Source: Bacteroidota bacterium (GTDB taxonomy: Bacteria; Bacteroidota; Ignavibacteria; Ignavibacteriales; Ignavibacteriaceae). From it: a stretch of 63,962 nt of DNA. Position 1 is the first letter of the stretch; each line of letters begins with the position of its first letter. A program made the position numbers and the translations under genes. The notes beneath the pieces were generated by a model, which searched no databases, had not been told where the DNA came from, and worked only from the letters and a program-made list of their open reading frames with translations. Positions 1 to 63,962 of the stretch are shown one piece after another. Where the stretch lies: assembly GCA_021831685.1 (NCBI GenBank), contig JAKBMG010000101.1:1-63962 (forward strand), given 5' to 3'.

Positions 1-367
1 TGAGATTTTTTCCTTTAATATTTACATTAGCCTTATTTATCAGTGCGCTTCGTATGCCGCCGTCAAACAAAGCATAATTAGCAGAAATCTGAAGTCCGTA
101 TTCTCCGCCGTTTGTTACAACTGGGTCATAACCGTTTTCAGGAGCGTAAATATAATGGCTTGTTCCATAAATTGAAGGAAATAAATTAGATCTTGCTTCT
201 TTAAGAGCATATTTGCTTTTTTCTATTTCCTGATTTGAAAGCGCAATATTTTGATTGTTCTTTAATGCTATTTCAATAGCCTTACTTAAAGATAAACTAT
301 CGCTTTGTGAGTAAGAACTTATTTGAAATAAGAAAATAAGTAGGCTTAATGAGATTAGTTTTTTCAT
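1..367 (-). CDS. TolC-family outer membrane efflux protein, N-terminal part
   Basis: The start codon lies at 365-367 and the gene runs off the left edge, so only about 122 codons are visible. The translation starts with a signal peptide (MKKLISLSLLIFLFQIS) and continues SLSLSKAIEIALKNNQNIALS, which matches the opening helix of TolC/OEP proteins, where the family begins with a LxxAxxxALxNN pattern. It is followed by an EARSNLFPSI segment typical of the second helix of these coiled-coil channels. The family forms outer-membrane exit ducts for RND or ABC exporters; the inner-membrane partners would be expected beyond the left edge. It lies about 90 bp downstream of the PepSY-like gene on the same strand. 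The family call is firm, the exported substrate unknown. Confidence 0.85.
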   Translation of the reverse strand, partial: MKKLISLSLLIFLFQISSYSQSDSLSLSKAIEIALKNNQNIALSNQEIEKSKYALKEARSNLFPSIYGTSHYIYAPENGYDPVVTNGGEYGLQISANYALFDGGIRSALINKANVNIKGKNL

Positions 368-457
368 TGAGATTTTACTTTTTATTGTCTGTAATTAAAA
401 AGCACCACATTCAAAATTAAAGCAATTAGGAATGTGGCGCAATCTATTTGGGTATTT

Positions 458-955
458 CTAATCGGCGCTGTCTGTTTCTTTACCGACTTTTTCCGTTTTT
501 AATAGTTTACCTGCGGCATTTAATTTAACTTCATGCTTGCCTGATTTGCTTTCAATTACAAGTTCATAATCAGATACCGAACCGTGTGTGACTTTTTCAG
601 CTTTCTCAACCTTTAATCCCTCGAATTTTGTTCCAAGTGTTTTCATGATACTCCCCGGAATCTGATCTGCAGAAATTGTTTCTTCAATTTCGGTAATTTT
701 CCCTGCGGAAGTAATTAATAAGTCGATGTGCTTGGTCTCTTCCATGCTTTCGATTTCATAATATTTTTTACCATGCTCGGTCTCAATGTTAGTACCCTTT
801 ACTTCTGCTTTTGGATAAGCTTTTTGAAATGTTGCCATTACATTTGCAGGAACATCTTTCTTATCAATTTTTTTTTCTTGTGCAAAAAGATTTATACCTG
901 AAACCAATATAATTCCAATAACTATAGTTAAACCAAGAACTTTTGTAGTTCTCAT
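458..955 (-). CDS. PepSY-like periplasmic protein
   Basis: A 165-residue exported protein. Residues 1-25 form a signal peptide ending at LFAQ. The rest contains two PepSY-like (DUF2874-type) beta-alpha-beta units: the first around residues 35-85 (VMATFQKAYPKAEVKGTNIE, then KKYYEIE), the second around 95-160, each followed by a DLLITSAGKI or EVKLNAAGKL strand pair. Such domains are small periplasmic modules often found next to two-component systems and efflux genes, where they are thought to bind or inhibit a partner. An OmpR/HK pair lies 5 kb upstream on the same strand and the TolC-like gene follows it. Domain call is good; partner and role are unknown. Confidence 0.8.
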   Translation of the reverse strand: MRTTKVLGLTIVIGIILVSGINLFAQEKKIDKKDVPANVMATFQKAYPKAEVKGTNIETEHGKKYYEIESMEETKHIDLLITSAGKITEIEETISADQIPGSIMKTLGTKFEGLKVEKAEKVTHGSVSDYELVIESKSGKHEVKLNAAGKLLKTEKVGKETDSAD

Positions 956-1094
956 AATAAAACCTCTTAAATTATTTTGTTAATTAATAGGTACAATCTA
1001 AAAATAGATTATGAAATGAAGATGAAAGATTGTTTTTCTAAGAAAAGATATTGAAAAGATTTTCCGCTTAAACAGAATATTGTTAGAAACAATG

Positions 1095-1742
1095 TTACAA
1101 ATGTATGAGCTTGTGAATTGAACTAATAAGAAAGTAAAAAGACAATAAAATAAGTACAATGCCTAATCCATAATTAACTTTCTTCATCATCTCATTTGAT
1201 ATTAACTTTTTCGTCCAATGCAAAATATTTGCGAGCGCGAATAAGTACGAAAAAAGGCCCAAACCTCCAGTAATAAGAAAAAGCAAAATAGTATTTGTGG
1301 TAAAGTTTGGAATCAATTCAAGGCCTCGTATAAATTTTTCTCCTATTAACCACCAGATAATCATCATTGGATTCGTTACTGCAAGCGAGAATCCGATAAC
1401 AAGAGATAATTTTTTATTTTTTAAGGTGGGGCTTTTTAATTCATTCATGTTAGCTTTTGCCCCATCTTTAAAAGTAAAAAATGCAAGCAGCCATAGTATT
1501 ATTGTTGCAACCAAGCCAAAAACTGCAACAACAATTTTTTCTTCTAAAAAGGGAGCAACGCCAAACATTGCTATAAAACCATACATTACGTCCGAGAAAA
1601 CGGAACCAAAAGCCACCATGTATGCCGCCCCGCGATGATTATTCAATGTACGTTTTGCTATTTCAATTTGAGTGGCACCGATTGGAATAGCCGACATGAA
1701 TCCCATAACATATGCTATAAATAAAAACCAAAATGTATTCAT
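1095..1742 (-). CDS. LysE-family translocator
   Basis: A 215-residue integral membrane protein with about six hydrophobic segments. The N-terminus (FIAYVMGFMSAIPIGATQIEI) carries the G-x-x-x-x-P-G/IP pattern of the LysE/RhtB exporter superfamily, and NPMMIIWWLIGE near residue 125 matches the family's second conserved NP segment (usually NPKA/NPFA in amino-acid exporters). LysE proteins export basic or neutral amino acids, or cations in related branches, across the inner membrane. The length is normal for the family (about 200-220). It stands between the glycosyltransferase and the PepSY-like gene on the same strand with gaps of 33 and 139 bp. Substrate cannot be inferred. Confidence 0.85.
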   Translation of the reverse strand: MNTFWFLFIAYVMGFMSAIPIGATQIEIAKRTLNNHRGAAYMVAFGSVFSDVMYGFIAMFGVAPFLEEKIVVAVFGLVATIILWLLAFFTFKDGAKANMNELKSPTLKNKKLSLVIGFSLAVTNPMMIIWWLIGEKFIRGLELIPNFTTNTILLFLITGGLGLFSYLFALANILHWTKKLISNEMMKKVNYGLGIVLILLSFYFLISSIHKLIHL

Positions 1743-1775
1743 ATATGATAAGTTTTTAGATTAAAATTGTTACGG

Positions 1776-3098
1776 CTATTTCACAAACGATGTGCTATTA
1801 CGTCTGCGGTATTTGCGAGCATTTCCCAAATGATTTGCCGATTCTGAAACTATTTCATCTATATCAAGTGATTCAAAACAGCGCACGGTTTTGCAGGTTT
1901 TAGCTAATTTGTTAATGCAAGTAATATTCCTACATGGGCTTGGGGCGATAAATGCTCTTGACGGCGCATCCTGGTTTGCAGCAAAGAAACCAGCAGTTTT
2001 TGAATCAAATCCGTATATATGAGATGGCGTTCCTCCGAAAATTGAAAATACTGCTGTCTTATTTATTAAACTAGTACCGTCGCTGCTTGAATATTTTCTT
2101 GCTGCAGCTAAGTGAAGCGGACCAGTATCGCCTGTAATGTATATATCTGAATAATCAATAAGCGCTGTATATGCGTCAAGTTTGAATCCGGCTGGCACGA
2201 TTGCAATTTTTTTTCTACTTTCTGCTGGCAAGGATAGCAAAAGCTTTTGTTCAATATCTTTTTCAACGTACCCGGAACCCAATAAAATTGTACAGTTAAA
2301 TCCAACAAACCTTTTCAATAAATCAAGCTGAAAATTGAAAGGTATTCTTGTATATTTTGCAGAGGTTTCGGGATTAAACATTATTACCGGAATTTCACCC
2401 GAAACATTATTACTTATTAAAAATTTGTTTGCCGTTTCTAAAGCTTCATCTGAAAGGTAAATGCTTGGTCCTTCAAAGTTGTCGTTAAATCCGGAGGGTA
2501 AATAATTCCGAAATAAATCACTTATAAGGTGGTATGCACGGTAAGAAATATTATTGATGGTTTTTGCAAATTTCTCATTCCTTACTAATTGGGCAGTTAT
2601 TAAAGAATAATTAATCACGCTAATTTTACCATATATTTTAGCATCTATCATCGGACTGTAATTAACAGCAAGGTCATATTTTTTGTTTTTTATAAGTAGT
2701 GATAATTCTAATAAATCCTCTTCGGTTGGGAAAGGAGCACCTATGAATATTGGAAATAAATTTGAAATATCAGGATTGCCGTTAAAAAAATCCTTCGTGG
2801 ATTTTTTAATTACATAATCTATTTCTGCTTGTGGAAAAATTTTCCTTAGAGCGGTTACGCCGCTCGAACAAATAATTGCGTCGCCAATATTCAAGTCGGA
2901 TACCACAAGAATGCGGTTGATTTTTTTTGTCCTTTTGATTCTCCAAGCTGCTTGATTGGTAAGGGAAAATAAAAGCGCTTTGTTACCAAGTAAGTTTTTA
3001 AAGATAATATCAAGCATTTTAGCGCCTGATGACGGGAAAAAATCGGTCACAATACTGGTTAAATGAAAGAAATTTTTGTATTGTATCTTTTTATTCAT
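1776..3098 (-). CDS. Glycosyltransferase family 9 (heptosyltransferase-like)
   Basis: A 440-residue cytoplasmic or peripheral membrane protein with the two-domain GT-B layout of ADP-heptose:LPS heptosyltransferases. The N-terminal domain has VSDLNIGDAIICSSGVTALR near residues 66-86, the family's acceptor-side glycine loop followed by a helix leading into PQAEIDYV. The C-terminal domain has ITGDTGPLHLAAA near residues 320-333, the nucleotide-sugar signature (family consensus DTGPxHLA), and later FGGTPSHIYGF. A cysteine-rich tail (SPCRNITCINKLAKTCKTVRC) is also common in GT9 enzymes. It probably adds a sugar to lipopolysaccharide or another surface glycan. The gene follows the outer-membrane receptor by 27 bp and may share its transcript. 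Confidence 0.88.
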   Translation of the reverse strand: MNKKIQYKNFFHLTSIVTDFFPSSGAKMLDIIFKNLLGNKALLFSLTNQAAWRIKRTKKINRILVVSDLNIGDAIICSSGVTALRKIFPQAEIDYVIKKSTKDFFNGNPDISNLFPIFIGAPFPTEEDLLELSLLIKNKKYDLAVNYSPMIDAKIYGKISVINYSLITAQLVRNEKFAKTINNISYRAYHLISDLFRNYLPSGFNDNFEGPSIYLSDEALETANKFLISNNVSGEIPVIMFNPETSAKYTRIPFNFQLDLLKRFVGFNCTILLGSGYVEKDIEQKLLLSLPAESRKKIAIVPAGFKLDAYTALIDYSDIYITGDTGPLHLAAARKYSSSDGTSLINKTAVFSIFGGTPSHIYGFDSKTAGFFAANQDAPSRAFIAPSPCRNITCINKLAKTCKTVRCFESLDIDEIVSESANHLGNARKYRRRNSTSFVK

Positions 3099-3125
3099 GA
3101 AAAATTAATCTTTGTCTTATTACTA

Positions 3126-5546
3126 TTAGTCGGGACTATTTCCGTTGTCTTGCTGATCTTGGTTTACCTGCTTTTTATCCTTATAATTATTAAAAGTATA
3201 TCTGATATTAAGCATCACCGTCGGAGACTGTCTTGTAAAATAATTATAATTATAAAAGTCCATACCTTGTGATGTAAACTCACGTTTTCCGGTGCGGAAT
3301 AAATCTCCAATTTGTAATGTCAAAGATAACTTTTTTTCAAACAAATTATGCTTTACGGCCAGGTCGGTCGTAAAAAAACCTCCCCAGGTGCCTTGTGCTG
3401 AAACAGATGGGCTGAAATATCTTGTGTTTATTTGTAGGTCTGTCTCCGCAGCTAATTTAAAAACATTATTATTCTTTATGCTCCAGTTAACGCTTTCCCT
3501 TGAAAAAGATTCGCTGCTTATTACTCCCGTAATTCTGTAATCATATATGTCTCCCATTAAATTAAATTCCCATAGTTTAATTGGATTAAATAGAATCATA
3601 AATTCGCCCCCCGGGGAATAATCAGATCCAAGGTTTGCAATTGAGTTTAGCGTTACATTTTCTGCGTAAACTGAATTTATATGTTCAATTCTATCGTGAG
3701 TAAATCGATAATAAAAATCATTAGAAATAGATACACTACCAAGGAATGTTTGATATCCTAATTCATATGAGTCAATTAATTCAGGCCTAAGATTTGGATT
3801 ACCTATTCGAACATTATTAGCATTAAACCATGTATAAAAGGGTTCAAGGTCGCCCCCGTCAGGACGTTCAATTCGTCTTGTATAGCTTGCCATAAGCTGC
3901 GTGCCGCCGGCTAAATTTAATGAGGTATGTAACGAAGGAAAAAAATCCCAACGGCTTAACGAGAATTTCTGGTTCGTTTCTGCTAATTTAACTAGTTGAT
4001 AAGTATATTCGGTGCGCACTCCTACTTGAGCGGCAAGGCTATCCCATTGATCTACATACATTGAATAAGCTGCAAACCTCGTGCGGTTGAAATAATTTGT
4101 GTTGCTGAAATGAGGTTGAAATTCATATACATTATTAGTTGAATCATAATTATATAGCGCGTTTATATCTTGTTTTAGTCTGCTAAAATATTCAGCTCCT
4201 GCAGAAAACTTCTCAAGTTTAGTAATTGGTAAAGTATAATCAAGTTTACCCCTTATCTCGCTTTGAGGCCCTAGTTCTGTTGTCTCTGTTCCGTTAAATT
4301 GAATGTTATTTTGAGTTGATGATGTCAACGCAGCTTCATTTGAATTATTATGATGGAAGAATACCTCTGCGGTTATCTCGTGTCCATTAGTCCCAAACTT
4401 ATGAAGATAATTCGTGTTCACGGCATAGTACGTGCCATAGTGGTTGCCGGTTGTATTACTTAAATAATATATTTGTTGAGGGGCGGTATTTGACCATTGA
4501 TCATAATTTAGAATTGAATTTCTATGGAATTGTCCTGATCCATACCTGCCGCTAATTGATAGATTGTCAAAATCGCTTAAATCAAAATCTATTCCGCCTC
4601 TGATTCCTGAATAAATTCTCTGCCAAAGCATATTTCCAGTTGAATTAAGATATGAAGTACTATCTCCAATTATAAATTGCTTTTCTTGCAGGTTTGTGCC
4701 AGGGAAAGAGCGCCGGTTAAAATACGCACCGAAATCATAGCTTATTGAAGGTGTTTTATATTGAAATAGAAAATCGCTTCCGTATTTATCATATAACCCT
4801 CCCATTATATTTACAATGCCGCTTAAACCAAGGTCACTATTTTTTTTAAGTACAATATTAATGATTCCTGCTGTGCCGCTTGCATCATATTTTGCAGAAG
4901 GATTTGTAATGAGTTCAATGTTTTGAATTGAACTCGCTGGTATCTGCTGCAATGCGTCCTGTGCACTCATTACGGAAGGGCGACCATTAATCAGAACAGT
5001 AAAGTTTGTGCTTCCTCTAAGACTAACATTTCCATCTATATCAACACTTACCGAAGGAACATTTTGCAGAACATCAGCTGCTGTGCCTGAAATTGCTGTT
5101 TGCATCTGACTTACATCAATAACTTTTTTATCGAGCTGATATGAAATCGGAGACCTTTTTCCTTCTACTACGACATTCTGTAAAGTTATTGCAGTCGTTT
5201 CTAAATAAATGTTTCCTAAATCCAAATTAAGATTTAATTCTGAAATAGAAATTTTATCGATCTTTTTTCTTGCATAACCAATAAACTGAACGTACAAATA
5301 ATATTTGTCCGGCTTAATTCCTTTTAAGATGAATCTTCCTTCTTTATTAGTTACCGCACCGGTAATTTGCACGCTGTCTTTTTGTGTAAAAAGAATAACA
5401 TTTGCAAACTCAACTGTCTTTTTTGTTGTTTCGTCAAAAACCTTGCCTGAGATCGTACCGCCACCCTTTATATCCAGTCTTTGTTGACTAAATAATTGAT
5501 TTGATAAAATGAATGAAATAATTAAAGTAATACCAATTCTAAACAT
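3126..5546 (-). CDS. Outer-membrane beta-barrel receptor, TonB-dependent-receptor-like
   Basis: An 806-residue outer-membrane protein. It has a signal peptide (residues 1-20), a carboxypeptidase-regulatory-like Ig domain at about 27-120 (GTISGKVFDETTKKTVEFAN, then GRFILKGIKPDKYYLYVQFI), a plug domain at about 125-235 (VLQNVPSVSVDIDGNVSLRG, IELITNPSAKYDASGTAGII) and a long barrel rich in alternating aromatic strands. This is the architecture of the OMP_b-brl_3 barrels common in Bacteroidota, related to SusC receptors but without a SusD partner here. The plug sequence is well conserved. The gene lies 225 bp downstream of the histidine kinase on the same strand, so it could be a target or member of that two-component locus. 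The ligand is unknown. Confidence 0.88.
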   Translation of the reverse strand: MFRIGITLIISFILSNQLFSQQRLDIKGGGTISGKVFDETTKKTVEFANVILFTQKDSVQITGAVTNKEGRFILKGIKPDKYYLYVQFIGYARKKIDKISISELNLNLDLGNIYLETTAITLQNVVVEGKRSPISYQLDKKVIDVSQMQTAISGTAADVLQNVPSVSVDIDGNVSLRGSTNFTVLINGRPSVMSAQDALQQIPASSIQNIELITNPSAKYDASGTAGIINIVLKKNSDLGLSGIVNIMGGLYDKYGSDFLFQYKTPSISYDFGAYFNRRSFPGTNLQEKQFIIGDSTSYLNSTGNMLWQRIYSGIRGGIDFDLSDFDNLSISGRYGSGQFHRNSILNYDQWSNTAPQQIYYLSNTTGNHYGTYYAVNTNYLHKFGTNGHEITAEVFFHHNNSNEAALTSSTQNNIQFNGTETTELGPQSEIRGKLDYTLPITKLEKFSAGAEYFSRLKQDINALYNYDSTNNVYEFQPHFSNTNYFNRTRFAAYSMYVDQWDSLAAQVGVRTEYTYQLVKLAETNQKFSLSRWDFFPSLHTSLNLAGGTQLMASYTRRIERPDGGDLEPFYTWFNANNVRIGNPNLRPELIDSYELGYQTFLGSVSISNDFYYRFTHDRIEHINSVYAENVTLNSIANLGSDYSPGGEFMILFNPIKLWEFNLMGDIYDYRITGVISSESFSRESVNWSIKNNNVFKLAAETDLQINTRYFSPSVSAQGTWGGFFTTDLAVKHNLFEKKLSLTLQIGDLFRTGKREFTSQGMDFYNYNYFTRQSPTVMLNIRYTFNNYKDKKQVNQDQQDNGNSPD

Positions 5547-5771
5547 TGATTCTCCGTATAAATAGGATGAATTAAATTTTTACATAGAAAGTCTAAGCGC
5601 GATACTTTTCTGCAAATTTTATCTGCGCATTAAAGTGCATAATTAAATCAGCACAAAAATTATAATTTAGTCATTATAGATGAAAATAAGATGAAAAATG
5701 GAATTCAAATAACATGATAGCAAAATTAATTTTCACCCTCAGAAATGAACATAATCTTGACCCCAAACTTC

Positions 5772-7154
5772 CTAAAAAATATTCACTGGGAGTATAACGC
5801 TGAACACAGTATTTGCTCCCACTTCGCTTGACACGGTAATTTCTCCTTTATGCATATCGACAATCTCTTTAGTAATTGCAAGCCCTAATCCGTTACCGCT
5901 AATTTCTGCGCGGGTTTCATTAGATCGGTAAAATCTTTTAAAAATATAAGGCAATTCATGCACCGGTATTCCGGAACCGTTGTCTTCAAAGATAATCTTA
6001 ATCCTTTTACTATCGATGATTTCGAGCTTAACCGAAACAGACGAACCGGAATTTGAAAACTTAATTGCATTATCTATTAAGTTAACAAAAACACTTTTCA
6101 ATTTTTCCTTATCTGCCTTAATTTCAACAGAATCACTGATTTGCAAATTTAACTGCACGTTTTTCTTGATTGCCTGGCTGTTCAATAATTGAATACAATC
6201 GGTTAGTAATTCATCTAATCTCACTAAAGTCAAATTCAATTTGATTTGTGATGAATCCAATTTTGACAATGTTAAAAGTGAACTTGTCAGTTTAGTTAAT
6301 CCATCAATTTCGTTAAGTGAGCTTTTGATGCTTTCCTTTGCTTCAGCATCAGTTAATTTTCTTTCTAAGATCTCAAGTTCTGTTTGTATTACAGTTAAAG
6401 GTGTTCTTATTTCATGGGAAGCATCGGCGACAAATCTTTTCTGACTTTTAAAGGCATCGTCCAATCTTTCGACCATTTCATTTAAAGTTTCCCCGAGCGC
6501 TCTAACTTCATCTTTAGCTTTAGGAAGCTTAAGCCTCTGGTCTAAATTATTACCGGTAATTTTTTTTGCCGTTTCAGACATTTGAGTAATCGGCTTAAAA
6601 GCAGCTTTTGAAATGAAGTAAGCCATTATTCCTGTTAAAATCAGTCCTAAAGGAATAATTATAATGAAAATATAGAAAAGCCTGTCAAGATCCTCGTAGG
6701 CATCTTTCATTGACGCTGCTGTTTCAAGCACGTAAAGGGAATCTTGTTCGGTTTCAAATGGTATCCATAAAATTTTAAAGCTTTCTTTTGGGGTGTGAAA
6801 CTTTGAGTAGTGAAAAACTTGCTTTTCAGTTTGGTTGAAATTTATTTCCGGAAATTGTGAAAGTATCGAATCGCTTAATATCTTTTTATGTGAATAATTG
6901 AAAAGTTGAAATCTTACGCCGCTTAGGCCTTTAGCGCGGACTGATCGAAGTTCTTTTAAATCTAATTCCCTGTCTTTGCTAAGTTCCTCGGCAATTTCTG
7001 TTTGCAGTGCGACGCTATAGCTTTTGAGGTTAGCCTCAAGCTTTTGAAACTCTGCGTGCTTTGTGCTTTGAAAAATAATGAATGAAAATCCGCTCAACAT
7101 TACTCCGAACACTAAAGTATAAGCAAAAATTATTTTTGATTTAATTGAAAACAT
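5772..7154 (-). CDS. HAMP-domain sensor histidine kinase
   Basis: A 460-residue inner-membrane sensor kinase. Transmembrane helices at about residues 8-28 and 160-182 bracket a periplasmic sensor of roughly 130 residues. A HAMP domain follows (about 180-235). The dimerisation domain carries the phospho-accepting H247 in ADASHEIRTPLTV, and the ATPase domain shows the N box (FVNLIDNAIKFS), G1 box (FEDNGSGIP), F box (YIFKRFYRS) and G2 box (GNGLGLAIT). The length and order are those of CusS/ArlS-like OmpR-coupled kinases. Its start codon immediately follows the stop of the response-regulator gene with no gap, so the two are surely co-transcribed and translationally coupled. The signal is not deducible; the neighbouring PepSY, TolC and LysE genes suggest envelope or export control. 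Confidence 0.95.
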   Translation of the reverse strand: MFSIKSKIIFAYTLVFGVMLSGFSFIIFQSTKHAEFQKLEANLKSYSVALQTEIAEELSKDRELDLKELRSVRAKGLSGVRFQLFNYSHKKILSDSILSQFPEINFNQTEKQVFHYSKFHTPKESFKILWIPFETEQDSLYVLETAASMKDAYEDLDRLFYIFIIIIPLGLILTGIMAYFISKAAFKPITQMSETAKKITGNNLDQRLKLPKAKDEVRALGETLNEMVERLDDAFKSQKRFVADASHEIRTPLTVIQTELEILERKLTDAEAKESIKSSLNEIDGLTKLTSSLLTLSKLDSSQIKLNLTLVRLDELLTDCIQLLNSQAIKKNVQLNLQISDSVEIKADKEKLKSVFVNLIDNAIKFSNSGSSVSVKLEIIDSKRIKIIFEDNGSGIPVHELPYIFKRFYRSNETRAEISGNGLGLAITKEIVDMHKGEITVSSEVGANTVFSVILPVNIF

Positions 7155-7832
7155 TTATTCTTCTCTGTCTGCAAAAATATAACCGGAGCCTCTTACAGTG
7201 TGAATTAGAGGCTTATTAAATTCCTTATCTATCTTTTGCCTAAGAAATTTTACGAAAGCTTCGATAACATTACTGCGGGGATCAAAGTTCATGTCCCACA
7301 ATCGCTCGGAAATTAATTCACGAGATAAAATTTTATTCGGATTCATCATGAAAAGTTCAAGCAGCGCAAATTCTTTTGTTGAAAGCTGGATTTCCTTTCC
7401 TTCACGGTGAGCGGTATGAGTGTTCAAATCTAGTTTCACTCCGTAATACTCAAGCATGGAAGAGCGGGCTTCGCTTTTTCTTCTGGTAAGAGCGCGCATT
7501 CTTGCAAGTAATTCGCCGAAGTGAAACGGTTTTGCAAGATAATCATCCGCGCCTTCATCCAATCCTTTTATTTTATCCGAAACATCGTCAAGCGCCGTAA
7601 GCATTAAAACCGGGGTTAGAATATTATTGTGGCGCAAGTTAGCGCATGTTTGCCATCCATCCTGTCTGGGAAGCATAATATCGAGAATTATTATATCATA
7701 ATCATTTATTGTTGCAAGTTCTTCACCCGTAACACCATCTGCAGCGGTGTCAACCGCATAAGATTCAGCTCTCAAACCTTTGGTAAGTGCGGCAGAAATC
7801 TTTCTATCATCTTCAATTAAAAGTACACGCAT
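7155..7832 (-). CDS. OmpR-family response regulator
   Basis: A 225-residue two-domain DNA-binding response regulator. The receiver domain (1-120) has the acidic pair ED at 7-8, the phospho-acceptor D51 in IIILDIMLPRQDG, the switch threonine in LMLTALDD and the K in YLAKPF. A winged-helix output domain spans about 130-223 (STKEFALLELFMMNPNKILS, then ISERLW and VRGSGYIF). It would bind DNA as a dimer when phosphorylated by the kinase encoded directly downstream. This gene is first in the pair; targets are likely nearby genes such as the receptor at 3126-5546, which is inference from position. Confidence 0.96.
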   Translation of the reverse strand: MRVLLIEDDRKISAALTKGLRAESYAVDTAADGVTGEELATINDYDIIILDIMLPRQDGWQTCANLRHNNILTPVLMLTALDDVSDKIKGLDEGADDYLAKPFHFGELLARMRALTRRKSEARSSMLEYYGVKLDLNTHTAHREGKEIQLSTKEFALLELFMMNPNKILSRELISERLWDMNFDPRSNVIEAFVKFLRQKIDKEFNKPLIHTVRGSGYIFADREE

Positions 7833-7943
7833 ACACTATCTCTTTTTTACAAATATAAAGAGTTAATATGAAAATTAAATGAAAATTCATTTCGGTTAAA
7901 TCATCAATTAGGAATGTGCTCTATCCGTTTAACAATTTTAGTG

Positions 7944-10127
7944 TTAAAAATAATAGAGATACTTTATTTTGAATACACCATTCCTTTCGGCGATATGCAT
8001 TCTTTGAGGTAAAAGATTTCCGGCAGCATCAAATTGATCGCTCCGGTTATCAAGTTCATTGTAAGCAAAGTAAATCCAGCTTTTGGGCTGGAAGTTATAA
8101 GAAAAGAGCAATCCAGAAATTAATTGTTCCATGTGGTTCGTAGACGAATCAAAAAGATTATCAATATAGACTCTGACATTAATATTATTAATTGGAGTAA
8201 TTGACAAAAACGGACGTGCGTTATAAGTAATATCTTCAACTCCGCCGGATGGGTTCCCCTCAATGTACATATTGTAAGAAGTTCCAAGTTGTAATACATC
8301 TGCTGCATTCCATTGAAAGTATGCTCCGAACCATGAATAGAACGCAATATAATCTCTATTAAAGTTATAAGTTCTTGCATAACCTCCGTATAAATTGCCA
8401 TTCCACTTTGCACTTGTGCTAAACCACCCGTTGTAGTCAATCTCATATGAATCGTATTTTATTCCTTGATCCTTAGATTTACCCGCAATCAGCGTAATTT
8501 CATAACCCCAATTGCTCCGGAATTGCATATTAAAGTCAAGGACTGCTGAATGGTCCATATATCCTTCAATATTTTTATAGTTGAAAGAAAATCCGCCTAA
8601 CAAAAGTATTTGACTAATGCTTCCTTCATCAAAATACCAAACAGGACCGGTAAGCGGGGTAAACTCCGATGTTCCAATCCAAGGTACATACCCTATCTGT
8701 TGAATATCAAAATTATTGCCGATATATTTTGACCTTACTAAGACCCACCATTTACTTCCAAGCATTGTAAAACCGGCCGAAGCTGCATAATCACCCTCGG
8801 AATTTTTGAAAGACCTGCCAATTTGATAAGAAAGTTGCCAATCCGATTGCCTGAATGCACCATCAACATCGATAACTCCATAAGTTGTATCCAAAGTTTG
8901 CTTGGCAACGAATAAAGCTCCGATAGAAGAATTTTCATCAAACTGTTTTTTAATCCTTGCCGAACCGAACATTGCACGAGGTTCAGTTCTTTGAGTTGTA
9001 TCATCCATATAATCTTTTTTGTCAGTGAGTGCTAAAAATCCACCGTATTCCCAATCTCCGATTCTTCCGAAAGCTTTCGTCCCAAGTATTAATGGGACTT
9101 CACTGCCATCTGGTAATTTCTCCCCGATTCTTCTTGAATAAAATAATTCAAGCGGGCTATAGAAACCTGTATTCACCTCTTTTCCGGCAGCCATAAATAC
9201 TTCATTTCCTTCAGTGAAAAAAGGACGGCGTTCGCTGAAATGTGTTTCGTATCTTGAAATATTGAATTGGTATGGATCGGCTTCAATCTGTGCAAAATCG
9301 GGATTAGCAGTCAACTGAAATTTTAATTCCGGCGAAGGGTTGTACATTATATCTAATCCGGCATTCGGATCAATTTTATATTTGTTGTTTCCTTCATATG
9401 TTGCCTTTGCGAGCCCTACCGGATAAATTTCCAGATTTAATCCCTTAACGCTTGGCTTAAAATTATCGAAAATCAATTCGCCGAATTTTGAAACTCTTTG
9501 ACCTTCATTTTTTTCGTATTTGTTCCAGTATAGATCTTCAGCCTTTGATGGAATATAGCGGTCAAAATCTAAACCCCATACCTTTAAATTTTTATTATAT
9601 TGAATAGACTTGTAAGGAATTTTCATTTCTGCCACCCAACCCCAGTTGTAAATTTTAGTTGCAGCAAACCAAATACCGTCCCAACTATAATCTCTGTTCC
9701 GGGCATCGTCTAATAACCTTGCATCGCTTCTTACACCTGAAACGGAAACGATAAATTTATAAGCAGTTTTATTATCGTCGAAAGTATCCAGCATAAAAGA
9801 AACATATTCTCCGGTGATATTATCTAAAGTTCCCGTAAAAGGCTGAATGAAATTTTTATCTTCATGGCAAATAATTAAACAATAAATAGCGTCTTCAGTT
9901 GTAAGAACTTTTGCGACAGTAGGCCAAGTTGGCGTTTTATCATAATATGGCGATAGCTGAAAAAAGTTTGTAGCCGAATCGGCATTGCTCCACGCTGGAT
10001 CAATCACTCCGTCAATTTTTATTTCTTTAATTGTCTTTCTTAGAATTAATTTTTTGCCGTGATTGTCATTTTTGGCAAAAGCGCCTACAAATAAAATAAT
10101 TATTAAAAACAATAATTTTTTCTTCAT
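7944..10127 (-). CDS. DUF5916 family surface protein with CBM9-like domain
   Basis: A 727-residue exported protein. A signal peptide (MKKKLLFLIIILFVGAFA) is followed by a family-9 carbohydrate-binding-like beta-sandwich at about 30-220 (IKEIKIDGVIDPAWSNADSA, then EDAIYCLIICHED and WVAEMKIPYKSI), and then a long beta-rich region ending in an aromatic residue (IKYLYYF), typical of an outer-membrane barrel. The region ISRYETHFSERRPFFTEGNE is the hallmark of DUF5916 proteins, which are widespread in Bacteroidota and have no established function. The arrangement suggests a surface barrel carrying a ligand-binding periplasmic module. The gene stands alone with a 331-bp upstream gap. Confidence 0.85.
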   Translation of the reverse strand: MKKKLLFLIIILFVGAFAKNDNHGKKLILRKTIKEIKIDGVIDPAWSNADSATNFFQLSPYYDKTPTWPTVAKVLTTEDAIYCLIICHEDKNFIQPFTGTLDNITGEYVSFMLDTFDDNKTAYKFIVSVSGVRSDARLLDDARNRDYSWDGIWFAATKIYNWGWVAEMKIPYKSIQYNKNLKVWGLDFDRYIPSKAEDLYWNKYEKNEGQRVSKFGELIFDNFKPSVKGLNLEIYPVGLAKATYEGNNKYKIDPNAGLDIMYNPSPELKFQLTANPDFAQIEADPYQFNISRYETHFSERRPFFTEGNEVFMAAGKEVNTGFYSPLELFYSRRIGEKLPDGSEVPLILGTKAFGRIGDWEYGGFLALTDKKDYMDDTTQRTEPRAMFGSARIKKQFDENSSIGALFVAKQTLDTTYGVIDVDGAFRQSDWQLSYQIGRSFKNSEGDYAASAGFTMLGSKWWVLVRSKYIGNNFDIQQIGYVPWIGTSEFTPLTGPVWYFDEGSISQILLLGGFSFNYKNIEGYMDHSAVLDFNMQFRSNWGYEITLIAGKSKDQGIKYDSYEIDYNGWFSTSAKWNGNLYGGYARTYNFNRDYIAFYSWFGAYFQWNAADVLQLGTSYNMYIEGNPSGGVEDITYNARPFLSITPINNINVRVYIDNLFDSSTNHMEQLISGLLFSYNFQPKSWIYFAYNELDNRSDQFDAAGNLLPQRMHIAERNGVFKIKYLYYF

Positions 10128-10458
10128 TAAACTTTTTCTTTCATTCGTATTCTTACTTTTGACTGAAAAAATAATATTTGGTTACCGTTTAAAGCCTATT
10201 AGAAATAATATTTGCTGACTTACCTATGCAAAGCTTATTATATTCTGAAAAAGTTTAAACTGATTATTGATGAATGGGAAATATTGTTTTCTTACGGTTG
10301 AATTAGTTGATAACCTTATAGGAAAATGTGAAGGAATCTATAGTCTTGCCGTCTATATCTTTGCTTTTTTCTTGAACTTAAACTTAATATTGAACTTGAG
10401 CGCTACGGCGTACTTTTCGAAACCGTAAGTTTATTGAAAAAATTAGATTATATAGAGT
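10128..10458. other. Intergenic region with a 12-bp direct repeat
   Basis: This gap separates mnmA from the DUF5916 gene, both on the minus strand, and must hold the promoter of the latter. The only regularity seen is a direct repeat of AAATAATATTTG at 10169-10180 and 10203-10214, 34 bp apart, about 40-90 bp from the DUF5916 start. It could be a regulator site, but the sequence is AT-rich and no terminator or RNA was recognised. Confidence 0.35.
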
Positions 10459-11508
10459 TTACAAAATTATTCCACTGCCGAGGCATAAATCACTTTGATA
10501 AAAAACCGCAAATTGACCGGGGGCTATTCCCTGATCCGGTCTATCTAATTTTATCTCCGCAGTATCATCGTCCGAAAAAGTAAGCTGGCAAGAAAACATT
10601 TTTGCCCCATGACGGATTTTAACTTTTAGATCATTTGTCGATGGTCTTTCTTCTGAAATCCAATTAAACTTACCTGCAGTAAAAAAATCCTTTTCTCTAA
10701 GAGCTTGATCTTCTCTTGAAACATAAACAAGATTCTCTTTAACATCCTTTTTTACCACATACCAGGGACCGCCGGATAAACCAAGCCCGGAACGTTGCCC
10801 TATTGTGTAAAAATAATACCCGTTATGATCACCTAATTTTTTACCTGAGCCCGAATCAATTATTTCGCCCTTTATCTCGCCAAGATGATGTTTCACAAAT
10901 TCATTGAACTTAATTTGTCCGAGAAAACAGATTCCCTGACTGTCTCTTCGATCCATCGTCGGCAATTGATATTGATGAGCTAAATCTCTGACCTCGCTTT
11001 TATTGTATGAGCCGATCGGAAACATAGCTCGCGATAATTGCCGCTGCGAGAGGTAAGCCAAAAAGTAAGTCTGATCCTTAATTGGATCGGGAGACATACT
11101 TAATTGATATTTCCCGTTTTTCAATTCAACTCTTGCGTAATGTCCGCTTGCTACTTTTTCAAATGAAGAATCGATTTTATCGTAAAACTGCCCGAATTTA
11201 ATTAAGCTGTTGCAGAAAATATCCGGATTAGGCGTCCGTCCTTCTTTTATTTCGGAAATTGTGTATGTTACAACGGTCTCCCAATATTCAGTCTGAAGCG
11301 GAATAACTTCCAAAGGTACTCCAGCTTGTCGGCACGCTCCTCTGGCATATTTAAGGTCTTCTTCCCATGGGCACTCACCTAGGAAAGAAAATTCATCTTG
11401 AAGCCATATCTTTAAATAGAATGCTGTAAGATCATGACCCTGATCTTTTAATAATCGCATTGCAACGGAGCTGTCAACGCCTCCGGAAAGTAATACCGCA
11501 ATTTTCAT
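10459..11508 (-). CDS. mnmA: tRNA-specific 2-thiouridylase MnmA
   Basis: A 349-residue cytoplasmic enzyme that thiolates U34 of tRNA(Lys/Glu/Gln). The N-terminal PP-loop is LLSGGVDSSVAM (residues 6-17), which adenylates the uridine. The catalytic nucleophile C99 is in NPDIFCN and the persulfide-carrying C194 in SQGICFLG, both as in the family. The middle domain has QTYFLAYLSQRQL and the C-terminal beta-barrel GQFAVFYQ near the end. The length is slightly below the usual 360-370 but no block is missing. It is followed by a 331-bp gap. The preceding gene is a small membrane protein 84 bp upstream. Confidence 0.95.
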   Translation of the reverse strand: MKIAVLLSGGVDSSVAMRLLKDQGHDLTAFYLKIWLQDEFSFLGECPWEEDLKYARGACRQAGVPLEVIPLQTEYWETVVTYTISEIKEGRTPNPDIFCNSLIKFGQFYDKIDSSFEKVASGHYARVELKNGKYQLSMSPDPIKDQTYFLAYLSQRQLSRAMFPIGSYNKSEVRDLAHQYQLPTMDRRDSQGICFLGQIKFNEFVKHHLGEIKGEIIDSGSGKKLGDHNGYYFYTIGQRSGLGLSGGPWYVVKKDVKENLVYVSREDQALREKDFFTAGKFNWISEERPSTNDLKVKIRHGAKMFSCQLTFSDDDTAEIKLDRPDQGIAPGQFAVFYQSDLCLGSGIIL

Positions 11509-11591
11509 GTTAGCTGTTTGTTAAATTTTTCATAGACAAAAATAATGAAAGCATAGATAAGTTTTTGGGGAAAAATTGTGGCGCAGAAATC

Positions 11592-12134
11592 TTAGGCTTT
11601 TTTATCTCTTTCGGTGGACAGAGGAGGATTTCTTTTAGTCGCTTTTAGTTTTTGCAATACACGGCTATACACTTGATCATTTACATTGCTAAGAAGAGTC
11701 TTTTCAAGTTGAACTGAATTACTTATCTTGCTAAAAAATCCTATGCATATTTTACTTCTCCCATCACACACTTTTGCTAACCCGTTATATCTTCCGTCGA
11801 AAATTCCGCCTTCCAGAATTTCAATTTCTGAATAATAGATTATAACTTTCCTCTTCGAAAAAAGGAAATCTGTGCATGTAATTTTTTCTTTGTCAGCAGA
11901 AATGTTATAAGCAAGAATTTTGTACATCGTCAGATATTGTTTGTTAATGTAGTAAATCAATAATGCAGTGATTACAAAAGGGAAAAGATATATTAACGAA
12001 TAGTTAATGTTAGAAGCTGCGGAAATTAAAAAAGCAAAAAGTATTATAGTAGCTGGGATATTTCCGTAACGGTAAATAGCTCTATAAAAAAAAGAATACG
12101 AATAAGTGGTTATATTATTTTCGGTTATTGTCAT
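11592..12134 (-). CDS. Small membrane protein, probable PH-like domain
   Basis: A 180-residue protein with two adjacent hydrophobic helices (about residues 28-46 and 49-66, a hairpin in the membrane), followed by a soluble beta-rich part with YSEIEILEGGIFDGRYNGLAK and LEKTLLSNVNDQVYSRVLQKL. The arrangement resembles bacterial PH-like membrane proteins, but that match is only by general layout. It starts 7 bp after the stop of the PIN-PhoH gene and probably shares its transcript. Function unknown. Confidence 0.6.
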   Translation of the reverse strand: MTITENNITTYSYSFFYRAIYRYGNIPATIILFAFLISAASNINYSLIYLFPFVITALLIYYINKQYLTMYKILAYNISADKEKITCTDFLFSKRKVIIYYSEIEILEGGIFDGRYNGLAKVCDGRSKICIGFFSKISNSVQLEKTLLSNVNDQVYSRVLQKLKATKRNPPLSTERDKKA

Positions 12135-12141
12135 TACATTC

Positions 12142-13512
12142 CTATAAAAGATTGCTCGCTAGCTCGGCAAGCTCAGAGCGTTCTCCCTTTTCAAGATTAA
12201 TATGAGCGTAGAGTTTCTGTCCCATAAAGTGGTCGATTAAATAAGTAAGCCCATTTGATTGTGAATCAAGATAAGGATGATCGATCTGGTAAATGTCTCC
12301 GGTAAATACAACTTTAGAACCTTCACCGGCACGGGTTATAATTGTTTTAATTTCATGCGGTGTTAAGTTTTGTGCCTCATCTACAATAAAGAAAATTCTT
12401 TGCAGGCTCCTTCCGCGGATATACGAAAGCGGTTCGATAACAAGTTTCTCCTCCTTGACCATATTTGTAATTAACATGCTTTGTTTATCGGTTTCGGTAA
12501 ATTGATCTTGTATAACGCGCAGATTGTCCCACAGCGGCTGCATGTAAGGTTCAATTTTACTTTGGACATCGCCCGGGAGATAACCTATGTCTCTGTTACT
12601 TAGGGGGATGATCGGACGCGCAATAAAAATCTGCCGGTAATTTTTTCTCACGTTCAAAGCGCTTGCAAGTGCAAGAAGTGTCTTTCCAGTTCCGGCTTTT
12701 CCGGTTAATGTGACTAAAGAGATATCTAAATTTGTTAAAGCATCAACTGCAAAAGTCTGTTCAGCGTTGCGAGGTTTAATTCCGTATATAATATTTTTAT
12801 CAACTTTCCTAAGGTTTCCCATCTCTTGATCAAGATAGGCAAGCACAGATCTGTTTGAATTTCTAATAATGTAAAATTTATTCGGGACTGCGTCGCTGTT
12901 TAATTTTTTTAATACTAACTTTGCGGGAATTTCATATGGAGGCTGAAATAATTTAACGATTATCTCATCATCAAAATCTTCCACTATTTCTTTACCGCTA
13001 TAAAGCTCTTCTACGCTGTTGATTCGGTCTGTTGTATAATCTTCAGCAAGAATGCCAAGTGCTTTCGCCTTCATTCTAAGGTTAACATCTTTCGTAACTA
13101 AAATTATTGTCGATCTGCCGTTAACTTTTTTATTCCACTCAAAAGCAACTGAAAGAATTCTATGATCAGGCGTGTCTTCCTTAAATATTTCTTTAATTTC
13201 ATTAGCAATTCCGCGAGAAATAGCTATTCTTACTTTGCCTCTTCCTTTTCCCATTGAAACTCCGCCGTTAAAAAGCGCAGTGCCGGTCATCGAGTCCAAA
13301 GTTCGTGCAAATTCTCTTGCGTTAAGGTTTATTACCTGACTTCCTCTTTTAAAATGATCTAATTCTTCGATAACAGTCAGAGGAATTATAACATCGTGTT
13401 CCTGGAATTGGTTAATGCATGTGGCATCGTGAAGAATCACGTTGGTATCAAGTATAAATGTTTTTAATCTTTTGATTGGTTTCTGCGGTTGGGAAATTTT
13501 TTTAATTTTCAT
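12142..13512 (-). CDS. PIN domain-PhoH ATPase fusion
   Basis: A 456-residue protein with an N-terminal PIN nuclease domain (about 15-145; the acidic residue in TFILDTNVILHD and further acids at EELDHF and DHRILSVA) and a C-terminal PhoH-type P-loop ATPase (Walker [14 protein letters not shown] near 265-280, Walker B FFIVDEAQNLTPHEI near 372-386). This PIN-PhoH architecture (PhoH2/YlaK type) has been linked to RNA unwinding and RNA cleavage. Its length is usual for the type. It is divergent from carA and the two promoters share the 13513-13871 interval. Confidence 0.92.
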   Translation of the reverse strand: MKIKKISQPQKPIKRLKTFILDTNVILHDATCINQFQEHDVIIPLTVIEELDHFKRGSQVINLNAREFARTLDSMTGTALFNGGVSMGKGRGKVRIAISRGIANEIKEIFKEDTPDHRILSVAFEWNKKVNGRSTIILVTKDVNLRMKAKALGILAEDYTTDRINSVEELYSGKEIVEDFDDEIIVKLFQPPYEIPAKLVLKKLNSDAVPNKFYIIRNSNRSVLAYLDQEMGNLRKVDKNIIYGIKPRNAEQTFAVDALTNLDISLVTLTGKAGTGKTLLALASALNVRKNYRQIFIARPIIPLSNRDIGYLPGDVQSKIEPYMQPLWDNLRVIQDQFTETDKQSMLITNMVKEEKLVIEPLSYIRGRSLQRIFFIVDEAQNLTPHEIKTIITRAGEGSKVVFTGDIYQIDHPYLDSQSNGLTYLIDHFMGQKLYAHINLEKGERSELAELASNLL

Positions 13513-13691
13513 TCAAAGTGCTCTTTTGTTTCGGTGCAAATATTATGATTTTTAGCTGTCTTAACAAGTCTCAGAATATTTCAGTCTGTTAAATTTATAT
13601 TAATTCATCCTTCCCAAAAATTCCATTCAATTTACATTAAGAAATGCTTTACTTGAAGTGAATTTCATCACTAAGTTTTTAGTCTTGTGAA

Positions 13692-13722
13692 TTGAAACTG
13701 TAACCTTTATGATTTATATTTG
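13692..13722 (+). promoter_or_regulatory. Bacteroidota-type promoter of the carAB leader
   Basis: A TTG at 13692-13694 and an exact TAnnTTTG box (TATATTTG) at 13715-13722 are separated by 20 bp, the spacing of the -33/-7 housekeeping promoter of Bacteroidota. Transcription would begin near 13728-13730, only a few bases before the leader ORF. Prediction only. Confidence 0.6.
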
Positions 13723-13734
13723 TTAAAAATTTTT

Positions 13735-13809
13735 ATGATATTATTCAAAGAGATTAGTATTATTCGACTTAAGACAGATGGTGAAATTATAAAGAGTCTA
13801 TTAGCATAG
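13735..13809 (+). CDS. Putative 24-codon leader peptide of carAB
   Basis: An ATG at 13735 opens a reading frame of 24 codons (MILFKEISIIRLKTDGEIIK, then SLLA) ending at TAG 13807-13809. The stop codon sits inside the 5-prime arm of the terminator hairpin at 13806-13828. A ribosome that reaches the stop would cover that arm and prevent the hairpin from forming. The frame contains a single arginine codon and no amino-acid run, so if it is real it looks more like a transcription-translation coupling sensor (as in Escherichia coli pyrBI) than an arginine-codon counter. No clear Shine-Dalgarno is seen upstream. A 24-codon frame can arise by chance, so the call rests on its position. Confidence 0.45.
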   Translation: MILFKEISIIRLKTDGEIIKSLLA

Positions 13810-13834
13810 CCACTCCACGAGTGGCTATTTTTTT
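13806..13834 (+). terminator. Intrinsic terminator in the carAB leader (attenuator)
   Basis: A perfect 10-bp stem (ATAGCCACTC at 13806-13815 with GAGTGGCTAT at 13819-13828), a 3-base loop CAC and a run of seven T. The T-run lies only on the plus-strand side, and there is no upstream plus-strand gene to terminate, because the neighbour is the divergent PhoH gene. The hairpin therefore most plausibly stops a short leader RNA about 40 bp before carA. Confidence 0.8.
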
Positions 13835-13871
13835 GTTTGAATGGAAACTGACTAAAAGGAAAAATGTAAGA

Positions 13872-14948
13872 ATGAGCAATGAAAGAAAGGTCGCAAAATT
13901 AATTTTAGAAGACGGAACGGAGTTTTCCGGCTTTAGCTTTGGATATGAAAAAAATACAAACGGGGAAGTAGTCTTTAATACCGGAATGGTAGGCTATCCG
14001 GAAACAATGACCGATCCATCTTATCGCGGGCAAATTTTGGTTAGCACTTATCCGTTAATCGGAAATTATGGTGTTCCCGGATATGAACGCGAAAATAATT
14101 TGTTAAAATATTTCGAATCCGAACAAATTCATTGCAGAGCATTAATCGTTTCGGATTACTCTGAAAACTATTCCCACTGGAATGCCAAACGCTCACTGTC
14201 CGATTGGATGATTGAACAAAAAATTCCTGGAATTACAGGAATAGATACAAGGATGCTTACTAGAAGGCTTCGCGATCATGGCACAATGCTGGGAAAAATT
14301 ATTGTTGTCGAAAACCAGGAAATAGACTTTGAAGATGTGAATCTATTAAATTTAGTCAGCGAGGTAAGCGTTAAAGAACCTGTTGAATTTAAACGCGGCT
14401 CAAAAAAAATAGTTCTTGTCGATTGCGGAACAAAGAACAATATCATACAGGCTTATCTTAAAAGAGATATTACTGTCTTAAGAGTTCCTTATGATTATGA
14501 TTTTTCTAAAGAAAAAGCCAACGGGATTCTAATTTCAAACGGTCCGGGTGATCCGAAGATGTGTACTGCAACTATTGAAAACGCAAAAAGGGCAATGACT
14601 AAAGGAACTCCCATTCTAGGCGTTTGCCTTGGAAGTCAAATTATGGCGCTTGCTGCCGGCGCAAATACTTATAAATTAAAATATGGTCACCGCGGACATA
14701 ATCAACCTTGCAATGAAATGGGAACGAAACGATGCTACATTACTTCACAAAACCATGGATTTGCTGTTGATTCCGAAACCCTCCCTGAAGATTGGCGCGA
14801 GTGGTTTGTAAATGATAACGACGGAACAAACGAAGGAATAATTCATATCTCTAAACCTTATTTCGCAGCTCAATTTCACCCTGAGGCATCTCCGGGACCT
14901 GATGATACAGAGTTTATTTTCGACATGTTTTTGAGGGCCTTAAAATGA
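13872..14948 (+). CDS. carA: Carbamoyl-phosphate synthase small subunit
   Basis: A glutaminase subunit of 358 residues that supplies ammonia to CarB for pyrimidine and arginine synthesis. The start ATG at 13872 (MSNERKVAKLILEDG) has an AAGGA motif about 11 bp upstream at 13856-13860. An in-frame GTG at 13821 is open but lies inside the leader terminator stem, so it is not used. The N-terminal domain includes NTGMVGYPETMTDPSY, and the class-I GATase domain has the nucleophile in ILGVCLGSQ and the His-Glu pair in AAQFHPEASPGP. The gene overlaps carB by 4 bp (ATGA), showing translational coupling. Confidence 0.97.
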   Translation: MSNERKVAKLILEDGTEFSGFSFGYEKNTNGEVVFNTGMVGYPETMTDPSYRGQILVSTYPLIGNYGVPGYERENNLLKYFESEQIHCRALIVSDYSENYSHWNAKRSLSDWMIEQKIPGITGIDTRMLTRRLRDHGTMLGKIIVVENQEIDFEDVNLLNLVSEVSVKEPVEFKRGSKKIVLVDCGTKNNIIQAYLKRDITVLRVPYDYDFSKEKANGILISNGPGDPKMCTATIENAKRAMTKGTPILGVCLGSQIMALAAGANTYKLKYGHRGHNQPCNEMGTKRCYITSQNHGFAVDSETLPEDWREWFVNDNDGTNEGIIHISKPYFAAQFHPEASPGPDDTEFIFDMFLRALK

Positions 14949-17900
14949 TTAAACGCGGTAAACCAAAAAAAGTCTTGATACTTGGCTCAGGTGCTTTGCA
15001 AATCGGACAAGCAGGCGAGTTTGACTACTCCGGGAGCCAGGCTATTAAAGCATTAAAAGAAGACGGAATTATTTCTGTCCTTGTTAATCCGAATATTGCT
15101 ACTATCCAAACTTCAGAAAATTTTGCCGATAAGGTCTACTTCCTGCCTATTAAAACTGAATTTGTTGAAAAAATAATTCAGAAAGAAGAACCGGACAGCA
15201 TACTTCTTCAATTCGGCGGGCAAACTGCTCTCAACGTTGGCGTTGAACTTTATGAGAAAGGCATTCTTGCTAAGTATAATGTAAAAGTTTTAGGAACACC
15301 AGTTGAAGCTATTGAAGCTACCGAGGATAGGCTTTTGTTTGCAAATAAAGTCTCTGAAATCGGATTGAAGGTTGCATTAAGTAAAACAGCTACTAATGAT
15401 GATGAAGCTCTTCATGCTGCAAAAGAAATCGGTTTTCCTGTCATGGTTCGAATTGCCTACGCGCTTGGCGGGCTCGGTTCGGGAATAGTAAATAATGAAA
15501 AAGAGCTTTTGGAAAAAACACATCGTGCCTTTTCTTTTACTAATCAAATTTTAATCGAAGAATCTCTTTATGGATGGAAAGAAGTAGAATATGAAATTGT
15601 CCGGGACAAATTCAACAATTGCATTACTATTTGCTCTATGGAGAATGTTGACCCGATGGGAATTCATACCGGTGATAGTATAGTTATTGCGCCGGTACAG
15701 ACTTTATCTGCCCATGAAAATTTTAAGCTTCGCTCAATTGGCATAAAATTAATTCGTCATCTTGGAGTTATTGGCGAGTGCAATATTCAATATGCGCTTG
15801 ATCCTAATTCGGACGACTATAGAATTATAGAAGTGAATGCAAGATTAAGCCGTAGCTCTGCTCTTGCTTCTAAAGCCACCGGATACCCCCTTGCCTTTAT
15901 TGCAGCTAAGCTCGCGCTTGGATACGCTCTTAACGAAGTTGAAAATATTATTACGCGCGAAACGTCTGCTATGTTTGAGCCGGCACTCGACTACGTTGCT
16001 CTTAAATTCCCGCGTTGGGACTTACAAAAGTTTCGTCAGGTAAGTACTCAGCTTGGTTCCGAAATGAAATCAGTTGGCGAGGTGATGTCTCTCGGCCGAA
16101 GTTTTGAAGAAGTGCTTCAAAAAGCAATTCGCATGCTTGATATAGGTATGAAAGGATTTACCGGCAACAGCTTAATTTTTGAAAATTTAGATGAGGAACT
16201 TTCTAAACCAACCGATAAAAGAATTTATGCAGTCGCAAAAGCACTTCAAGACGGTTACTCGGTAGAAAAAATTCATCAGCTTTCTAAAATTACCCCCTGG
16301 TTCATCTACAAGATGAAAAATATTATTGACACCGAAAAAAAATTAAAAGGCTTAAAGCTTCAAAAAATTTCCAAACCCTTAATGGAAGAAGCAAAGCAAA
16401 ATGGTTTCAGCGATTTGCAAATTGCTCAGCTCTCAGACTCAAAAGAAATGGATGTAAGAAAATACCGAAAAGGATTAAACGTAATTCCTGTAGTAAAACA
16501 AATCGATACTCTTGCAGCTGAGTATCCGGCACAAACAAATTATCTCTACTTAACTTATCATGGCAAAGAAGACGATATAAAATTCGGCGATAAAAATCAG
16601 ATCGTTGTGCTTGGCAGCGGGGCATATAGAATTGGCTCTTCTGTCGAGTTTGACTGGTGCTGCGTTAACGCCGTACTTACTTGCAATAAACTTGACTACA
16701 AGACAATCATGATTAACTGTAATCCGGAGACCGTCAGCACCGATTACGATATTTGTGATAAGCTTTATTTTGAACAATTGACTTTTGAAAGAGTTCTTGA
16801 TATTTACGATAAAGAAAACCCCGAAGGTGTTATTATTTCGATGGGTGGGCAAATTCCCAACAATCTTGCTGTAAAGCTACATGAAGCAGGAATTAAGATT
16901 CTCGGCACCTCTCCTACGCAAATTGATAATGCAGAAGACCGCCATAAATTCTCTAAAATACTTGATAGACTTGAAATTGATCAACCGGATTGGGAAGAGT
17001 TGACAAGCTTGGGCGAAGCAAAGGAATTTGCAAAGAAGGTAGGTTTCCCTGCCTTAATACGCCCAAGTTATGTCTTAAGCGGTGCGGCAATGAGTATTGT
17101 TTTATCGGATGCCGAGCTTGAAGAATATCTTGATAAAGCTGCTAGTATTAGTAAAGAACACCCGGTAGTTATCAGTAAATTTATTACGGAAGCTCGCGAG
17201 ATTGAAGTTGATGCTGTTGCCGAAAACGGAAATTTATACTGCTATGCAATTTCGGAACACGTGGAAAATGCAGGAGTTCATTCAGGCGACGCTACCATTG
17301 TACTGCCTCCTCAACGTACTTATCTTGAAACAATGCGGCGTGTGAAAATGGTTACTAAAGCAATCGCAAAGGAATTACAAATAACAGGTCCCTTCAACAT
17401 CCAATTTATTGCTAAAGATAACGAAGTAAAAGTTATCGAATGCAACTTGCGCGCTTCAAGAAGCTTTCCCTTCGTTTCCAAAGTCTTGAAAATAAATTTC
17501 ATAGACTTAGCAACAAAGTTAATGATGGGTGAAAAGCTTCCTAGGATTGATAAATCTTCTTTTGATGTTGATTATGTGGGAGTAAAAGCTCCCCAATTTT
17601 CATTTACAAGATTAAAAGGATCAGACCCGGTACTTGGGGTTGAAATGGCGTCTACCGGTGAGGTCGCTTGTCTTGGTGATGATTTTAACGAGGCTTTTTT
17701 GAAGAGTTTTATCTCAACCGGATTTAAAATTCCTAAGAAAGCTGTAATGCTTTCAACCGGAACCCTAAAAGAAAAAGCAGAATTTCTTGAAGAAAGTAAA
17801 AAGCTTTTTAATCTTGGTCTGAAAATCTACGCGACAAAAGGTACTGCTGAATTCTTAAGACAAAACGGAATTGACGTCGAAATTCTCTCTTGGCCGCTTG

Positions 17901-18139
17901 AAACTGATGAACCAAATGTCATTACTTATCTAAATGAAGGCAAGATTGATTTGGTAATAAATATTCCGAAGAATGCCGAGAAGGATGAGCTCGATAACGA
18001 TTACTTGATCAGAAGAAAAGCAGTTGATATGAATGTTAATTTAATAACAAACATTCAGGTTGCTAAAAGATTCGTAAAGTCCTTTTACCGGTATAAAATT
18101 GACCAGTTGGAAATTAAAAGCTGGGATGAGTATAACTAA
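14945..18139 (+). CDS. carB: Carbamoyl-phosphate synthase large subunit
   Basis: A full-length 1064-residue ATP-grasp synthetase that makes carbamoyl phosphate from bicarbonate, ammonia and two ATP. Two homologous halves are visible: the first opens with [20 protein letters not shown], the second around residue 560 with [20 protein letters not shown]. Each half has the ATP-binding motif ([20 protein letters not shown] and [20 protein letters not shown]). The C-terminal domain (from about 940) is the MGS-like regulatory domain that in other bacteria binds UMP or ornithine. Only 2-3 residues of the stated motifs differ from typical sequences. It overlaps carA by 4 bp and is presumably the last gene of the unit. 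Confidence 0.97.
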   Translation: [1064 protein letters not shown]

Positions 18140-18412
18140 TCCACGTTTCACAAAAGACCGTGCGGAATGATGGAATGTTGGAGTAGCGGAATAGACTAAT
18201 TTTTTCCATTATTCGAATATTCCATTACTCCAAATGCAAATCCTGCGTAAGGTCATTAATTAACTCACCTTACGCTAAAGGTTATTATTACATAGTGAGA
18301 AACCTCCGAGGTTTTCCTAAACCTCGGAGGTTTGTACTTCACTTCCATTATATTAGAAATTGTCTGCGTAACATGAGTTAATTAATTATAATAAGATAAG
18401 TAAAACTAAACC
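18140..18412. repeat. Repeat-rich gap after carB
   Basis: At 18162-18266 there is a TGGAAT/TGGAGT repeat block containing the phrase TCCTGCGTAAGGT, also seen at 52169-52189. At 18300-18333 two self-palindromic 15-mers (AAACCTCCGAGGTTT and AAACCTCGGAGGTTT) form a nested hairpin, also found at 62753-62786. No gene is visible. The hairpin may act as a bidirectional terminator, but no T-run follows it. Confidence 0.7.
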
Positions 18413-19555
18413 ATGGTAATATTCTTCTCAATCTTTTTCTCGTTATACGGAGCAATAAATTATTATATATTTCTCCGCGGCTGGCAGGCACTTTCTGGAT
18501 ATCCTCATCTTAGGATTTTCTACACAATCATTTTTATCTTTGTCGCATTATCTTATTTAATTTCAAAATTTTTAACCAGATATTTAACACCTTTTATTTA
18601 CGATATTTTAGTTTGGGTCGGTTCCTTTTGGTTCGCATTTTTCGTTTACTTTTTACTATCTGTTTTTCTGATTGATATTCTTCGACTTTTAAATTTTCAA
18701 TTCCACTTTTTCCCTTCGTTTATTACCAATAATTATCTTTATGTAAAGCACTTAACAGCACTAATCGTTTTTCTTATTGTTTCAACGATTGTTTTGGCGG
18801 GTTACATTAATACAAGATATGTTATTGTGAAAAATTTAGAGCTGACATTACCGAAGAAGTCAAGCTCGCTCAATAGTATGAATGCCGTTTTGGTTTCGGA
18901 TATTCATTTGTCCCCGGTCAATGACGAGAAATTTCTTAAAGATATTGTTGATAAAATAAATAGACTAAAACCGGATATTATTTTTATAGCAGGAGATTTA
19001 GTTGACGAAAAGGCATCTCTCCTGAAGCAACGGAAAATAGGACAAGCTTTATTAAATCTTAAATCTAAATTTGGTACTTTCGCATGCACCGGCAATCACG
19101 AATACATTAACGGCGCCCGGGGCAGCATAGATTTTATGCGAGAGATGGGATTAAACGTACTGGCAGATTCCGTAACAAAAATTAACGACTACTTTTATGT
19201 TGCCGGAAGAAATGACCGGGCTGTTAAACAGTTTGATGGTAATGGTAGAAAACCTTTAGAAGAAATTTTATCCGGCGTCGATAAAAATTATCCGGTAATT
19301 TTATTGGATCATACTCCCTTCGGGTTAGATGAAGCCGAAAAAAACGACGTTGACTTACAACTATCAGGGCATACTCATTACGGACAAATGTTTCCTGCAA
19401 ATTATATTACTAACATGGTATACGAAATTAGCTTCGGCTATTTGAAAAAAGGCAACGCTCAATATTACGTTTCATGCGGTGTTGGAACCTGGGGACCACC
19501 GGTTAGAACCGGAAGCAGATCAGAAATAGTCAATCTTAAAATCAAATTTTTGTAA
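18413..19555 (+). CDS. Membrane-anchored metallophosphoesterase
   Basis: A 380-residue protein. Four hydrophobic segments occupy about residues 1-140, followed by a cytoplasmic or periplasmic calcineurin-like phosphoesterase domain. Its metal-binding motifs are complete: D-x-H in VLVSDIHLSP (about 162), GD in FIAGDLVDEK, GNH-E in CTGNHEYING, and GH-x-H in LSGHTHYGQMFP. This is the YkuE/YaeI-type layout, enzymes of which have been linked to lipid or cell-wall phosphodiester hydrolysis. The substrate is not defined. It ends 27 bp before the convergent lipoprotein gene. Confidence 0.9.
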   Translation: MVIFFSIFFSLYGAINYYIFLRGWQALSGYPHLRIFYTIIFIFVALSYLISKFLTRYLTPFIYDILVWVGSFWFAFFVYFLLSVFLIDILRLLNFQFHFFPSFITNNYLYVKHLTALIVFLIVSTIVLAGYINTRYVIVKNLELTLPKKSSSLNSMNAVLVSDIHLSPVNDEKFLKDIVDKINRLKPDIIFIAGDLVDEKASLLKQRKIGQALLNLKSKFGTFACTGNHEYINGARGSIDFMREMGLNVLADSVTKINDYFYVAGRNDRAVKQFDGNGRKPLEEILSGVDKNYPVILLDHTPFGLDEAEKNDVDLQLSGHTHYGQMFPANYITNMVYEISFGYLKKGNAQYYVSCGVGTWGPPVRTGSRSEIVNLKIKFL

Positions 19556-19581
19556 ACTGTAACTTTAAATTATAACCTTTT

Positions 19582-20199
19582 CTAATCACTTATCTTCTTA
19601 AATATTATATATTGATCGCCGTACTTAATCGGCTTAGTAAATTCGTTATTCCTAAGCTTCAATATTTCGCGCTGGATATAATTGGGAAAAAGTCTGATAT
19701 CAACTTTACCCAGCAACCCATTATTACTATGTGAAGGATCAACTGAAAATTTTAAAGCTTGTTCGCCAAAATTTTCATTATGGCTTAAAGCTTCGTAAAT
19801 CCTTTGTGCAGTCTCTAAAGTATCGCACAATATTTCAGCAAGGTTTATATATACTGGGTCTTTAAAGTCTACACAAACTCTTTGATTGACCCACATGCTT
19901 ACGGGTCTATCTTTTATATGCGCCGGAAAATATACCCATTTTAAAATTGATTCCTGTGCCAATGAATCCCACTCTTCATTTCCTGTTCTATTCAATATGA
20001 TAGCTCTTTTTACTGTCCCGTTTTCCAAAATCAAAAGTTTTAAATTTAAAGCAAAGTTTGGAGAATAAATGGATAAAGGTATGGGGGGAAGAGGATATTG
20101 TTTTAATAATTCAGGTGAACTAATTTCTCCGTCAAATTGGTTCATCGAAGCACAACCGGCTAAAATAAATATAGAAAGAATAATGATAATATTTTTCAT
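19582..20199 (-). CDS. Lipoprotein fusing a TonB C-terminal-like domain to a parvulin-type PPIase domain
   Basis: A 205-residue lipoprotein: the signal MKNIIIILSIFILAGC has a clear lipobox (LAGC, acylated C16). Residues about 45-112 (LNLKLLILENGTVKRAIILN, then WDSLAQESILKWVYFPAHIK) match the TonB C-terminal fold, with the WxFxPA-like WVYFPA signature. Residues about 118-203 (AQRIYEALSHNENFGEQALK, FSVDPSHSNNGLLGKVD, EFTKPIKYGDQYIIFKKI) match a rotamase/parvulin domain. The GLLG-like block that lines the parvulin substrate pocket is partly present. No TonB transmembrane anchor is seen, so it is not an energy transducer. It may assist folding or assembly in the periplasm. The domain calls rest on motif reading. 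Confidence 0.75.
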   Translation of the reverse strand: MKNIIIILSIFILAGCASMNQFDGEISSPELLKQYPLPPIPLSIYSPNFALNLKLLILENGTVKRAIILNRTGNEEWDSLAQESILKWVYFPAHIKDRPVSMWVNQRVCVDFKDPVYINLAEILCDTLETAQRIYEALSHNENFGEQALKFSVDPSHSNNGLLGKVDIRLFPNYIQREILKLRNNEFTKPIKYGDQYIIFKKISD

Positions 20200-21062
20200 A
20201 ACTACCTCGCCTCAGCATTAGTCGTTAGAAAATATTTTAAATTATGTCAAAATTTACTTTCCGAATATATTATTTATAAATTTTGCCTCCTTAATTAATA
20301 CAAAAATAATAGATAAATTCAAATATATTTTTTAACTATTTATCCCATATCTGTCCAAAATAATATTTTACATTACATCCCTACACATAGGTGTCTACTA
20401 AATATCAAAAATAAATAGTGACCATTTGTAAGAAATCTATTTAACGGCATAACAGCAGCCCACGAATTTATTCGTGGGAAAGAAATAGCGAAAATTCCTT
20501 TGAACCGATTTATCGGTTTCTCAAATGCCGTTGATATAACGAGTTAAATATATTAATTCTTGTTCGTATCTAAATATTAAGTTGGCGCCTATGCGTTTTC
20601 ACGGGGATGACCTTTTTAGAGTTGGCTCATTTATTTTAGGCAGACGTGACATTTCTATATCTTTCTTGATTCACATATCTCAATTTAATATGTTTGACAC
20701 TATCTAATATCAGTCTGTTTTCTCTATATCTTATAACTTACTAGCTGATATATGCTCATTCTTACAAAACCAGTCAAAAAAGGGAAAACAATTCACAACA
20801 AAATTCTGAATGCACTCTGAATGCACTTCAATTCCCCTTATCTTATACTTATCCTCTATATTAACCCCTATCCCTTCCTTCATAAAACTATATAAATTCC
20901 CTCCTTATAGCTTAATAAGTAATTAACAATTAGTTCATTCATTCGAATTGAGGGAAAACGATATAGGTATAGTTCAAATCGGATGGAAAGCAGTGATAAC
21001 TAAAAAGAAGCAAATAAGACCTTAAAAATGTGGCTTTAGCGAAAAGCAGAAAACTTAGTTCA
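20200..21062. other. 863-bp non-coding region
   Basis: Apart from the structured element at 20439-20549, no gene, tRNA or terminator was recognised. A short direct repeat TGAATGCACT appears at about 20812 and 20822. Pyrimidine-rich AT sequence dominates 20650-20960. The gap is long for this densely packed window. Confidence 0.6.
20439..20549. repeat. Multi-stem structured element, attC-like ends
   Basis: An outer pair ATTTAAC (20439-20445) and GTTAAAT (20543-20549) is complementary and fits the RYYYAAC/GTTRRRY pattern of integron attC core sites. A stem AACGGCAT (20443-20450) with ATGCCGTT (20525-20532) encloses two hairpins: CCCACGAAT with ATTCGTGGG (20459-20478) and AACCGAT with ATCGGTT (20503-20518). 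The 111-bp length is within the attC range, but the inner stem layout is not classical and no integrase or cassette was seen. Confidence 0.45.
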
Positions 21063-22571
21063 TTATCCTTTATAATCTTCTTTTAATTTTTGGAGTGCCT
21101 TTTCAATGTTATTATATTTCTCTATTCGCTCTGCTGATGAAGGCGGCGCAACCCTTTCTTTGCAGTCTGTTAGCATACATTTTTCACAAGTGTCATTTAC
21201 GATTCTTAAGGGTATTTTCGGGTCGTCCAAAAATTTAATTTTCTGTCTAAGGTTTTCATCTATTTGAAAGCCAATGGTCAAGCTTGATAAAATATTCTTC
21301 TGAAGATTCCCTTTTTGTGCAACCGAAATGCAAAGATACTCATCATTCGAATCATGAAACTTGGAATGTATTATCCCTGCTGTTCTGCCGTTAAATTTCT
21401 TATCTTTCTTTAAAATCATTTCCATTTTAGTTAAGGTTTCAAAGGAGACCCATCGTCTGCAATAATGTTCATTGGCTTGATAACCGCCGGGATTACGTCG
21501 TGTGTTTAACCTTAACTCGTTTGAAAGCTTGTATTCTTTAGAAGAGGCATCATAATTAAATCTAAGAAAAAATAGTTTATTTAATCCAAAATATTTTGTT
21601 GAAAGATTTGTAATCCTTTGAAAAAACATCTCAGTCGTTGCGTTGTACTTGTTAATCAATGCAAGAAATTTATTCTCGTCCCACTTATTTCTCTGAAAAA
21701 AAGCTTCCAAATCTGAGACTAACAAATTACTGTTTATCATCAGTGAGGTTGAAAAATAAGACGCTTTGAAATAATTAAGTAAATGGTCAAAAGTATTAAG
21801 TCTCATGCTTGAGTAAATGAAGCTTCTGTCTTTAATCCCAAGATAAATATAAGCCAACTCTTTACCGGCAACAAAAGCTCTCTGCGCTTCCGACAATCTC
21901 TTGTTCAGCAACAATTTATTCTTCTTCTGTTTTAAAACAACGGCTCTTAACTCCTCAAGATCAGGATAATGATTAAGGGAAGATTCATCAATCTCATATT
22001 TATATTTCAATTCTAGGATTGCCTTAAGGTGGCTAAACTCAATACGTGGTGATTCCGTTATTTTATTTTCTTTCATGAATTTTTTTACGGCAACTTCAAT
22101 CTCGTCGAAATAGTTATCATTAAATTCTTTGAAAGTCCTTAACGCTGTACGGCTAAAATTATTTTGACTTTGTTCCGAGGTTTTCGCCATCTCAATAAAA
22201 GCGGCAATTAAAGCGCTTAACTGTGGCGAAGAACTTGCCATCAAAAGAATCAATTTATTTATATCAATTCCGTAATGGTCCAGTGGAAGTTGTTCGAGAA
22301 TATTTGACTCCAAAAAATCTTCTATAGGAATAAGATTTCTCATTAGTTTTAATGAAACCATTTTATCGTAAGAAACACCGAGCGCATCAGCAAGTAAAGC
22401 TATCTTATCAGACTTCGGATATTTCTTCCCACTTTCTATCTCATTTAAGTATGAAACAGATAAACTGCTTCTGGAAGCTAATTCGGAAAGCAGCATATTC
22501 TTATCCTGCCGCATTTGTTTCAGCTTCAACCCGAAAATCAATTTTATATAATTTCCTTTAGTCATCATCAT
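21063..22571 (-). CDS. XRE-family regulator of the ScfR/RamB (short-chain acyl) type
   Basis: A 502-residue transcription factor. An XRE helix-turn-helix occupies about residues 8-65 (LLSELASRSSLSVSYLNEIESGKKYP). The central region (about 215-300) corresponds to a degenerate IrrE/M78-like domain (RAFVAGKELAYIYLG); the usual HExxH zinc motif is not there. The C-terminal part has a cysteine cluster (CEKCMLTDCKERVAPP), as in the DUF2083 domain of ScfR/RamB regulators of acetate and propionate metabolism. It is divergent from the beta-oxidation operon, with a 170-bp shared promoter region containing a palindrome. It is therefore a likely acyl-CoA or fatty-acid responsive regulator of that operon, by family and context. 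Confidence 0.75.
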   Translation of the reverse strand: MMMTKGNYIKLIFGLKLKQMRQDKNMLLSELASRSSLSVSYLNEIESGKKYPKSDKIALLADALGVSYDKMVSLKLMRNLIPIEDFLESNILEQLPLDHYGIDINKLILLMASSSPQLSALIAAFIEMAKTSEQSQNNFSRTALRTFKEFNDNYFDEIEVAVKKFMKENKITESPRIEFSHLKAILELKYKYEIDESSLNHYPDLEELRAVVLKQKKNKLLLNKRLSEAQRAFVAGKELAYIYLGIKDRSFIYSSMRLNTFDHLLNYFKASYFSTSLMINSNLLVSDLEAFFQRNKWDENKFLALINKYNATTEMFFQRITNLSTKYFGLNKLFFLRFNYDASSKEYKLSNELRLNTRRNPGGYQANEHYCRRWVSFETLTKMEMILKKDKKFNGRTAGIIHSKFHDSNDEYLCISVAQKGNLQKNILSSLTIGFQIDENLRQKIKFLDDPKIPLRIVNDTCEKCMLTDCKERVAPPSSAERIEKYNNIEKALQKLKEDYKG

Positions 22572-22639
22572 TCTATTTTAAGTTTTTACTTATGTAATAT
22601 ACCAAAAAGAAAATATAAATTTAGCAAATAATCGTCATT

Positions 22640-22653
22640 AGCGAAATTTCGCT
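22640..22653. promoter_or_regulatory. Palindromic candidate operator in the fad divergent promoter
   Basis: A perfect 14-bp palindrome AGCGAAATTTCGCT at 22640-22653. A half-site-like TTAGCAAA at 22621-22628 precedes TTAGCGAA at 22638-22645 in direct repeat, 17 bp apart. It ends where a possible TTGTTT-N17-TATATT promoter (22653-22681) begins, so binding would plausibly affect the fad operon. The assignment to the divergent regulator is inference. Confidence 0.5.
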
Positions 22654-22741
22654 TGTTTTTTTTAATTACGGTTAATATATTAGCCACAAGTAATCGGGAA
22701 TTATTTATCCCACTATAAACAAAATTATTTTAGGTGAATAT

Positions 22742-24508
22742 GTGATAGTTAAAAATAGGCTCATCGATATTCTTCCATATCAAATCGAAAACTTCCCGCG
22801 ATTGGATGCGCTCTGCGATAAAAAAAATGGTGCATGGCAGAAATACAGTACGCTTCAAGTAAAAGAAATTGTAGACAAATTTAGCCTCGGCTTACTCGAC
22901 ATGGGTTTCCAGCAAGGTGATAAGTTTTCAATTATTTCACCTAATAGAACAGAATGGACATTTGTCGATCTTGGAATCCTGCAGATGGGCGGTGTAGATG
23001 TTCCGATATATCCAAATATGAGCGAGAATGATTACACTTATATTTTTAACGACGCACAAGTAAAGCTAGTGTTTGTTGGGGACAAGGAGCTATATAGTAA
23101 AGTAAAGAAAGTTATTCCCAAAACTAAATCTGTTCAGGAAATTTATACTTTCGATGAAGTTCAGGGCGCAAAACATTGGAGTGAAATATTAGCGCATTCC
23201 GATGACGCTATGAACGATAAATTAAAAGCCATAGAACAATCACTCAAAGAAGATGATTTAGCAACAATAATTTATACTTCCGGCACTACCGGAATTCCCA
23301 AGGGAGTTATGCTTACTCACTTAAATATTTTGAGCAATATTCTTTCGCTGCATACCATAATTCCTATAGACAAGTCGCACCGGATGATTAGCTTTCTCCC
23401 TATTTGCCACATCTTTGAACGTACCGCTATTTATTTCTATTTATCCGTCGGAGGAGCTATTTATTTTGCCGAAAGCATGGATAAGATCGCAGAGAATTTA
23501 TTAGAAGTTAAACCAAATTATTTTACCACAGTTCCCCGTTTGCTCGAAAAAATATTTGAAGCTATCATGTCAAAGGGAAGAGATCTAAAAGGATTAAAGA
23601 AATCAATCTTCGGCTGGGCGGTAAATTTAGCGAACCATTACGACCCGATGGGTAAGAATAACTTCTTTTATAATTTTAGACTCAAAGTCGCACGTGAAAT
23701 TGTATTTAGCAAGTGGAAAACAGCACTCGGAGGCGAAGTTAAAGGTATAATTAGCGGCGCTGCTTCACTTCAACCAAGACTCGCAAGAATTTTTACCGCA
23801 GCAGGCATTCCTGTAAGGGAAGGCTATGGGCTGACAGAAACTTCCCCGGTTCTTACCTGCAATCGGTTTGAGGAAGGCGAATATTACCTCGGAAGTGTCG
23901 GCCTTCCGATTCCGGGCGTTGAAATAAAAATAGCGGTAGACGGAGAAATCCTTGCAAGGGGTCGTAATGTTTCCAAAGGCTATTACAACAAACCGGATTT
24001 AACACGACAAGCCTTTGATGAAGACGGCTGGTTCCATACCGGCGACATAGGAGAGTTAGTAGAAGGAAGATTTTTAAAAATTACAGACCGTGCAAAAGAA
24101 ATATTTAAAACATCGGGCGGAAAGTTTGTAGCACCGCTTCCTATCGAAAACAAAATGAAAGAATCATGGTTTATTAAAAATATAATTGTAATTGGCGATA
24201 ACAGAAAGTTTACTGCTGCTTTAATTGTGCCGGACATTACTTTCGTCTTTAACTGGTGCAGAAAAAAAGGAATGCAAGTTAAAACTTATGATGAAATTAA
24301 AAGCTGTGAAACAGTTAAAGAGAGAATCTGGAAGGACATTCAAAAATACAACAAGCGTTTCTCCCACATCGAACAAATTAAGAAATTTGAATTAACATCC
24401 GAGGATTGGACAGTTGAAACCGGAGAACTCACTCCTACCCTAAAATTGAAAAGAAAAATTATTTTAGAAAAATATAAAGAGGTAATTGAAAAGATTTATT
24501 CCGAATAG
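22742..24508 (+). CDS. fadD: Long-chain acyl-CoA synthetase (AMP-binding)
   Basis: A 588-residue cytoplasmic enzyme that activates fatty acids to acyl-CoA with ATP. It starts at GTG 22742, with an AGGTGA ribosome-binding motif about 8 bp upstream; no ATG gives the family's N-terminus. Hallmarks are the P-loop-like IIYTSGTTGIPKGV (about residue 178), GYGLTETSPVLTCNRF (about 362), GWFHTGDIGEL (about 425) and the lysine-containing ITDRAKEIFKTSGGKFVAP (about 443). It is first in the fad operon, 45 bp before fadN, and has the length of the long-chain (FadD15/FAA-like) branch. The chain-length preference is not readable. Confidence 0.93.
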   Translation: MIVKNRLIDILPYQIENFPRLDALCDKKNGAWQKYSTLQVKEIVDKFSLGLLDMGFQQGDKFSIISPNRTEWTFVDLGILQMGGVDVPIYPNMSENDYTYIFNDAQVKLVFVGDKELYSKVKKVIPKTKSVQEIYTFDEVQGAKHWSEILAHSDDAMNDKLKAIEQSLKEDDLATIIYTSGTTGIPKGVMLTHLNILSNILSLHTIIPIDKSHRMISFLPICHIFERTAIYFYLSVGGAIYFAESMDKIAENLLEVKPNYFTTVPRLLEKIFEAIMSKGRDLKGLKKSIFGWAVNLANHYDPMGKNNFFYNFRLKVAREIVFSKWKTALGGEVKGIISGAASLQPRLARIFTAAGIPVREGYGLTETSPVLTCNRFEEGEYYLGSVGLPIPGVEIKIAVDGEILARGRNVSKGYYNKPDLTRQAFDEDGWFHTGDIGELVEGRFLKITDRAKEIFKTSGGKFVAPLPIENKMKESWFIKNIIVIGDNRKFTAALIVPDITFVFNWCRKKGMQVKTYDEIKSCETVKERIWKDIQKYNKRFSHIEQIKKFELTSEDWTVETGELTPTLKLKRKIILEKYKEVIEKIYSE

Positions 24509-24552
24509 CATTAACTAATATAATTTAATCATTAAACAATAACGTAATAATT

Positions 24553-26958
24553 ATGAAAAGAACCATCAAACAAATCGCAGTTTTGGGATCGGGGGTTATG
24601 GGCTCCCGCATCGCAGCTCATTTCGCCAACATTGGCTGTAATGTTTTCCTATTGGATATAACTCCTAAAGAATTAACCGAAGCTGAAAAAAAGGAAGGGC
24701 TGTCACTTCAAGATAAAAAAGTAAGAAATAGAATTGTAAACGACAATCTGAAAAATGTTCTTGCCGCAAAACCTTCCCCTATTTATCATCAAACTTTTTC
24801 TCCAAGAATTACTACCGGCAATTTTGAAGACGATATGAAAGTTCTTCAAAATGTAGATTGGATTATCGAAGCCGTTGTTGAGAATCTTGAAATTAAAAAA
24901 TCTACTTTCGATAAAGTTGAAAAGTATAGAAAACCTGGCACATTGATAACTACAAACACCTCTGGAATTCCTGTTCATTCAATGCTCGAAGGAAGAAGCG
25001 AAGATTTTCAGAAACATTTCTGCGGTGCTCATTTCTTTAATCCACCGAGATATTTACAACTTCTTGAAATTATTCCAACTCCTCAGACAAATCAAGAAGT
25101 TGTCGATTTCTTGATGCACTACGGTAGTCTTTACTTGGGAAAAACCACAGTGCTTTGCAAAGATACGCCAGCGTTTATTGCCAATAGAATCGGGGTCTTC
25201 AGCATTATGGCTGTGTTTAAGCTTATGAAGGAAATGAACTTGACGATTAAAGAAGTCGATACATTAACAGGACCATTAACAGGTAAACCAAAATCAGCAA
25301 CTTTCCGCACTAGCGATGTTGTAGGTATCGATACTTTAGTAAAAGTTGCTAACAATGTTTACAAAGATTGTCCAACCGATGAGGCTCGGGAATTATTTAC
25401 AATTCCTGATTATGTCAATAAAATGGTAGAAAAAAACTGGCTCGGGGATAAAACAAATCAAGGTTTCTACAAAAAAGTCAAGGGTATCGGAGGTGAAAAG
25501 GAAATTCTTGAGCTGGACTTAAACACTTTTGAGTACAAACAAAGTGAAAAGCCAAAATTTGCTTCCGTTGCCGCAGCTAAGCCGATAGAAAGTTTACGCG
25601 ATAGAATTAAAGCCCTTCATGCCTCAAAAGATAAAGCCGCTGATTTTCTTCGAATGCTTTCTTTCAACATTTTCCAGTATTCATCAAATAGAATTCCTGA
25701 AATAACAGATGAGCTTTATAAGATTGATGATGCAATGCGAGCCGGCTTCGGATGGGAGCTTGGTCCTTTTGAAACATGGGATGTCCTTAACGTAGAAAAA
25801 ATGGTTAAGCTGATGGAAGAATCAAATCTTCCTCCTGCACCTTGGGTAAAGGAAATGATTGCTAAAGGATTTAAATCTTTTTACCATATTGAAAACGGTA
25901 AAAGGAAATTCTTTGATCAGAATTCATTTTCGTATAAAGAAATCCCCGGCAGAGGTAATTTTATTGTTATGGAAAATTACCGCTCGAATAAACCCGTTTG
26001 GCAAAACTCAGGCGCTACTTTGCACGATATTGGTGACGGAATTGTTAATCTGGAATTTCAAACAAAGATGAATTCTATCGGCACAGAAATTCTTGAAGCG
26101 ATAAACAAATCGATTGAAATTGCAGAGAAGGATTTTACAGGATTGGTTATCGGTAATGACGGACAGAATTTTTCTGCCGGAGCAAATCTGGCAATGATGT
26201 TCATGCTCGCTGCGGAACAGGAGTATGATGAGGTTGACCTTGCCGTTAGGACTTTTCAAAATGCAACTATGCGGATTCGATATTCAAGTATTCCCATTGT
26301 AGCTGCGCCTCATGCTCTTGCGCTTGGCGGCGGTTGCGAAGTATGTCTTCATGCAGATAAAGTTCAAGCCTCTGCGGAAACTTATATCGGTTTGGTTGAA
26401 GTTGGAGTTGGAATTATTCCTGCAGGCGGAGGTTCAAAGGAAATGGCTTTGCGCGCATCAGATAATTTTGCCGAAGGTAATATAGAACTTCAAGAACTTC
26501 AGCAACGCTTTCTAAATATTGCTATGGCAAAAGTCTCTACATCAGCCTATGAAGCATTCGATATGGACATATTTAAGAAAGGGCGCGATCTAATAACCGT
26601 GAATCCAAATAAACTTATTTATGATGCTAAACAAGCAGCGTTGGCTATTGCTGCCGAAGGTTATTCGCAACCTCTACCGAGAAATAATATTAAAGTTCTC
26701 GGTCGATCTGCACTGGCAACTCTTTTACTCGGCGCCTATTCGTTCAGGATGGGAAACTACATTTCCGATCACGACAGGAAAATAGTCGAGAAGCTTGCGT
26801 ATGTAATGTGCGGGGGTGACCTCTCGCAAGGAACTCTCGTGAGCGAACAATATCTGCTTGATCTTGAACGCGAAGCGTTTTTAAGTTTAATCGGTGAAAA
26901 GAAAACTCTTGAAAGGATTCAAAGCATTTTAACTACAGGAAAACCGCTCCGTAATTAG
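24553..26958 (+). CDS. fadN: 3-hydroxyacyl-CoA dehydrogenase/enoyl-CoA hydratase fusion (FadN-like)
   Basis: An 801-residue bifunctional beta-oxidation enzyme. The N-terminal part is a NAD(P)-binding Rossmann domain (AVLGSGVMGSRIAAHFANIG, residues 9-28) and the 3HCDH catalytic domain, which includes HFFNPPRYLQLLEIIPT near residue 160. The crotonase domain lies at about 495-700 (FSAGANLAMMFMLA, then PHALALGGGCEVCLHAD and GLVEVGVGIIPAGGG). The dehydrogenase-first order is that of Bacillus FadN, the reverse of Escherichia coli FadB. The following order fadA, fadE also matches Bacillus fadNAE. It converts trans-2-enoyl-CoA to 3-ketoacyl-CoA. Confidence 0.93.
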   Translation: MKRTIKQIAVLGSGVMGSRIAAHFANIGCNVFLLDITPKELTEAEKKEGLSLQDKKVRNRIVNDNLKNVLAAKPSPIYHQTFSPRITTGNFEDDMKVLQNVDWIIEAVVENLEIKKSTFDKVEKYRKPGTLITTNTSGIPVHSMLEGRSEDFQKHFCGAHFFNPPRYLQLLEIIPTPQTNQEVVDFLMHYGSLYLGKTTVLCKDTPAFIANRIGVFSIMAVFKLMKEMNLTIKEVDTLTGPLTGKPKSATFRTSDVVGIDTLVKVANNVYKDCPTDEARELFTIPDYVNKMVEKNWLGDKTNQGFYKKVKGIGGEKEILELDLNTFEYKQSEKPKFASVAAAKPIESLRDRIKALHASKDKAADFLRMLSFNIFQYSSNRIPEITDELYKIDDAMRAGFGWELGPFETWDVLNVEKMVKLMEESNLPPAPWVKEMIAKGFKSFYHIENGKRKFFDQNSFSYKEIPGRGNFIVMENYRSNKPVWQNSGATLHDIGDGIVNLEFQTKMNSIGTEILEAINKSIEIAEKDFTGLVIGNDGQNFSAGANLAMMFMLAAEQEYDEVDLAVRTFQNATMRIRYSSIPIVAAPHALALGGGCEVCLHADKVQASAETYIGLVEVGVGIIPAGGGSKEMALRASDNFAEGNIELQELQQRFLNIAMAKVSTSAYEAFDMDIFKKGRDLITVNPNKLIYDAKQAALAIAAEGYSQPLPRNNIKVLGRSALATLLLGAYSFRMGNYISDHDRKIVEKLAYVMCGGDLSQGTLVSEQYLLDLEREAFLSLIGEKKTLERIQSILTTGKPLRN

Positions 26959-27013
26959 CGGCTCGGTTTAGAAATAAATAAAAATATTTTATCAATTAAA
27001 AAGAAGAAAAGTT

Positions 27014-28189
27014 ATGAAAGAAGCATATATAGTAGCAGGGTTTAGAACGGCGGTTGGGAAGGCTAAAAAAGGAGGCTTCCGATTTTTTAGGTCTGACGAT
27101 CTTGCCGTGGAAGTTATTAAGCATTTGTTAAAATCGGTTCCGCAATTAGATCCGCATAGAGTTGATGACTTGATTGTCGGCAACGCCGTTCCAGAAGCGG
27201 AGCAAGGATTGCAGATTGGAAGAATGATTGCCCTCCAATGTTTGCCAATTGAAGTTCCAGGCGCAACTGTGAATAGATATTGCGCTTCGGGAGTTGATAC
27301 AATCGCAACAGCAATTGCGCGCATCCGTTCCGGAATGGCAAATTGTATTATCGCCGGCGGTACGGAATCTATGTCGATGGTTCCCACTACCGGTTGGAAG
27401 CTTTCACCTAATTACAAAATTGCTGCTGAGCATCCGGAATATTATTTAAGTATGGGACTGACTGCCGAGGAAGTTGCCAAGGATTATAAAATTTCCCGTG
27501 AAGATCAAGATGAATTTTCTTATCAATCTCACATGAAGGCAATCAGCGCAATTCAAAAAGGATATTTCAAAGATGAAATTGTCCCTATCGAAGTTGAAGA
27601 AACATACATTGAAAGCGGAAAAAAGAAATCAAGAAAATTTATTGTCGATACCGATGAAGGTCCAAGGCAGGATACAACTCTCCAGGCACTTGCAAAATTG
27701 AAACCGGTCTTCGCTGCAAACGGGACTGTTACTGCCGGCAATTCTTCCCAAACATCTGATGGAGCAGCTTTCGTAATAGTGATGTCAGAAGATATGATGA
27801 AGGAATTAAATCTCAAGCCAATTGCACGGATGGTGTCTTATGCGCTTGCAGGAGTTGACCCGCGCGTAATGGGAATTGGTCCCGTTGCTGCCGTTCCTAA
27901 AGCGTTGAATATGGCGGGGATGAAATTAGAGGATTTAGATTTAATTGAACTTAATGAAGCTTTCGCTTCGCAGTCTTTAGCAGTTGTTCGGGAATTAGGA
28001 ATCAATAAAGAAATTCTTAACGTTAATGGCGGCGCGATTGCGTTAGGACATCCTTTAGGTTGTACGGGCGCTAAGCTTACAGTTCAAATATTGAATGAAC
28101 TAAGAAGAAGAAAAAAGAAATACGGATTAGTTACCGCATGTGTGGGCGGTGGGCAAGGCGTAGCTGCAATTTATGAGCTACTTAATTAG
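27014..28189 (+). CDS. fadA: Acetyl-CoA acyltransferase (3-ketoacyl-CoA thiolase)
   Basis: A 391-residue thiolase that cleaves 3-ketoacyl-CoA with CoA. The nucleophilic cysteine is C90 in NRYCASGVDTIATA. The C-terminal His and Cys are in NVNGGAIALGHPLGCTGAK and VTACVGGGQGVAAIYE. The length is typical. It lies 55 bp after fadN and 40 bp before fadE, in the Bacillus-like order. No odd residue was seen at the active site. Confidence 0.95.
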   Translation: MKEAYIVAGFRTAVGKAKKGGFRFFRSDDLAVEVIKHLLKSVPQLDPHRVDDLIVGNAVPEAEQGLQIGRMIALQCLPIEVPGATVNRYCASGVDTIATAIARIRSGMANCIIAGGTESMSMVPTTGWKLSPNYKIAAEHPEYYLSMGLTAEEVAKDYKISREDQDEFSYQSHMKAISAIQKGYFKDEIVPIEVEETYIESGKKKSRKFIVDTDEGPRQDTTLQALAKLKPVFAANGTVTAGNSSQTSDGAAFVIVMSEDMMKELNLKPIARMVSYALAGVDPRVMGIGPVAAVPKALNMAGMKLEDLDLIELNEAFASQSLAVVRELGINKEILNVNGGAIALGHPLGCTGAKLTVQILNELRRRKKKYGLVTACVGGGQGVAAIYELLN

Positions 28190-28229
28190 TCAATAAGGAT
28201 TCTTAATTAAATATATAAGGAAAAGTTTT

Positions 28230-30023
28230 ATGGAAACAGAAACAAAAAAAATCGAAGCGTTGAAGGGTGGAGAATTCTTAACCAAAGATTCCGATCCGCA
28301 ATCGGTCTTTATCCCTGAAGATATTTCAGAAGAACAAAAATTAATGGCAGATGCCGCACGCGAATTTGTAGAAAAGGAAATCTTGCCTAAGCTTGATGCA
28401 ATTGATCATCAAGAACCGGGATTGACTGTCAGCTTAATGGAAAAAGCCGGCGAGCTTGGATTACTCGGAGCGGCTGTTCCGGCAGAGTATGGTGGTCTCG
28501 GAGAAGATTTTAACACAAATACTTTTCTGTCAATGGAAATCGGTGCAAGCCACTCATTCGGAGTTTCCTTTGCGGCACATACCGGTATCGGAACTTTGCC
28601 GATCCTTTACTACGGCACTGCAGAGCAGAAGCAAAAATATCTTCCGAAACTTGCCTCCGGTGAAATGAAAGCCGCTTATTGCTTAACTGAACCAACTTCC
28701 GGTTCAGATGCACTTTCAGCTAAAACAACGGCTAAACTCTCTGATGACGGCAAATATTATATCTTAAACGGTCAGAAGATGTGGATTACCAACGGCGGCT
28801 TTGCGGATATCCTTATTACGTTTGCCCAAGTTGACGGCGATAAATTCACTTGCTTTGTTATCGATACAAAATCGGAAGGCTTTACTCGCGGCAAAGAAGA
28901 AGATAAAATGGGAATTAAAGGTTCTTCAACTCGTGCACTTTTTCTTGATAACGTGAAAGTCCCAAAAGAAAATATCTTGGGTGAAATAGGCAAAGGGCAT
29001 TACATCGCATTTAATGTTCTGAATGTCGGAAGATTTAAATTATGTGCGATGACCACCGGCGGTGCAAAGAAATTTATTTCAATTGCTGTTAATTATGCAA
29101 ATGAAAGAAAACAATTCGGTAAAACAATCGCAAGCTTTGGCGCTATTAAATATAAGCTTGCGGAGCAGGCGATAAGAGTATTTGTATCCGAATCTGCAAC
29201 ACTAAGAACAAGCGGTTTGATAAAAGATAAAGTAAGTGAATTGTTAGCCAAGGGTTCAAACTACAGCCAGGCTGTAATAACTGCCGCTGAAGAATATGGA
29301 ATTGAATCTGCAATGCTGAAAGTATTTGGTTCGGAAATGCTTGATTATGTTGTTGATGAGGCTGTCCAAATATTCGGCGGATATGGTTATTCCGAAGAAT
29401 ATCCCGCTGCCAGAGCTTACAGGGATTCAAGAATCAATAGAATTTTTGAAGGCACAAATGAAATCAACCGTTTATTAACTGTCGATATGCTTGTTAAACG
29501 CTCTATGAAGGGGAGGCTGGATTTGATGGGACCGGCAATGGCTATTCAAAAAGAATTAATGTCTGTCCCTTCTTTCGGCGATAAACCTACCGGACTTTTA
29601 GCGTTAGAGCTTGAAGCAATCAGAAATGCTAAGAAAGCAATCTTGATGATTGCAGGCTCCGCGGTTCAAAAGTTTATGATGAAACTCGGTGATGAGCAGG
29701 AAATTATAATGAACGTAACCGATATGCTTATCGAAGTATTCACTTCGGAGTCGGCAATTCTAAGAACACAAAAGCTTTCTTCGAGAAAAAATGAAGAAGA
29801 GATTCTGCCTTACCTAGAAATGACCCAAGTATATGTAAGCGATTCTCTCGAACGAATAAATCTTTACGGAAAGCACGCAATTGCTTCCTTTACCGAAGGT
29901 GATGAATTAAAAATGTTGATGCTTGGCTTAAAACGCTATGTAAAATTTGATCCTGTAAATACTACTAAACTTAGACGCGATATTGCCGGAAGATTGATCG
30001 AAGCAAATAAATATTGCTTTTAG
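28230..30023 (+). CDS. fadE: Acyl-CoA dehydrogenase with extended C-terminus (FadE-like)
   Basis: A 597-residue FAD enzyme for the first beta-oxidation step. The flavin/substrate motifs AAYCLTEPTSGSDALSAKTT (about 150) and YILNGQKMWITNGGFADI (about 174) and the substrate-base region NRIFEGTNEINRLL (about 405-418) are present. The roughly 190-residue C-terminal extension beyond the normal 380 residues is the arrangement of Bacillus FadE and of the very-long-chain group. The operon ends with a strong terminator hairpin at 30041-30071. Its electron acceptor, usually ETF, is not encoded in this window. Confidence 0.92.
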   Translation: METETKKIEALKGGEFLTKDSDPQSVFIPEDISEEQKLMADAAREFVEKEILPKLDAIDHQEPGLTVSLMEKAGELGLLGAAVPAEYGGLGEDFNTNTFLSMEIGASHSFGVSFAAHTGIGTLPILYYGTAEQKQKYLPKLASGEMKAAYCLTEPTSGSDALSAKTTAKLSDDGKYYILNGQKMWITNGGFADILITFAQVDGDKFTCFVIDTKSEGFTRGKEEDKMGIKGSSTRALFLDNVKVPKENILGEIGKGHYIAFNVLNVGRFKLCAMTTGGAKKFISIAVNYANERKQFGKTIASFGAIKYKLAEQAIRVFVSESATLRTSGLIKDKVSELLAKGSNYSQAVITAAEEYGIESAMLKVFGSEMLDYVVDEAVQIFGGYGYSEEYPAARAYRDSRINRIFEGTNEINRLLTVDMLVKRSMKGRLDLMGPAMAIQKELMSVPSFGDKPTGLLALELEAIRNAKKAILMIAGSAVQKFMMKLGDEQEIIMNVTDMLIEVFTSESAILRTQKLSSRKNEEEILPYLEMTQVYVSDSLERINLYGKHAIASFTEGDELKMLMLGLKRYVKFDPVNTTKLRRDIAGRLIEANKYCF

Positions 30024-30040
30024 CTTCCAGCTAAATTTGA

Positions 30041-30071
30041 AACAACCCGTGAAATTCTTTCGCGGGTTGTT
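30041..30071 (+). terminator. Intrinsic terminator after fadE
   Basis: A 14-bp stem (AACAACCCGTGAAA at 30041-30054 with TTTCGCGGGTTGTT at 30058-30071, one G-T pair), a 3-base loop TTC and a TATTTAG tail. It closes the fadD-fadN-fadA-fadE transcript before the toxin-antitoxin pair. Confidence 0.75.
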
Positions 30072-30173
30072 TATTTAGCCTAAGTGATAATAAAATTTCT
30101 TCAATTATTTTGTCTTGATTATGCACATAATTATACACATATTTATTCCACAAAAAAGTGAAAAGGAGTAGGT

Positions 30174-30428
30174 ATGCAATCAATTCAGCCAAAAAATAAG
30201 AAAGAAAGATTGAGCTTTTTCGTTAATCAAGATATATCGGAAAAAGTTAATATAATATCTAAACAAACTAAGCTTACTGTAAGCGAAATTGCCCGGAAAG
30301 CTCTTCAAAATTATATTGAAAAAATTGAGAAAGATGAAATTGAGAAAGCGCTTGAAGAGGGCTATAAAGTGAACTATAAATATTATTTGAAAGCTCAAGA
30401 AGAATGGAAACATGCAGATAAAGAATAA
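30174..30428 (+). CDS. Ribbon-helix-helix antitoxin (MazE-like)
   Basis: An 84-residue protein. Residues about 11-52 (RLSFFVNQDISEKVNIISKQ, then TKLTVSEIARKALQNYI) form a ribbon-helix-helix DNA-binding unit, followed by a charged helical tail (EKIEKDEIEKALEEGYKVN) that would wrap the toxin. It overlaps the downstream MazF-type gene by 17 bp, the usual antitoxin-first order. It probably represses its own promoter. It stands between the fad operon terminator and the dienoyl-CoA reductase-like gene, so the pair interrupts a lipid-degradation locus. Confidence 0.85.
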   Translation: MQSIQPKNKKERLSFFVNQDISEKVNIISKQTKLTVSEIARKALQNYIEKIEKDEIEKALEEGYKVNYKYYLKAQEEWKHADKE

Positions 30429-30792
30429 AACCGGAATCGTTGAACCTCTTCTTCGGGGGGATATTTACCTCGTCAATCTTGATCCTATCGTTGGAAAAGA
30501 AATTGGGAAAGCCCGCCCCGCAGTAATTATCCAAAATGATATTGGAAATAAGTTCAGTCCGGTTACTATTATTGCTCCAATCTCAAGTGTAAAAGAAATA
30601 ACGAAACCGCTCCCAATCATGATTTTTCTTGAAAAAGAAGAGGGTGGCTTGAGGGAAGACAGCTATGCTGATTGCGGTCAAATCAGAACCGTTGACAAAA
30701 TTGAAAGACTACTGACAAAATTCGGAAGTTTGAGTAAAAACAAAATGTTTGAGATAGATAATGCAATTAAAATATCTCTTTCATTAAAATAA
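30412..30792 (+). CDS. MazF/PemK-type mRNA interferase toxin
   Basis: A 126-residue protein with the MazF fold: LLRGDIYLVNLDPIVGKEIG, then KARPAVIIQNDIGNKFSPVT and IIAPISSV. The conserved arginine in KARPAVI and the serine/threonine in APISS are those used for ribonuclease activity in the family, and YADCGQIRTVDKIERL is the second family block. It cuts single-stranded RNA at short motifs when unbound by its antitoxin. It is translated from within the last codons of the antitoxin gene. The cut site is not readable from sequence. Confidence 0.9.
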   Translation: MQIKNKTGIVEPLLRGDIYLVNLDPIVGKEIGKARPAVIIQNDIGNKFSPVTIIAPISSVKEITKPLPIMIFLEKEEGGLREDSYADCGQIRTVDKIERLLTKFGSLSKNKMFEIDNAIKISLSLK

Positions 30793-30867
30793 TCTTTGCT
30801 GCAATTTGTTTTAGAAATTTGCCCCAATTGTCCGAGGTTCACAAAAAAATAACAAAAGGATTATCTT

Positions 30868-31755
30868 ATGTCGGAAAATATCTACACTAAACCAATGCTT
30901 AAAGAAGGCTCTCTTGACGGGAAAGTAATTTTAATTACCGGAGGAGGCACAGGACTTGGAAAAGCTATGGGACAATATTTTGCAGAGTTAGGCGCAAATT
31001 TAATTATCTCCAGCCGCAAGCTTGATGTTCTTGAAAATACCGCTAAAGAAATTTCAACTAAAACAGGAAGAATTGTTTTGCCGGTTCAATGTGATGTTTC
31101 TAATTATGATCAGGTTGAAAATTTGTTAAAGGTTTCTGTTGATAAATTCGGTAAGGTTGATTCTCTTGTGAATAATGCTGCGGGAAATTTTATAAGCCCT
31201 ACTGAAAGACTTTCTAATCGAGCTTTTGATATAATCGTTAATATTGTTCTTAAGGGAACTTACAATTGTACTTTAGCTTTTGGAAAGGATTGGATAGCAA
31301 AGAAACAAAGTGCGTCTGTTCTAAATATTGTTACAACTTATGCATGGACCGGCTCGGCATACGTTGTACCTTCTGCCGTTGCTAAAGCAGGAGTTCTTGC
31401 ACTGACAAGATCTCTTGCAGTCGAATGGGCAAAATATGGAATCCGCTTTAACGCTATTGCCCCCGGACTTTTCCCGACTAAAGGCGCTTGGGATAGATTG
31501 CTCCCTGGAAATCTTGCTGAAAAATTAAACCCTGTAAATAAAGTCCCGGTGGGAAGAACTGGCGACCACCAAGAGCTCGCTAACCTTGCCGCCTACCTTG
31601 TCTCAGGCTTCTCTTCCTTTGTGAATGGTGAGGTAATTACTATCGACGGTGGGGAATGGCTAAAAGGCGCCGGTCAGTTTAATATGCTGGAAGCTATTCC
31701 GGGAAGCATGTGGGATGAAATCGAAAAATTAGTCAAAAATGTAAAAGGAAGTTAA
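30868..31755 (+). CDS. SDR oxidoreductase, 2,4-dienoyl-CoA reductase-like
   Basis: A 295-residue short-chain dehydrogenase. The cofactor site is VILITGGGTGLGKAMGQYFA and the NNAAGNF signature (about 103-109) is that of mammalian-type 2,4-dienoyl-CoA reductases. The usual YxxxK is replaced by S-x-x-x-K in VVPSAVAKAGVLALTRSLA, again as in that group, where a different tyrosine serves as proton donor. It would remove double bonds of unsaturated fatty acids. Position next to fadNAE and the 5-bp spacing to the thioesterase agree with this, but glucose-dehydrogenase-like SDRs remain possible. Confidence 0.85.
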   Translation: MSENIYTKPMLKEGSLDGKVILITGGGTGLGKAMGQYFAELGANLIISSRKLDVLENTAKEISTKTGRIVLPVQCDVSNYDQVENLLKVSVDKFGKVDSLVNNAAGNFISPTERLSNRAFDIIVNIVLKGTYNCTLAFGKDWIAKKQSASVLNIVTTYAWTGSAYVVPSAVAKAGVLALTRSLAVEWAKYGIRFNAIAPGLFPTKGAWDRLLPGNLAEKLNPVNKVPVGRTGDHQELANLAAYLVSGFSSFVNGEVITIDGGEWLKGAGQFNMLEAIPGSMWDEIEKLVKNVKGS

Positions 31756-31760
31756 AGATT

Positions 31761-32228
31761 TTGAAACCAACAAAAGACAAAAAGCTATTCAGACATACTC
31801 ATGATGTAATTGTTCGCTTTAATGAAGTAGATATGCTTCATATCCTAAATAACGCAGTTTACTTTAATTATTTTGAGCAGGCGAGAATTAAGTATGCTAA
31901 AGATCTGGGTATTCTTCCGCGTGATGGTATTACTTTTAACGGTTCGGCATTTTACATGGCGCGCAATGAAATCAATTACATTAAGACAGCTCTATTTGAA
32001 GATAAATTGAGAATTTATACTCGTGTATCTTATATCAAACATAGCAGCTTCGGCTTTGATCATATTATTGAGAATGTTAAGACAAAAAAAATTATTGCCG
32101 AAGGAACCGGCGTTCTGGTCCATGTGAACCCGGTAACCAAAAAATCTATCCCGCTGCCAAAGGATTTTTTAGATAAAGTCGCTAATTTTGAAAAAGAGGT
32201 AAATATTATTGGCGAAAGATTTTATTAA
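31761..32228 (+). CDS. Hot-dog acyl-CoA thioesterase (YbgC/4HBT-like)
   Basis: A 155-residue hot-dog protein. It starts at TTG 31761, preceded by an AAGGAAG motif, and sits 5 bp after the SDR gene. The motif VRFNEVDMLHILNNAVYFNYFEQAR near residues 18-42 is the 4HBT/YbgC signature, with the acidic residue D of VDMLHI as a catalytic candidate. It hydrolyses acyl-CoA thioesters, here possibly recycling CoA from the beta-oxidation pathway. Substrate length is unknown. Confidence 0.88.
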   Translation: MKPTKDKKLFRHTHDVIVRFNEVDMLHILNNAVYFNYFEQARIKYAKDLGILPRDGITFNGSAFYMARNEINYIKTALFEDKLRIYTRVSYIKHSSFGFDHIIENVKTKKIIAEGTGVLVHVNPVTKKSIPLPKDFLDKVANFEKEVNIIGERFY

Positions 32229-32332
32229 TTGTAGATGCTCATCCATGCGTAAGATAATTGCTGATATTGAAACTTCCTATGTAAAATATGGGAAGTGTTT
32301 CTTCAATTTTAATTTTTAAGCTCATGACCATT

Positions 32333-32350
32333 TTACCGCTTTAGCAGTAA
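32333..32350. promoter_or_regulatory. Candidate hipB operator O1
   Basis: TTACCGCTTTAGCAGTAA, an imperfect palindrome with the same outer TTAC...GTAA as the perfect site 71 bp downstream. Seven of nine pairs match. Confidence 0.5.
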
Positions 32351-32401
32351 TTATTTACATTTTTGAGTGGATTCTTTCCACTTATATCTTCCTTATCATG
32401 T

Positions 32402-32423
32402 TTTTACTGTTATAACAGTAAAA
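32402..32423. promoter_or_regulatory. Candidate hipB operator O2 (perfect palindrome)
   Basis: A perfect 22-bp palindrome with core ACTGTTATAACAGT at 32406-32419. It is 75 bp upstream of hipB and is the best of the three sites. Confidence 0.65.
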
Positions 32424-32474
32424 TTTCTTGCTTCTTAATGATAATTATACTAATTTCACACAAAAACAAAAATA

Positions 32475-32492
32475 TTACTGTTATAACGGGAA
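32475..32492. promoter_or_regulatory. Candidate hipB operator O3
   Basis: TTACTGTTATAACGGGAA, matching O2 in its left half and diverged in its right half. It lies 5 bp before the hipB start codon, so binding would block transcription or initiation. Confidence 0.5.
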
Positions 32493-32497
32493 TTAAT

Positions 32498-32737
32498 ATG
32501 GATTTTGAGAAAAAAATAGCAAAGATTGTTAGATTTCACAGGATGAAGAGCGGACTTAATCAAAAACAATTAGCCGATCATGCAGGAGTTGGAAAGACTG
32601 CCGTTTTTGATATCGAAAAAGGAAAAGAATCAGTCCGCCTAAGTACATTGATGAAAGTATTAGAAGTTCTAAATATAAAAATAAAGTTTGAAAGTCCTTT
32701 AATGAATGTAATGGAAGATGAAAATGAGAAAAGCTAA
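32498..32737 (+). CDS. hipB: HipB-like XRE repressor/antitoxin
   Basis: A 79-residue helix-turn-helix protein. The start ATG at 32498 (MDFEKKIAKIVRFHRMKSGL) is chosen over an in-frame ATG at 32363, which would lie upstream of O2 and O3 and add a non-conserved hydrophobic stretch. The HTH is LNQKQLADHAGVGKTAVFDI and the C-terminal strand LNIKIKFESPL is that of HipB dimers. It is the first gene of a three-gene module and overlaps hipS by 20 bp. It would bind the palindromes upstream as an autorepressor. Confidence 0.85.
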   Translation: MDFEKKIAKIVRFHRMKSGLNQKQLADHAGVGKTAVFDIEKGKESVRLSTLMKVLEVLNIKIKFESPLMNVMEDENEKS

Positions 32738-33035
32738 AGTATACAATTTTGGTAAATATGCCGGAGATTTAATTGAGATAGAGAAAGCAAAGAAATACAA
32801 ATTTATTTACAGCGATGAATATGATGGTCGCCCCGTCTCGTTAACGATGCCCACCACAAAAAAGGAATATGAGTTCAATAATTTTCCGCCTTTTTTTGAG
32901 GGACTTCTTCCTGAAGGGGTGCAGCTTGACGCATTAATTCGTCAAACCAAAACGGATAGAAACGATTTCTTTTCACAACTTACATTGGTAGGTAAAGACC
33001 TTGTCGGTTCTGTAACAGTGGATGAAGTTGTATGA
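32718..33035 (+). CDS. HipS-like small HipA N-terminal-domain protein
   Basis: A 105-residue protein that matches only the N-terminal subdomain of HipA (KAKVYNFGKYAGDLIEIEKA, then YKFIYSDEYDGRPVSLTMPT and FPPFFEGLLPEGVQLDALI). The conserved FF-EGLLPEG motif is intact. It is followed by the kinase part as a separate gene with a 4-bp ATGA overlap, so the protein is a genuine separate product and not a frameshift of one HipA. In the Escherichia coli HipBST system the equivalent HipS neutralises HipT. The start could also be the second ATG at 32724. Confidence 0.85.
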   Translation: MKMRKAKVYNFGKYAGDLIEIEKAKKYKFIYSDEYDGRPVSLTMPTTKKEYEFNNFPPFFEGLLPEGVQLDALIRQTKTDRNDFFSQLTLVGKDLVGSVTVDEVV

Positions 33036-33961
33036 ATATTTGCCCTATTACATATAAACCCTGCGGCGATAAAAAATATTCGGGGGAAGGACTAAAACTT
33101 TTATCTCGTAGTCTTACCGGATTAAAAGATATTCCCTTTACTCAAGAAGAACAAATAAGAGAAGCAGCAATAAGAGCTGTTAAAATGTCCATACAAGGAA
33201 TTCAACCTAAGTTAAGTGCTAAATTAAAAGTAAAAGAAAATATGTTTGAGATTGTGGATGCAGACGGAGAATATATATTGAAGCCGCAAAATATATACTA
33301 CCCTGAACTTCCTGAAAATGAAGACTTAACCATGCGACTTGCCAAATATGCAGATCTTGAAGTTCCCCTTCATGGGATGGTTTATTCTATTGATGGGAAG
33401 TTGACATATTTTATAAAACGCTTTGATAGATATGGAAGGAAAAATAAATATTCATTAGAAGATTTTGCACAGCTTTCAGGTAACTCAAGAGAAACTAAGT
33501 ATGATTACAGTATGGAGAAGTTAACTGCTATTATCGAGAGCTATTGTACATTTCCTCTTATAGAAAAATTTAAATTGTTCAGGTTAACGATATTTAACTT
33601 CCTGGTCGGCAATGAAGATCAACATTTGAAAAATTTTTCGCTGATAACTCGTGAAAATAAAATTGAATTATCTCCTGCCTACGATTTGATCAATACAACC
33701 ATTGCCATGCCAAATGCCCAGGAAGAAATAGCTCTGCCCCTAATGGGCAAGAAGAAAAACCTTTCGAGGAAAGTTTTAGTTGATTATTGGGGTAAGGAAA
33801 GATTAAAGTTAAATCAGAAATCTATCGAGCATGTCCTTGAAAAAATCAATAATGCCAAGCTGCATTGGAATGAGCTTATACTAAAAAGTTTTCTATCTAG
33901 CGTGATGAAAGAAAAATATTCACGGCTTATAGATGAGCGGTATAAGACTTTGTTTGGATAG
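33032..33961 (+). CDS. HipT-like serine/threonine kinase toxin
   Basis: A 309-residue HipA-family kinase lacking the N-terminal subdomain. The glycine-rich loop is MSIQGIQPKL around S53 (a possible autophosphorylation site), the ATP lysine is K84 in EYILKPQ, and the catalytic block is NEDQHLKN with D196 and N201. The metal-binding D218 is in SPAYDLI. These match the HipA kinase core. In the studied HipT the substrate is tryptophanyl-tRNA synthetase, but the substrate here is not known. It begins 4 bp inside the hipS stop region. Confidence 0.88.
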   Translation: MNICPITYKPCGDKKYSGEGLKLLSRSLTGLKDIPFTQEEQIREAAIRAVKMSIQGIQPKLSAKLKVKENMFEIVDADGEYILKPQNIYYPELPENEDLTMRLAKYADLEVPLHGMVYSIDGKLTYFIKRFDRYGRKNKYSLEDFAQLSGNSRETKYDYSMEKLTAIIESYCTFPLIEKFKLFRLTIFNFLVGNEDQHLKNFSLITRENKIELSPAYDLINTTIAMPNAQEEIALPLMGKKKNLSRKVLVDYWGKERLKLNQKSIEHVLEKINNAKLHWNELILKSFLSSVMKEKYSRLIDERYKTLFG

Positions 33962-34096
33962 AACAAAAAAGTAGCCGAATCAATAAAAGACAAACTTGTA
34001 ATTTGGGAAGTCACATACAGTAGCTTCCATCTTGGAAAAGAATAGATGGGCTCGCACCTAACTTTTATTCTTTATAAATAATTTCTAACTTATAAT

Positions 34097-34795
34097 TCAT
34101 AAAAATTTGTCTTCAATTTTATTCAGCAGCATATCCATCATCTTGTTGTTTGTGTGGATTAAATGTTTCTGCTTCAATATTTCTTCAACGGTTTGAACAT
34201 ATTCATCCGGTATTAATTCGCTCTTCCCTTCAACAACCATTTCACGTAACGAACTTTCTGTTACTTCAAAGTGGAATTGAAGTGCAATAATTTTATCGTT
34301 ATAAATAAATGCCTGATTCGTGCATGCCTCGCTTTCTGCAAGATGGATTGCGCCGTCAGGAATCTCGAATGTGTCGCCATGCCATTGAAATACTTTCATT
34401 TTCTTAGGGAATGAAGCGAATAAAAAATTATCCTTGGAATTTTTGGTAAGCTTTACGTCAAGCCATCCGATTTCTTTTCGTTTATTTGGATAAACTTTCG
34501 CTCCCAATGCAGCCGCAATAAGCTGTGAGCCAAGACAAATTCCAAGAACAACTTTACCTGCGTCGATTGCTCCTTTTATAAATATTTTTTCCATTTTAAG
34601 CCAGCCGAATTTATCTTCCTCGTAAACACCCATCGGTCCGCCCAAAATTATTAGCCAATCAAATTCACTTAAGCCTGGGAGCCATACGCCCTCATAAAAC
34701 CTTGTGTATGTTAAAGTAAAATTTTTCTCTCTAATCCAGTTTTCAATAAAGCCCGGACTTTCATAGGACTCATGTTGAAGAATATGTATTCTCAT
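34097..34795 (-). CDS. Class-I glutamine amidotransferase-like protein
   Basis: A 232-residue cytoplasmic protein of the type-1 GATase fold. The nucleophile is C87 in VLGICLGSQLIAAALGAKVY and the His-Glu pair is H175/E177 in LQFHFEV. The sequence GGPMGVYEEDKFGWLKMEK and the conserved WHGD block are typical of GMP-synthase-like GATases that act on small molecules without a synthetase domain (GuaA-related, YfeJ-like). The substrate is unknown. It is divergent from purL, but shared regulation is not shown. Confidence 0.9.
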   Translation of the reverse strand: MRIHILQHESYESPGFIENWIREKNFTLTYTRFYEGVWLPGLSEFDWLIILGGPMGVYEEDKFGWLKMEKIFIKGAIDAGKVVLGICLGSQLIAAALGAKVYPNKRKEIGWLDVKLTKNSKDNFLFASFPKKMKVFQWHGDTFEIPDGAIHLAESEACTNQAFIYNDKIIALQFHFEVTESSLREMVVEGKSELIPDEYVQTVEEILKQKHLIHTNNKMMDMLLNKIEDKFL

Positions 34796-34916
34796 TTTCC
34801 TTCCTTGAAATTAAGCCTTTAATAACTAATAAAACTTTGAGATTAAGTTAAGAAAAAGTAAAATTAAGAGCCAAGATTTTCCGCATACTTTATTTCTCAA
34901 GCTAATTTTTAATTCT

Positions 34917-34924
34917 TATATTTG
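34917..34924 (+). promoter_or_regulatory. Putative -7 box of purL
   Basis: TATATTTG, an exact TAnnTTTG box identical to that of carAB, 44 bp before the purL start. A matching -33 TTG is not clear (TTTC near 34893), so this is a partial promoter call. Confidence 0.4.
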
Positions 34925-34968
34925 CAGTACAATTCAGTTAATTTTAACTATTATATGGACACTCTTCA

Positions 34969-37191
34969 ATGAAAGAGCCAGAAGTAAATTTAAGCCTAGC
35001 CCTAGAGCATGGCTTTACCGAAGAAGAATTTGACCGGGTAAAGAAAATATTAGGAAGGATCCCAACATTTACAGAGCTTGGTATCTTTAGTGTAATGTGG
35101 AGCGAGCATTGCAGCTACAAAAATTCTATCGCACTACTAAAGACACTGCCAAGAAGCGGAGGGAAATTGTTAGTAGGTGCCGGTGAAGAGAATGCGGGCT
35201 TAGTTGATATTGGCGATGGTTTGGCTGTTGCCTTTAAGATTGAAAGCCATAATCACCCTTCCGCAGTTGAACCTTATCAAGGAGCAGCCACAGGTGTTGG
35301 AGGAATTATGCGAGACATTTTTACAATGGGTGCAAGACCCATAGCCTCATTAGATTCGCTTCGGTTCGGTTCATTGGATGATGCCCATACAAGATTTTTA
35401 TTTGATGGTATCGTTAGGGGAATCGGAGATTACGGAAACAGCTTCGGGGTACCTACGGTTGCAGGCGAGGTTTATTTTGACGAATCATATCAAGGAAATC
35501 CTTTGGTTAATGCGATGGCTGTCGGCATCGTGAAAATAGAGCACGTTGCAAGTGCAATAGCAAGCGGTGAAGGCAATCCGGTTATGATTGTTGGCTCGTC
35601 AACAGGACGGGATGGGATTCACGGCGCGACTTTTGCTTCTGAAGAAATTTCGGAAAAATCAGAAGCAAAAAGACCCTCGGTGCAAGTCGGTGACCCATTT
35701 ACTGAAAAACTTTTGCTTGAAGCTTCGCTTGAAATAATTAAGAACGGTTGGCTTATCGGAATTCAGGATATGGGTGCGGCGGGAATTTCCTGTTCAACAA
35801 GTGAAATGAGCGCAAAAGGAAATTCCGGAATGAAAATTAATCTAAGTAAAGTTCCTCTTCGAGAAAAAGGAATGACTGCTTACGAAATTATGCTTTCCGA
35901 AAGTCAAGAACGAATGCTTTGCACTGTTAAAAAAGGATTTGAAGACAAAGTTAAAGAAGTATTTGAGAAATGGGACCTTCATTGTGAAATTATCGGTGAG
36001 GTGACAAACGACGGTTTGCTCCATATTGATTATGAAGGAGAGAACAAAGCTGTTGTGCCGGCATATGAATTAGTGCTCGGCGGTGGAGCGCCGGTTTATT
36101 ACCGCGATTCGAAAGAGCCGGAGTACCTGAAAGAAGTCCGTGCTTTTGATTTTTCAACCTTACCTGAGCCAAAAAATATTTCTGAAACATTCTTGAAAGT
36201 TTTCTCATCTCCCAATATCGTTTCTAAGCGATGGGTTTATGAGCAATATGATTCTATGGTAAGAACCAATACGATTGTCGGTCCAGGAAGCGACTCTGCT
36301 GTAATTTATATTAAGGAAAATAATAAAGCCCTAGCGGTTAAGACGGATTGTAACTCAAGATATGTTTATCTAAATCCAAAGGAAGGTACCAAAATAGCCG
36401 TCGCCGAGTCTGCGAGAAATATTGTTTGTTCAGGTGGTGTGCCTTTGGCTATTACAAATTGTCTGAACTTTGGAAATCCCTACAAACCGGAAATGTATTG
36501 GCAATTCAAAGAAGCAATTAATGGAATGGGAGAAGCTTGCAGATTTTTTGACACACCTGTTACAGGCGGTAATGTCAGCTTTTATAATGAATCCCCAAAC
36601 GTTGCCGTTTATCCAACCCCAACTATAGGAATGGTTGGATTGATCGAAAATCTAAACAACATTACAACTTCTTTCTTCAAAGACGAAAATGATTTAATAT
36701 TTATTTTAGGCGAAGACTTCGAGGAGCTTGGCGGCAGCGAATATGTAAAAATTATTCATGGAAAAGTAGCAGGTGATTCACCAAATATAAATTTAGCAGT
36801 TGAAAAAAATCTACATAATACTCTTCTTCAATTAATAAATGAAGGATTGATTAAATCTGCGCATGATATTTCTGAAGGTGGAGTAACCGCATCTCTTGCT
36901 GAATGTTGTATTATCAATAAAGAAAAATTAATTGGAGCCGAAGTTACTATCCCGGTTAAATCACGTGAAGATTTTTCAATTTTTTCAGAAAGTCAATCGA
37001 GGATAATAATTTCAATTTCAGAAGAGAATAGGAGTAAAGTTGAAAAAATCTTGGAAGGGAAAAATCAACCATTTTATTTTATAGGGAAAACAGGCGGGGA
37101 AAAACTTATTTTCAATAAAAAATTTACTTTTGAATTGGCTCAGCTTTCAGATATATATTACAACACAATTTCGCGAATTATGAATGAATAA
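34969..37191 (+). CDS. purL: Phosphoribosylformylglycinamidine synthase subunit II
   Basis: A 740-residue small-type PurL that converts FGAR to FGAM with ATP and PurQ-supplied ammonia in purine synthesis. Family blocks are [20 protein letters not shown] (residues 30-50), [20 protein letters not shown] (about 92-110), [20 protein letters not shown] (about 265) and the second-half [19 protein letters not shown]. The length is that of the bacterial short form used with separate PurQ and PurS. Those genes are not seen here. It overlaps the YihY gene by 8 bp. Confidence 0.97.
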
Positions 37192-38155
37192 AAAATCGAT
37201 TTTACAAAACATTTATAAATCGAATTTATATCGTAAGTTTAGAAAGTTAAAGTTAATACTCCAATATATTCCGACTTTCAAAAAAATAAAAAGCTTTGTT
37301 GTGTATTACTTCGGGGGGCTAATACAACGCACGGATGAGCATCATGCTTATTTGCTTGCCGGTGGACTTGCATTTTCTCTTTTTGTCTGCATTATTCCTT
37401 TCGTTCTAATTATTTTTTCGCTGCTTGGCAACATATTAAATTCACATAATATGCAATTTCAGATAAATGCTTTTATCGACACAATAATTCCTTACGATAA
37501 TTATTCTGAACTTGCTAAAAAATTAATTTTTTCCAGGATAAACGAAGTAATCCAATATAAAAATATTGCCGGGATAGTAGGAGGCTTCGGTCTGTTATTT
37601 GCCGCGAGCGGTTTGTTCAGCAGCATGAGAACCATTCTGAATAAAGTGTTCGGGGCGAAAGGGGATGAATCTTATCTCTGGGGCAAGCTAAAAGATTTTG
37701 CTCTTGTCTTTATGGTAATCCTAATTTTTTTACTTACCACCATTTTAACGCCCCTGTTAGATGTCGTTAAAGAAATTACAGAACAATTCAATATCCTTCA
37801 TTTTTTATCGGTTGGAATCTTTGAACATTTCATTATTTCTGTTTTATCGCTGGTTTTAATTTTTATAGTTTTTTCAATCTTGTATTTTACTGTTCCTGTA
37901 ATAAAAATACGGAAAAGCGTAGTTTTTATTAGCGCTTTTTGGGCTGCAATTTTGTGGGAAGCAGCCAAACAGGGATTTGGTTTTTACCTAAACCACTTTA
38001 AAACCTGGGGGGAAATATACGGCACATATACTTTCCTTGTGGTAATTGCATTTTGGATTTATTATTCTTCTATCGTATTTATAATAGGCGCAGAAATCGG
38101 CAGACTTTATGGCGATAGAAAAATACTGTCCCAGGGTAACCTAAAAAAATCCTAA
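37184..38155 (+). CDS. YihY/BrkB-family integral membrane protein
   Basis: A 323-residue inner-membrane protein with about six hydrophobic helices. [22 protein letters not shown] (with the first part at residues 51-70) and the C-terminal segments [20 protein letters not shown] and [20 protein letters not shown] are conserved blocks of the YihY/virulence factor BrkB family. The function is not settled. Its start lies inside purL (8-bp overlap), so it depends on purL transcription; the gene ends with a 4-bp overlap against a convergent gene. Confidence 0.9.
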
Positions 38156-38397
38156 TTTATGTCGCAGGCTCCGGAACCACATCCGCAAGTTGAACATGAG
38201 GCATCACTTGACGGTTCATAGCTTGAAGGTGAATATCCTCCCAAAGAATTCATACTGGCACTGAATGTCGATAATAGTTTTTTGTTATTTGAAGATTTGC
38301 ATTCCGGACAAACAACTTTTTCATCTGTATTAGTAGTTCTATGGAAAACATCAAATTTAGTGTTGCACTCGGTGCATTTATATTCGTATACAGGCAT
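38152..38397 (-). CDS. FmdB-family zinc ribbon protein
   Basis: An 81-residue small protein. The N-terminus MPVYEYKCTECNTKFDVFHR and the second pair VVCPECKS give two CxxC knuckles (C8/C11, C30/C33) of the FmdB/CxxC_CxxC_SSSS zinc-ribbon family. A serine-rich stretch is followed by a cysteine-rich tail (CSTCGCGSGAC). Members are often called regulatory proteins but the role is unproven. It is convergent with YihY. Confidence 0.85.
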   Translation of the reverse strand: MPVYEYKCTECNTKFDVFHRTTNTDEKVVCPECKSSNNKKLLSTFSASMNSLGGYSPSSYEPSSDASCSTCGCGSGACDIN

Positions 38398-38542
38398 TAG
38401 ATTTCTCCTATAATTATTTTAAACTTTATTGAATTTAATTTTAAGCATGCTTTTCCCGATTTTTCAATTATTCTCTACGTTCGTTCTTAATAATACCATT
38501 AGATGATTAAATTAGTCGTTGGATTCTAATTAAAAAATTAAC

Positions 38543-38571
38543 TTGACAAATGATACCTTTGTCGTTATCTT
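38543..38571 (+). promoter_or_regulatory. Putative promoter of the Rrf2-NO stress operon
   Basis: TTGACA (38543-38548), 17-bp spacer, TATCTT (38566-38571), followed at once by the inverted repeat. An exact TACCTTTG box (38554-38561) also fits the Bacteroidota -7 form, but no -33 TTG is well placed. Confidence 0.45.
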
Positions 38572-38595
38572 TAATCAGACAATAAAATCTGATTA
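38572..38595. promoter_or_regulatory. Inverted-repeat candidate operator of the Rrf2 regulator
   Basis: TAATCAGA (38572-38579) and TCTGATTA (38588-38595) form perfect 8-bp arms with an 8-bp spacer, a half-site spacing suited to a dimeric Rrf2 protein. It lies between the promoter and the start codon at 38600, so binding would repress the gene's own transcription. Confidence 0.6.
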
Positions 38596-38599
38596 CAAA

Positions 38600-39040
38600 A
38601 TGACAGTTATCTTTTCTAAAAAATGTGAATATGGATTGCAGGCGGTTCTTTATCTCGCAGCAAAGAATAATTCCGTTGTTATTAGCTCTGAAGAAATTTC
38701 TGACAAACTAAACATACCTAAAGAATTTATATCAAAAATATTGCAAGGTTTAACAGAAAGCGGCTTGGTTTATTCTAAAAAGGGCAAAAGTGGCGGATTT
38801 GCTTTGGCTAAAGAACCCAAAAAAATAAGGTTGATAGATATTGTTACTGCAATAGATGGATTAGGAATGTTTGATAATTGTGTGTTAGGCTTTCCGCAAT
38901 GTTCTCCCGACCATCCTTGCCCACTGCATGAGAAGTGGGGTGCATTAAGAACTAATGCTTATAATATGCTTACTGAGGAAACCCTTGACCAACTGAAAGA
39001 AAAGACTCTAAAAAAAATTGGATATATTGGACACAAATAA
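38600..39040 (+). CDS. Rrf2-family transcriptional regulator, NsrR/IscR-like
   Basis: A 146-residue DNA-binding protein starting at ATG 38600 (MTVIFSKKCEYGLQAVLYLA); an in-frame TTG at 38543 would put the start upstream of the inverted repeat. The winged HTH is ISSEEISDKLNIPKEFISKI. Three cysteines (C94, C101, C107; NCVLGFPQCSPDHPCPLHEKW, spacing 6 and 5) could ligate an iron-sulfur cluster, as in NsrR and IscR. The downstream NapH-like, RIC and hemerythrin genes make a nitric-oxide or iron-sulfur sensor more likely than a general Rrf2 role, by inference. Confidence 0.88.
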   Translation: MTVIFSKKCEYGLQAVLYLAAKNNSVVISSEEISDKLNIPKEFISKILQGLTESGLVYSKKGKSGGFALAKEPKKIRLIDIVTAIDGLGMFDNCVLGFPQCSPDHPCPLHEKWGALRTNAYNMLTEETLDQLKEKTLKKIGYIGHK

Positions 39041-39076
39041 AATTTTTTGATATTAAATCGGACAAAAACATCCTAA

Positions 39077-40198
39077 ATGAAAGAGAAGAAAAAAATCATT
39101 CGTAATGGTGAAAAACCGGTACAGCAATACCGGTTTTATGTCCAAATTGCCTTTGCGCTCCTTTGCGTGTGGATTGGAGTGCAATTCTATCTTTTTACAC
39201 GCTTTTTAGAATCCAATGGAACTGCCACTTTTTATAACCGTCCTCCGGGAGTAGATGGTTTTTTGCCTATCAGTTCGATGATGAGCTTTTATTATTTTGT
39301 ATCTACCGGTCATATCATTCGGTCGCACCCGGCTGGATTATTTATTTTTGCTGCTATAGTTTTGCTGTCTCTTGTTTTTGGAAAGGCATTTTGCAGTTGG
39401 CTATGTCCGGTGGGATTCCTCTCGGAGCTAATCGGAGATTTTGGAGAAAAAATTTTTAAGGGAAAAATAAAAATTCCAAAATGGTTAGATTATCCGCTAA
39501 GAAGTTTAAAATATCTTATGCTCGGATTTTTATTTTATGCCGTTTTTGTATTGATGGATATGGTGGCTGTTAAAGCATTTCTCGAAAGTCCATACAATCA
39601 AGTTGCGGATTTGAAAATGTACTATTTCTTCGCAGATATTTCAAAAGCATCGTTAATAATTCTTGCTTCACTTTTTGTACTTTCGGTCGTAATTAGAAAT
39701 TTTTGGTGCCGGTATCTTTGTCCTTACGGCGCTCTCCTTGGGCTTGTTTCATTTTTAAGCCCACATAAGATTAAGCGCAATCCGGTAAGTTGTATTGACT
39801 GTGGATTATGCGCTAAAGCTTGTCCGGCTAAAATAAAAGTCGATAAAGTAATCACCGTTGTATCTGATGAATGCAATTCTTGTTTAAGCTGTCTTGATGT
39901 TTGTCCTGTTGCTGATACTCTCGATCTGAAATCAATATATACAAAAAAGAAAATTTCTAAAGTAAATGTAGCTATAAGTATCGTACTTATCTTCATGGCA
40001 GTAACGGGGATTGGAATGGTGACCGGAAATTGGCAAAACAATATTACTAAACAGGAGTATTTGGTTCATTACAAAATGATGGATAGCTATGGACATCCGA
40101 CAGGTACCGCGGCTGTAAAGGAGTTTAAGGAAGAATCGAATAAGAATGAGTCATTAACTAAAAATAAACCAGCGCAATATAATATTCGCGAAAAGTAA
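39077..40198 (+). CDS. NapH/CcoG-like membrane polyferredoxin
   Basis: A 373-residue inner-membrane protein. Several hydrophobic helices alternate with cysteine motifs: FCSWLCPVGFLSELIGDFGE (about 108-127), FWCRYLCPYGALLGLVSFLS (about 210-229), and two 4Fe-4S ferredoxin motifs CIDCGLCAKACPAKIKV (about 238-254) and CNSCLSCLDVCPVADTL (about 270-286). This is the NapH/NosR-C-terminal/CcoG group, which moves electrons across the membrane or assembles metal centres. It lies 36 bp after the Rrf2 gene. A redox or metal-repair role next to RIC is plausible. Confidence 0.88.
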   Translation: MKEKKKIIRNGEKPVQQYRFYVQIAFALLCVWIGVQFYLFTRFLESNGTATFYNRPPGVDGFLPISSMMSFYYFVSTGHIIRSHPAGLFIFAAIVLLSLVFGKAFCSWLCPVGFLSELIGDFGEKIFKGKIKIPKWLDYPLRSLKYLMLGFLFYAVFVLMDMVAVKAFLESPYNQVADLKMYYFFADISKASLIILASLFVLSVVIRNFWCRYLCPYGALLGLVSFLSPHKIKRNPVSCIDCGLCAKACPAKIKVDKVITVVSDECNSCLSCLDVCPVADTLDLKSIYTKKKISKVNVAISIVLIFMAVTGIGMVTGNWQNNITKQEYLVHYKMMDSYGHPTGTAAVKEFKEESNKNESLTKNKPAQYNIREK

Positions 40199-40231
40199 AA
40201 TTAAATTTCGAATAGGAGTATAAAAATAAAA

Positions 40232-40960
40232 ATGGATAATAATAAAAGTATTACGTTATCTCAATTAGTGAAAAATGATGTTCATGCAGCAGAAGTATTG
40301 GAAAAATATCATCTCGATTTCTGTTGCAACGGAAACCGTCTCTTCGATGAAGCGTGCAAAGCAAAAGGCTTGGACTATGATGCTATTCTCTCTGAAATTG
40401 AAACTAAAAATAGTAATACTAAAAATCAAGAGTTAAAATTTAATCAGTGGGAATTAGATTTTCTGGTAGATTATATCATCAACAATCATCACCTATATAT
40501 TAAGCAAAGCGGGACGGCTATAAATGCTCACATCGATAAGGTAGCTTCCGTTCACGGGAAAAATCACCCTGAAACAATTGAAGTTGCAAAATTGTTTTCC
40601 ATTATTCATAAGGACTTAAAACAGCATATGATGAAAGAGGAGATGATTCTTTTTCCTTATATTAAATATCTTGGAAAAGTAAAAAACGGAGCAGCATCGT
40701 TTGAAGCTCCCTATTTCAGTACGATTGTTAATCCAATTAATATGATGGAAGCCGAACATCAATCTGCAGGAGATGTTTCAGCTCAGATAAGAATGCTGAC
40801 AAGTAATTTCGCTCTTCCACCCGAAGCTTGTAATACTTATAAAATTTCTTTCGGTGAATTAAATGAATTTGAGATTGATCTTCACAGGCATGTTCATTTA
40901 GAAAATAATATTTTGTTTCCAAAAGCAATTAAGTTGGAGAAGGAAATATTTGATAGGTAG
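40232..40960 (+). CDS. RIC di-iron iron-sulfur-cluster repair protein (ScdA/YtfE-like)
   Basis: A 242-residue cytoplasmic protein. The N-terminal ScdA domain (about 1-60) contains VLEKYHLDFCCNGNRLFDEA with the conserved CC pair. The hemerythrin-like domain (about 85-240) has the ligand set in IINNHHLYIK, SIIHKDLKQHMMKEEMILFPY, MMEAEHQSAGD and DLHRHVHLENNILFPKAI. RIC proteins repair nitrosatively or oxidatively damaged Fe-S clusters. It lies 33 bp after the polyferredoxin gene. All four metal-ligand blocks are intact. Confidence 0.93.
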   Translation: MDNNKSITLSQLVKNDVHAAEVLEKYHLDFCCNGNRLFDEACKAKGLDYDAILSEIETKNSNTKNQELKFNQWELDFLVDYIINNHHLYIKQSGTAINAHIDKVASVHGKNHPETIEVAKLFSIIHKDLKQHMMKEEMILFPYIKYLGKVKNGAASFEAPYFSTIVNPINMMEAEHQSAGDVSAQIRMLTSNFALPPEACNTYKISFGELNEFEIDLHRHVHLENNILFPKAIKLEKEIFDR

Positions 40961-41158
40961 TATATTCTTAATTGTTTATTGCAGAGAAATTTTAGTTTGC
41001 TAAACGCTTGAAATGTTTTCAAGTTTAAGTCTAAATTCAAGTTTAAGAACTGGTTAAGGTATCATATTGTTTGGCAGAAACTGTTTACCTTTTTTATTAA
41101 GCGGTAATAAGATAACTTTGATAGAAAATTTATATTCACTTTATTACATCGAGGTTAT

Positions 41159-41626
41159 ATGGCGGAGCACAAAAGTCTTCATTCAATTTCGCACGATCAT
41201 TTTCATAGTATGATGATAACCCAAATCATTAGAAAAGATAGTTCTGTTGCTAATGATTTTCTTAGAAATATTGAGGATAAGGTAAATTATACTATTCACT
41301 TCTATGACCAAGAGCTAGTAAACCATTTTTATCTCGAAGAGCAAATCCTTCTGCCTCTACTAAAAGGTATTTCCAAAGAAATAGATGAAATATCGAATAG
41401 GCTTGTTGATGAACATAACTTTATAACTGAATTAGTCGATGAGCTTAAATTCAAAACTGATCTTGAAAATAAACTTGACAGAATATCCAAAGTTCTTGAA
41501 GCACATATCCAGTTCGAAGAAAGAGTGTTTTTTCCTAAAATCCAGGAGACTTTAAGCAAAGAAGAGCTTGCCGCTCTTGCCCATAAGCTTCACGAAAACG
41601 GTTATGAGAATATTTATAAGTATTAA
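41159..41626 (+). CDS. Hemerythrin HHE-domain protein
   Basis: A 155-residue four-helix protein with metal ligands in SISHDHFHSM, VNHFYLEEQILLPLL, LVDEHNFITELV and EAHIQFEERVFFPKI. It is the stand-alone HHE fold that binds oxygen, NO or iron. A separate promoter is likely: TAACTTTG at 41113-41120 fits the -7 box. It stands 198 bp from the RIC gene and probably belongs to the same stress set. No signal peptide is present, so it is cytoplasmic. Confidence 0.88.
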   Translation: MAEHKSLHSISHDHFHSMMITQIIRKDSSVANDFLRNIEDKVNYTIHFYDQELVNHFYLEEQILLPLLKGISKEIDEISNRLVDEHNFITELVDELKFKTDLENKLDRISKVLEAHIQFEERVFFPKIQETLSKEELAALAHKLHENGYENIYKY

Positions 41627-41703
41627 TTATTAGACTTATTATCTGCAAATTTTCTTTTGTTTATACCCTCTGTGTATTTATTTTTACCAATAAAAAGATC
41701 ATT

Positions 41704-42036
41704 ATGAATGAAATAATTCTAAATATTTATTTAATAATAAATAACGGTTATGTCGTAGGGTTTCGCGCTGTCGGGTACGAGAAAGAAGGCGGTGATGATA
41801 ATAAAATTAGTTTTCTGAAAAGTAAAGTAGAAGATGATTTTTCAAAAGCATTTCACTTTGATGCTCCTGTAAATAAAAAGGGTAAGTTTATGAAGTATCC
41901 AAAATTTGCTAAGCTTGAAAAACAAGGGATGCAATATCAATTATTTGAAGAGATATTTGAAAAGTTTGAAGTGCTGCAGAATCCTTTAGTTTGCGTTACT
42001 CCTGTCGTCGATGGAAAAATCCTTGCCGGAGCTTAA
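41704..42036 (+). CDS. Hypothetical protein
   Basis: A 110-residue protein I do not recognise. It has a hydrophobic N-terminus (INNGYVVGFRAVGY) that is too short for a membrane helix, then charged sequence and a C-terminal GKILAGA. No motif of known domains was found. It sits between the hemerythrin gene and the GH31 gene, with 77 and 86 bp gaps, so it may belong to neither. The composition is normal for the window. Confidence 0.6.
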   Translation: MNEIILNIYLIINNGYVVGFRAVGYEKEGGDDNKISFLKSKVEDDFSKAFHFDAPVNKKGKFMKYPKFAKLEKQGMQYQLFEEIFEKFEVLQNPLVCVTPVVDGKILAGA

Positions 42037-42122
42037 TACATATGGGTTCTAATTTTATAAGCTTAGTTAAATTGACAACAGAAACTATCTCCGGTTTTAT
42101 GATAAATTTTATGGAGCGATGA

Positions 42123-44567
42123 ATGAAAAAATTGGTTATATTTTTTTTAATCTTTTACACTTTATTTACTATGGGAGAATCTAAACTCGAATTTGTTGGG
42201 AATATAAAATCGCATAAGATCTCTGGAGACACTATATCGTTTGTATTGAACAATGCTTTGCTTAATGTTTATGTTGTTGAAAATAATATAATACGGTTTC
42301 GATATACCGAAGATAAGGAATTTTCCAAGGCTCCTTCTTATGCAGTAATAAATAGCGCTTTAAAAAAAGAAAATTTCACTTTTACAGATAAGGGCGAATA
42401 TTTCCTTTTAACTACTAAAGAATTAAATGTTGAGATTTCAAAAAATCCATGCCGCATTTCTATATACGATAGCAAAATGAATTTGATAAATGAAGATGAA
42501 AAAAGCTTTGGGGTTAGCTTTGATGAAGACAAAGTTAAATGCTATAAAAAACTATTTAATGATGAAAGTTTTTTTGGCTTGGGAGAAAAAACAGGCGGCT
42601 TGAATAAAAAAGGAAACCAATACACAATGTGGAATACGGATCATCCTGCTTACGATAATACTTGGGACCCGCTTTACGTTTCAATTCCTTTCTTCATCGG
42701 CGTTAGAAATACTAAAGCTTACGGTATTTTTTTCGATAATACCTACAAATCATATTTTAATATGGGCGCAAGCAACAACAGATTTTACTGGTTCGGTGCA
42801 GACAATGGAGAAATGAATTATTATTTCATTTACGGCCCGGAAATAAAAAAGGTTATCACGTCCTACACTGAGCTTACCGGGCGAATGCAGCTTCCGCCAA
42901 TGTGGGCGCTTGGCTATCAGCAAAGCAAATGGAGTTATTGTCCGGAATCAACTGTCAAAAGAACTGCTAAAACTTTTAGGGAAGAGAAAATTCCATGCGA
43001 TGTAATTTATCTCGATATAGATTATATGAATGGTTACCGTGTTTTTACATGGAATAAAAATCGGTTCCCTAATCCTGTTAAAATGCTGAATGATTTAAAA
43101 AATGAAGGTTTCAAAATTATTCCCATCATCGATCCCGGAGTTAAAGCCGATACTGGTTATTTTGCTGCAAAAGAAGGTCTTTCAAAAAATCTTTTTGCAA
43201 AATATCCTGACGGAGATGTTTATCAGGGTGAAGTCTGGCCCTCATGGGCTTACTTCCCGGACTTCACAAAAAAGGAAGCGAGAGACTGGTGGGGCGAAAA
43301 ACTTTCCACTTTGCTTAAAGATGGTGTCTCTGGCTTCTGGAATGATATGAACGAACCGTCAGTATGGGGACAGGCTTTCCCGGATTTGGTTCAATTTAAT
43401 GATAATGGCTACGGAGCATCACATAAAAAAATCCATAATGTTTATGCGCTTGAAGAAGCCAAAGCAACATTTGATGCTTTCCAAAAATATTCTCCTAACG
43501 AAAGACGTTTTTTGCTTACACGTGCAGGCTTTTCGGGGATTCAAAGATATTCTGCTGTCTGGACGGGCGATAATGTGGCTAGTGAAGAGCATTTAAAGCT
43601 TGCCTGTTTAATGCCGCTTGGTATGGGAATAAGTGGAATTTCTTTTGTCGGTTCCGATGTAGGCGGATTTATAGGTCTTCCATCTCATAGACTTTATACA
43701 CGGTGGATGGAGCTTGGAGCGTTTACTCCTTTTTTCCGCGGGCATTCGGTTATAAATCAAAACGATAAAGAACCATGGGCGTTTGGTGTTGAAGTTGAGA
43801 ATTGGGTAAGAGATATAATTTCTCTTAGATATAGACTTCTACCGTTTTTTTATAATGAATTTTATAATTCAAGCATCTCGGGATTACCGATAATGCGCCC
43901 GATGTTTTTAGATTTTCAAAACGATAACGAATGCTATTCTGTTGAATCGCAATATCAATTTATGATCGGAGACAATTTATTGGTGGCTCCGGTGGTTAGT
44001 GAAACAGACAATTTCAAAAAGTTGTATTTGCCTAAAGGAAAATGGATAGATTGGTGGAATAATAAAGTTTATAACGGCAATCAATGGATAATTGTCGATG
44101 CCCCCATTTATCAAATTCCTTTATTTATTAAAAAAGGCGGCTTCATTCCGATGCAGGATGTTGAGCAGTTTACAGGTCAAAAGAAAATGGAAGAACTTGA
44201 AGTGGATATTTTTCCAGCTACGTCAAGTAATTATTCTTTGTATGAAGATGACGGGATAAGTTACGATTATAAAAATGGTAAATATTCAATTACAAGCTTT
44301 GAATCCAATTTAAGTGATACCAGTGGCGTTATTTCAATTAAACATGATTACAATAAATTTAATTCCGGAAGAAAAGATTATTTACTAAAGATTTTAAACA
44401 CCGGAAATGTCTCGAATGTTTTTGATAATAAAACCAAGATACAAAAATATTCCAGTCAAGCAGAATTAAGAAATTCCATAGCCGGTTTCTACTTTGATGA
44501 ACGGGCGAAAATCCTTTTCGTAAAAGTAGCTAATGAAAAAAACATAAAAGTTCAATATGATTTTTAA
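42123..44567 (+). CDS. Exported glycoside hydrolase family 31 alpha-glucosidase
   Basis: An 814-residue exported enzyme with a signal peptide (MKKLVIFFLIFYTLFTMGES). The GH31 catalytic block is DGVSGFWNDMNEPSVWG near residue 405, with the nucleophile aspartate of WNDMNEPS, and the acid/base region is AVWTGDNVASEEHLK near 480. GFSGIQRY and GMGISGISFVGSDVGGF are further family blocks. It releases glucose from non-reducing ends of alpha-glucans. The next gene, a GH13 enzyme, is 27 bp downstream and probably co-transcribed. TTGACA at 42072-42077 is a possible -35 box with no good -10. Confidence 0.92.
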   Translation: MKKLVIFFLIFYTLFTMGESKLEFVGNIKSHKISGDTISFVLNNALLNVYVVENNIIRFRYTEDKEFSKAPSYAVINSALKKENFTFTDKGEYFLLTTKELNVEISKNPCRISIYDSKMNLINEDEKSFGVSFDEDKVKCYKKLFNDESFFGLGEKTGGLNKKGNQYTMWNTDHPAYDNTWDPLYVSIPFFIGVRNTKAYGIFFDNTYKSYFNMGASNNRFYWFGADNGEMNYYFIYGPEIKKVITSYTELTGRMQLPPMWALGYQQSKWSYCPESTVKRTAKTFREEKIPCDVIYLDIDYMNGYRVFTWNKNRFPNPVKMLNDLKNEGFKIIPIIDPGVKADTGYFAAKEGLSKNLFAKYPDGDVYQGEVWPSWAYFPDFTKKEARDWWGEKLSTLLKDGVSGFWNDMNEPSVWGQAFPDLVQFNDNGYGASHKKIHNVYALEEAKATFDAFQKYSPNERRFLLTRAGFSGIQRYSAVWTGDNVASEEHLKLACLMPLGMGISGISFVGSDVGGFIGLPSHRLYTRWMELGAFTPFFRGHSVINQNDKEPWAFGVEVENWVRDIISLRYRLLPFFYNEFYNSSISGLPIMRPMFLDFQNDNECYSVESQYQFMIGDNLLVAPVVSETDNFKKLYLPKGKWIDWWNNKVYNGNQWIIVDAPIYQIPLFIKKGGFIPMQDVEQFTGQKKMEELEVDIFPATSSNYSLYEDDGISYDYKNGKYSITSFESNLSDTSGVISIKHDYNKFNSGRKDYLLKILNTGNVSNVFDNKTKIQKYSSQAELRNSIAGFYFDERAKILFVKVANEKNIKVQYDF

Positions 44568-44594
44568 CTATAAAACATATTTAGAGTAGATTTT

Positions 44595-46706
44595 ATGAAA
44601 GTCACTAAATTATTTTTAAGTTTTTTATTTTTAATAATATTCATCAACAAATTGTCAGGAGCAGTTTTGTTTATTAGTGATCAAAGTAAATCGCATGCAA
44701 CCATTGTTGAGACAGGCGATAAGTCAAAAAAGAAAGATTTAGATAAATATTATTCGACAAAAACATTGGGCTCGTTCGTTGAAAATGGGAAAACTTATTT
44801 CAGATTGTTTTCTCCCGATGCTGAAAAAGTTACGCTGATAACTTACCGGCATCCCTGGGACTCTACAGGCAGCGAATATGAAATGAAGTGCGATAATGAA
44901 GGCGTTTGGGAGACTTCAATTGAAGGTGAGCAATATGGTTTGTTTTACGGTTATAAAGTTTTTAATCCCAACCATCCGGCTACTAAAAACGTAATCTGCA
45001 TTGATCCCTACACAAAAGCAGTGGCATCTTATAATACTTATTTTACTCCGCGAAGATCAATCGTAGTAAAAGAAGGAAATTATAACTGGGAAGGAGATCA
45101 TTGGATTCAAAGGGATTGGCGCGACTTGATAATTTATGAAATGCATATCCGCGATATGACGGCTGATCCGTCATCCGGTTCTGATAAACCTGGCACCTAT
45201 CAAGGCTTGATTGAACATGGGAAAACAGGCGGAATAGATTATATAAAAAAACTTGGAGTTAATACTGTAGAACTTTTACCTTCACAAGAATTTGCTAATA
45301 TTGAAATTCCTTATAAAGATTCCCTCGATGGAAGATATAATATTTGGAACCCTTATGAAAGAAACCATTGGGGATACATGACTGCAGCTTTCTTTGCACC
45401 CGAATCATATTACAGTGATACTGCAAAAAATTTGGAATGGAATACGTGGAGCGGGATTTCCGGTAGACAAATAAACGATTTCAAAGATATGGTAAAGGCA
45501 TTTCATAAAGATGGAATCGGAGTGATTATGGATGTTGTTTATAATCATCTTTCCGAATATGAACTTGGAAATCTTAAAGAGATTGATAAGGATTATTATT
45601 TCCGCCTCGATAAAAATGGAAATTTTATTAATCAAAGTGGTTGTGCTAATGATTTAAAAACCGAGCGACCTATGGTAAGAAGATTAATCGTAGACAGTAT
45701 TCTCTACTGGATGAAAGAATATCATGTCGACGGCTTCCGCTTTGATTTAGGAAAATTAATTGATTGGCAAACAGTTGAAAAAATTATTTATGAAGCAAAG
45801 AAAATTAATCCGTACGTTGTAATAGTCTGCGAACCGTGGGGCGGTGGTTATGATCCGGAAGGTTTTTCTTTGCGCGGTTGGGGAAGCTGGAATGACCAGA
45901 TAAGAAACGGAATTAAAGGAGAAAATCCAATTAATGGTCTTGGTTGGATCTTCGGTAAGTGGTTTGGTAACAATAACCCCGGTAGAATTAAAAGTTATGT
46001 GAACGGAACTCTAGTTCGCGATAAATTTGGGTTATTTCTAAAGAAAGAACATTCTGTGAATTATCTTGCTTCGCATGACGGCTATACGCTTGGAGATTTT
46101 ATCCGTATTGCTACTAAATCTGTTTCCCCTGATGAAATTATTAAAAATGTAAACTCTTTTGTAAAACTTACTCCTCTTGAATTAAAATTAAACAAACTTG
46201 CTGCTTTATTCTTACTTACGTCTCAAGGTATAACGATGATTCAGGAAGGAGATGAATTTGCAAGAACAAAAGTTATTCCTTATCACGAAAACATTCCTGA
46301 TCCCAATAAAGGAAAGATTGATAATAATAGCTACGACAAGGATAATGCTACAAATTACATTAACTATAAACATGTAGAAATAAATTCTAATCTTGAAAAT
46401 TATTATAAAGGATTGATAAATCTCCGTGAAAAATATTCTTCATTCCGCCGTGCTAAATATGATGAAGTAAAATTCTTTAATATAACAGATAATCCTTTCG
46501 CACTTGGCTATAATGTAAAACATGACGGTGAAAATTTCATTGTTCTTTTTAATGCAAACCCTAACAAGGAAGAAGAGTTTATTTTACCTGAAGGTAATTG
46601 GGAAGTACTTGTAAACGAAGATAGAGCCGGTATTATTAAACTCGGCGAAGAGTCGGGAAATGTTGTACTTAAGCCAACATCCGGTATGGTCTTGATGATG
46701 AAATAA
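44595..46706 (+). CDS. Exported GH13 pullulanase-type alpha-glucan hydrolase
   Basis: A 703-residue exported enzyme, with a signal peptide (residues 1-22), a CBM48-like N-terminal domain (about 50-165) and a GH13 TIM barrel. The conserved regions are DVVYNHLSEYELG (region I), VDGFRFDLGKLID with the nucleophile near residue 380, VIVCEPWGGG with the acid near 412, and NYLASHDGYTLGD with the third aspartate near 495. The C-terminal beta domain follows. The sequence suggests a type-I pullulanase or debranching enzyme acting on alpha-1,6 links. It would complement the GH31 enzyme. Confidence 0.9.
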   Translation: MKVTKLFLSFLFLIIFINKLSGAVLFISDQSKSHATIVETGDKSKKKDLDKYYSTKTLGSFVENGKTYFRLFSPDAEKVTLITYRHPWDSTGSEYEMKCDNEGVWETSIEGEQYGLFYGYKVFNPNHPATKNVICIDPYTKAVASYNTYFTPRRSIVVKEGNYNWEGDHWIQRDWRDLIIYEMHIRDMTADPSSGSDKPGTYQGLIEHGKTGGIDYIKKLGVNTVELLPSQEFANIEIPYKDSLDGRYNIWNPYERNHWGYMTAAFFAPESYYSDTAKNLEWNTWSGISGRQINDFKDMVKAFHKDGIGVIMDVVYNHLSEYELGNLKEIDKDYYFRLDKNGNFINQSGCANDLKTERPMVRRLIVDSILYWMKEYHVDGFRFDLGKLIDWQTVEKIIYEAKKINPYVVIVCEPWGGGYDPEGFSLRGWGSWNDQIRNGIKGENPINGLGWIFGKWFGNNNPGRIKSYVNGTLVRDKFGLFLKKEHSVNYLASHDGYTLGDFIRIATKSVSPDEIIKNVNSFVKLTPLELKLNKLAALFLLTSQGITMIQEGDEFARTKVIPYHENIPDPNKGKIDNNSYDKDNATNYINYKHVEINSNLENYYKGLINLREKYSSFRRAKYDEVKFFNITDNPFALGYNVKHDGENFIVLFNANPNKEEEFILPEGNWEVLVNEDRAGIIKLGEESGNVVLKPTSGMVLMMK

Positions 46707-46709
46707 TTA

Positions 46710-47744
46710 TTAGGATGCTGAAGCTTTTAACGAATGACCTTTTCCGGCAGCAATCTTTCTGCCCATTGAAGAAATAGAATTCTCCAGACAATCGGGACAT
46801 TGTAATGGATTATCTTTCACGCATTTCTTGTTTGGATATATAGAATATTTTTCACGGTAAGGATTCGGAGTAAAGTTAGGCATTATTACATTGGCTCCGA
46901 CTTGTAATCCCTTTTCTCTTCCGTATTCATCAAGTGTTGCAATTGCGGTAGTTGCAGGTATGTGGACATTCTTTAAAACTATTCTTGCTACAGCCATAAC
47001 TTTTAATGTTAAGTTAATGTCGGCATTTTTCTGCTTGCGGTACGGTGTTTCCGGTGAGGCAATAAAAGGACTGAAAGATGCCATGTCAAGGTCTAATTCC
47101 CTGCACAAAATAATATCTTCTGCTATATCCTTTATGTTTTGCTGGGGAAGCCCGATAATATTTCCGCTACCTATTTGATAGCCAATTGATTTTAAATAAA
47201 AGAGATGGTCGATTCTATCTTGTAAGCTTTGATTAAGATGATAAGATGCATAAAGTTTTGGGTTAGCGGTTTCATGTTTTAACAGGTAGCGATCGGCTCC
47301 CGCAGTTTTCCAAAGTTTGTAATCTTCAAAATTTCTTTCACCCAGGCTCAGAGTTATTGCAACATCTAACTTTGCTTTAATTGAAGAAATAATATCCGCA
47401 ATGATTTTCCCGGTAAATAAAAAATCTTCACCGGATTGCAGAACAATAGTTTTTATTCCCAAATCCGAAATCGTTTGAGCAGTTTGAATAATTTCATCTT
47501 TACTCATCCGGTATCGGTCTAAGTTTGTATTACTTTTTCTGAGACCGCAGTAAAGGCAATCCTGTTCACAGTTATTCGAGAACTCAATTATTCCGCGAAG
47601 ATAAACTTCATTACCACAATAAATTTTCCTAATCTCATCGGCTTTGCTGTAAATCGATTGAACTTCATACCAATCCTCGGTTTGAAGAAGAGAAATAATA
47701 TCATCTTTACTAAATTCTTCCTTATTTAATATATCAATTACCAT
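46710..47744 (-). CDS. hydE: [FeFe]-hydrogenase maturase HydE
   Basis: A 344-residue radical SAM protein. The SAM cluster motif is CEQDCLYC (CX3CX2C) near residues 57-64. A second cysteine set near the C-terminus, CVKDNPLQCPDC (CX7CX2C), is the auxiliary iron-sulfur cluster site of HydE. HydE takes part in assembling the dithiomethylamine-bridged H-cluster. It lies 63 bp after hydG and ends 3 bp before the convergent GH13 gene. All motifs are intact. Confidence 0.94.
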   Translation of the reverse strand: MVIDILNKEEFSKDDIISLLQTEDWYEVQSIYSKADEIRKIYCGNEVYLRGIIEFSNNCEQDCLYCGLRKSNTNLDRYRMSKDEIIQTAQTISDLGIKTIVLQSGEDFLFTGKIIADIISSIKAKLDVAITLSLGERNFEDYKLWKTAGADRYLLKHETANPKLYASYHLNQSLQDRIDHLFYLKSIGYQIGSGNIIGLPQQNIKDIAEDIILCRELDLDMASFSPFIASPETPYRKQKNADINLTLKVMAVARIVLKNVHIPATTAIATLDEYGREKGLQVGANVIMPNFTPNPYREKYSIYPNKKCVKDNPLQCPDCLENSISSMGRKIAAGKGHSLKASAS

Positions 47745-47807
47745 CTTAATTCTATTTTCTTAAACTTACACTTGAACTTTCTTAATGCTCAAGCCCAATA
47801 ATATTTG

Positions 47808-49199
47808 TTACAAATACACATCTCTTTCGCCGTTGTCAACTCTTTCAATCATCTGTTCTGCCTTATTTCTAATCGTTCCTTCTAATTTATTTACTTCATT
47901 CTCAAAAAATTCATATGCGATTTCTTTAGTGTTATTAGAAGCAAAATCATTCAAATATTCTTTGAATGTAGCCATAGCGTTAGGAACGCAAATCTTCCCG
48001 ATGTTTGCTGACTTAGCAAGTTCCATAAATCGATCGCCTGTTCTGTTTGATCGATAGCAGGCTGTACAAAAGCTAGGCATGTAACCAAGAGTTGTGCAGT
48101 CCCTTACAACTTCATCCAAACTGCGATGATCGCCAAGTTGAAATTGTTCAAGGGAATGCTCAGCCAAGCGTTCGCGAGATTCTTTATAACTTCCCGGGGC
48201 TGTCCTGCTTCCAGCGCTAATTTGTGATACTCCCACAGAAAATAATTCTCTTCTCAATTCAGCACGTTCTCTCGTAGATAAAATTATTCCTGTGTAAGGA
48301 ACGGCAAGACGAATAACAGCAATAATTTTTTTAAATGAAATATCATCAACAAGATACGGGGGATTGATTGCCGCTGGCGCATTCAAAGCAGGCTCTAATC
48401 TCGGAACTGAAATTGTGTGGGGGCCCACACCGTATTTTGAGTCTAAATCAAATGCGTGAGATAAAAGTCCAAGTGTTTCAAATTTATAATCGGCTAACCC
48501 GAATAGCGAACCTATCCCCACATCATCTATACCTGCCTGCAATGCCCGGTCCATTGCAAATAAACGCCATCCAAAATCAGATTTCGGGCCTTCGGTATGC
48601 ATTTGTTTATATGTTTGATAGTGATAAGTCTCCTGAAAACATTGGTAAGTTCCGATTCCAAAGCTTTTTAGCTTCTTAAAATCCTCAAGAGTTAGCGGTG
48701 CAACGTTTACGTTCAGCCTTCTTATGTTGTTTCCGTTAAAATCAATTTTATAAATTCTTTCAATTGCTTTTCCTATAAAATCTACCGCCGACATCTTAGG
48801 ATGTTCGCCAGCAACGAGTAAAATTCTTTTCTGACCTTGATGAACTAAAATTCTTGCTTCTTCTTCAATCTCGTCCAGGGACAAGGATTTTCTCTCAAGT
48901 TCGTGATTATCTTTCCTAAAGGCGCAGTAAAGGCAATTATTAACGCAAAGGTTGGTAAAATAAAGTGGGGCAAAAAGGACTAATCTATTTCCGTATATAA
49001 TTTCTTTTACTTTCTTAGCAATTTTAAATAGCTCAGCCAATAATTCCGGCGACTCAATATTAAGCAGAGCGGTGCTTTCCAGCAAGGTAAGTCCCTTAGC
49101 CTCAGAAGCTTTACTTATAACATCAAGCTGAAAATGTTCGTCGTGAAGCTTTTCATTTTGTAGTAGTGAGTTGATATAATTTTCATCTATAAAATACAT
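47808..49199 (-). CDS. hydG: [FeFe]-hydrogenase maturase HydG
   Basis: A 463-residue radical SAM tyrosine lyase that yields CO and cyanide ligands for the H-cluster. The SAM cluster motif is CVNNCLYC (CX3CX2C), and the C-terminal CTACYRSNRTGDRF...IC is the CX2CX22C auxiliary cluster of HydG (22 residues counted between the second and third cysteine). This distinguishes it from ThiH. It is followed closely by hydE. The 239-bp gap upstream is shared with the divergent aspA gene. Confidence 0.95.
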   Translation of the reverse strand: MYFIDENYINSLLQNEKLHDEHFQLDVISKASEAKGLTLLESTALLNIESPELLAELFKIAKKVKEIIYGNRLVLFAPLYFTNLCVNNCLYCAFRKDNHELERKSLSLDEIEEEARILVHQGQKRILLVAGEHPKMSAVDFIGKAIERIYKIDFNGNNIRRLNVNVAPLTLEDFKKLKSFGIGTYQCFQETYHYQTYKQMHTEGPKSDFGWRLFAMDRALQAGIDDVGIGSLFGLADYKFETLGLLSHAFDLDSKYGVGPHTISVPRLEPALNAPAAINPPYLVDDISFKKIIAVIRLAVPYTGIILSTRERAELRRELFSVGVSQISAGSRTAPGSYKESRERLAEHSLEQFQLGDHRSLDEVVRDCTTLGYMPSFCTACYRSNRTGDRFMELAKSANIGKICVPNAMATFKEYLNDFASNNTKEIAYEFFENEVNKLEGTIRNKAEQMIERVDNGERDVYL

Positions 49200-49477
49200 T
49201 TTCTTTCCTCAGGATAAATTTATCTAATCAAAGTTTTATCATAAAATTTGCTAAACTTTCTTATCTAAAAAGTTAATCGTCAATAAATATACCATCCTAA
49301 TCTGCTAATTTCATAAAAAAACATTAACATTTTTAGCAATCATTTCTAATAAGAGAGAAGATTTTTCCTAAATGTAAGTAGAAAAACTTAAGAAAAAGCC
49401 AAAAACGGGGATTATTTTAATCTTAAAGTATAATCCTTATGGAACACTTTTTGACCTTTCGAAAAGAAAAAATATTT

Positions 49478-50896
49478 ATGCGACAAGAATTTGACTCAAT
49501 TGGTACTTTATTACTGCCTGATGATGCAGTTTACGGCATACATGCGTTTAGAGCCTTAGATAATTTTCCAATGACAAATGAGCGTGTCAATCTTCATCTA
49601 ATAAAAGCATATTTGCTAGTTAAAAGCGCAGCAGCAGAAACCAATTATAAGCTAGGGTTTCTATCAAAAACAAAGCATGAACCAATCACTAAAGCAATAG
49701 ATATTTTAATTCAAGAAACTGAAAGCGCGATTAAACGGGAATCCTTTTCGATTTTTGAAAAGATAATCGTAGATCCGTACCAGGGTGGTGCAGGAACTTC
49801 TTTGAATATGAATATAAATGAAATTATTGCAAACACCGCGCTGCAGTTGAAAGGGTTTAAATTCGGAGCTTATGAAGTTATTAACCCAATTGACGATGTA
49901 AATATGTCCCAGTCGACAAATGATACTTATCCCACGGCATTTAAAGTTGCAGCAATTTATTTATTGAGGGAGCTGACAGAATCCTTTGCTGCATTACAAA
50001 AAGAACTTCAAGAGAAGGAAAATAAGTTCGGGGGAGTGTTAAAATTAGGCAGAACACAATTGCAAGATGCAGTTCCTATTACTCTTGGACAAGAATTTGG
50101 CGCATATTCACAGGCAATTGCACGCGACCGTTGGCGTCTTTATAATGGCGAAGAGAGATTACGATCTGTAAATCTCGGCGGTACAGCAGTCGGAAATTTT
50201 ATTTCCGCAGAAAGAGATTATGTTTTATCGGTCAATACAGAATTAAGAAAAATTACAGGGCTTCCGATAGCAAAAGCTGAGGATTTGATTGACGCGACTC
50301 AAAACCTTGATGTTGTTGTTGAAGTGCATGGGCTAATTAAATCGGGCGCTATTTCACTTATAAAAATTTGCAACGACCTAAGATTATTATCAAGCGGTCC
50401 GCAAGGGGGGATTGGTGAAATAAATTTACCTCCTATGCAAGCCGGCTCAAGCATAATGCCGGGGAAAGTCAATCCTGTAATTTTAGAAAATGCCATACAA
50501 GTAGCAGAACTCGTTAAAGGGCATGATGTTGTAATATCTAATTTGGCAGGAGCAGGAAATCTTGAACTCAATTCTTTTCTCCCCCTTATTGCTCATTTGT
50601 TTCTAAAATCTATGGAAATGCTTAGAGATGTTAATTATAATCTTGCACAAAAATGTATCTCCGGGATTACAGTTAATGTCGAAAGATGTCGCCAGAATTT
50701 ATTAAACTCGACTGCTACTGCCGCATCCCTAATAACAAAATTTGGCTATGATAAAATTGCAGAAGTAGTAAAATATTCTGAAACGAAAAAAATTCCTTTT
50801 ATTACCGCTTTAAAAGAAAAAAGGATTCTTAATGATAAAGAACTTTTAGAATTTCTATTAAAACAAATCGGGGTAATAAATGAACAGCGTTCCTAA
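49478..50896 (+). CDS. aspA: Aspartate ammonia-lyase
   Basis: A 472-residue lyase of the fumarase/aspartase superfamily. The start MRQEFDSIGTLLLPDDAVYG at 49478 matches the family's N-terminus; an in-frame ATG at 49439 would add 13 residues. Signatures are TNDTYPTAFKVAA and GSSIMPGKVNPV (about residue 320). It deaminates aspartate to fumarate. In other hydrogenase maturation loci an aspartate ammonia-lyase is found near hydEFG. It overlaps hydF by 17 bp, which strongly suggests a joint role, possibly in supplying ammonia for the dithiomethylamine ligand, though this is unproven. Confidence 0.88.
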   Translation: MRQEFDSIGTLLLPDDAVYGIHAFRALDNFPMTNERVNLHLIKAYLLVKSAAAETNYKLGFLSKTKHEPITKAIDILIQETESAIKRESFSIFEKIIVDPYQGGAGTSLNMNINEIIANTALQLKGFKFGAYEVINPIDDVNMSQSTNDTYPTAFKVAAIYLLRELTESFAALQKELQEKENKFGGVLKLGRTQLQDAVPITLGQEFGAYSQAIARDRWRLYNGEERLRSVNLGGTAVGNFISAERDYVLSVNTELRKITGLPIAKAEDLIDATQNLDVVVEVHGLIKSGAISLIKICNDLRLLSSGPQGGIGEINLPPMQAGSSIMPGKVNPVILENAIQVAELVKGHDVVISNLAGAGNLELNSFLPLIAHLFLKSMEMLRDVNYNLAQKCISGITVNVERCRQNLLNSTATAASLITKFGYDKIAEVVKYSETKKIPFITALKEKRILNDKELLEFLLKQIGVINEQRS

Positions 50897-52097
50897 TTCT
50901 GAAAGAAGACATATTGCCTTTGTCGGCAGAAGAAACGTTGGTAAATCTTCTTTGGTAAATGCATTTATCGGGCAGGATTTGTGTATAGTGAGTGAAGTTG
51001 CGGGTACTACTACTGACCCGGTAAAGAAAGCAATGGAACTTCTACCATATGGTCCAATTGTTCTTGTTGATACTGCGGGAATCGATGATGCAGGTGAGCT
51101 TGGTGAAAAAAGGATCAGCAAAACGATTAAGGCAATTTCATCCTCAGATTTTGCGATTGTGGTTTTAGATGCACGTGAACAACTTTCGCCAAAAGAATGG
51201 GAATTATTTACCTATCTTAATAAAATTTCAATCCCTTATGTTATAGCTGTTAACAAAATTGAGTTTGGGGTTAACCAGATACTTCTTTCTGAAATTAAAT
51301 GGCTTAATGGTACGCATTTTGAGGTTTCGTGCGCTGAGAACGTGGGTATTGATACTTTAAAACGAAAAGTAGTAAGAATGCTTCCAAACGAAATTGGTCC
51401 CCCTCTTATTTCCGATCTGGTAAGTCAGGGTGATGTTGTTGTTCTTGTTGTGCCGATTGATCTTGGTGCTCCTAAAGGAAGGTTAATTCTTCCGCAGGTT
51501 CAAACGATAAGAGAAGCGCTTGATGAAGATACTATCGTTATTGTCGCAAAGGATAAAGAACTTCGCTCGGTGCTTTGCAATTTAAAAAATCCACCGGATA
51601 TGGTAATAACAGACAGCCAGGCAATAATGCGTGTTGCCGCCGATGTTCCGGAAAATGTTAAGCTTACTACTTTCTCCATTTTAATGGCACGGCACAAAGG
51701 CGATCTTCAAACTTTTGTTAAGGGGTTAAGGGCAGTTGATGAGCTAAAGGATGGGGATAAAATTTTGATTGCCGAAGCTTGTTCTCATCATGCGCAGGAA
51801 GATGATATCGGAAGAGTAAAAATTCCCAGGTGGCTTCGACTTCACACCAAAAAGGATTTGCAGTTTGATGTTAACAGCGGGATTGAATTTCCAAATAATT
51901 TAACGGATTATAAACTCATTGTTCATTGCGGCGGGTGCATGTTAACCCGGCGCGCAATGCAAATGAGAATAAAGGAATCGCAAATCTTTGATGTACCTAT
52001 TGTTAATTACGGAGTTTTAATTTCGTACATGCATGGGGCAATTCCTCGCGCACTCCTTCCATTTGATGAAGCGGTTCAAGAATGGGAGAAAAAGTAG
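50880..52097 (+). CDS. hydF: [FeFe]-hydrogenase maturation GTPase HydF
   Basis: A 405-residue scaffold protein. The GTPase domain has GRRNVGKSSLVNAF (P-loop), TTTDPVKKAM (G2 region), DTAGIDDAGELG (G3) and NKIEFG (G4). The C-terminal domain contains the cluster ligands CSH followed about 45 residues later by HCGGC (CxHx45HCxxC), as in HydF. It carries the 2Fe precursor and delivers it to HydA. The gene overlaps aspA by 17 bp. HydE and HydG lie just to the left, so three maturases and AspA are in one 5.4-kb cluster. HydA itself is not in the window. Confidence 0.95.
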   Translation: MNSVPNSERRHIAFVGRRNVGKSSLVNAFIGQDLCIVSEVAGTTTDPVKKAMELLPYGPIVLVDTAGIDDAGELGEKRISKTIKAISSSDFAIVVLDAREQLSPKEWELFTYLNKISIPYVIAVNKIEFGVNQILLSEIKWLNGTHFEVSCAENVGIDTLKRKVVRMLPNEIGPPLISDLVSQGDVVVLVVPIDLGAPKGRLILPQVQTIREALDEDTIVIVAKDKELRSVLCNLKNPPDMVITDSQAIMRVAADVPENVKLTTFSILMARHKGDLQTFVKGLRAVDELKDGDKILIAEACSHHAQEDDIGRVKIPRWLRLHTKKDLQFDVNSGIEFPNNLTDYKLIVHCGGCMLTRRAMQMRIKESQIFDVPIVNYGVLISYMHGAIPRALLPFDEAVQEWEKK

Positions 52098-52199
52098 AAA
52101 TTGATATTATTAAATCAAGGTACACAATCTTATTTCTCCATTATTCCAACATTCCATTACTCCAAAGTGAAGTCCTGCGTAAGGTGAATTATTGTAATA
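52098..52199. repeat. Dispersed TGGAAT-type repeat block
   Basis: CCATTATTCCAACATTCCAT and TACTCCAAAG, followed by TCCTGCGTAAGGTGAATT, the same phrase as at 18240-18260. No gene. Confidence 0.6.
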
Positions 52200-52868
52200 T
52201 TAAAAAGAAGAGTGATTGAGTACCAGTGGAACTCCCGGCATCATCAAAATATATAATACCCACATTGTCAAGCCAACAGAAATAGGGATGGAAAGATTAT
52301 CATCCGCAAATCCGAAAGAAATATTTTCTACAATAGCTCCAACCGCTGAAGCTATAATCCCAATATAATATTCTATTGCCAATCCGGAAATCTTTGGTGT
52401 AAACATTATTACTAAGCAGGCACTAATAAAAAACGCAATGGTTCCTTCCAGACTTTTGGAGAGGAATTTGTGCTTGCCGAATTTTCGTCCGATCAAAGCA
52501 GCCATTGAATCGCTAACAATCAAAATTGTAAATGCCGTTATAAAAAAGACTTTCGGAAATATAATCGCACAAATCAAAGCAGAAATGAAAACATAAGTTG
52601 CGCCGTTCAAATTTTTTTTCTTATTATCTACTTCGTGACGGCGCAGAAGAAATCCGAAGAATTTATAAAAGAACTTTCCGAAATCAGGGTTGAAATGGCG
52701 GCTTAAATCAAGGAATATTGCAAAAGCAGTAATAATGCTCAATATAATTATTGAGTCGGTGCGGGGAATGAAATAATAAAGAATAGGGATTGAAAGAGAA
52801 CAGAGATGAATTAGTTTTCTAACTACTTCATCTCTGTAATTAATAGTGCCTTGATCAATTGGAGTCAT
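52200..52868 (-). CDS. CTP-dependent dolichol/diacylglycerol kinase-like membrane protein
   Basis: A 222-residue membrane protein with about six helices. The motif IVSDSMAALIGRKFGKHKFL, followed by SKSLEGTIAFF, is the family signature of SEC59/DGK1/VTE5 CTP-using lipid kinases and phosphatidate cytidylyltransferase-like proteins. It would act on a polyprenol, diacylglycerol or phytol-like lipid. The gene begins within ftsH (14-bp overlap), so it is probably transcribed with it. The substrate is not readable. Confidence 0.8.
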   Translation of the reverse strand: MTPIDQGTINYRDEVVRKLIHLCSLSIPILYYFIPRTDSIIILSIITAFAIFLDLSRHFNPDFGKFFYKFFGFLLRRHEVDNKKKNLNGATYVFISALICAIIFPKVFFITAFTILIVSDSMAALIGRKFGKHKFLSKSLEGTIAFFISACLVIMFTPKISGLAIEYYIGIIASAVGAIVENISFGFADDNLSIPISVGLTMWVLYILMMPGVPLVLNHSSF

Positions 52869-54942
52869 CTTGAAGTGTTGATTCTTTTGGTTTTCTCTGT
52901 TCTATTAATTTCTTAACATGTTCGGGAATTTCGTCAACATCCTTGATTACCTCACCGTTGCCGTTTTTATTCACAGGCGGAAGTTCTTCACCTTTAATTA
53001 GTTTGTCAATCTCATCACCGTCAAGAATTTCTCTTTCAAGCAATTCCTTTGATAACGTGTGAAGTAGTTCAATATTCTTCGTAAGAATTTTTTCTGCGTC
53101 TTGCATTGCTGCCGTAACAATTGCTCTTACTTCTTCGTCAATATCAATTGCGGTTCTTTCACTGTAATCCTTGTGCCGCTGAATTTCCCGTCCTAAAAAT
53201 ATTTCTTCTTCCTTTGCACCGTAGCTAAGAGGACCCAGCTTGTCGCTCATTCCCCATTCGCATACCATTTTGCGGGCAATGCTTGTAGCTTTTTCAATAT
53301 CATTTCCTGCGCCGGTTGTATAGTGGTTGAAAATAAGTTTTTCTGCAGCACGACCGCCAAGCGCATAAGTTATAACCGATTCAAGATATTCTTTAGAATA
53401 AGTATGTTTCTCATCTATCGGTAAATAGCTTGTAACGCCGAGAGCTCTTCCGCGTGGAATAATTGTAACTTTATGAACCGGATCAGCTTCAGGGAGCATC
53501 CTTGCAACAAGAACGTGACCAATTTCGTGATAGGCAGTAGTTTTCTTTTCCTCTTCGGAAATGATCATACTTTTTCTTTCCATTCCCATCATCACTTTAT
53601 CTTTGGCTTCCTCAAAGTCAATCATTTCGACTTTCTTTTTATCTTTTCTTGCAGCCAAAAGCGCAGCTTCATTTACGAGGTTTGCTATGTCGGCACCTGC
53701 AAGCCCCGGCGTTCCCTTAGCAAGTACTTCGAGATTGACATCAGGATCAAGAGGTATATTCCTTACGTGTACTTTAAATATTCCTTCTCTTCCTTTAACA
53801 TCGGGACGGTCAACTACTACCTGGCGGTCAAACCTTCCGGGTCGTAAGAGTGCAGGATCAAGAACATCAGGGCGATTTGTTGCGGCAATAATAATTACAC
53901 CACTGTTTTGTTCAAAACCGTCCATCTCTACAAGAAGCTGATTAAGAGTCTGTTCTCTTTCATCGTGCCCGCCGCCAAGTCCCGCACCTCTATGTCTGCC
54001 CACTGCATCAATTTCATCTATAAAAATTATACATGGCGCATTTTTCTTCCCTTGATCGAACAGATCTCTAACGCGGCTAGCACCGACTCCTACAAACATT
54101 TCGACAAAGTCTGCTCCGCTTATTGAAAAGAACGGAACGCCTGCTTCGCCGGCAACAGCACGAGCGAGAAGAGTTTTGCCGGTTCCCGGAGGTCCTAGCA
54201 ACAGGACACCGCGTGGAATTTTTCCACCCAACTTTTGAAACTTGGTAGGCTCTTTTAGGAATTCAATAATTTCGTGCAGCTCAAGTTTTGCTTCGTCTGC
54301 CCCGGCAACATCCTTAAAGGTAATTTTTTGATTAGCTTGAGTAATTAATTTTGCTTTACTTTTTCCGAAAGAAAAAATTCCTCGTGTGCCTCCTGCTCCC
54401 CCTTGCATTCTCCGCATAACTAAAAACCAAATACCGATAAGAAAAACCCACGGTAAAAATCCGATTAATATATTCATCCATTCGCTTGATTCTTTATCAA
54501 AAGAATAGTTGATTTTTTTACTTTGCCAAATTGCTTCTTGATCTCTAATAATTGGTTCCGGCAGGTAAACAGAAATATATTTAACCTTTGTACTTCGACC
54601 GTCAATTGTCATAGCAGTATCTGTCTTGAGTTCTGCTTTGAAATAATAATCGTTAACGTCCGACTTGATAATTTTCGCTTTCAATATCTGGTCTGAATTA
54701 ACTAATTTTTCATATTCACCATATGAGACGGTTGTATAATTTGTGGTGTTGGTTTTGAATAACTGCATAATAATTACTGCGGCTACAATGACCGCACCCC
54801 AACCAAAAACCATTCTGATTACTTTTGACCAATCGAAATTATCATCGGGTTTGTTTGGCCCCATACCTTTTGGATTTTTTTGTGGTGGCTTATTTTCTTT
54901 GTTGTTTTCAGACATAAAAAATTTAATTTTGTTAATATCCAT
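52855..54942 (-). CDS. ftsH: ATP-dependent zinc metalloprotease FtsH
   Basis: A 695-residue membrane protease. The N-terminal part has two transmembrane helices (about 48-65 and 160-178) around a short periplasmic domain. The AAA module has Walker [16 protein letters not shown], Walker [16 protein letters not shown], and the second-region motif [14 protein letters not shown]. The zinc site is HEIGH (the family usually has HEAGH). The C-terminal region is acidic and rich in lysine. It degrades unassembled or regulatory membrane proteins. It follows hpt by 6 bp. Confidence 0.97.
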
Positions 54943-54948
54943 TATTTA

Positions 54949-55518
54949 TTAATCTCCGTCACTTAAAACATAAATTGATCTAAGATTCCGGTACTTTTGT
55001 GCATAATCTAGTCCATATCCTATTACAAATTTACTTGGAATTTCAAAGCCAATATAATCAATTTTTACATTATATCTAAGGCTTTTAGGCTTTAGCAGAA
55101 GCGAGGCTACCCTCATGCTTGCCGGTTTGTGAGGTGCAATAAGTTCTTCAATATATTTCATTGATAAACCGGAATCGACTATGTCTTCAACGATTATTAT
55201 ATCTCTGCCGGTTACATCACAATTAAGCTCTTTAATAAGTTTTACAGTGCCGGATGAAATTTTTGCATCACCGTAACTTGATAGCTTGAAAAAGTCTACT
55301 TCACAATCTATGTTAACGTTTTTAATTAAATCTGACAGAAATAAAAATGAGCCGTTTAGAACTCCTATAAAAACCGGTACTTTTTCTTTATAATCGTTAG
55401 AGATAATTTCTCCTAGTTCCCGGATCCTTTTTTGCAAAACTTCTTCGGTTAAAAGAGGAACAAAACAGTCACTTCCGATTATTAGTTTCTCATTTACGGT
55501 GTTATTTAGTTCATGCAT
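54949..55518 (-). CDS. hpt: Hypoxanthine phosphoribosyltransferase
   Basis: A 189-residue purine salvage enzyme. The PRPP-binding motif is IIVEDIVDSGLSMKYI (about 104-119), and GVLNGSFLFLSDL is the first conserved loop. The C-terminal YIGFEIPSKFVIGYGLDYAQKYR is the usual closing block. It makes IMP or GMP from free bases. The gene starts within tilS (13-bp overlap). The pairing tilS-hpt-ftsH is widespread in bacteria, so this is a conserved arrangement. Confidence 0.95.
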   Translation of the reverse strand: MHELNNTVNEKLIIGSDCFVPLLTEEVLQKRIRELGEIISNDYKEKVPVFIGVLNGSFLFLSDLIKNVNIDCEVDFFKLSSYGDAKISSGTVKLIKELNCDVTGRDIIIVEDIVDSGLSMKYIEELIAPHKPASMRVASLLLKPKSLRYNVKIDYIGFEIPSKFVIGYGLDYAQKYRNLRSIYVLSDGD

Positions 55519-56870
55519 AATTCGTAAACCTTTTTTGTGTTATTTGTTATCTTAAATCTGTCGTCTATCCTTAATCCAACTACCCAAACAATCTTATTCC
55601 CGTTTGTCAGCACAAGCTGATCCTTCTTTTTTGAAGGTGGAATTTTTTGCTCAGCTAAAAAGTCGGAGATATTTTTTGTTCCTTTCATACCAAGCGGATA
55701 GAATTTATCTCCCGGTTTCCATTTCCTTATGGTAAATGAACTCTTGATTTTATCACCCGAAATATATTCTCTCATTTTGTTTGAAGTATACACCGGAGAA
55801 GTATTTATAATCTTTTTAATTGAAAAATCTTTACCATTGACCTTGATTGACTTCCCTAAGTTTAATTTGATGGCGATTTCTATTTTTGGTTTCTCGTTCC
55901 GGTGAATTAAAATTACATTTCTTTCCCTTATAGCGGACAGATTTTGCGAAAGTTCTTCCTTTTCGCCGGCATGTTTTTCGATCAAAAGGAGAATCTTTTT
56001 TAAGTCGATAAAAGAAGGCTGAATAAAGAAATATTTTTCTAACCCAAGTTTTATGAATTCCGCTCTTATTTCTTTTGCATTTGCACGTAGACTTTCTATT
56101 GATAATTTCAATTCTCCGTTTTGATACTTTACCACCGAGTCGAAGGAATTAGTTATCCCGGACTGAATGTATGAGTGAATGTCCTTAAATATTTCCGATG
56201 AATGTAATATGGTTTCTTCCAATGCCGGATTGAGTTTTTCTTTAATTGCCGGAATAATCTGGTTACGTAAAAAATTTCTTTCGTAGTTGCTGTCTAAATT
56301 TGAAGGATCGGTTCTATAGTTGATTTTATTTTGCTCAAGATAAGAAAGTATTTCTTCTTTCGTTAAGCTAATTACCGGGCGAATAATATTTCCGCGTCTG
56401 AAGGGAATGCCGGAAATTCCCCTTAAACCAGCGCCTTTAATTAAATTGAGCAATACTGTCTCGGCATTGTCGCTGCAATTATGCGCAGTGGCAATTTTGT
56501 TATACCCATACTTCTTCGAAATTCGTTCAAATTCGGAATATCTGATTTTTCTTCCGGCTTCTTCGATTGAGATTTTGTTTTTCTTAGCAAAGGATTTAAC
56601 ATTTTTCACGGAAGCATAAACGGAAATTCCGAAATCATTCGCAAGCCGGCGGCAAAAATTTTCATCTTCAACTGCTTCTTTACCGCGCAGCAAATGGTTT
56701 ATGTGGACTGCGCCGATTTCAATCTTAAATCTTTTTTTATATTTAGATAAAAAATTAAGAAGAAATACGGAATCAGGTCCTCCGCTTAATGCCACTAAAA
56801 TCTTATCACCTTCTTGGATTAAACCTTTTTCATCTATAAACTTGATTACCTTTTGATCAATCTTTTTCAT
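55506..56870 (-). CDS. tilS: tRNA(Ile)-lysidine synthase
   Basis: A 454-residue enzyme that converts C34 of tRNA(Ile) CAU to lysidine. The PP-loop is LVALSGGPDSVFLLNFLS (about 24-41), with AHNCSDNAETVLLNLIKGAG (about 130-149) and the C-terminal TilS domain from about 370, including RKWKPGDKFYPLGMKG. The gene overlaps hpt by 13 bp and ribE by 14 bp on opposite ends. It is essential in most bacteria. All key blocks are present. Confidence 0.95.
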   Translation of the reverse strand: MKKIDQKVIKFIDEKGLIQEGDKILVALSGGPDSVFLLNFLSKYKKRFKIEIGAVHINHLLRGKEAVEDENFCRRLANDFGISVYASVKNVKSFAKKNKISIEEAGRKIRYSEFERISKKYGYNKIATAHNCSDNAETVLLNLIKGAGLRGISGIPFRRGNIIRPVISLTKEEILSYLEQNKINYRTDPSNLDSNYERNFLRNQIIPAIKEKLNPALEETILHSSEIFKDIHSYIQSGITNSFDSVVKYQNGELKLSIESLRANAKEIRAEFIKLGLEKYFFIQPSFIDLKKILLLIEKHAGEKEELSQNLSAIRERNVILIHRNEKPKIEIAIKLNLGKSIKVNGKDFSIKKIINTSPVYTSNKMREYISGDKIKSSFTIRKWKPGDKFYPLGMKGTKNISDFLAEQKIPPSKKKDQLVLTNGNKIVWVVGLRIDDRFKITNNTKKVYELCMN

Positions 56871-57450
56871 TCATTATTCTCTCGACATATTTTCCTAGTA
56901 CATCGAATTCAAGATTAACCGTATCGCCTGCTTTCCTTGTGGAAAAAATTGTTTCTTCCCAGGTGTGAGGAATTACTCCTACTGAAAAAGTATTGCCGGA
57001 TAATTCCGCAACAGTCATGCTAACGCCGTCAATTGCAACCGAGCCTACATAAATTAAATATTGTCTAAATTTTTCCGGGAATGAGATTTTAACAAAATGA
57101 CTGTTGGATAATTCCTTAACATCTAAAATCTCACCTGTAGTATCTACATGACCTAAAACGAAATGCCCGCCGAGCCTTGCATCGACTTTAAGAGATCTTT
57201 CAAGATTAACTTTGCCCCCGGTCTTAAGCTCACCAAGGTTTGTTTTCTTCAATGTCTCTTCAATCGCCTCAACAGAAAAGGTATTTTTTTCTAATTTAAC
57301 AACCGTTAAACATGTACCATTAACGCTAATGCTGGAGCCGATTTCAAGATCGTCCAATACTTTACTTGCGGAAATAATCAACCTGTAGCCAAGACCTTCA
57401 GGGATTTTGTTTTCCAACTTTCCGATTTCTTCCACTAGACCTGTAAACAT
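56857..57450 (-). CDS. ribE: Riboflavin synthase subunit alpha
   Basis: A 197-residue enzyme, the dismutation step of riboflavin synthesis. It has the characteristic start MFTGLVEEIGKLE and two homologous lumazine-binding repeats (about 1-95 and 96-190); SISVNGTCLTV and VAIDGVSMTVAEL are the paired motifs, and GGHFVLGHVDTTGEI begins the second repeat. It overlaps tilS by 14 bp. Its upstream partner gene ribD is separated by a 472-bp repeat-rich gap, so they may not be on the same transcript. No FMN riboswitch pattern was recognised upstream. Confidence 0.95.
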   Translation of the reverse strand: MFTGLVEEIGKLENKIPEGLGYRLIISASKVLDDLEIGSSISVNGTCLTVVKLEKNTFSVEAIEETLKKTNLGELKTGGKVNLERSLKVDARLGGHFVLGHVDTTGEILDVKELSNSHFVKISFPEKFRQYLIYVGSVAIDGVSMTVAELSGNTFSVGVIPHTWEETIFSTRKAGDTVNLEFDVLGKYVERIMNEKD

Positions 57451-57922
57451 TTTAGCCTCTTAAAAGTTTTGTTTTAATAACTCATGTTGCGCTGAACCTG
57501 AACCTCGCAGTGATGGAATAATGGAAAATACCGCTCAATTCCACTACTCCAATACTCCAACCTGCCAGTAGGCACGGTCGAAAGGACAACTATTTTTGTT
57601 TCATAACGAAAATTCCGACGTAATAAAACTATCCGCATTGTCATATCGAAGGAGCTTGCCTACCGGCAGGCAGGCTTGCGACTGAGATATCCCATGTTCA
57701 ACTCGGAAACCTGTGCTATACATGGGATTTCTCCTTCCTATCGGTCGTCGAAATGACAAATGTTTTTGGGCTCATTTCTCCCCGCAAACGGGGCAGGCCC
57801 TTCGCCTACAGGTTCCCAAAGAGTTCGTAACGTCAGTAAATAAGTTAAAAATATATTGTCCTAAATTCGTGTTACAAAAATAAATATTTTAAGCTAAGAA
57901 GTTAGGCAAGTAAGAAGAATTT
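57451..57922. repeat. Repeat-rich gap between ribD and ribE
   Basis: It contains a TGGAAT/TGGAAA block (57512-57570) with CCTGCCAGTAGGCAC, and one copy of the 110-bp inverted-repeat unit at 57639-57758. The unit opens with TGTCATATCGAAGGAG and closes with TCGAAATGACA; inside it are ATCCCATG and CATGGGAT arms. A further GC-rich stretch CCCGCAAACGGGGCAGG follows. No gene and no recognisable FMN riboswitch. Confidence 0.75.
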
Positions 57923-59011
57923 TTATTTGGATAATTCAATCAAAACATCGTCGCCGACTTTTTCTACATTATCAATATTTATTTGAAATGCCTTATGAAT
58001 ATTCTTAATTCCAAGGTTGCTGAAAGTATCGACTCCCCCTCCTAATATTTTAGGCGCAATAAAGAGTGAAATGTCGTCAAACAGATTTTCCTTTATAAAA
58101 CTTGACAAAAGCTTGCCTCCGCCTTCAACTAAAAGGGAAGCAATATTTATGCGTCCAATTTCCTCCAGGGCACTATGCAAATCTATCATTTTTTTTTTGT
58201 TTTCTTTAGCAAAAAGAATCTGTACGCCCATAGATTTTAGCTCATTTAACTTAGCAGTCTTCTTTATACTTTTTTCTGATGTAATAACGATTAGCTTTTT
58301 ATCAGCGTTGTTTTGGAAGATCTTATAGCCGGTTTTTAATTTAAGATGTGTGTCAAGAATAATTCTTTTGGGATTCCTACCTTCAGTCAGTCTAACTGTA
58401 AGCCTTGGATCGTCTTTTTCAACTGAGCCTGAGCCGACCAATACTGCATCATACTTTGACCGCATTTGATGGACTATTTTTCGTGAGATAGATGAAGATA
58501 TCCATCTTGAATTTCCGTTTACATCCGCAATTTTCCCGTCCAATGTCTGCGCGGCTTTTAAGGTAACGTAAGGAATTTTTTTGGTAATATATTTAAAGAA
58601 GAATTTATTTAACTCGGTACATTGCTTTTCAAGCACACCAACTTTTACCTCAATCCCGGAAGCCTTTAATTTTTTTATACCGCGCCCGCTTACTAGCGGA
58701 TTCACATCAAGTGTGCCAATTACCACGCGTTTAATTTTCGTCTCGATTATCTTATCTACGCATGGCGGAGTATTTCCGGAATGACTGCAAGGCTCCAAAT
58801 TAACATACAAAGTTGAACCTTCAACGCTTTCATGTGAAGATTCAATTGCGTTTATCTCTGCATGGTTCTTGCCATGCTTTTCATGGTAACCGACGCCGAT
58901 AATTTTATCGTTTTTAATTATTATACAGCCAACAAGCGGATTTGGACTTACATTCCCCATCCCTTTTTTTGCAATCTCAATTGCAAGTTGTATGTAGGAT
59001 TCATCGGTCAA
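57923..59011 (-). CDS. ribD: Bifunctional riboflavin deaminase-reductase RibD
   Basis: A 362-residue two-domain enzyme. The N-terminal deaminase (about 1-145) has the zinc ligands in HAEINAIESS and EPCSHSGNTPPC. The reductase domain (about 148-360) has YVTLKAAQTLDGKIADVNGN and SLLVEGGGKLLSSFI. The substrate is the pyrimidine precursor from GTP. It begins 15 bp after the greA stop, so greA and ribD probably share transcription. The full length is usual. Confidence 0.95.
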   Translation of the reverse strand: MTDESYIQLAIEIAKKGMGNVSPNPLVGCIIIKNDKIIGVGYHEKHGKNHAEINAIESSHESVEGSTLYVNLEPCSHSGNTPPCVDKIIETKIKRVVIGTLDVNPLVSGRGIKKLKASGIEVKVGVLEKQCTELNKFFFKYITKKIPYVTLKAAQTLDGKIADVNGNSRWISSSISRKIVHQMRSKYDAVLVGSGSVEKDDPRLTVRLTEGRNPKRIILDTHLKLKTGYKIFQNNADKKLIVITSEKSIKKTAKLNELKSMGVQILFAKENKKKMIDLHSALEEIGRINIASLLVEGGGKLLSSFIKENLFDDISLFIAPKILGGGVDTFSNLGIKNIHKAFQINIDNVEKVGDDVLIELSK

Positions 59012-59026
59012 CAGATTAAATGATCG

Positions 59027-59503
59027 TTATTTTATTGATAAAATTTCAAAGTCTAATATTCCGGCAGGAGCTTTTATTTTGGCTTTATCGCCTGATTTTT
59101 TCCCAAGAAGTCCGTGCCCAACAGGTGAGGTTATAGAAATTTTCCCTGCTTGAAAATCCGCTTCTTCCGGAGAGACCAGCATGTATTCAAAAGTTTTTTG
59201 ATTAGTCAAATTTTTTACTGTTACAACGGATAATATATGCACCTCGTCTGCTGCAAACTGCGAAACATCAATAACCCTTGCTCTGGAAAGTACACTTTCA
59301 AGCTTACTTATTCTAAGCTCGAAGAGTCCCTGTTCCTCCTTGGCGGCATCATATTCTGCATTTTCGGAAAGATCTCCATGTGCCCTTGCTTCGGCAATTT
59401 TAGCAGCAATGGACTTTCTTCCCCCATTCTTCATATCCTGAAGTTCTTTTTCCAGCTCTACGAGCCGTTCCTTAGTCAAATAAACAAAATTTGCATCGGA
59501 CAT
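59027..59503 (-). CDS. greA: Transcription elongation factor GreA
   Basis: A 158-residue protein that rescues backtracked RNA polymerase. The N-terminal coiled coil (about 1-75) includes YLTKERLVELEKELQDMKNG and the acidic tip GDLSENAEYDAAKEEQG. The C-terminal FKBP-like domain includes ITSPVGHGLLGKKSGDKAKI. The start ATG ends at 59503. An intrinsic terminator sits just upstream (59534-59568), so expression may be attenuated. Confidence 0.95.
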   Translation of the reverse strand: MSDANFVYLTKERLVELEKELQDMKNGGRKSIAAKIAEARAHGDLSENAEYDAAKEEQGLFELRISKLESVLSRARVIDVSQFAADEVHILSVVTVKNLTNQKTFEYMLVSPEEADFQAGKISITSPVGHGLLGKKSGDKAKIKAPAGILDFEILSIK

Positions 59504-59533
59504 ATAGTTAACTCAAGTTGTTTAATTAGGTTT

Positions 59534-59568
59534 AAAAAAAATTGCCACCGCTTTTTTAGCAGTGGCAA
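59534..59568 (-). terminator. Intrinsic terminator directly upstream of greA
   Basis: On the minus strand, a 10-bp stem (TTGCCACTGC with GCGGTGGCAA, one mismatch) with a TAAAAAA loop is followed by eight T (59541-59534). It ends 30 bp before the greA start. It has the form of a terminator for a short leader RNA. Confidence 0.75.
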
Positions 59569-59574
59569 GCGAAA

Positions 59575-59601
59575 ATTATAAAATTTAATGAATGATGTCA
59601 A
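59575..59601 (-). promoter_or_regulatory. Putative sigma70-like promoter of greA
   Basis: On the minus strand, TTGACA at 59601-59596 and TATAAT at 59580-59575 with a 15-bp spacer, shorter than the usual 17. Transcription would begin close to the 5-prime arm of the terminator at 59568. Confidence 0.5.
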
Positions 59602-59687
59602 GAAAAATTTATTGGGGAAAGAAGGGGAGAAATGGAATGTTGGAGTATTGGAATAATGGAGTGATGGAATATTGGAGTGGTCCAGTA

Positions 59688-60021
59688 TGTCATATCGAAG
59701 GAGTCATCGAGTGCCCGCCCCGTTTGCGGGGAGATATCCCACGTTCAATTCGTGTACCTGAGCTATGCAGGGGATTTCTCCTCCCTTTGGTCGTCGAAAT
59801 GACAAATTCTTGTGTGTCATATCGAAGGAGTCATCGACTGAGATATCCCATGTTCAATTCGTGTACCTGAGCTATGCATGGGATTTCTCCTCCCATCGGT
59901 CGTCGAAATGACAAATTCTTGTGTGTCATATCGAAGGAGTCATCGACTGAGATATCCCACGTTCAATTCGTGTACCTGAGCTATGCATGGGATTTCTCCT
60001 CCCTTTGGTCGTCGAATGACA
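59688..60021. repeat. Three tandem inverted-repeat units
   Basis: Units begin with TGTCATATCGAAGGAG at 59688, 59815 and 59924. The period between copies 2 and 3 is 109 bp; copy 1 has an extra 18 bp containing GCCCCGTTTGCGGGG. Each unit ends in TCGAAATGACA (copy 3 ends TCGAATGACA) and contains inverted ATCCCATG/CATGGGAT arms. The unit is related to the single copy at 57639-57758. Confidence 0.85.
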
Positions 60022-60078
60022 CTCAAATATTATGAAATTTCTCTCTTTGCCTATAAGCAGGGGCGTCGACAGAGCATT

Positions 60079-62694
60079 TTATTTTAGCAAAACCATTTTA
60101 TTAGTTTGAGAAAAATTGCCGGCTTGTACTGTATAGAAATAAATTCCGCTGGCTACTTGTTGACCGCTGTTGTTCTTTCCTGTCCATGTGACGTTGTATG
60201 TGCCGGCGTTCTGGAAATTGTCCGCAAGTAAGGCAATTTCCTTTCCGCTAATATCGTAAACAACAATCTTTACTTTGTTGGCTTGCGGAAGTGAATATTG
60301 AATTATCGTGGATGGATTAAACGGATTAGGGTAATTTTGAGATACACGAAAAGTAGTTGGGATATTTGAATTAGTATTCTGTACTCCCGTAACTGTAAGC
60401 GGAGCCGAGAACATTCCTCTTCCATGAGTAGCAGCAAAAATTGTATTGTCACTTGCACGGTAATCTAAATCAAATACTGCAACATTGGCAAGTCCGCTAT
60501 TATCCTGGGTCCAGTTTGTGCCGCCATCAAAGGAAGTGAAAATACCAAGGTCTGTGCCGATAATTAAATTTTGCGGGCTATTAGGATTAACGACTAAACA
60601 TTCAACAGGAATGTTTGGCAAATTACCGGAAACGTTCGTCCATGTTTGCCCATAATTTGTTGACTTGAATACTTTGTCGCCTGCAAGATAACCTGAATAA
60701 GTCGCATAGACTGTTCCGTCGTCTGTAGTAGGGTTTGTAGTTAAACTTGTGCACCAGGCTCGTGGAGTTCCATTGCTGCTTACCTGGTCAATTTCAGTCC
60801 AAATGGAATCCGCTTGTTGTGTTATCCAAATTTTTCCGTTAGTATAAGCAGCATAAATAATATTTGAATTTCCTTTTGCTACAGTGACTGCAGAAACATC
60901 GCTGTAACCATCACCAGATAAATCAGGGCTTATTGAAGTCCAATTTACTGCAGCATTGGTAGTCCTGTAAATTCTATAAGTACCGGCAACAAGTATTTGT
61001 GAATTGTTCGGATCCATCGAAACGGGAGTAATAAATAATGTCCTATCTGTAGTTTCATGAGTACTTGAATTAATAGGAATTCCTGTTTGGGCATAGCTAA
61101 AGCCAATTCCCGCCTTTATAGACTTTAGAAAAGTGAAATTTGGACGTTCCGCATAAACATTATTTGGATTAGAAAAGTCAACATTAACATCACCGCCATC
61201 TCCTCCCATAATTAGACGCCATTGACCATTAGAGGAGGACATTAGCGTATAATTATCCTGAGCTCCTCCGTAATAAGTAGTGCTGTTAAAAACAGGAGAG
61301 ACAGCACCTGAGTAAAATTGTGTAATAGCTAAATTGTTATTCATTCCCGCCCACGTACTACCTCTATCAGTAGATTTATATATACCGCCATCGCAGCCAA
61401 GATATATTATATTAGGATTCGAAGGAGCAAAAACTAATGTATGAATATCCGCATGGACACTGGGCAGCGAACTCTGTGAGGCATAGGCATTTGATATTTG
61501 AGTCCAATTTATTCCATAGTTTAAGGATTTCCACGTATCAATTCCTGCAACGTATATAGCAGCGGCATTATCCGGATCAACAGTCATAGCATTATTGTAC
61601 CAACCTTGATTAGCGGTGTAAGAAGGCGTTCCTTCGGAGTTTGGGCCGGGTACTATTTTTGTGCTCCATGTATTGCCCCCGTCGTTGGTAACGCACAATG
61701 AGTCAATCTCGTTAGAGTTAAGATTCATAAACGAAGCATAAACTGTTAACGGGTCTGAAGGAGACGAGGCAAGTTCTATTCTGCCGTTTGCTAATTTCTG
61801 ATAGTTAAATTGGAAGGTCTTTCCTCCATCGTTACTTCGCCAAATTTGCCACTGTAGAAATAATCCACAAGAAGCGAATCTTGTTGTTGGGTTTGTATAG
61901 CTAATTACAACATCTGCGCAACTACCCATATTTCCTGTTTTTCCATAATTAGAAGGAATTGGGTTAGTAAAAGTATTGCCCCCGTCGGTAGATTTGAATA
62001 AACCATAAAGTGTAGCAGCATAAAGTGCATCGTTTGTGCTATCAATAGCAAGCCTATTCACATAATAAAAATTAGTATTGTTAGTAGAACTAAGTTGAGA
62101 CCATGTACTTCCGGCATCGGTAGTTTTAAAAATACCTGCTCCTTGCATTTCGTCGTAGTTGTTGAAACCCTCTCCGGTACCGGCGTAAATAGTTTTAGGG
62201 TCTTTGGGATCCATAACCATTGAGCAAACAGCAAGGTTAGCCATTTGGTCGTCAAGAGCAAACCAGGAACTGCCTCCATCAGTAGTCTTCCAAATACCGC
62301 CGCTTACTGAACCGATGTAAACGGTATTGGGATCTGTTGGGCTGACTACAATTGCTCTGACTCTGCCGCCGATATTTCCGGGACCTAATGATGTCCAGGT
62401 TAAAGATTGAGTTGTTTTAGCCATTGCATTAGGCTGGTTAAAGGAGGCAATGTGTTTATAAGCTTTATTCCTCCAATCATTAGGAATATAACCAAGAGGA
62501 AATGCACGCTGGTCATAATACCATTTTGCGGCTTCGGCAGCATAGCCGGTTTCAAGTTCCTCATTATCTTTTATGTTGCCGTTTGAACCTTCGTCGTTTT
62601 CACTCTGTGGTTTGTTATTGGTATGAGTGAAAAGTAAAAAAGCTATTACTAATGCAGCAAGTGGGAAAGCAATATGTAGAATCCTTTTAGTCAT
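60079..62694 (-). CDS. Type IX-secreted BNR/sortilin-like repeat protein
   Basis: An 871-residue secreted protein. The start is taken at 62694 (MTKRILHIAFPLAALVIAFL), with TTAGGA about 6 bp upstream, because an upstream in-frame ATG at 62727 lacks such a site and adds 11 residues. The N-terminus is a signal anchor or signal peptide. Repeated TDGGSSW/TDAGSTW/TDRGSTW modules (from residue about 130 to 740) are BNR or Vps10-like propeller blades. The C-terminal 90 residues are a type A T9SS sorting domain with FRVSQNYPNPFNPSTIIQYS and SGIYFYTVQAGNFSQTNKM. It would be exported by the type IX system. Its substrate or ligand is unknown. Confidence 0.9.
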   Translation of the reverse strand: MTKRILHIAFPLAALVIAFLLFTHTNNKPQSENDEGSNGNIKDNEELETGYAAEAAKWYYDQRAFPLGYIPNDWRNKAYKHIASFNQPNAMAKTTQSLTWTSLGPGNIGGRVRAIVVSPTDPNTVYIGSVSGGIWKTTDGGSSWFALDDQMANLAVCSMVMDPKDPKTIYAGTGEGFNNYDEMQGAGIFKTTDAGSTWSQLSSTNNTNFYYVNRLAIDSTNDALYAATLYGLFKSTDGGNTFTNPIPSNYGKTGNMGSCADVVISYTNPTTRFASCGLFLQWQIWRSNDGGKTFQFNYQKLANGRIELASSPSDPLTVYASFMNLNSNEIDSLCVTNDGGNTWSTKIVPGPNSEGTPSYTANQGWYNNAMTVDPDNAAAIYVAGIDTWKSLNYGINWTQISNAYASQSSLPSVHADIHTLVFAPSNPNIIYLGCDGGIYKSTDRGSTWAGMNNNLAITQFYSGAVSPVFNSTTYYGGAQDNYTLMSSSNGQWRLIMGGDGGDVNVDFSNPNNVYAERPNFTFLKSIKAGIGFSYAQTGIPINSSTHETTDRTLFITPVSMDPNNSQILVAGTYRIYRTTNAAVNWTSISPDLSGDGYSDVSAVTVAKGNSNIIYAAYTNGKIWITQQADSIWTEIDQVSSNGTPRAWCTSLTTNPTTDDGTVYATYSGYLAGDKVFKSTNYGQTWTNVSGNLPNIPVECLVVNPNSPQNLIIGTDLGIFTSFDGGTNWTQDNSGLANVAVFDLDYRASDNTIFAATHGRGMFSAPLTVTGVQNTNSNIPTTFRVSQNYPNPFNPSTIIQYSLPQANKVKIVVYDISGKEIALLADNFQNAGTYNVTWTGKNNSGQQVASGIYFYTVQAGNFSQTNKMVLLK

Positions 62695-62752
62695 GTTAGT
62701 CCTAATTTTTTGTATTAAAAATCTCATGTTCCGTTTTCAGTAGTATTCAGTA

Positions 62753-62786
62753 AAACCTCCGAGGTTTGGGAAAACCTCGGAGGTTT
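62753..62786. repeat. Nested AAACCTC hairpin, second copy
   Basis: AAACCTCCGAGGTTT (62753-62767) and AAACCTCGGAGGTTT (62772-62786), the same pair as at 18300-18333 with a different loop. It lies between the lipoprotein gene and the T9SS protein gene and may act as a terminator or mRNA-stability element. Confidence 0.75.
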
Positions 62787-62795
62787 ATATGTAAA

Positions 62796-63251
62796 TTACT
62801 TAGAGTTTGGTTCGCTAAGAACACTACCAATAAACCATCCTTTAAGTTGAGTATAAAATATTATTGCCTTAAAAGTATCACCGGCTTTTAATTTTGCTAA
62901 GCCCAACAATCCTGCATTTTTTGGTGTGGACATAATTTGTTTATTATCATCAAGTTGAAAACTTGGAGTTAAATTGTAGTCCGCACCTTCGATTGCCATA
63001 CTGTGGAAAGCAGGCGTGTTTTCGACTTTTAGTATATTTGCTTTTATCTGAAAATCTTCTTTGTCCTTAATATTTATTGAAGTTACAACTGCCGTTACCG
63101 TAGATTGATTAACCTGTATTGCGGCCGGCGCACTTGATATTGTTTTAGGAATAACAAACTTGTCTTGAATAGATTTATTCTTAGAAACATTCGAGGCACA
63201 TGAAAAAAAGCTAAGGGAATAAGCTATTAAAATTAAGACTGAAATTTTCAT
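62796..63251 (-). CDS. Probable lipoprotein of unknown function
   Basis: A 151-residue protein. A signal peptide MKISVLILIAYSLSFFSC ends in a serine-cysteine lipobox (C18 as the acylated residue). The remaining 133 residues are soluble and beta-rich (TVTAVVTSINIKDKEDFQIK, then FKAIIFYTQLKGWFIGSV), with no known motif. It stands 69 bp upstream of the T9SS gene's longest possible start on the same strand, separated from it by the AAACCTC hairpin. Function unknown. Confidence 0.7.
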   Translation of the reverse strand: MKISVLILIAYSLSFFSCASNVSKNKSIQDKFVIPKTISSAPAAIQVNQSTVTAVVTSINIKDKEDFQIKANILKVENTPAFHSMAIEGADYNLTPSFQLDDNKQIMSTPKNAGLLGLAKLKAGDTFKAIIFYTQLKGWFIGSVLSEPNSK

Positions 63252-63865
63252 ATTACGAATTCCTTTAAAAATTCAATTATCTTTAAACTTAAAGACTAAT
63301 TTAAGTAAAAAAAGTCACGTTAACCGCTAGTTTTATTTAGGTATTAAAAACCGTTGAAACGGTTAATAAATAAGGTCCTATGGTAAGCAACCCACGACTA
63401 AAGAGGTTGTGTGAAAATTAGTTTTCAAAGAATAAATATTAATATTTTTGTATAAGCTATTTTGGTTTTCTATTATTAAATGTTTTTTGTCAATTGCCCC
63501 GCCATTTATGGCGGGGATTTAATAGACAAAAAACGATATTGGCTTTAGCCACATAAACAGCACAAATGGGGCTAAAGCCCATGTATTGTTTTGATAACCC
63601 TACCCCGGCATGAATGCCGGGGCAATACAAAAACACTATATTTTAGAAACAACTTCATAATAATAATTGGAATATTTATTTATTACATTTGAATTTTCAC
63701 ACAGTCTCTAAAAGTCGTGGGCTACTTGAACGGAATAATATATATCAGCCGTTTTAACGGCTTACTTCAACGGCGTTCAACCTGAGTAAAAAATTATTTT
63801 TATCTATTCTAATTATTATCGTTAAATATTACTTTTAATTTAATGAAAATAAAAATTAAATAACT
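63252..63865. other. Non-coding region with a MITE-like element
   Basis: Apart from the inverted-repeat element at 63349-63761, the region is AT-rich and holds no recognised gene. The lipoprotein's promoter should lie near 63260-63350. Confidence 0.6.
63349..63761. repeat. MITE-like inverted-repeat element with internal hairpins
   Basis: The inner arms, 63385-63419 and 63692-63726, are imperfect complements of about 35 bases (CCCACGACT near the outer end, TGTGTGAAAATT at the inner end). Outside these are AACCGTTGAAACGGTT (63349-63364) and GCCGTTTTAACGGC (63748-63761). Inside are hairpins CCCCGCCAT/ATGGCGGGG (63497-63516) flanked by GTTTTTTGTC/GACAAAAAAC, GGCTTTAGCC (63541-63550) with GGCTAAAGCC (63570-63579), and CCCCGGCAT/ATGCCGGGG (63603-63622). 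It has no ORF. It looks like a non-autonomous mobile or REP-like element. Confidence 0.7.
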
Positions 63866-63962
63866 GTGGTAAAAGGCATCACCAAATATAAGCTTTCTGA
63901 AGAATTCGTGGAAAAGCTTGCAGCACAAACTGCCGGCTATCTTTCGACAGGGGACTTTGAAA
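63866..63962 (+). CDS. Partial coding region at the right edge
   Basis: From GTG 63866 the frame reads VVKGITKYKLSEEFVEKLAA, then QTAGYLSTGDFE, and is open to the window's end. A TAA lies just upstream in frame at 63857-63859. No ribosome-binding site is clear and only 32 codons are visible, so the family cannot be named. Confidence 0.4.
   Translation, partial: MVKGITKYKLSEEFVEKLAAQTAGYLSTGDFE

Follow-up and report, generated by a model that had tools for sequence, protein, structure and literature searches.

A candidate ribosome-coupled attenuator upstream of carAB in a family of Ignavibacteria

The presence of a perfect hairpin with a T run between the promoter of the carAB operon and its first gene raises the question of what an intrinsic terminator does in such a place. 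The locus lies in a stretch of 63,962 nucleotides, here called the window, which was analysed at its full length and makes up an entire contig in the 4.5-Mb genome G000 of the Ignavibacteriaceae. A first-pass annotation made from the sequence alone had proposed attenuation coupled to the translation of a short leader ORF, as in Escherichia coli pyrBI. When the sequence was re-read, the promoter, leader ORF, hairpin, 7-T run and carA all lay where they had been placed (Table 1), and the identities of carA and carB held, with both scores above the NCBIfam cut-offs. The divergent gene, which had been called PhoH, is PhoH-like but scores under those cut-offs. The stop codon of the leader ORF sits within the 5' arm of the hairpin, the ORF contains a single Arg codon (CGA), and the distance from the T run to carA is 37 nt.

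Table 1. Coordinates of features around the carA leader in the window
Feature	Position	Strand	Basis or remark
Divergent PhoH-like gene	12142-13512	minus	profile match below cut-offs
Palindrome AGTGA-N6-TCACT, possible operator	13657-13672		upstream of the carA promoter, outside the attenuator proper
-33 TTG element	13692-13694	+	sequence
-7 element TATATTTG	13715-13722	+	sequence
Leader ORF, 24 codons, ATG at 13735, TAG at 13807-13809	13735-13809	+	sequence; frame tests
GAGTCTA, complement of UAG-(CC)-ACUC in the terminator 5' arm	13794-13800	+	in some family members, a possible half-stem for pausing or antitermination
Terminator hairpin, perfect 10 bp, 3-nt loop	13806-13828	+	terminator scan
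7-T run of the terminator	13828-13834	+	sequence
carA, carbamoyl-phosphate synthase small subunit	13872-14948	+	TIGR01368, 451 bits, cut-off 307.35
carB, carbamoyl-phosphate synthase large subunit	14945-18139	+	TIGR01369, 1534.6 bits, cut-off 1027

Terminator-like sites are common in this DNA. Between positions 10000 and 20000 of the window ten were found where shuffles led to an expectation of 7.9, so that one site in one genome proves little; the hairpin in the carA leader has the longest stem of the ten. No second copy of its 19-base stem pattern with the 3-nt loop exists in the 4.5-Mb genome when up to two mismatches are allowed, and for a covariance model of the leader (R1, described below) the carA site is the sole match in that genome at E<=0.5, in a search that scored 70 of 4951 first-look candidates under strict filters.

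Comparison within the family is more telling. From 69 of the 80 family genomes 70 carA leaders were obtained, two of them copies in one genome (G007), while the remaining 11 genomes had no carA match, weak matches only, or a fragment. Cut or masked leaders were left out (L057, L069, L070, L074, L099), the hairpins of L072, L093 and L096, taken to be unrelated, were scored as absent, as was that of L050 with its broken T run, and loci L001-L034 entered no count. On this basis a hairpin with a T run precedes carA in 47 of the 65 evaluable leaders, representing 17 of the 28 genera, and in all 12 leaders of the window's own genus, g1; loss of the hairpin in close relatives, which the first-pass annotation had set as a refutation, did not occur. 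No qualifying hairpin was found before carA in 11 of the 28 genera. Where present, the hairpin is kept although the surrounding leader sequence has diverged. The usual stem, GCC[AG]CT[CT] with its complement, is found in 38 of the 47 leaders, and other stems such as AGTCCCGA/TCGGGACT occupy the same place in some species. A predicted intrinsic terminator between promoter and carA, as expected of an attenuator of the pyrBI type, is thus present in the window and in these 47 leaders. The covariance model R1, trained on 33 of the 47 with the window's leader included, gave 39 family matches at E<=0.001, of which 38 lie directly before carA and 33 come from leaders that also trained the model. The 39th (contig C250 of G041) belongs to a genome in which a contig end truncates the carA leader, and carA is not on the contig that bears the match. 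Weaker matches, with E from 0.0018 to 0.5, fall mostly elsewhere than at carA.

Translation of the leader was approached through the 44 of 51 hairpin leaders in which a TAnnTTT box precedes the hairpin by 60-115 nt; left out were L047, L061, L062, L070, L072, L093 (no -7 match) and L096 (by genus), and L038 was retained with a wrong -7 box and scored as a miss. In 37 of the 44, the -7 box is preceded at 17-26 nt by a TTG element. Counted from the start of that box, a start codon follows at 26-32 nt in 33 leaders (28 TTG, 3 ATG and 2 GTG), and 32 leaders combine a start at 26-30 nt with a frame in which no stop occurs more than 13 nt before the hairpin. In 500 dinucleotide shuffles of the same leaders the latter number averaged 2.4 (sd 1.5) and never exceeded 7; averaged by genus over 17 genera, the same score is 0.70 compared with 0.06 in the shuffles. 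The openness is specific to the frame set by the start codon, since 32 of 33 leaders are open to the hairpin in that frame and only 2 and 14 of 33 in the two shifted ones. Among these 33 ORFs the stop codon lies within 13 nt of the hairpin start in 21 and at +34 or beyond in 11; the outlier at -35 (L055) reflects the script's choice of the second of two -7-like boxes, and measured from the first one this leader has a TTG at 28 nt and a stop at -6. The distance from promoter to start codon is nearly constant across the family leaders, with the hairpin 65-105 nt from the -7 box. A translated leader ORF that reaches the terminator, the other hallmark of a pyrBI-type system, is therefore indicated by frame selection in the leaders compared.

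In contrast to the frame, the peptide itself is poorly conserved, with 13 synonymous and 60 non-synonymous changed codons in 13 non-independent pairs. A peptide conserved throughout the family was considered and rejected; the in-frame BLOSUM sum is +8, compared with -73 and -51 in the other frames, a difference that is partly due to stops in those frames. Because the peptide is poorly conserved and Arg codons are not enriched (see below), it seems that translation itself is under selection and not a run of Arg codons. A TTG start in 28 of 33 leader ORFs means that a weak start has been kept over many genera, and initiation may perhaps be kept slow in this way.

The window's own branch departs from this plan in one respect. 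Counted from the start of the -7 box, its ATG comes at 20 nt, a shorter distance than the 26-32 nt found in most leaders of the family. The window's frame is likewise open into or up to the hairpin in G013, G015 and G020, the three closest relatives, yet no ATG, GTG or TTG follows the -7 box in the shared frame; a TTG does occur at 20 nt in G020, but it opens a different frame, one that also closes shortly before the hairpin. Substitutions at changed codons in this clade are conservative in the shared frame, with a BLOSUM mean of +0.71, unlike in the other two (-0.71 and -0.73). These three genomes may use a rare start codon, or the ATG of the window could be fortuitous. Across genus g1, 10 of 12 leaders carry an ORF that begins with a canonical start codon and extends at least to the hairpin; of the other two, L036 lacks one and the sole ORF of L038 is a late one of 13 codons, starting with GTG in another frame. 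Loss of the leader ORF in close relatives, which the first-pass annotation had named together with loss of the hairpin as a refutation, thus did not occur in the genus, although the exact ATG of the window is not kept. The same division applies to the pyrBI-like layout, in which the premature terminator and a translated frame running into it are supported by comparison, while the ATG of the window is not kept in the nearest relatives.

The palindrome upstream of the promoter is a separate feature of this genus. It is present with at most one mismatch in 9 of the 12 leaders of genus g1, the 58 other leaders scanned all lack it, and it resembles what we take, as a guess at the family, to be an operator of the CRP/FNR kind.

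Taken as a whole, a translated attenuator before carA is very probable for the family and, for the window itself, still highly probable. The fuller reading, a ribosome-coupled transcription attenuator of carAB that resembles pyrBI and has low UTP as its likeliest signal, is favoured here with somewhat better than even confidence. Transcription would start just past TATATTTG, and a ribosome would initiate on the short ORF near the 5' end, at UUG in most relatives and at AUG in the window, while the polymerase is still in the leader. With the polymerase ahead, the hairpin would fold and most transcripts would stop before carA. If instead the ribosome gains on a slowed polymerase, it would reach the end of the ORF and cover the 5' arm, as a stop codon at the hairpin base or beyond it would allow, and carAB would be transcribed. 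Both premature termination and its relief by the ribosome are inferred. According to one E. coli study, the repression of a terminator sited a few bp behind a gene is nearly complete, whereas those within the first 100 bp of a coding region are able to act efficiently (PMC4824070). On the latter ground the relief provided by translation may perhaps be only partial here.

One alternative is a switch of RNA structure, in which GAGUCUA pairs with the 5' arm of the terminator to form an antiterminator or a pausing hairpin, on its own or with a bound protein or ligand. Among the 38 of 47 leaders with a GCC[AG]CT[CT] arm, a complement of the last four bases of the arm, G-U pairs allowed, lies within 30 nt upstream in 21 leaders from 8 of 14 genera, compared with a mean of 5.4 (sd 2.0, maximum 12) in shuffles, and two-sided changes are seen as AAGU:ACUU in genus g10 and GAGC:GCUC in genus g3. 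The GAGTCTA-type stretch (AGAGTC) moreover occurs in all three reading frames in different species, which implies that it is kept as nucleic acid. Against such a switch, the complement was not found in 17 of the 38 leaders and 6 of the 14 genera, and the minimum-energy fold of the window's leader does not contain the pairing, which would leave CC bulged between UAG and ACUC. A stable antiterminator in the nascent leader gained no support from folding energies, with 44 leaders no more stable than their shuffles (mean z +0.13). Searches against Rfam 15, riboswitches and T-boxes included, gave no match at the gathering score in the whole window, and over the carA leader only weak matches, all under gathering scores, at E<=10. 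As an explanation of the whole leader the switch is therefore unlikely, and GAGTCTA may act as a pause hairpin or weak antiterminator in part of the family.

Arginine is the obvious candidate for an amino acid sensed by the leader peptide in the manner of trp or his, as carAB feeds arginine synthesis and AGA GTC or AGA GTA stands in frame near the hairpin in several leaders. The codon counts argue against it: Arg codons number 28 of 518 in the leader ORFs, compared with 23.6 expected from composition, and the window's ORF has just the one. The frame-independence of the AGAGTC stretch and the excess of non-synonymous changes, both described above, also speak against a peptide sensor, and an attenuator of this type, for which a run or excess of Arg codons would be expected, is not supported. 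An arginine sensor is rather improbable, and the earlier view that arginine sensing was the less likely option gains from the wider comparison. The residues in excess are Glu (26 compared with 15.6 expected) and Phe (39 compared with 24.0), about 1.6-fold in each case; that Phe codons are U-rich is the sole explanation offered. With no excess of Arg codons and an unstructured nascent leader, what remains is a race between ribosome and polymerase.

A further possibility is that the hairpin is the terminator of a small RNA or peptide gene and that carAB is expressed through leakage or from another promoter. Stems resembling GCCACTC/GAGTGGC are indeed found away from carA elsewhere in the class, so the stem by itself is no signature. 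This arrangement would hardly explain why the distance from promoter to start codon is nearly constant and why the hairpin stands before the same gene, and the 37 nt between T run and carA are too few for another -33/-7 promoter plus a start, which makes it quite improbable. Control of the carA leader by PyrR, as at pyrR-pyrB of the same genome, is very improbable. RF00515 fails to match the carA leader even when hits up to E<=10 are admitted, although PyrR is encoded in the genome (241.6 bits, cut-off 138) and its own leader does match RF00515 below the gathering score (44.9 bits, E 2.8e-4, gathering score 54).

The pyrR gene adjoins a gene of the ATCase/OTCase family, which by its place is pyrB. 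By eye, the pyrR leaders of the order (L188-L207) contain a PyrR-like stretch and, after it, a hairpin with T run, and two of four tested pyrR leaders match RF00515 at E<=0.1, both below the gathering score; the model may under-score the PyrR sites of this lineage. The arginine repressor ArgR (PF01316) is patchily distributed; it scores above the cut-off in 31 of 80 family genomes, including that of the window, and in no searched genome of genera g7, g10, g11 and g19, all of which keep the carA attenuator. Together with the PyrR findings, the ribosome-coupled reading of the carA leader suggests that PyrR and a coupling switch share out the pyrimidine genes of one genome. That carAB has been kept out of PyrR control in a PyrR-using lineage and placed under a separate switch of this kind, independent of the peptide and mostly initiated at UUG, is a tentative extension. 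If it is true, the supply of carbamoyl phosphate to both the pyrimidine and the arginine branch would be set by a race between ribosome and polymerase and not by a metabolite-binding protein.

As the signal for the ribosome-coupled attenuator, low UTP, which would slow elongation in the stretch before the hairpin, is inferred as the likeliest; the chances that UTP is the signal are about even. The first-pass annotation had asked for a pyrimidine-rich pause site. In the 28 nt before the hairpin the T fraction is 0.405, compared with 0.319 upstream of the promoter (p=0.0015; this baseline covers 15 of the 17 genera). Compared with the earlier part of the leader it rises from 0.26 to 0.39, with 14 of 17 genera showing the rise (p=0.0056), although translated genes commonly have an A-rich start region. 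The stretch is thus T-rich on average across genera but not in the window, whose leader has no such rise (0.32 late, 0.30 early). A comparison with ordinary terminators drew on the 12 parsable loci of 19, each of them a model match away from carA, and is suggestive only, with mean upstream fractions of A 0.53 and T 0.34 there and of 0.38 and 0.40 at the attenuators. The T-richness seen across genera before the hairpin fits a UTP-sensitive slowing of the polymerase.

Beyond the family the arrangement was seldom found. Leaders were taken from 40 of 87 outside genomes with a carA match and from four genomes of a sister family. Among the 40, only one (G139, of another family) has a hairpin and T run close to carA, and it follows the same plan with a GTG at 28 nt; one further leader has a hairpin 272 nt upstream. 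Within the sister family, G243 gives a covariance-model match with carA adjoining (E 1.3e-5), G352 has a hairpin before carA by eye, and G313 and G351 show, by eye, only a hairpin at a distance of over 140 nt upstream; none of these four was found to follow the start-codon plan seen in the window's family. A class-wide search with the covariance model matched 37 of 294 genomes at E<=0.05, and among the 30 loci listed carA adjoins 11, ten of which are in the window's family.

A different conserved carA leader was seen by eye in family f15 (L150, L152, L154, L156-L159 and L163). It carries TATCTAACCTAATAGCCACTAATAGTAACTCGCGGCT and variants right after the -7-like box, without a T run, and is possibly another cis element.

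No published carAB attenuator in Ignavibacteria was found in the literature searched, which excludes most subscription journals, in agreement with the earlier remark that carAB attenuation appeared to be undescribed in this lineage; a possible precedent is reported for Pseudomonas (PMC4997734). Ribosome-coupled attenuation is known from other bacteria, and for carAB an attenuation through a leader peptide has been proposed in Pseudomonas, which suggests that the new element is their occurrence in this group of Ignavibacteria. Comparative support for a translation-coupled attenuator is strong, in a group for which the searches showed no earlier report. Its many diverged natural variants allow start codon, stop position and hairpin to be compared with one another. 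Provided that the element functions in the way proposed, transcription and translation would be coupled at mRNA 5' ends in these largely uncultured bacteria.

The known systems are compared here as the cited sources describe them. A survey of premature terminators states that leader-peptide systems had until then been found only in Proteobacteria and Actinobacteria, and adds Firmicutes (PMC2965389). In E. coli carAB, the same operon, control by pyrimidines and arginine is described, and regulation of the P2 promoter takes place without attenuation (PMC6245113). The carA motif SRC-12-1 of Polynucleobacter, an extended imperfect hairpin just upstream of the ribosome binding site and a riboswitch candidate (PMC8632094), is also a cis element directly before carA, a likeness by description only. 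Attenuators that bind PyrR (RF00515) share the premature termination of pyrimidine genes, and the leader of pyrR-pyrB in the window's genome is of this type; by contrast, no PyrR site was found in the carA leader, which is unstructured and presumably translated.

Closer in arrangement is the carAB leader of Pseudomonas. For P. aeruginosa a leader peptide has been reported before carA, with control by pyrimidines "possibly through an attenuation mechanism", and for P. syringae a terminator in the carA 5' UTR, where disruption of the stem-loop raises expression; P. syringae DC3000 is described as having no start codon for a small peptide in this leader (all PMC4997734). A terminator in the carA 5' UTR and, in P. 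aeruginosa, a leader peptide thus match the layout predicted for the Ignavibacteria, in an unrelated lineage and compared by description only.

The nearest parallel in mechanism is pyrBI of E. coli, which is regulated by ribosome-coupled attenuation, with coupling across the leader pyrL required to prevent its terminator (PMC5021804) and with pausing and attenuation that depend on UTP (PMC7818426). As in the Ignavibacteria, the leader ORF enters an intrinsic terminator ahead of the structural gene, a likeness of layout only. The family described here differs in that the regulated operon is carAB and not pyrBI, in a start codon that is mostly UUG at a near-constant distance from the promoter, in a hairpin that follows about 36-76 nt beyond the start, and in the presence of a PyrR system in the same genome.
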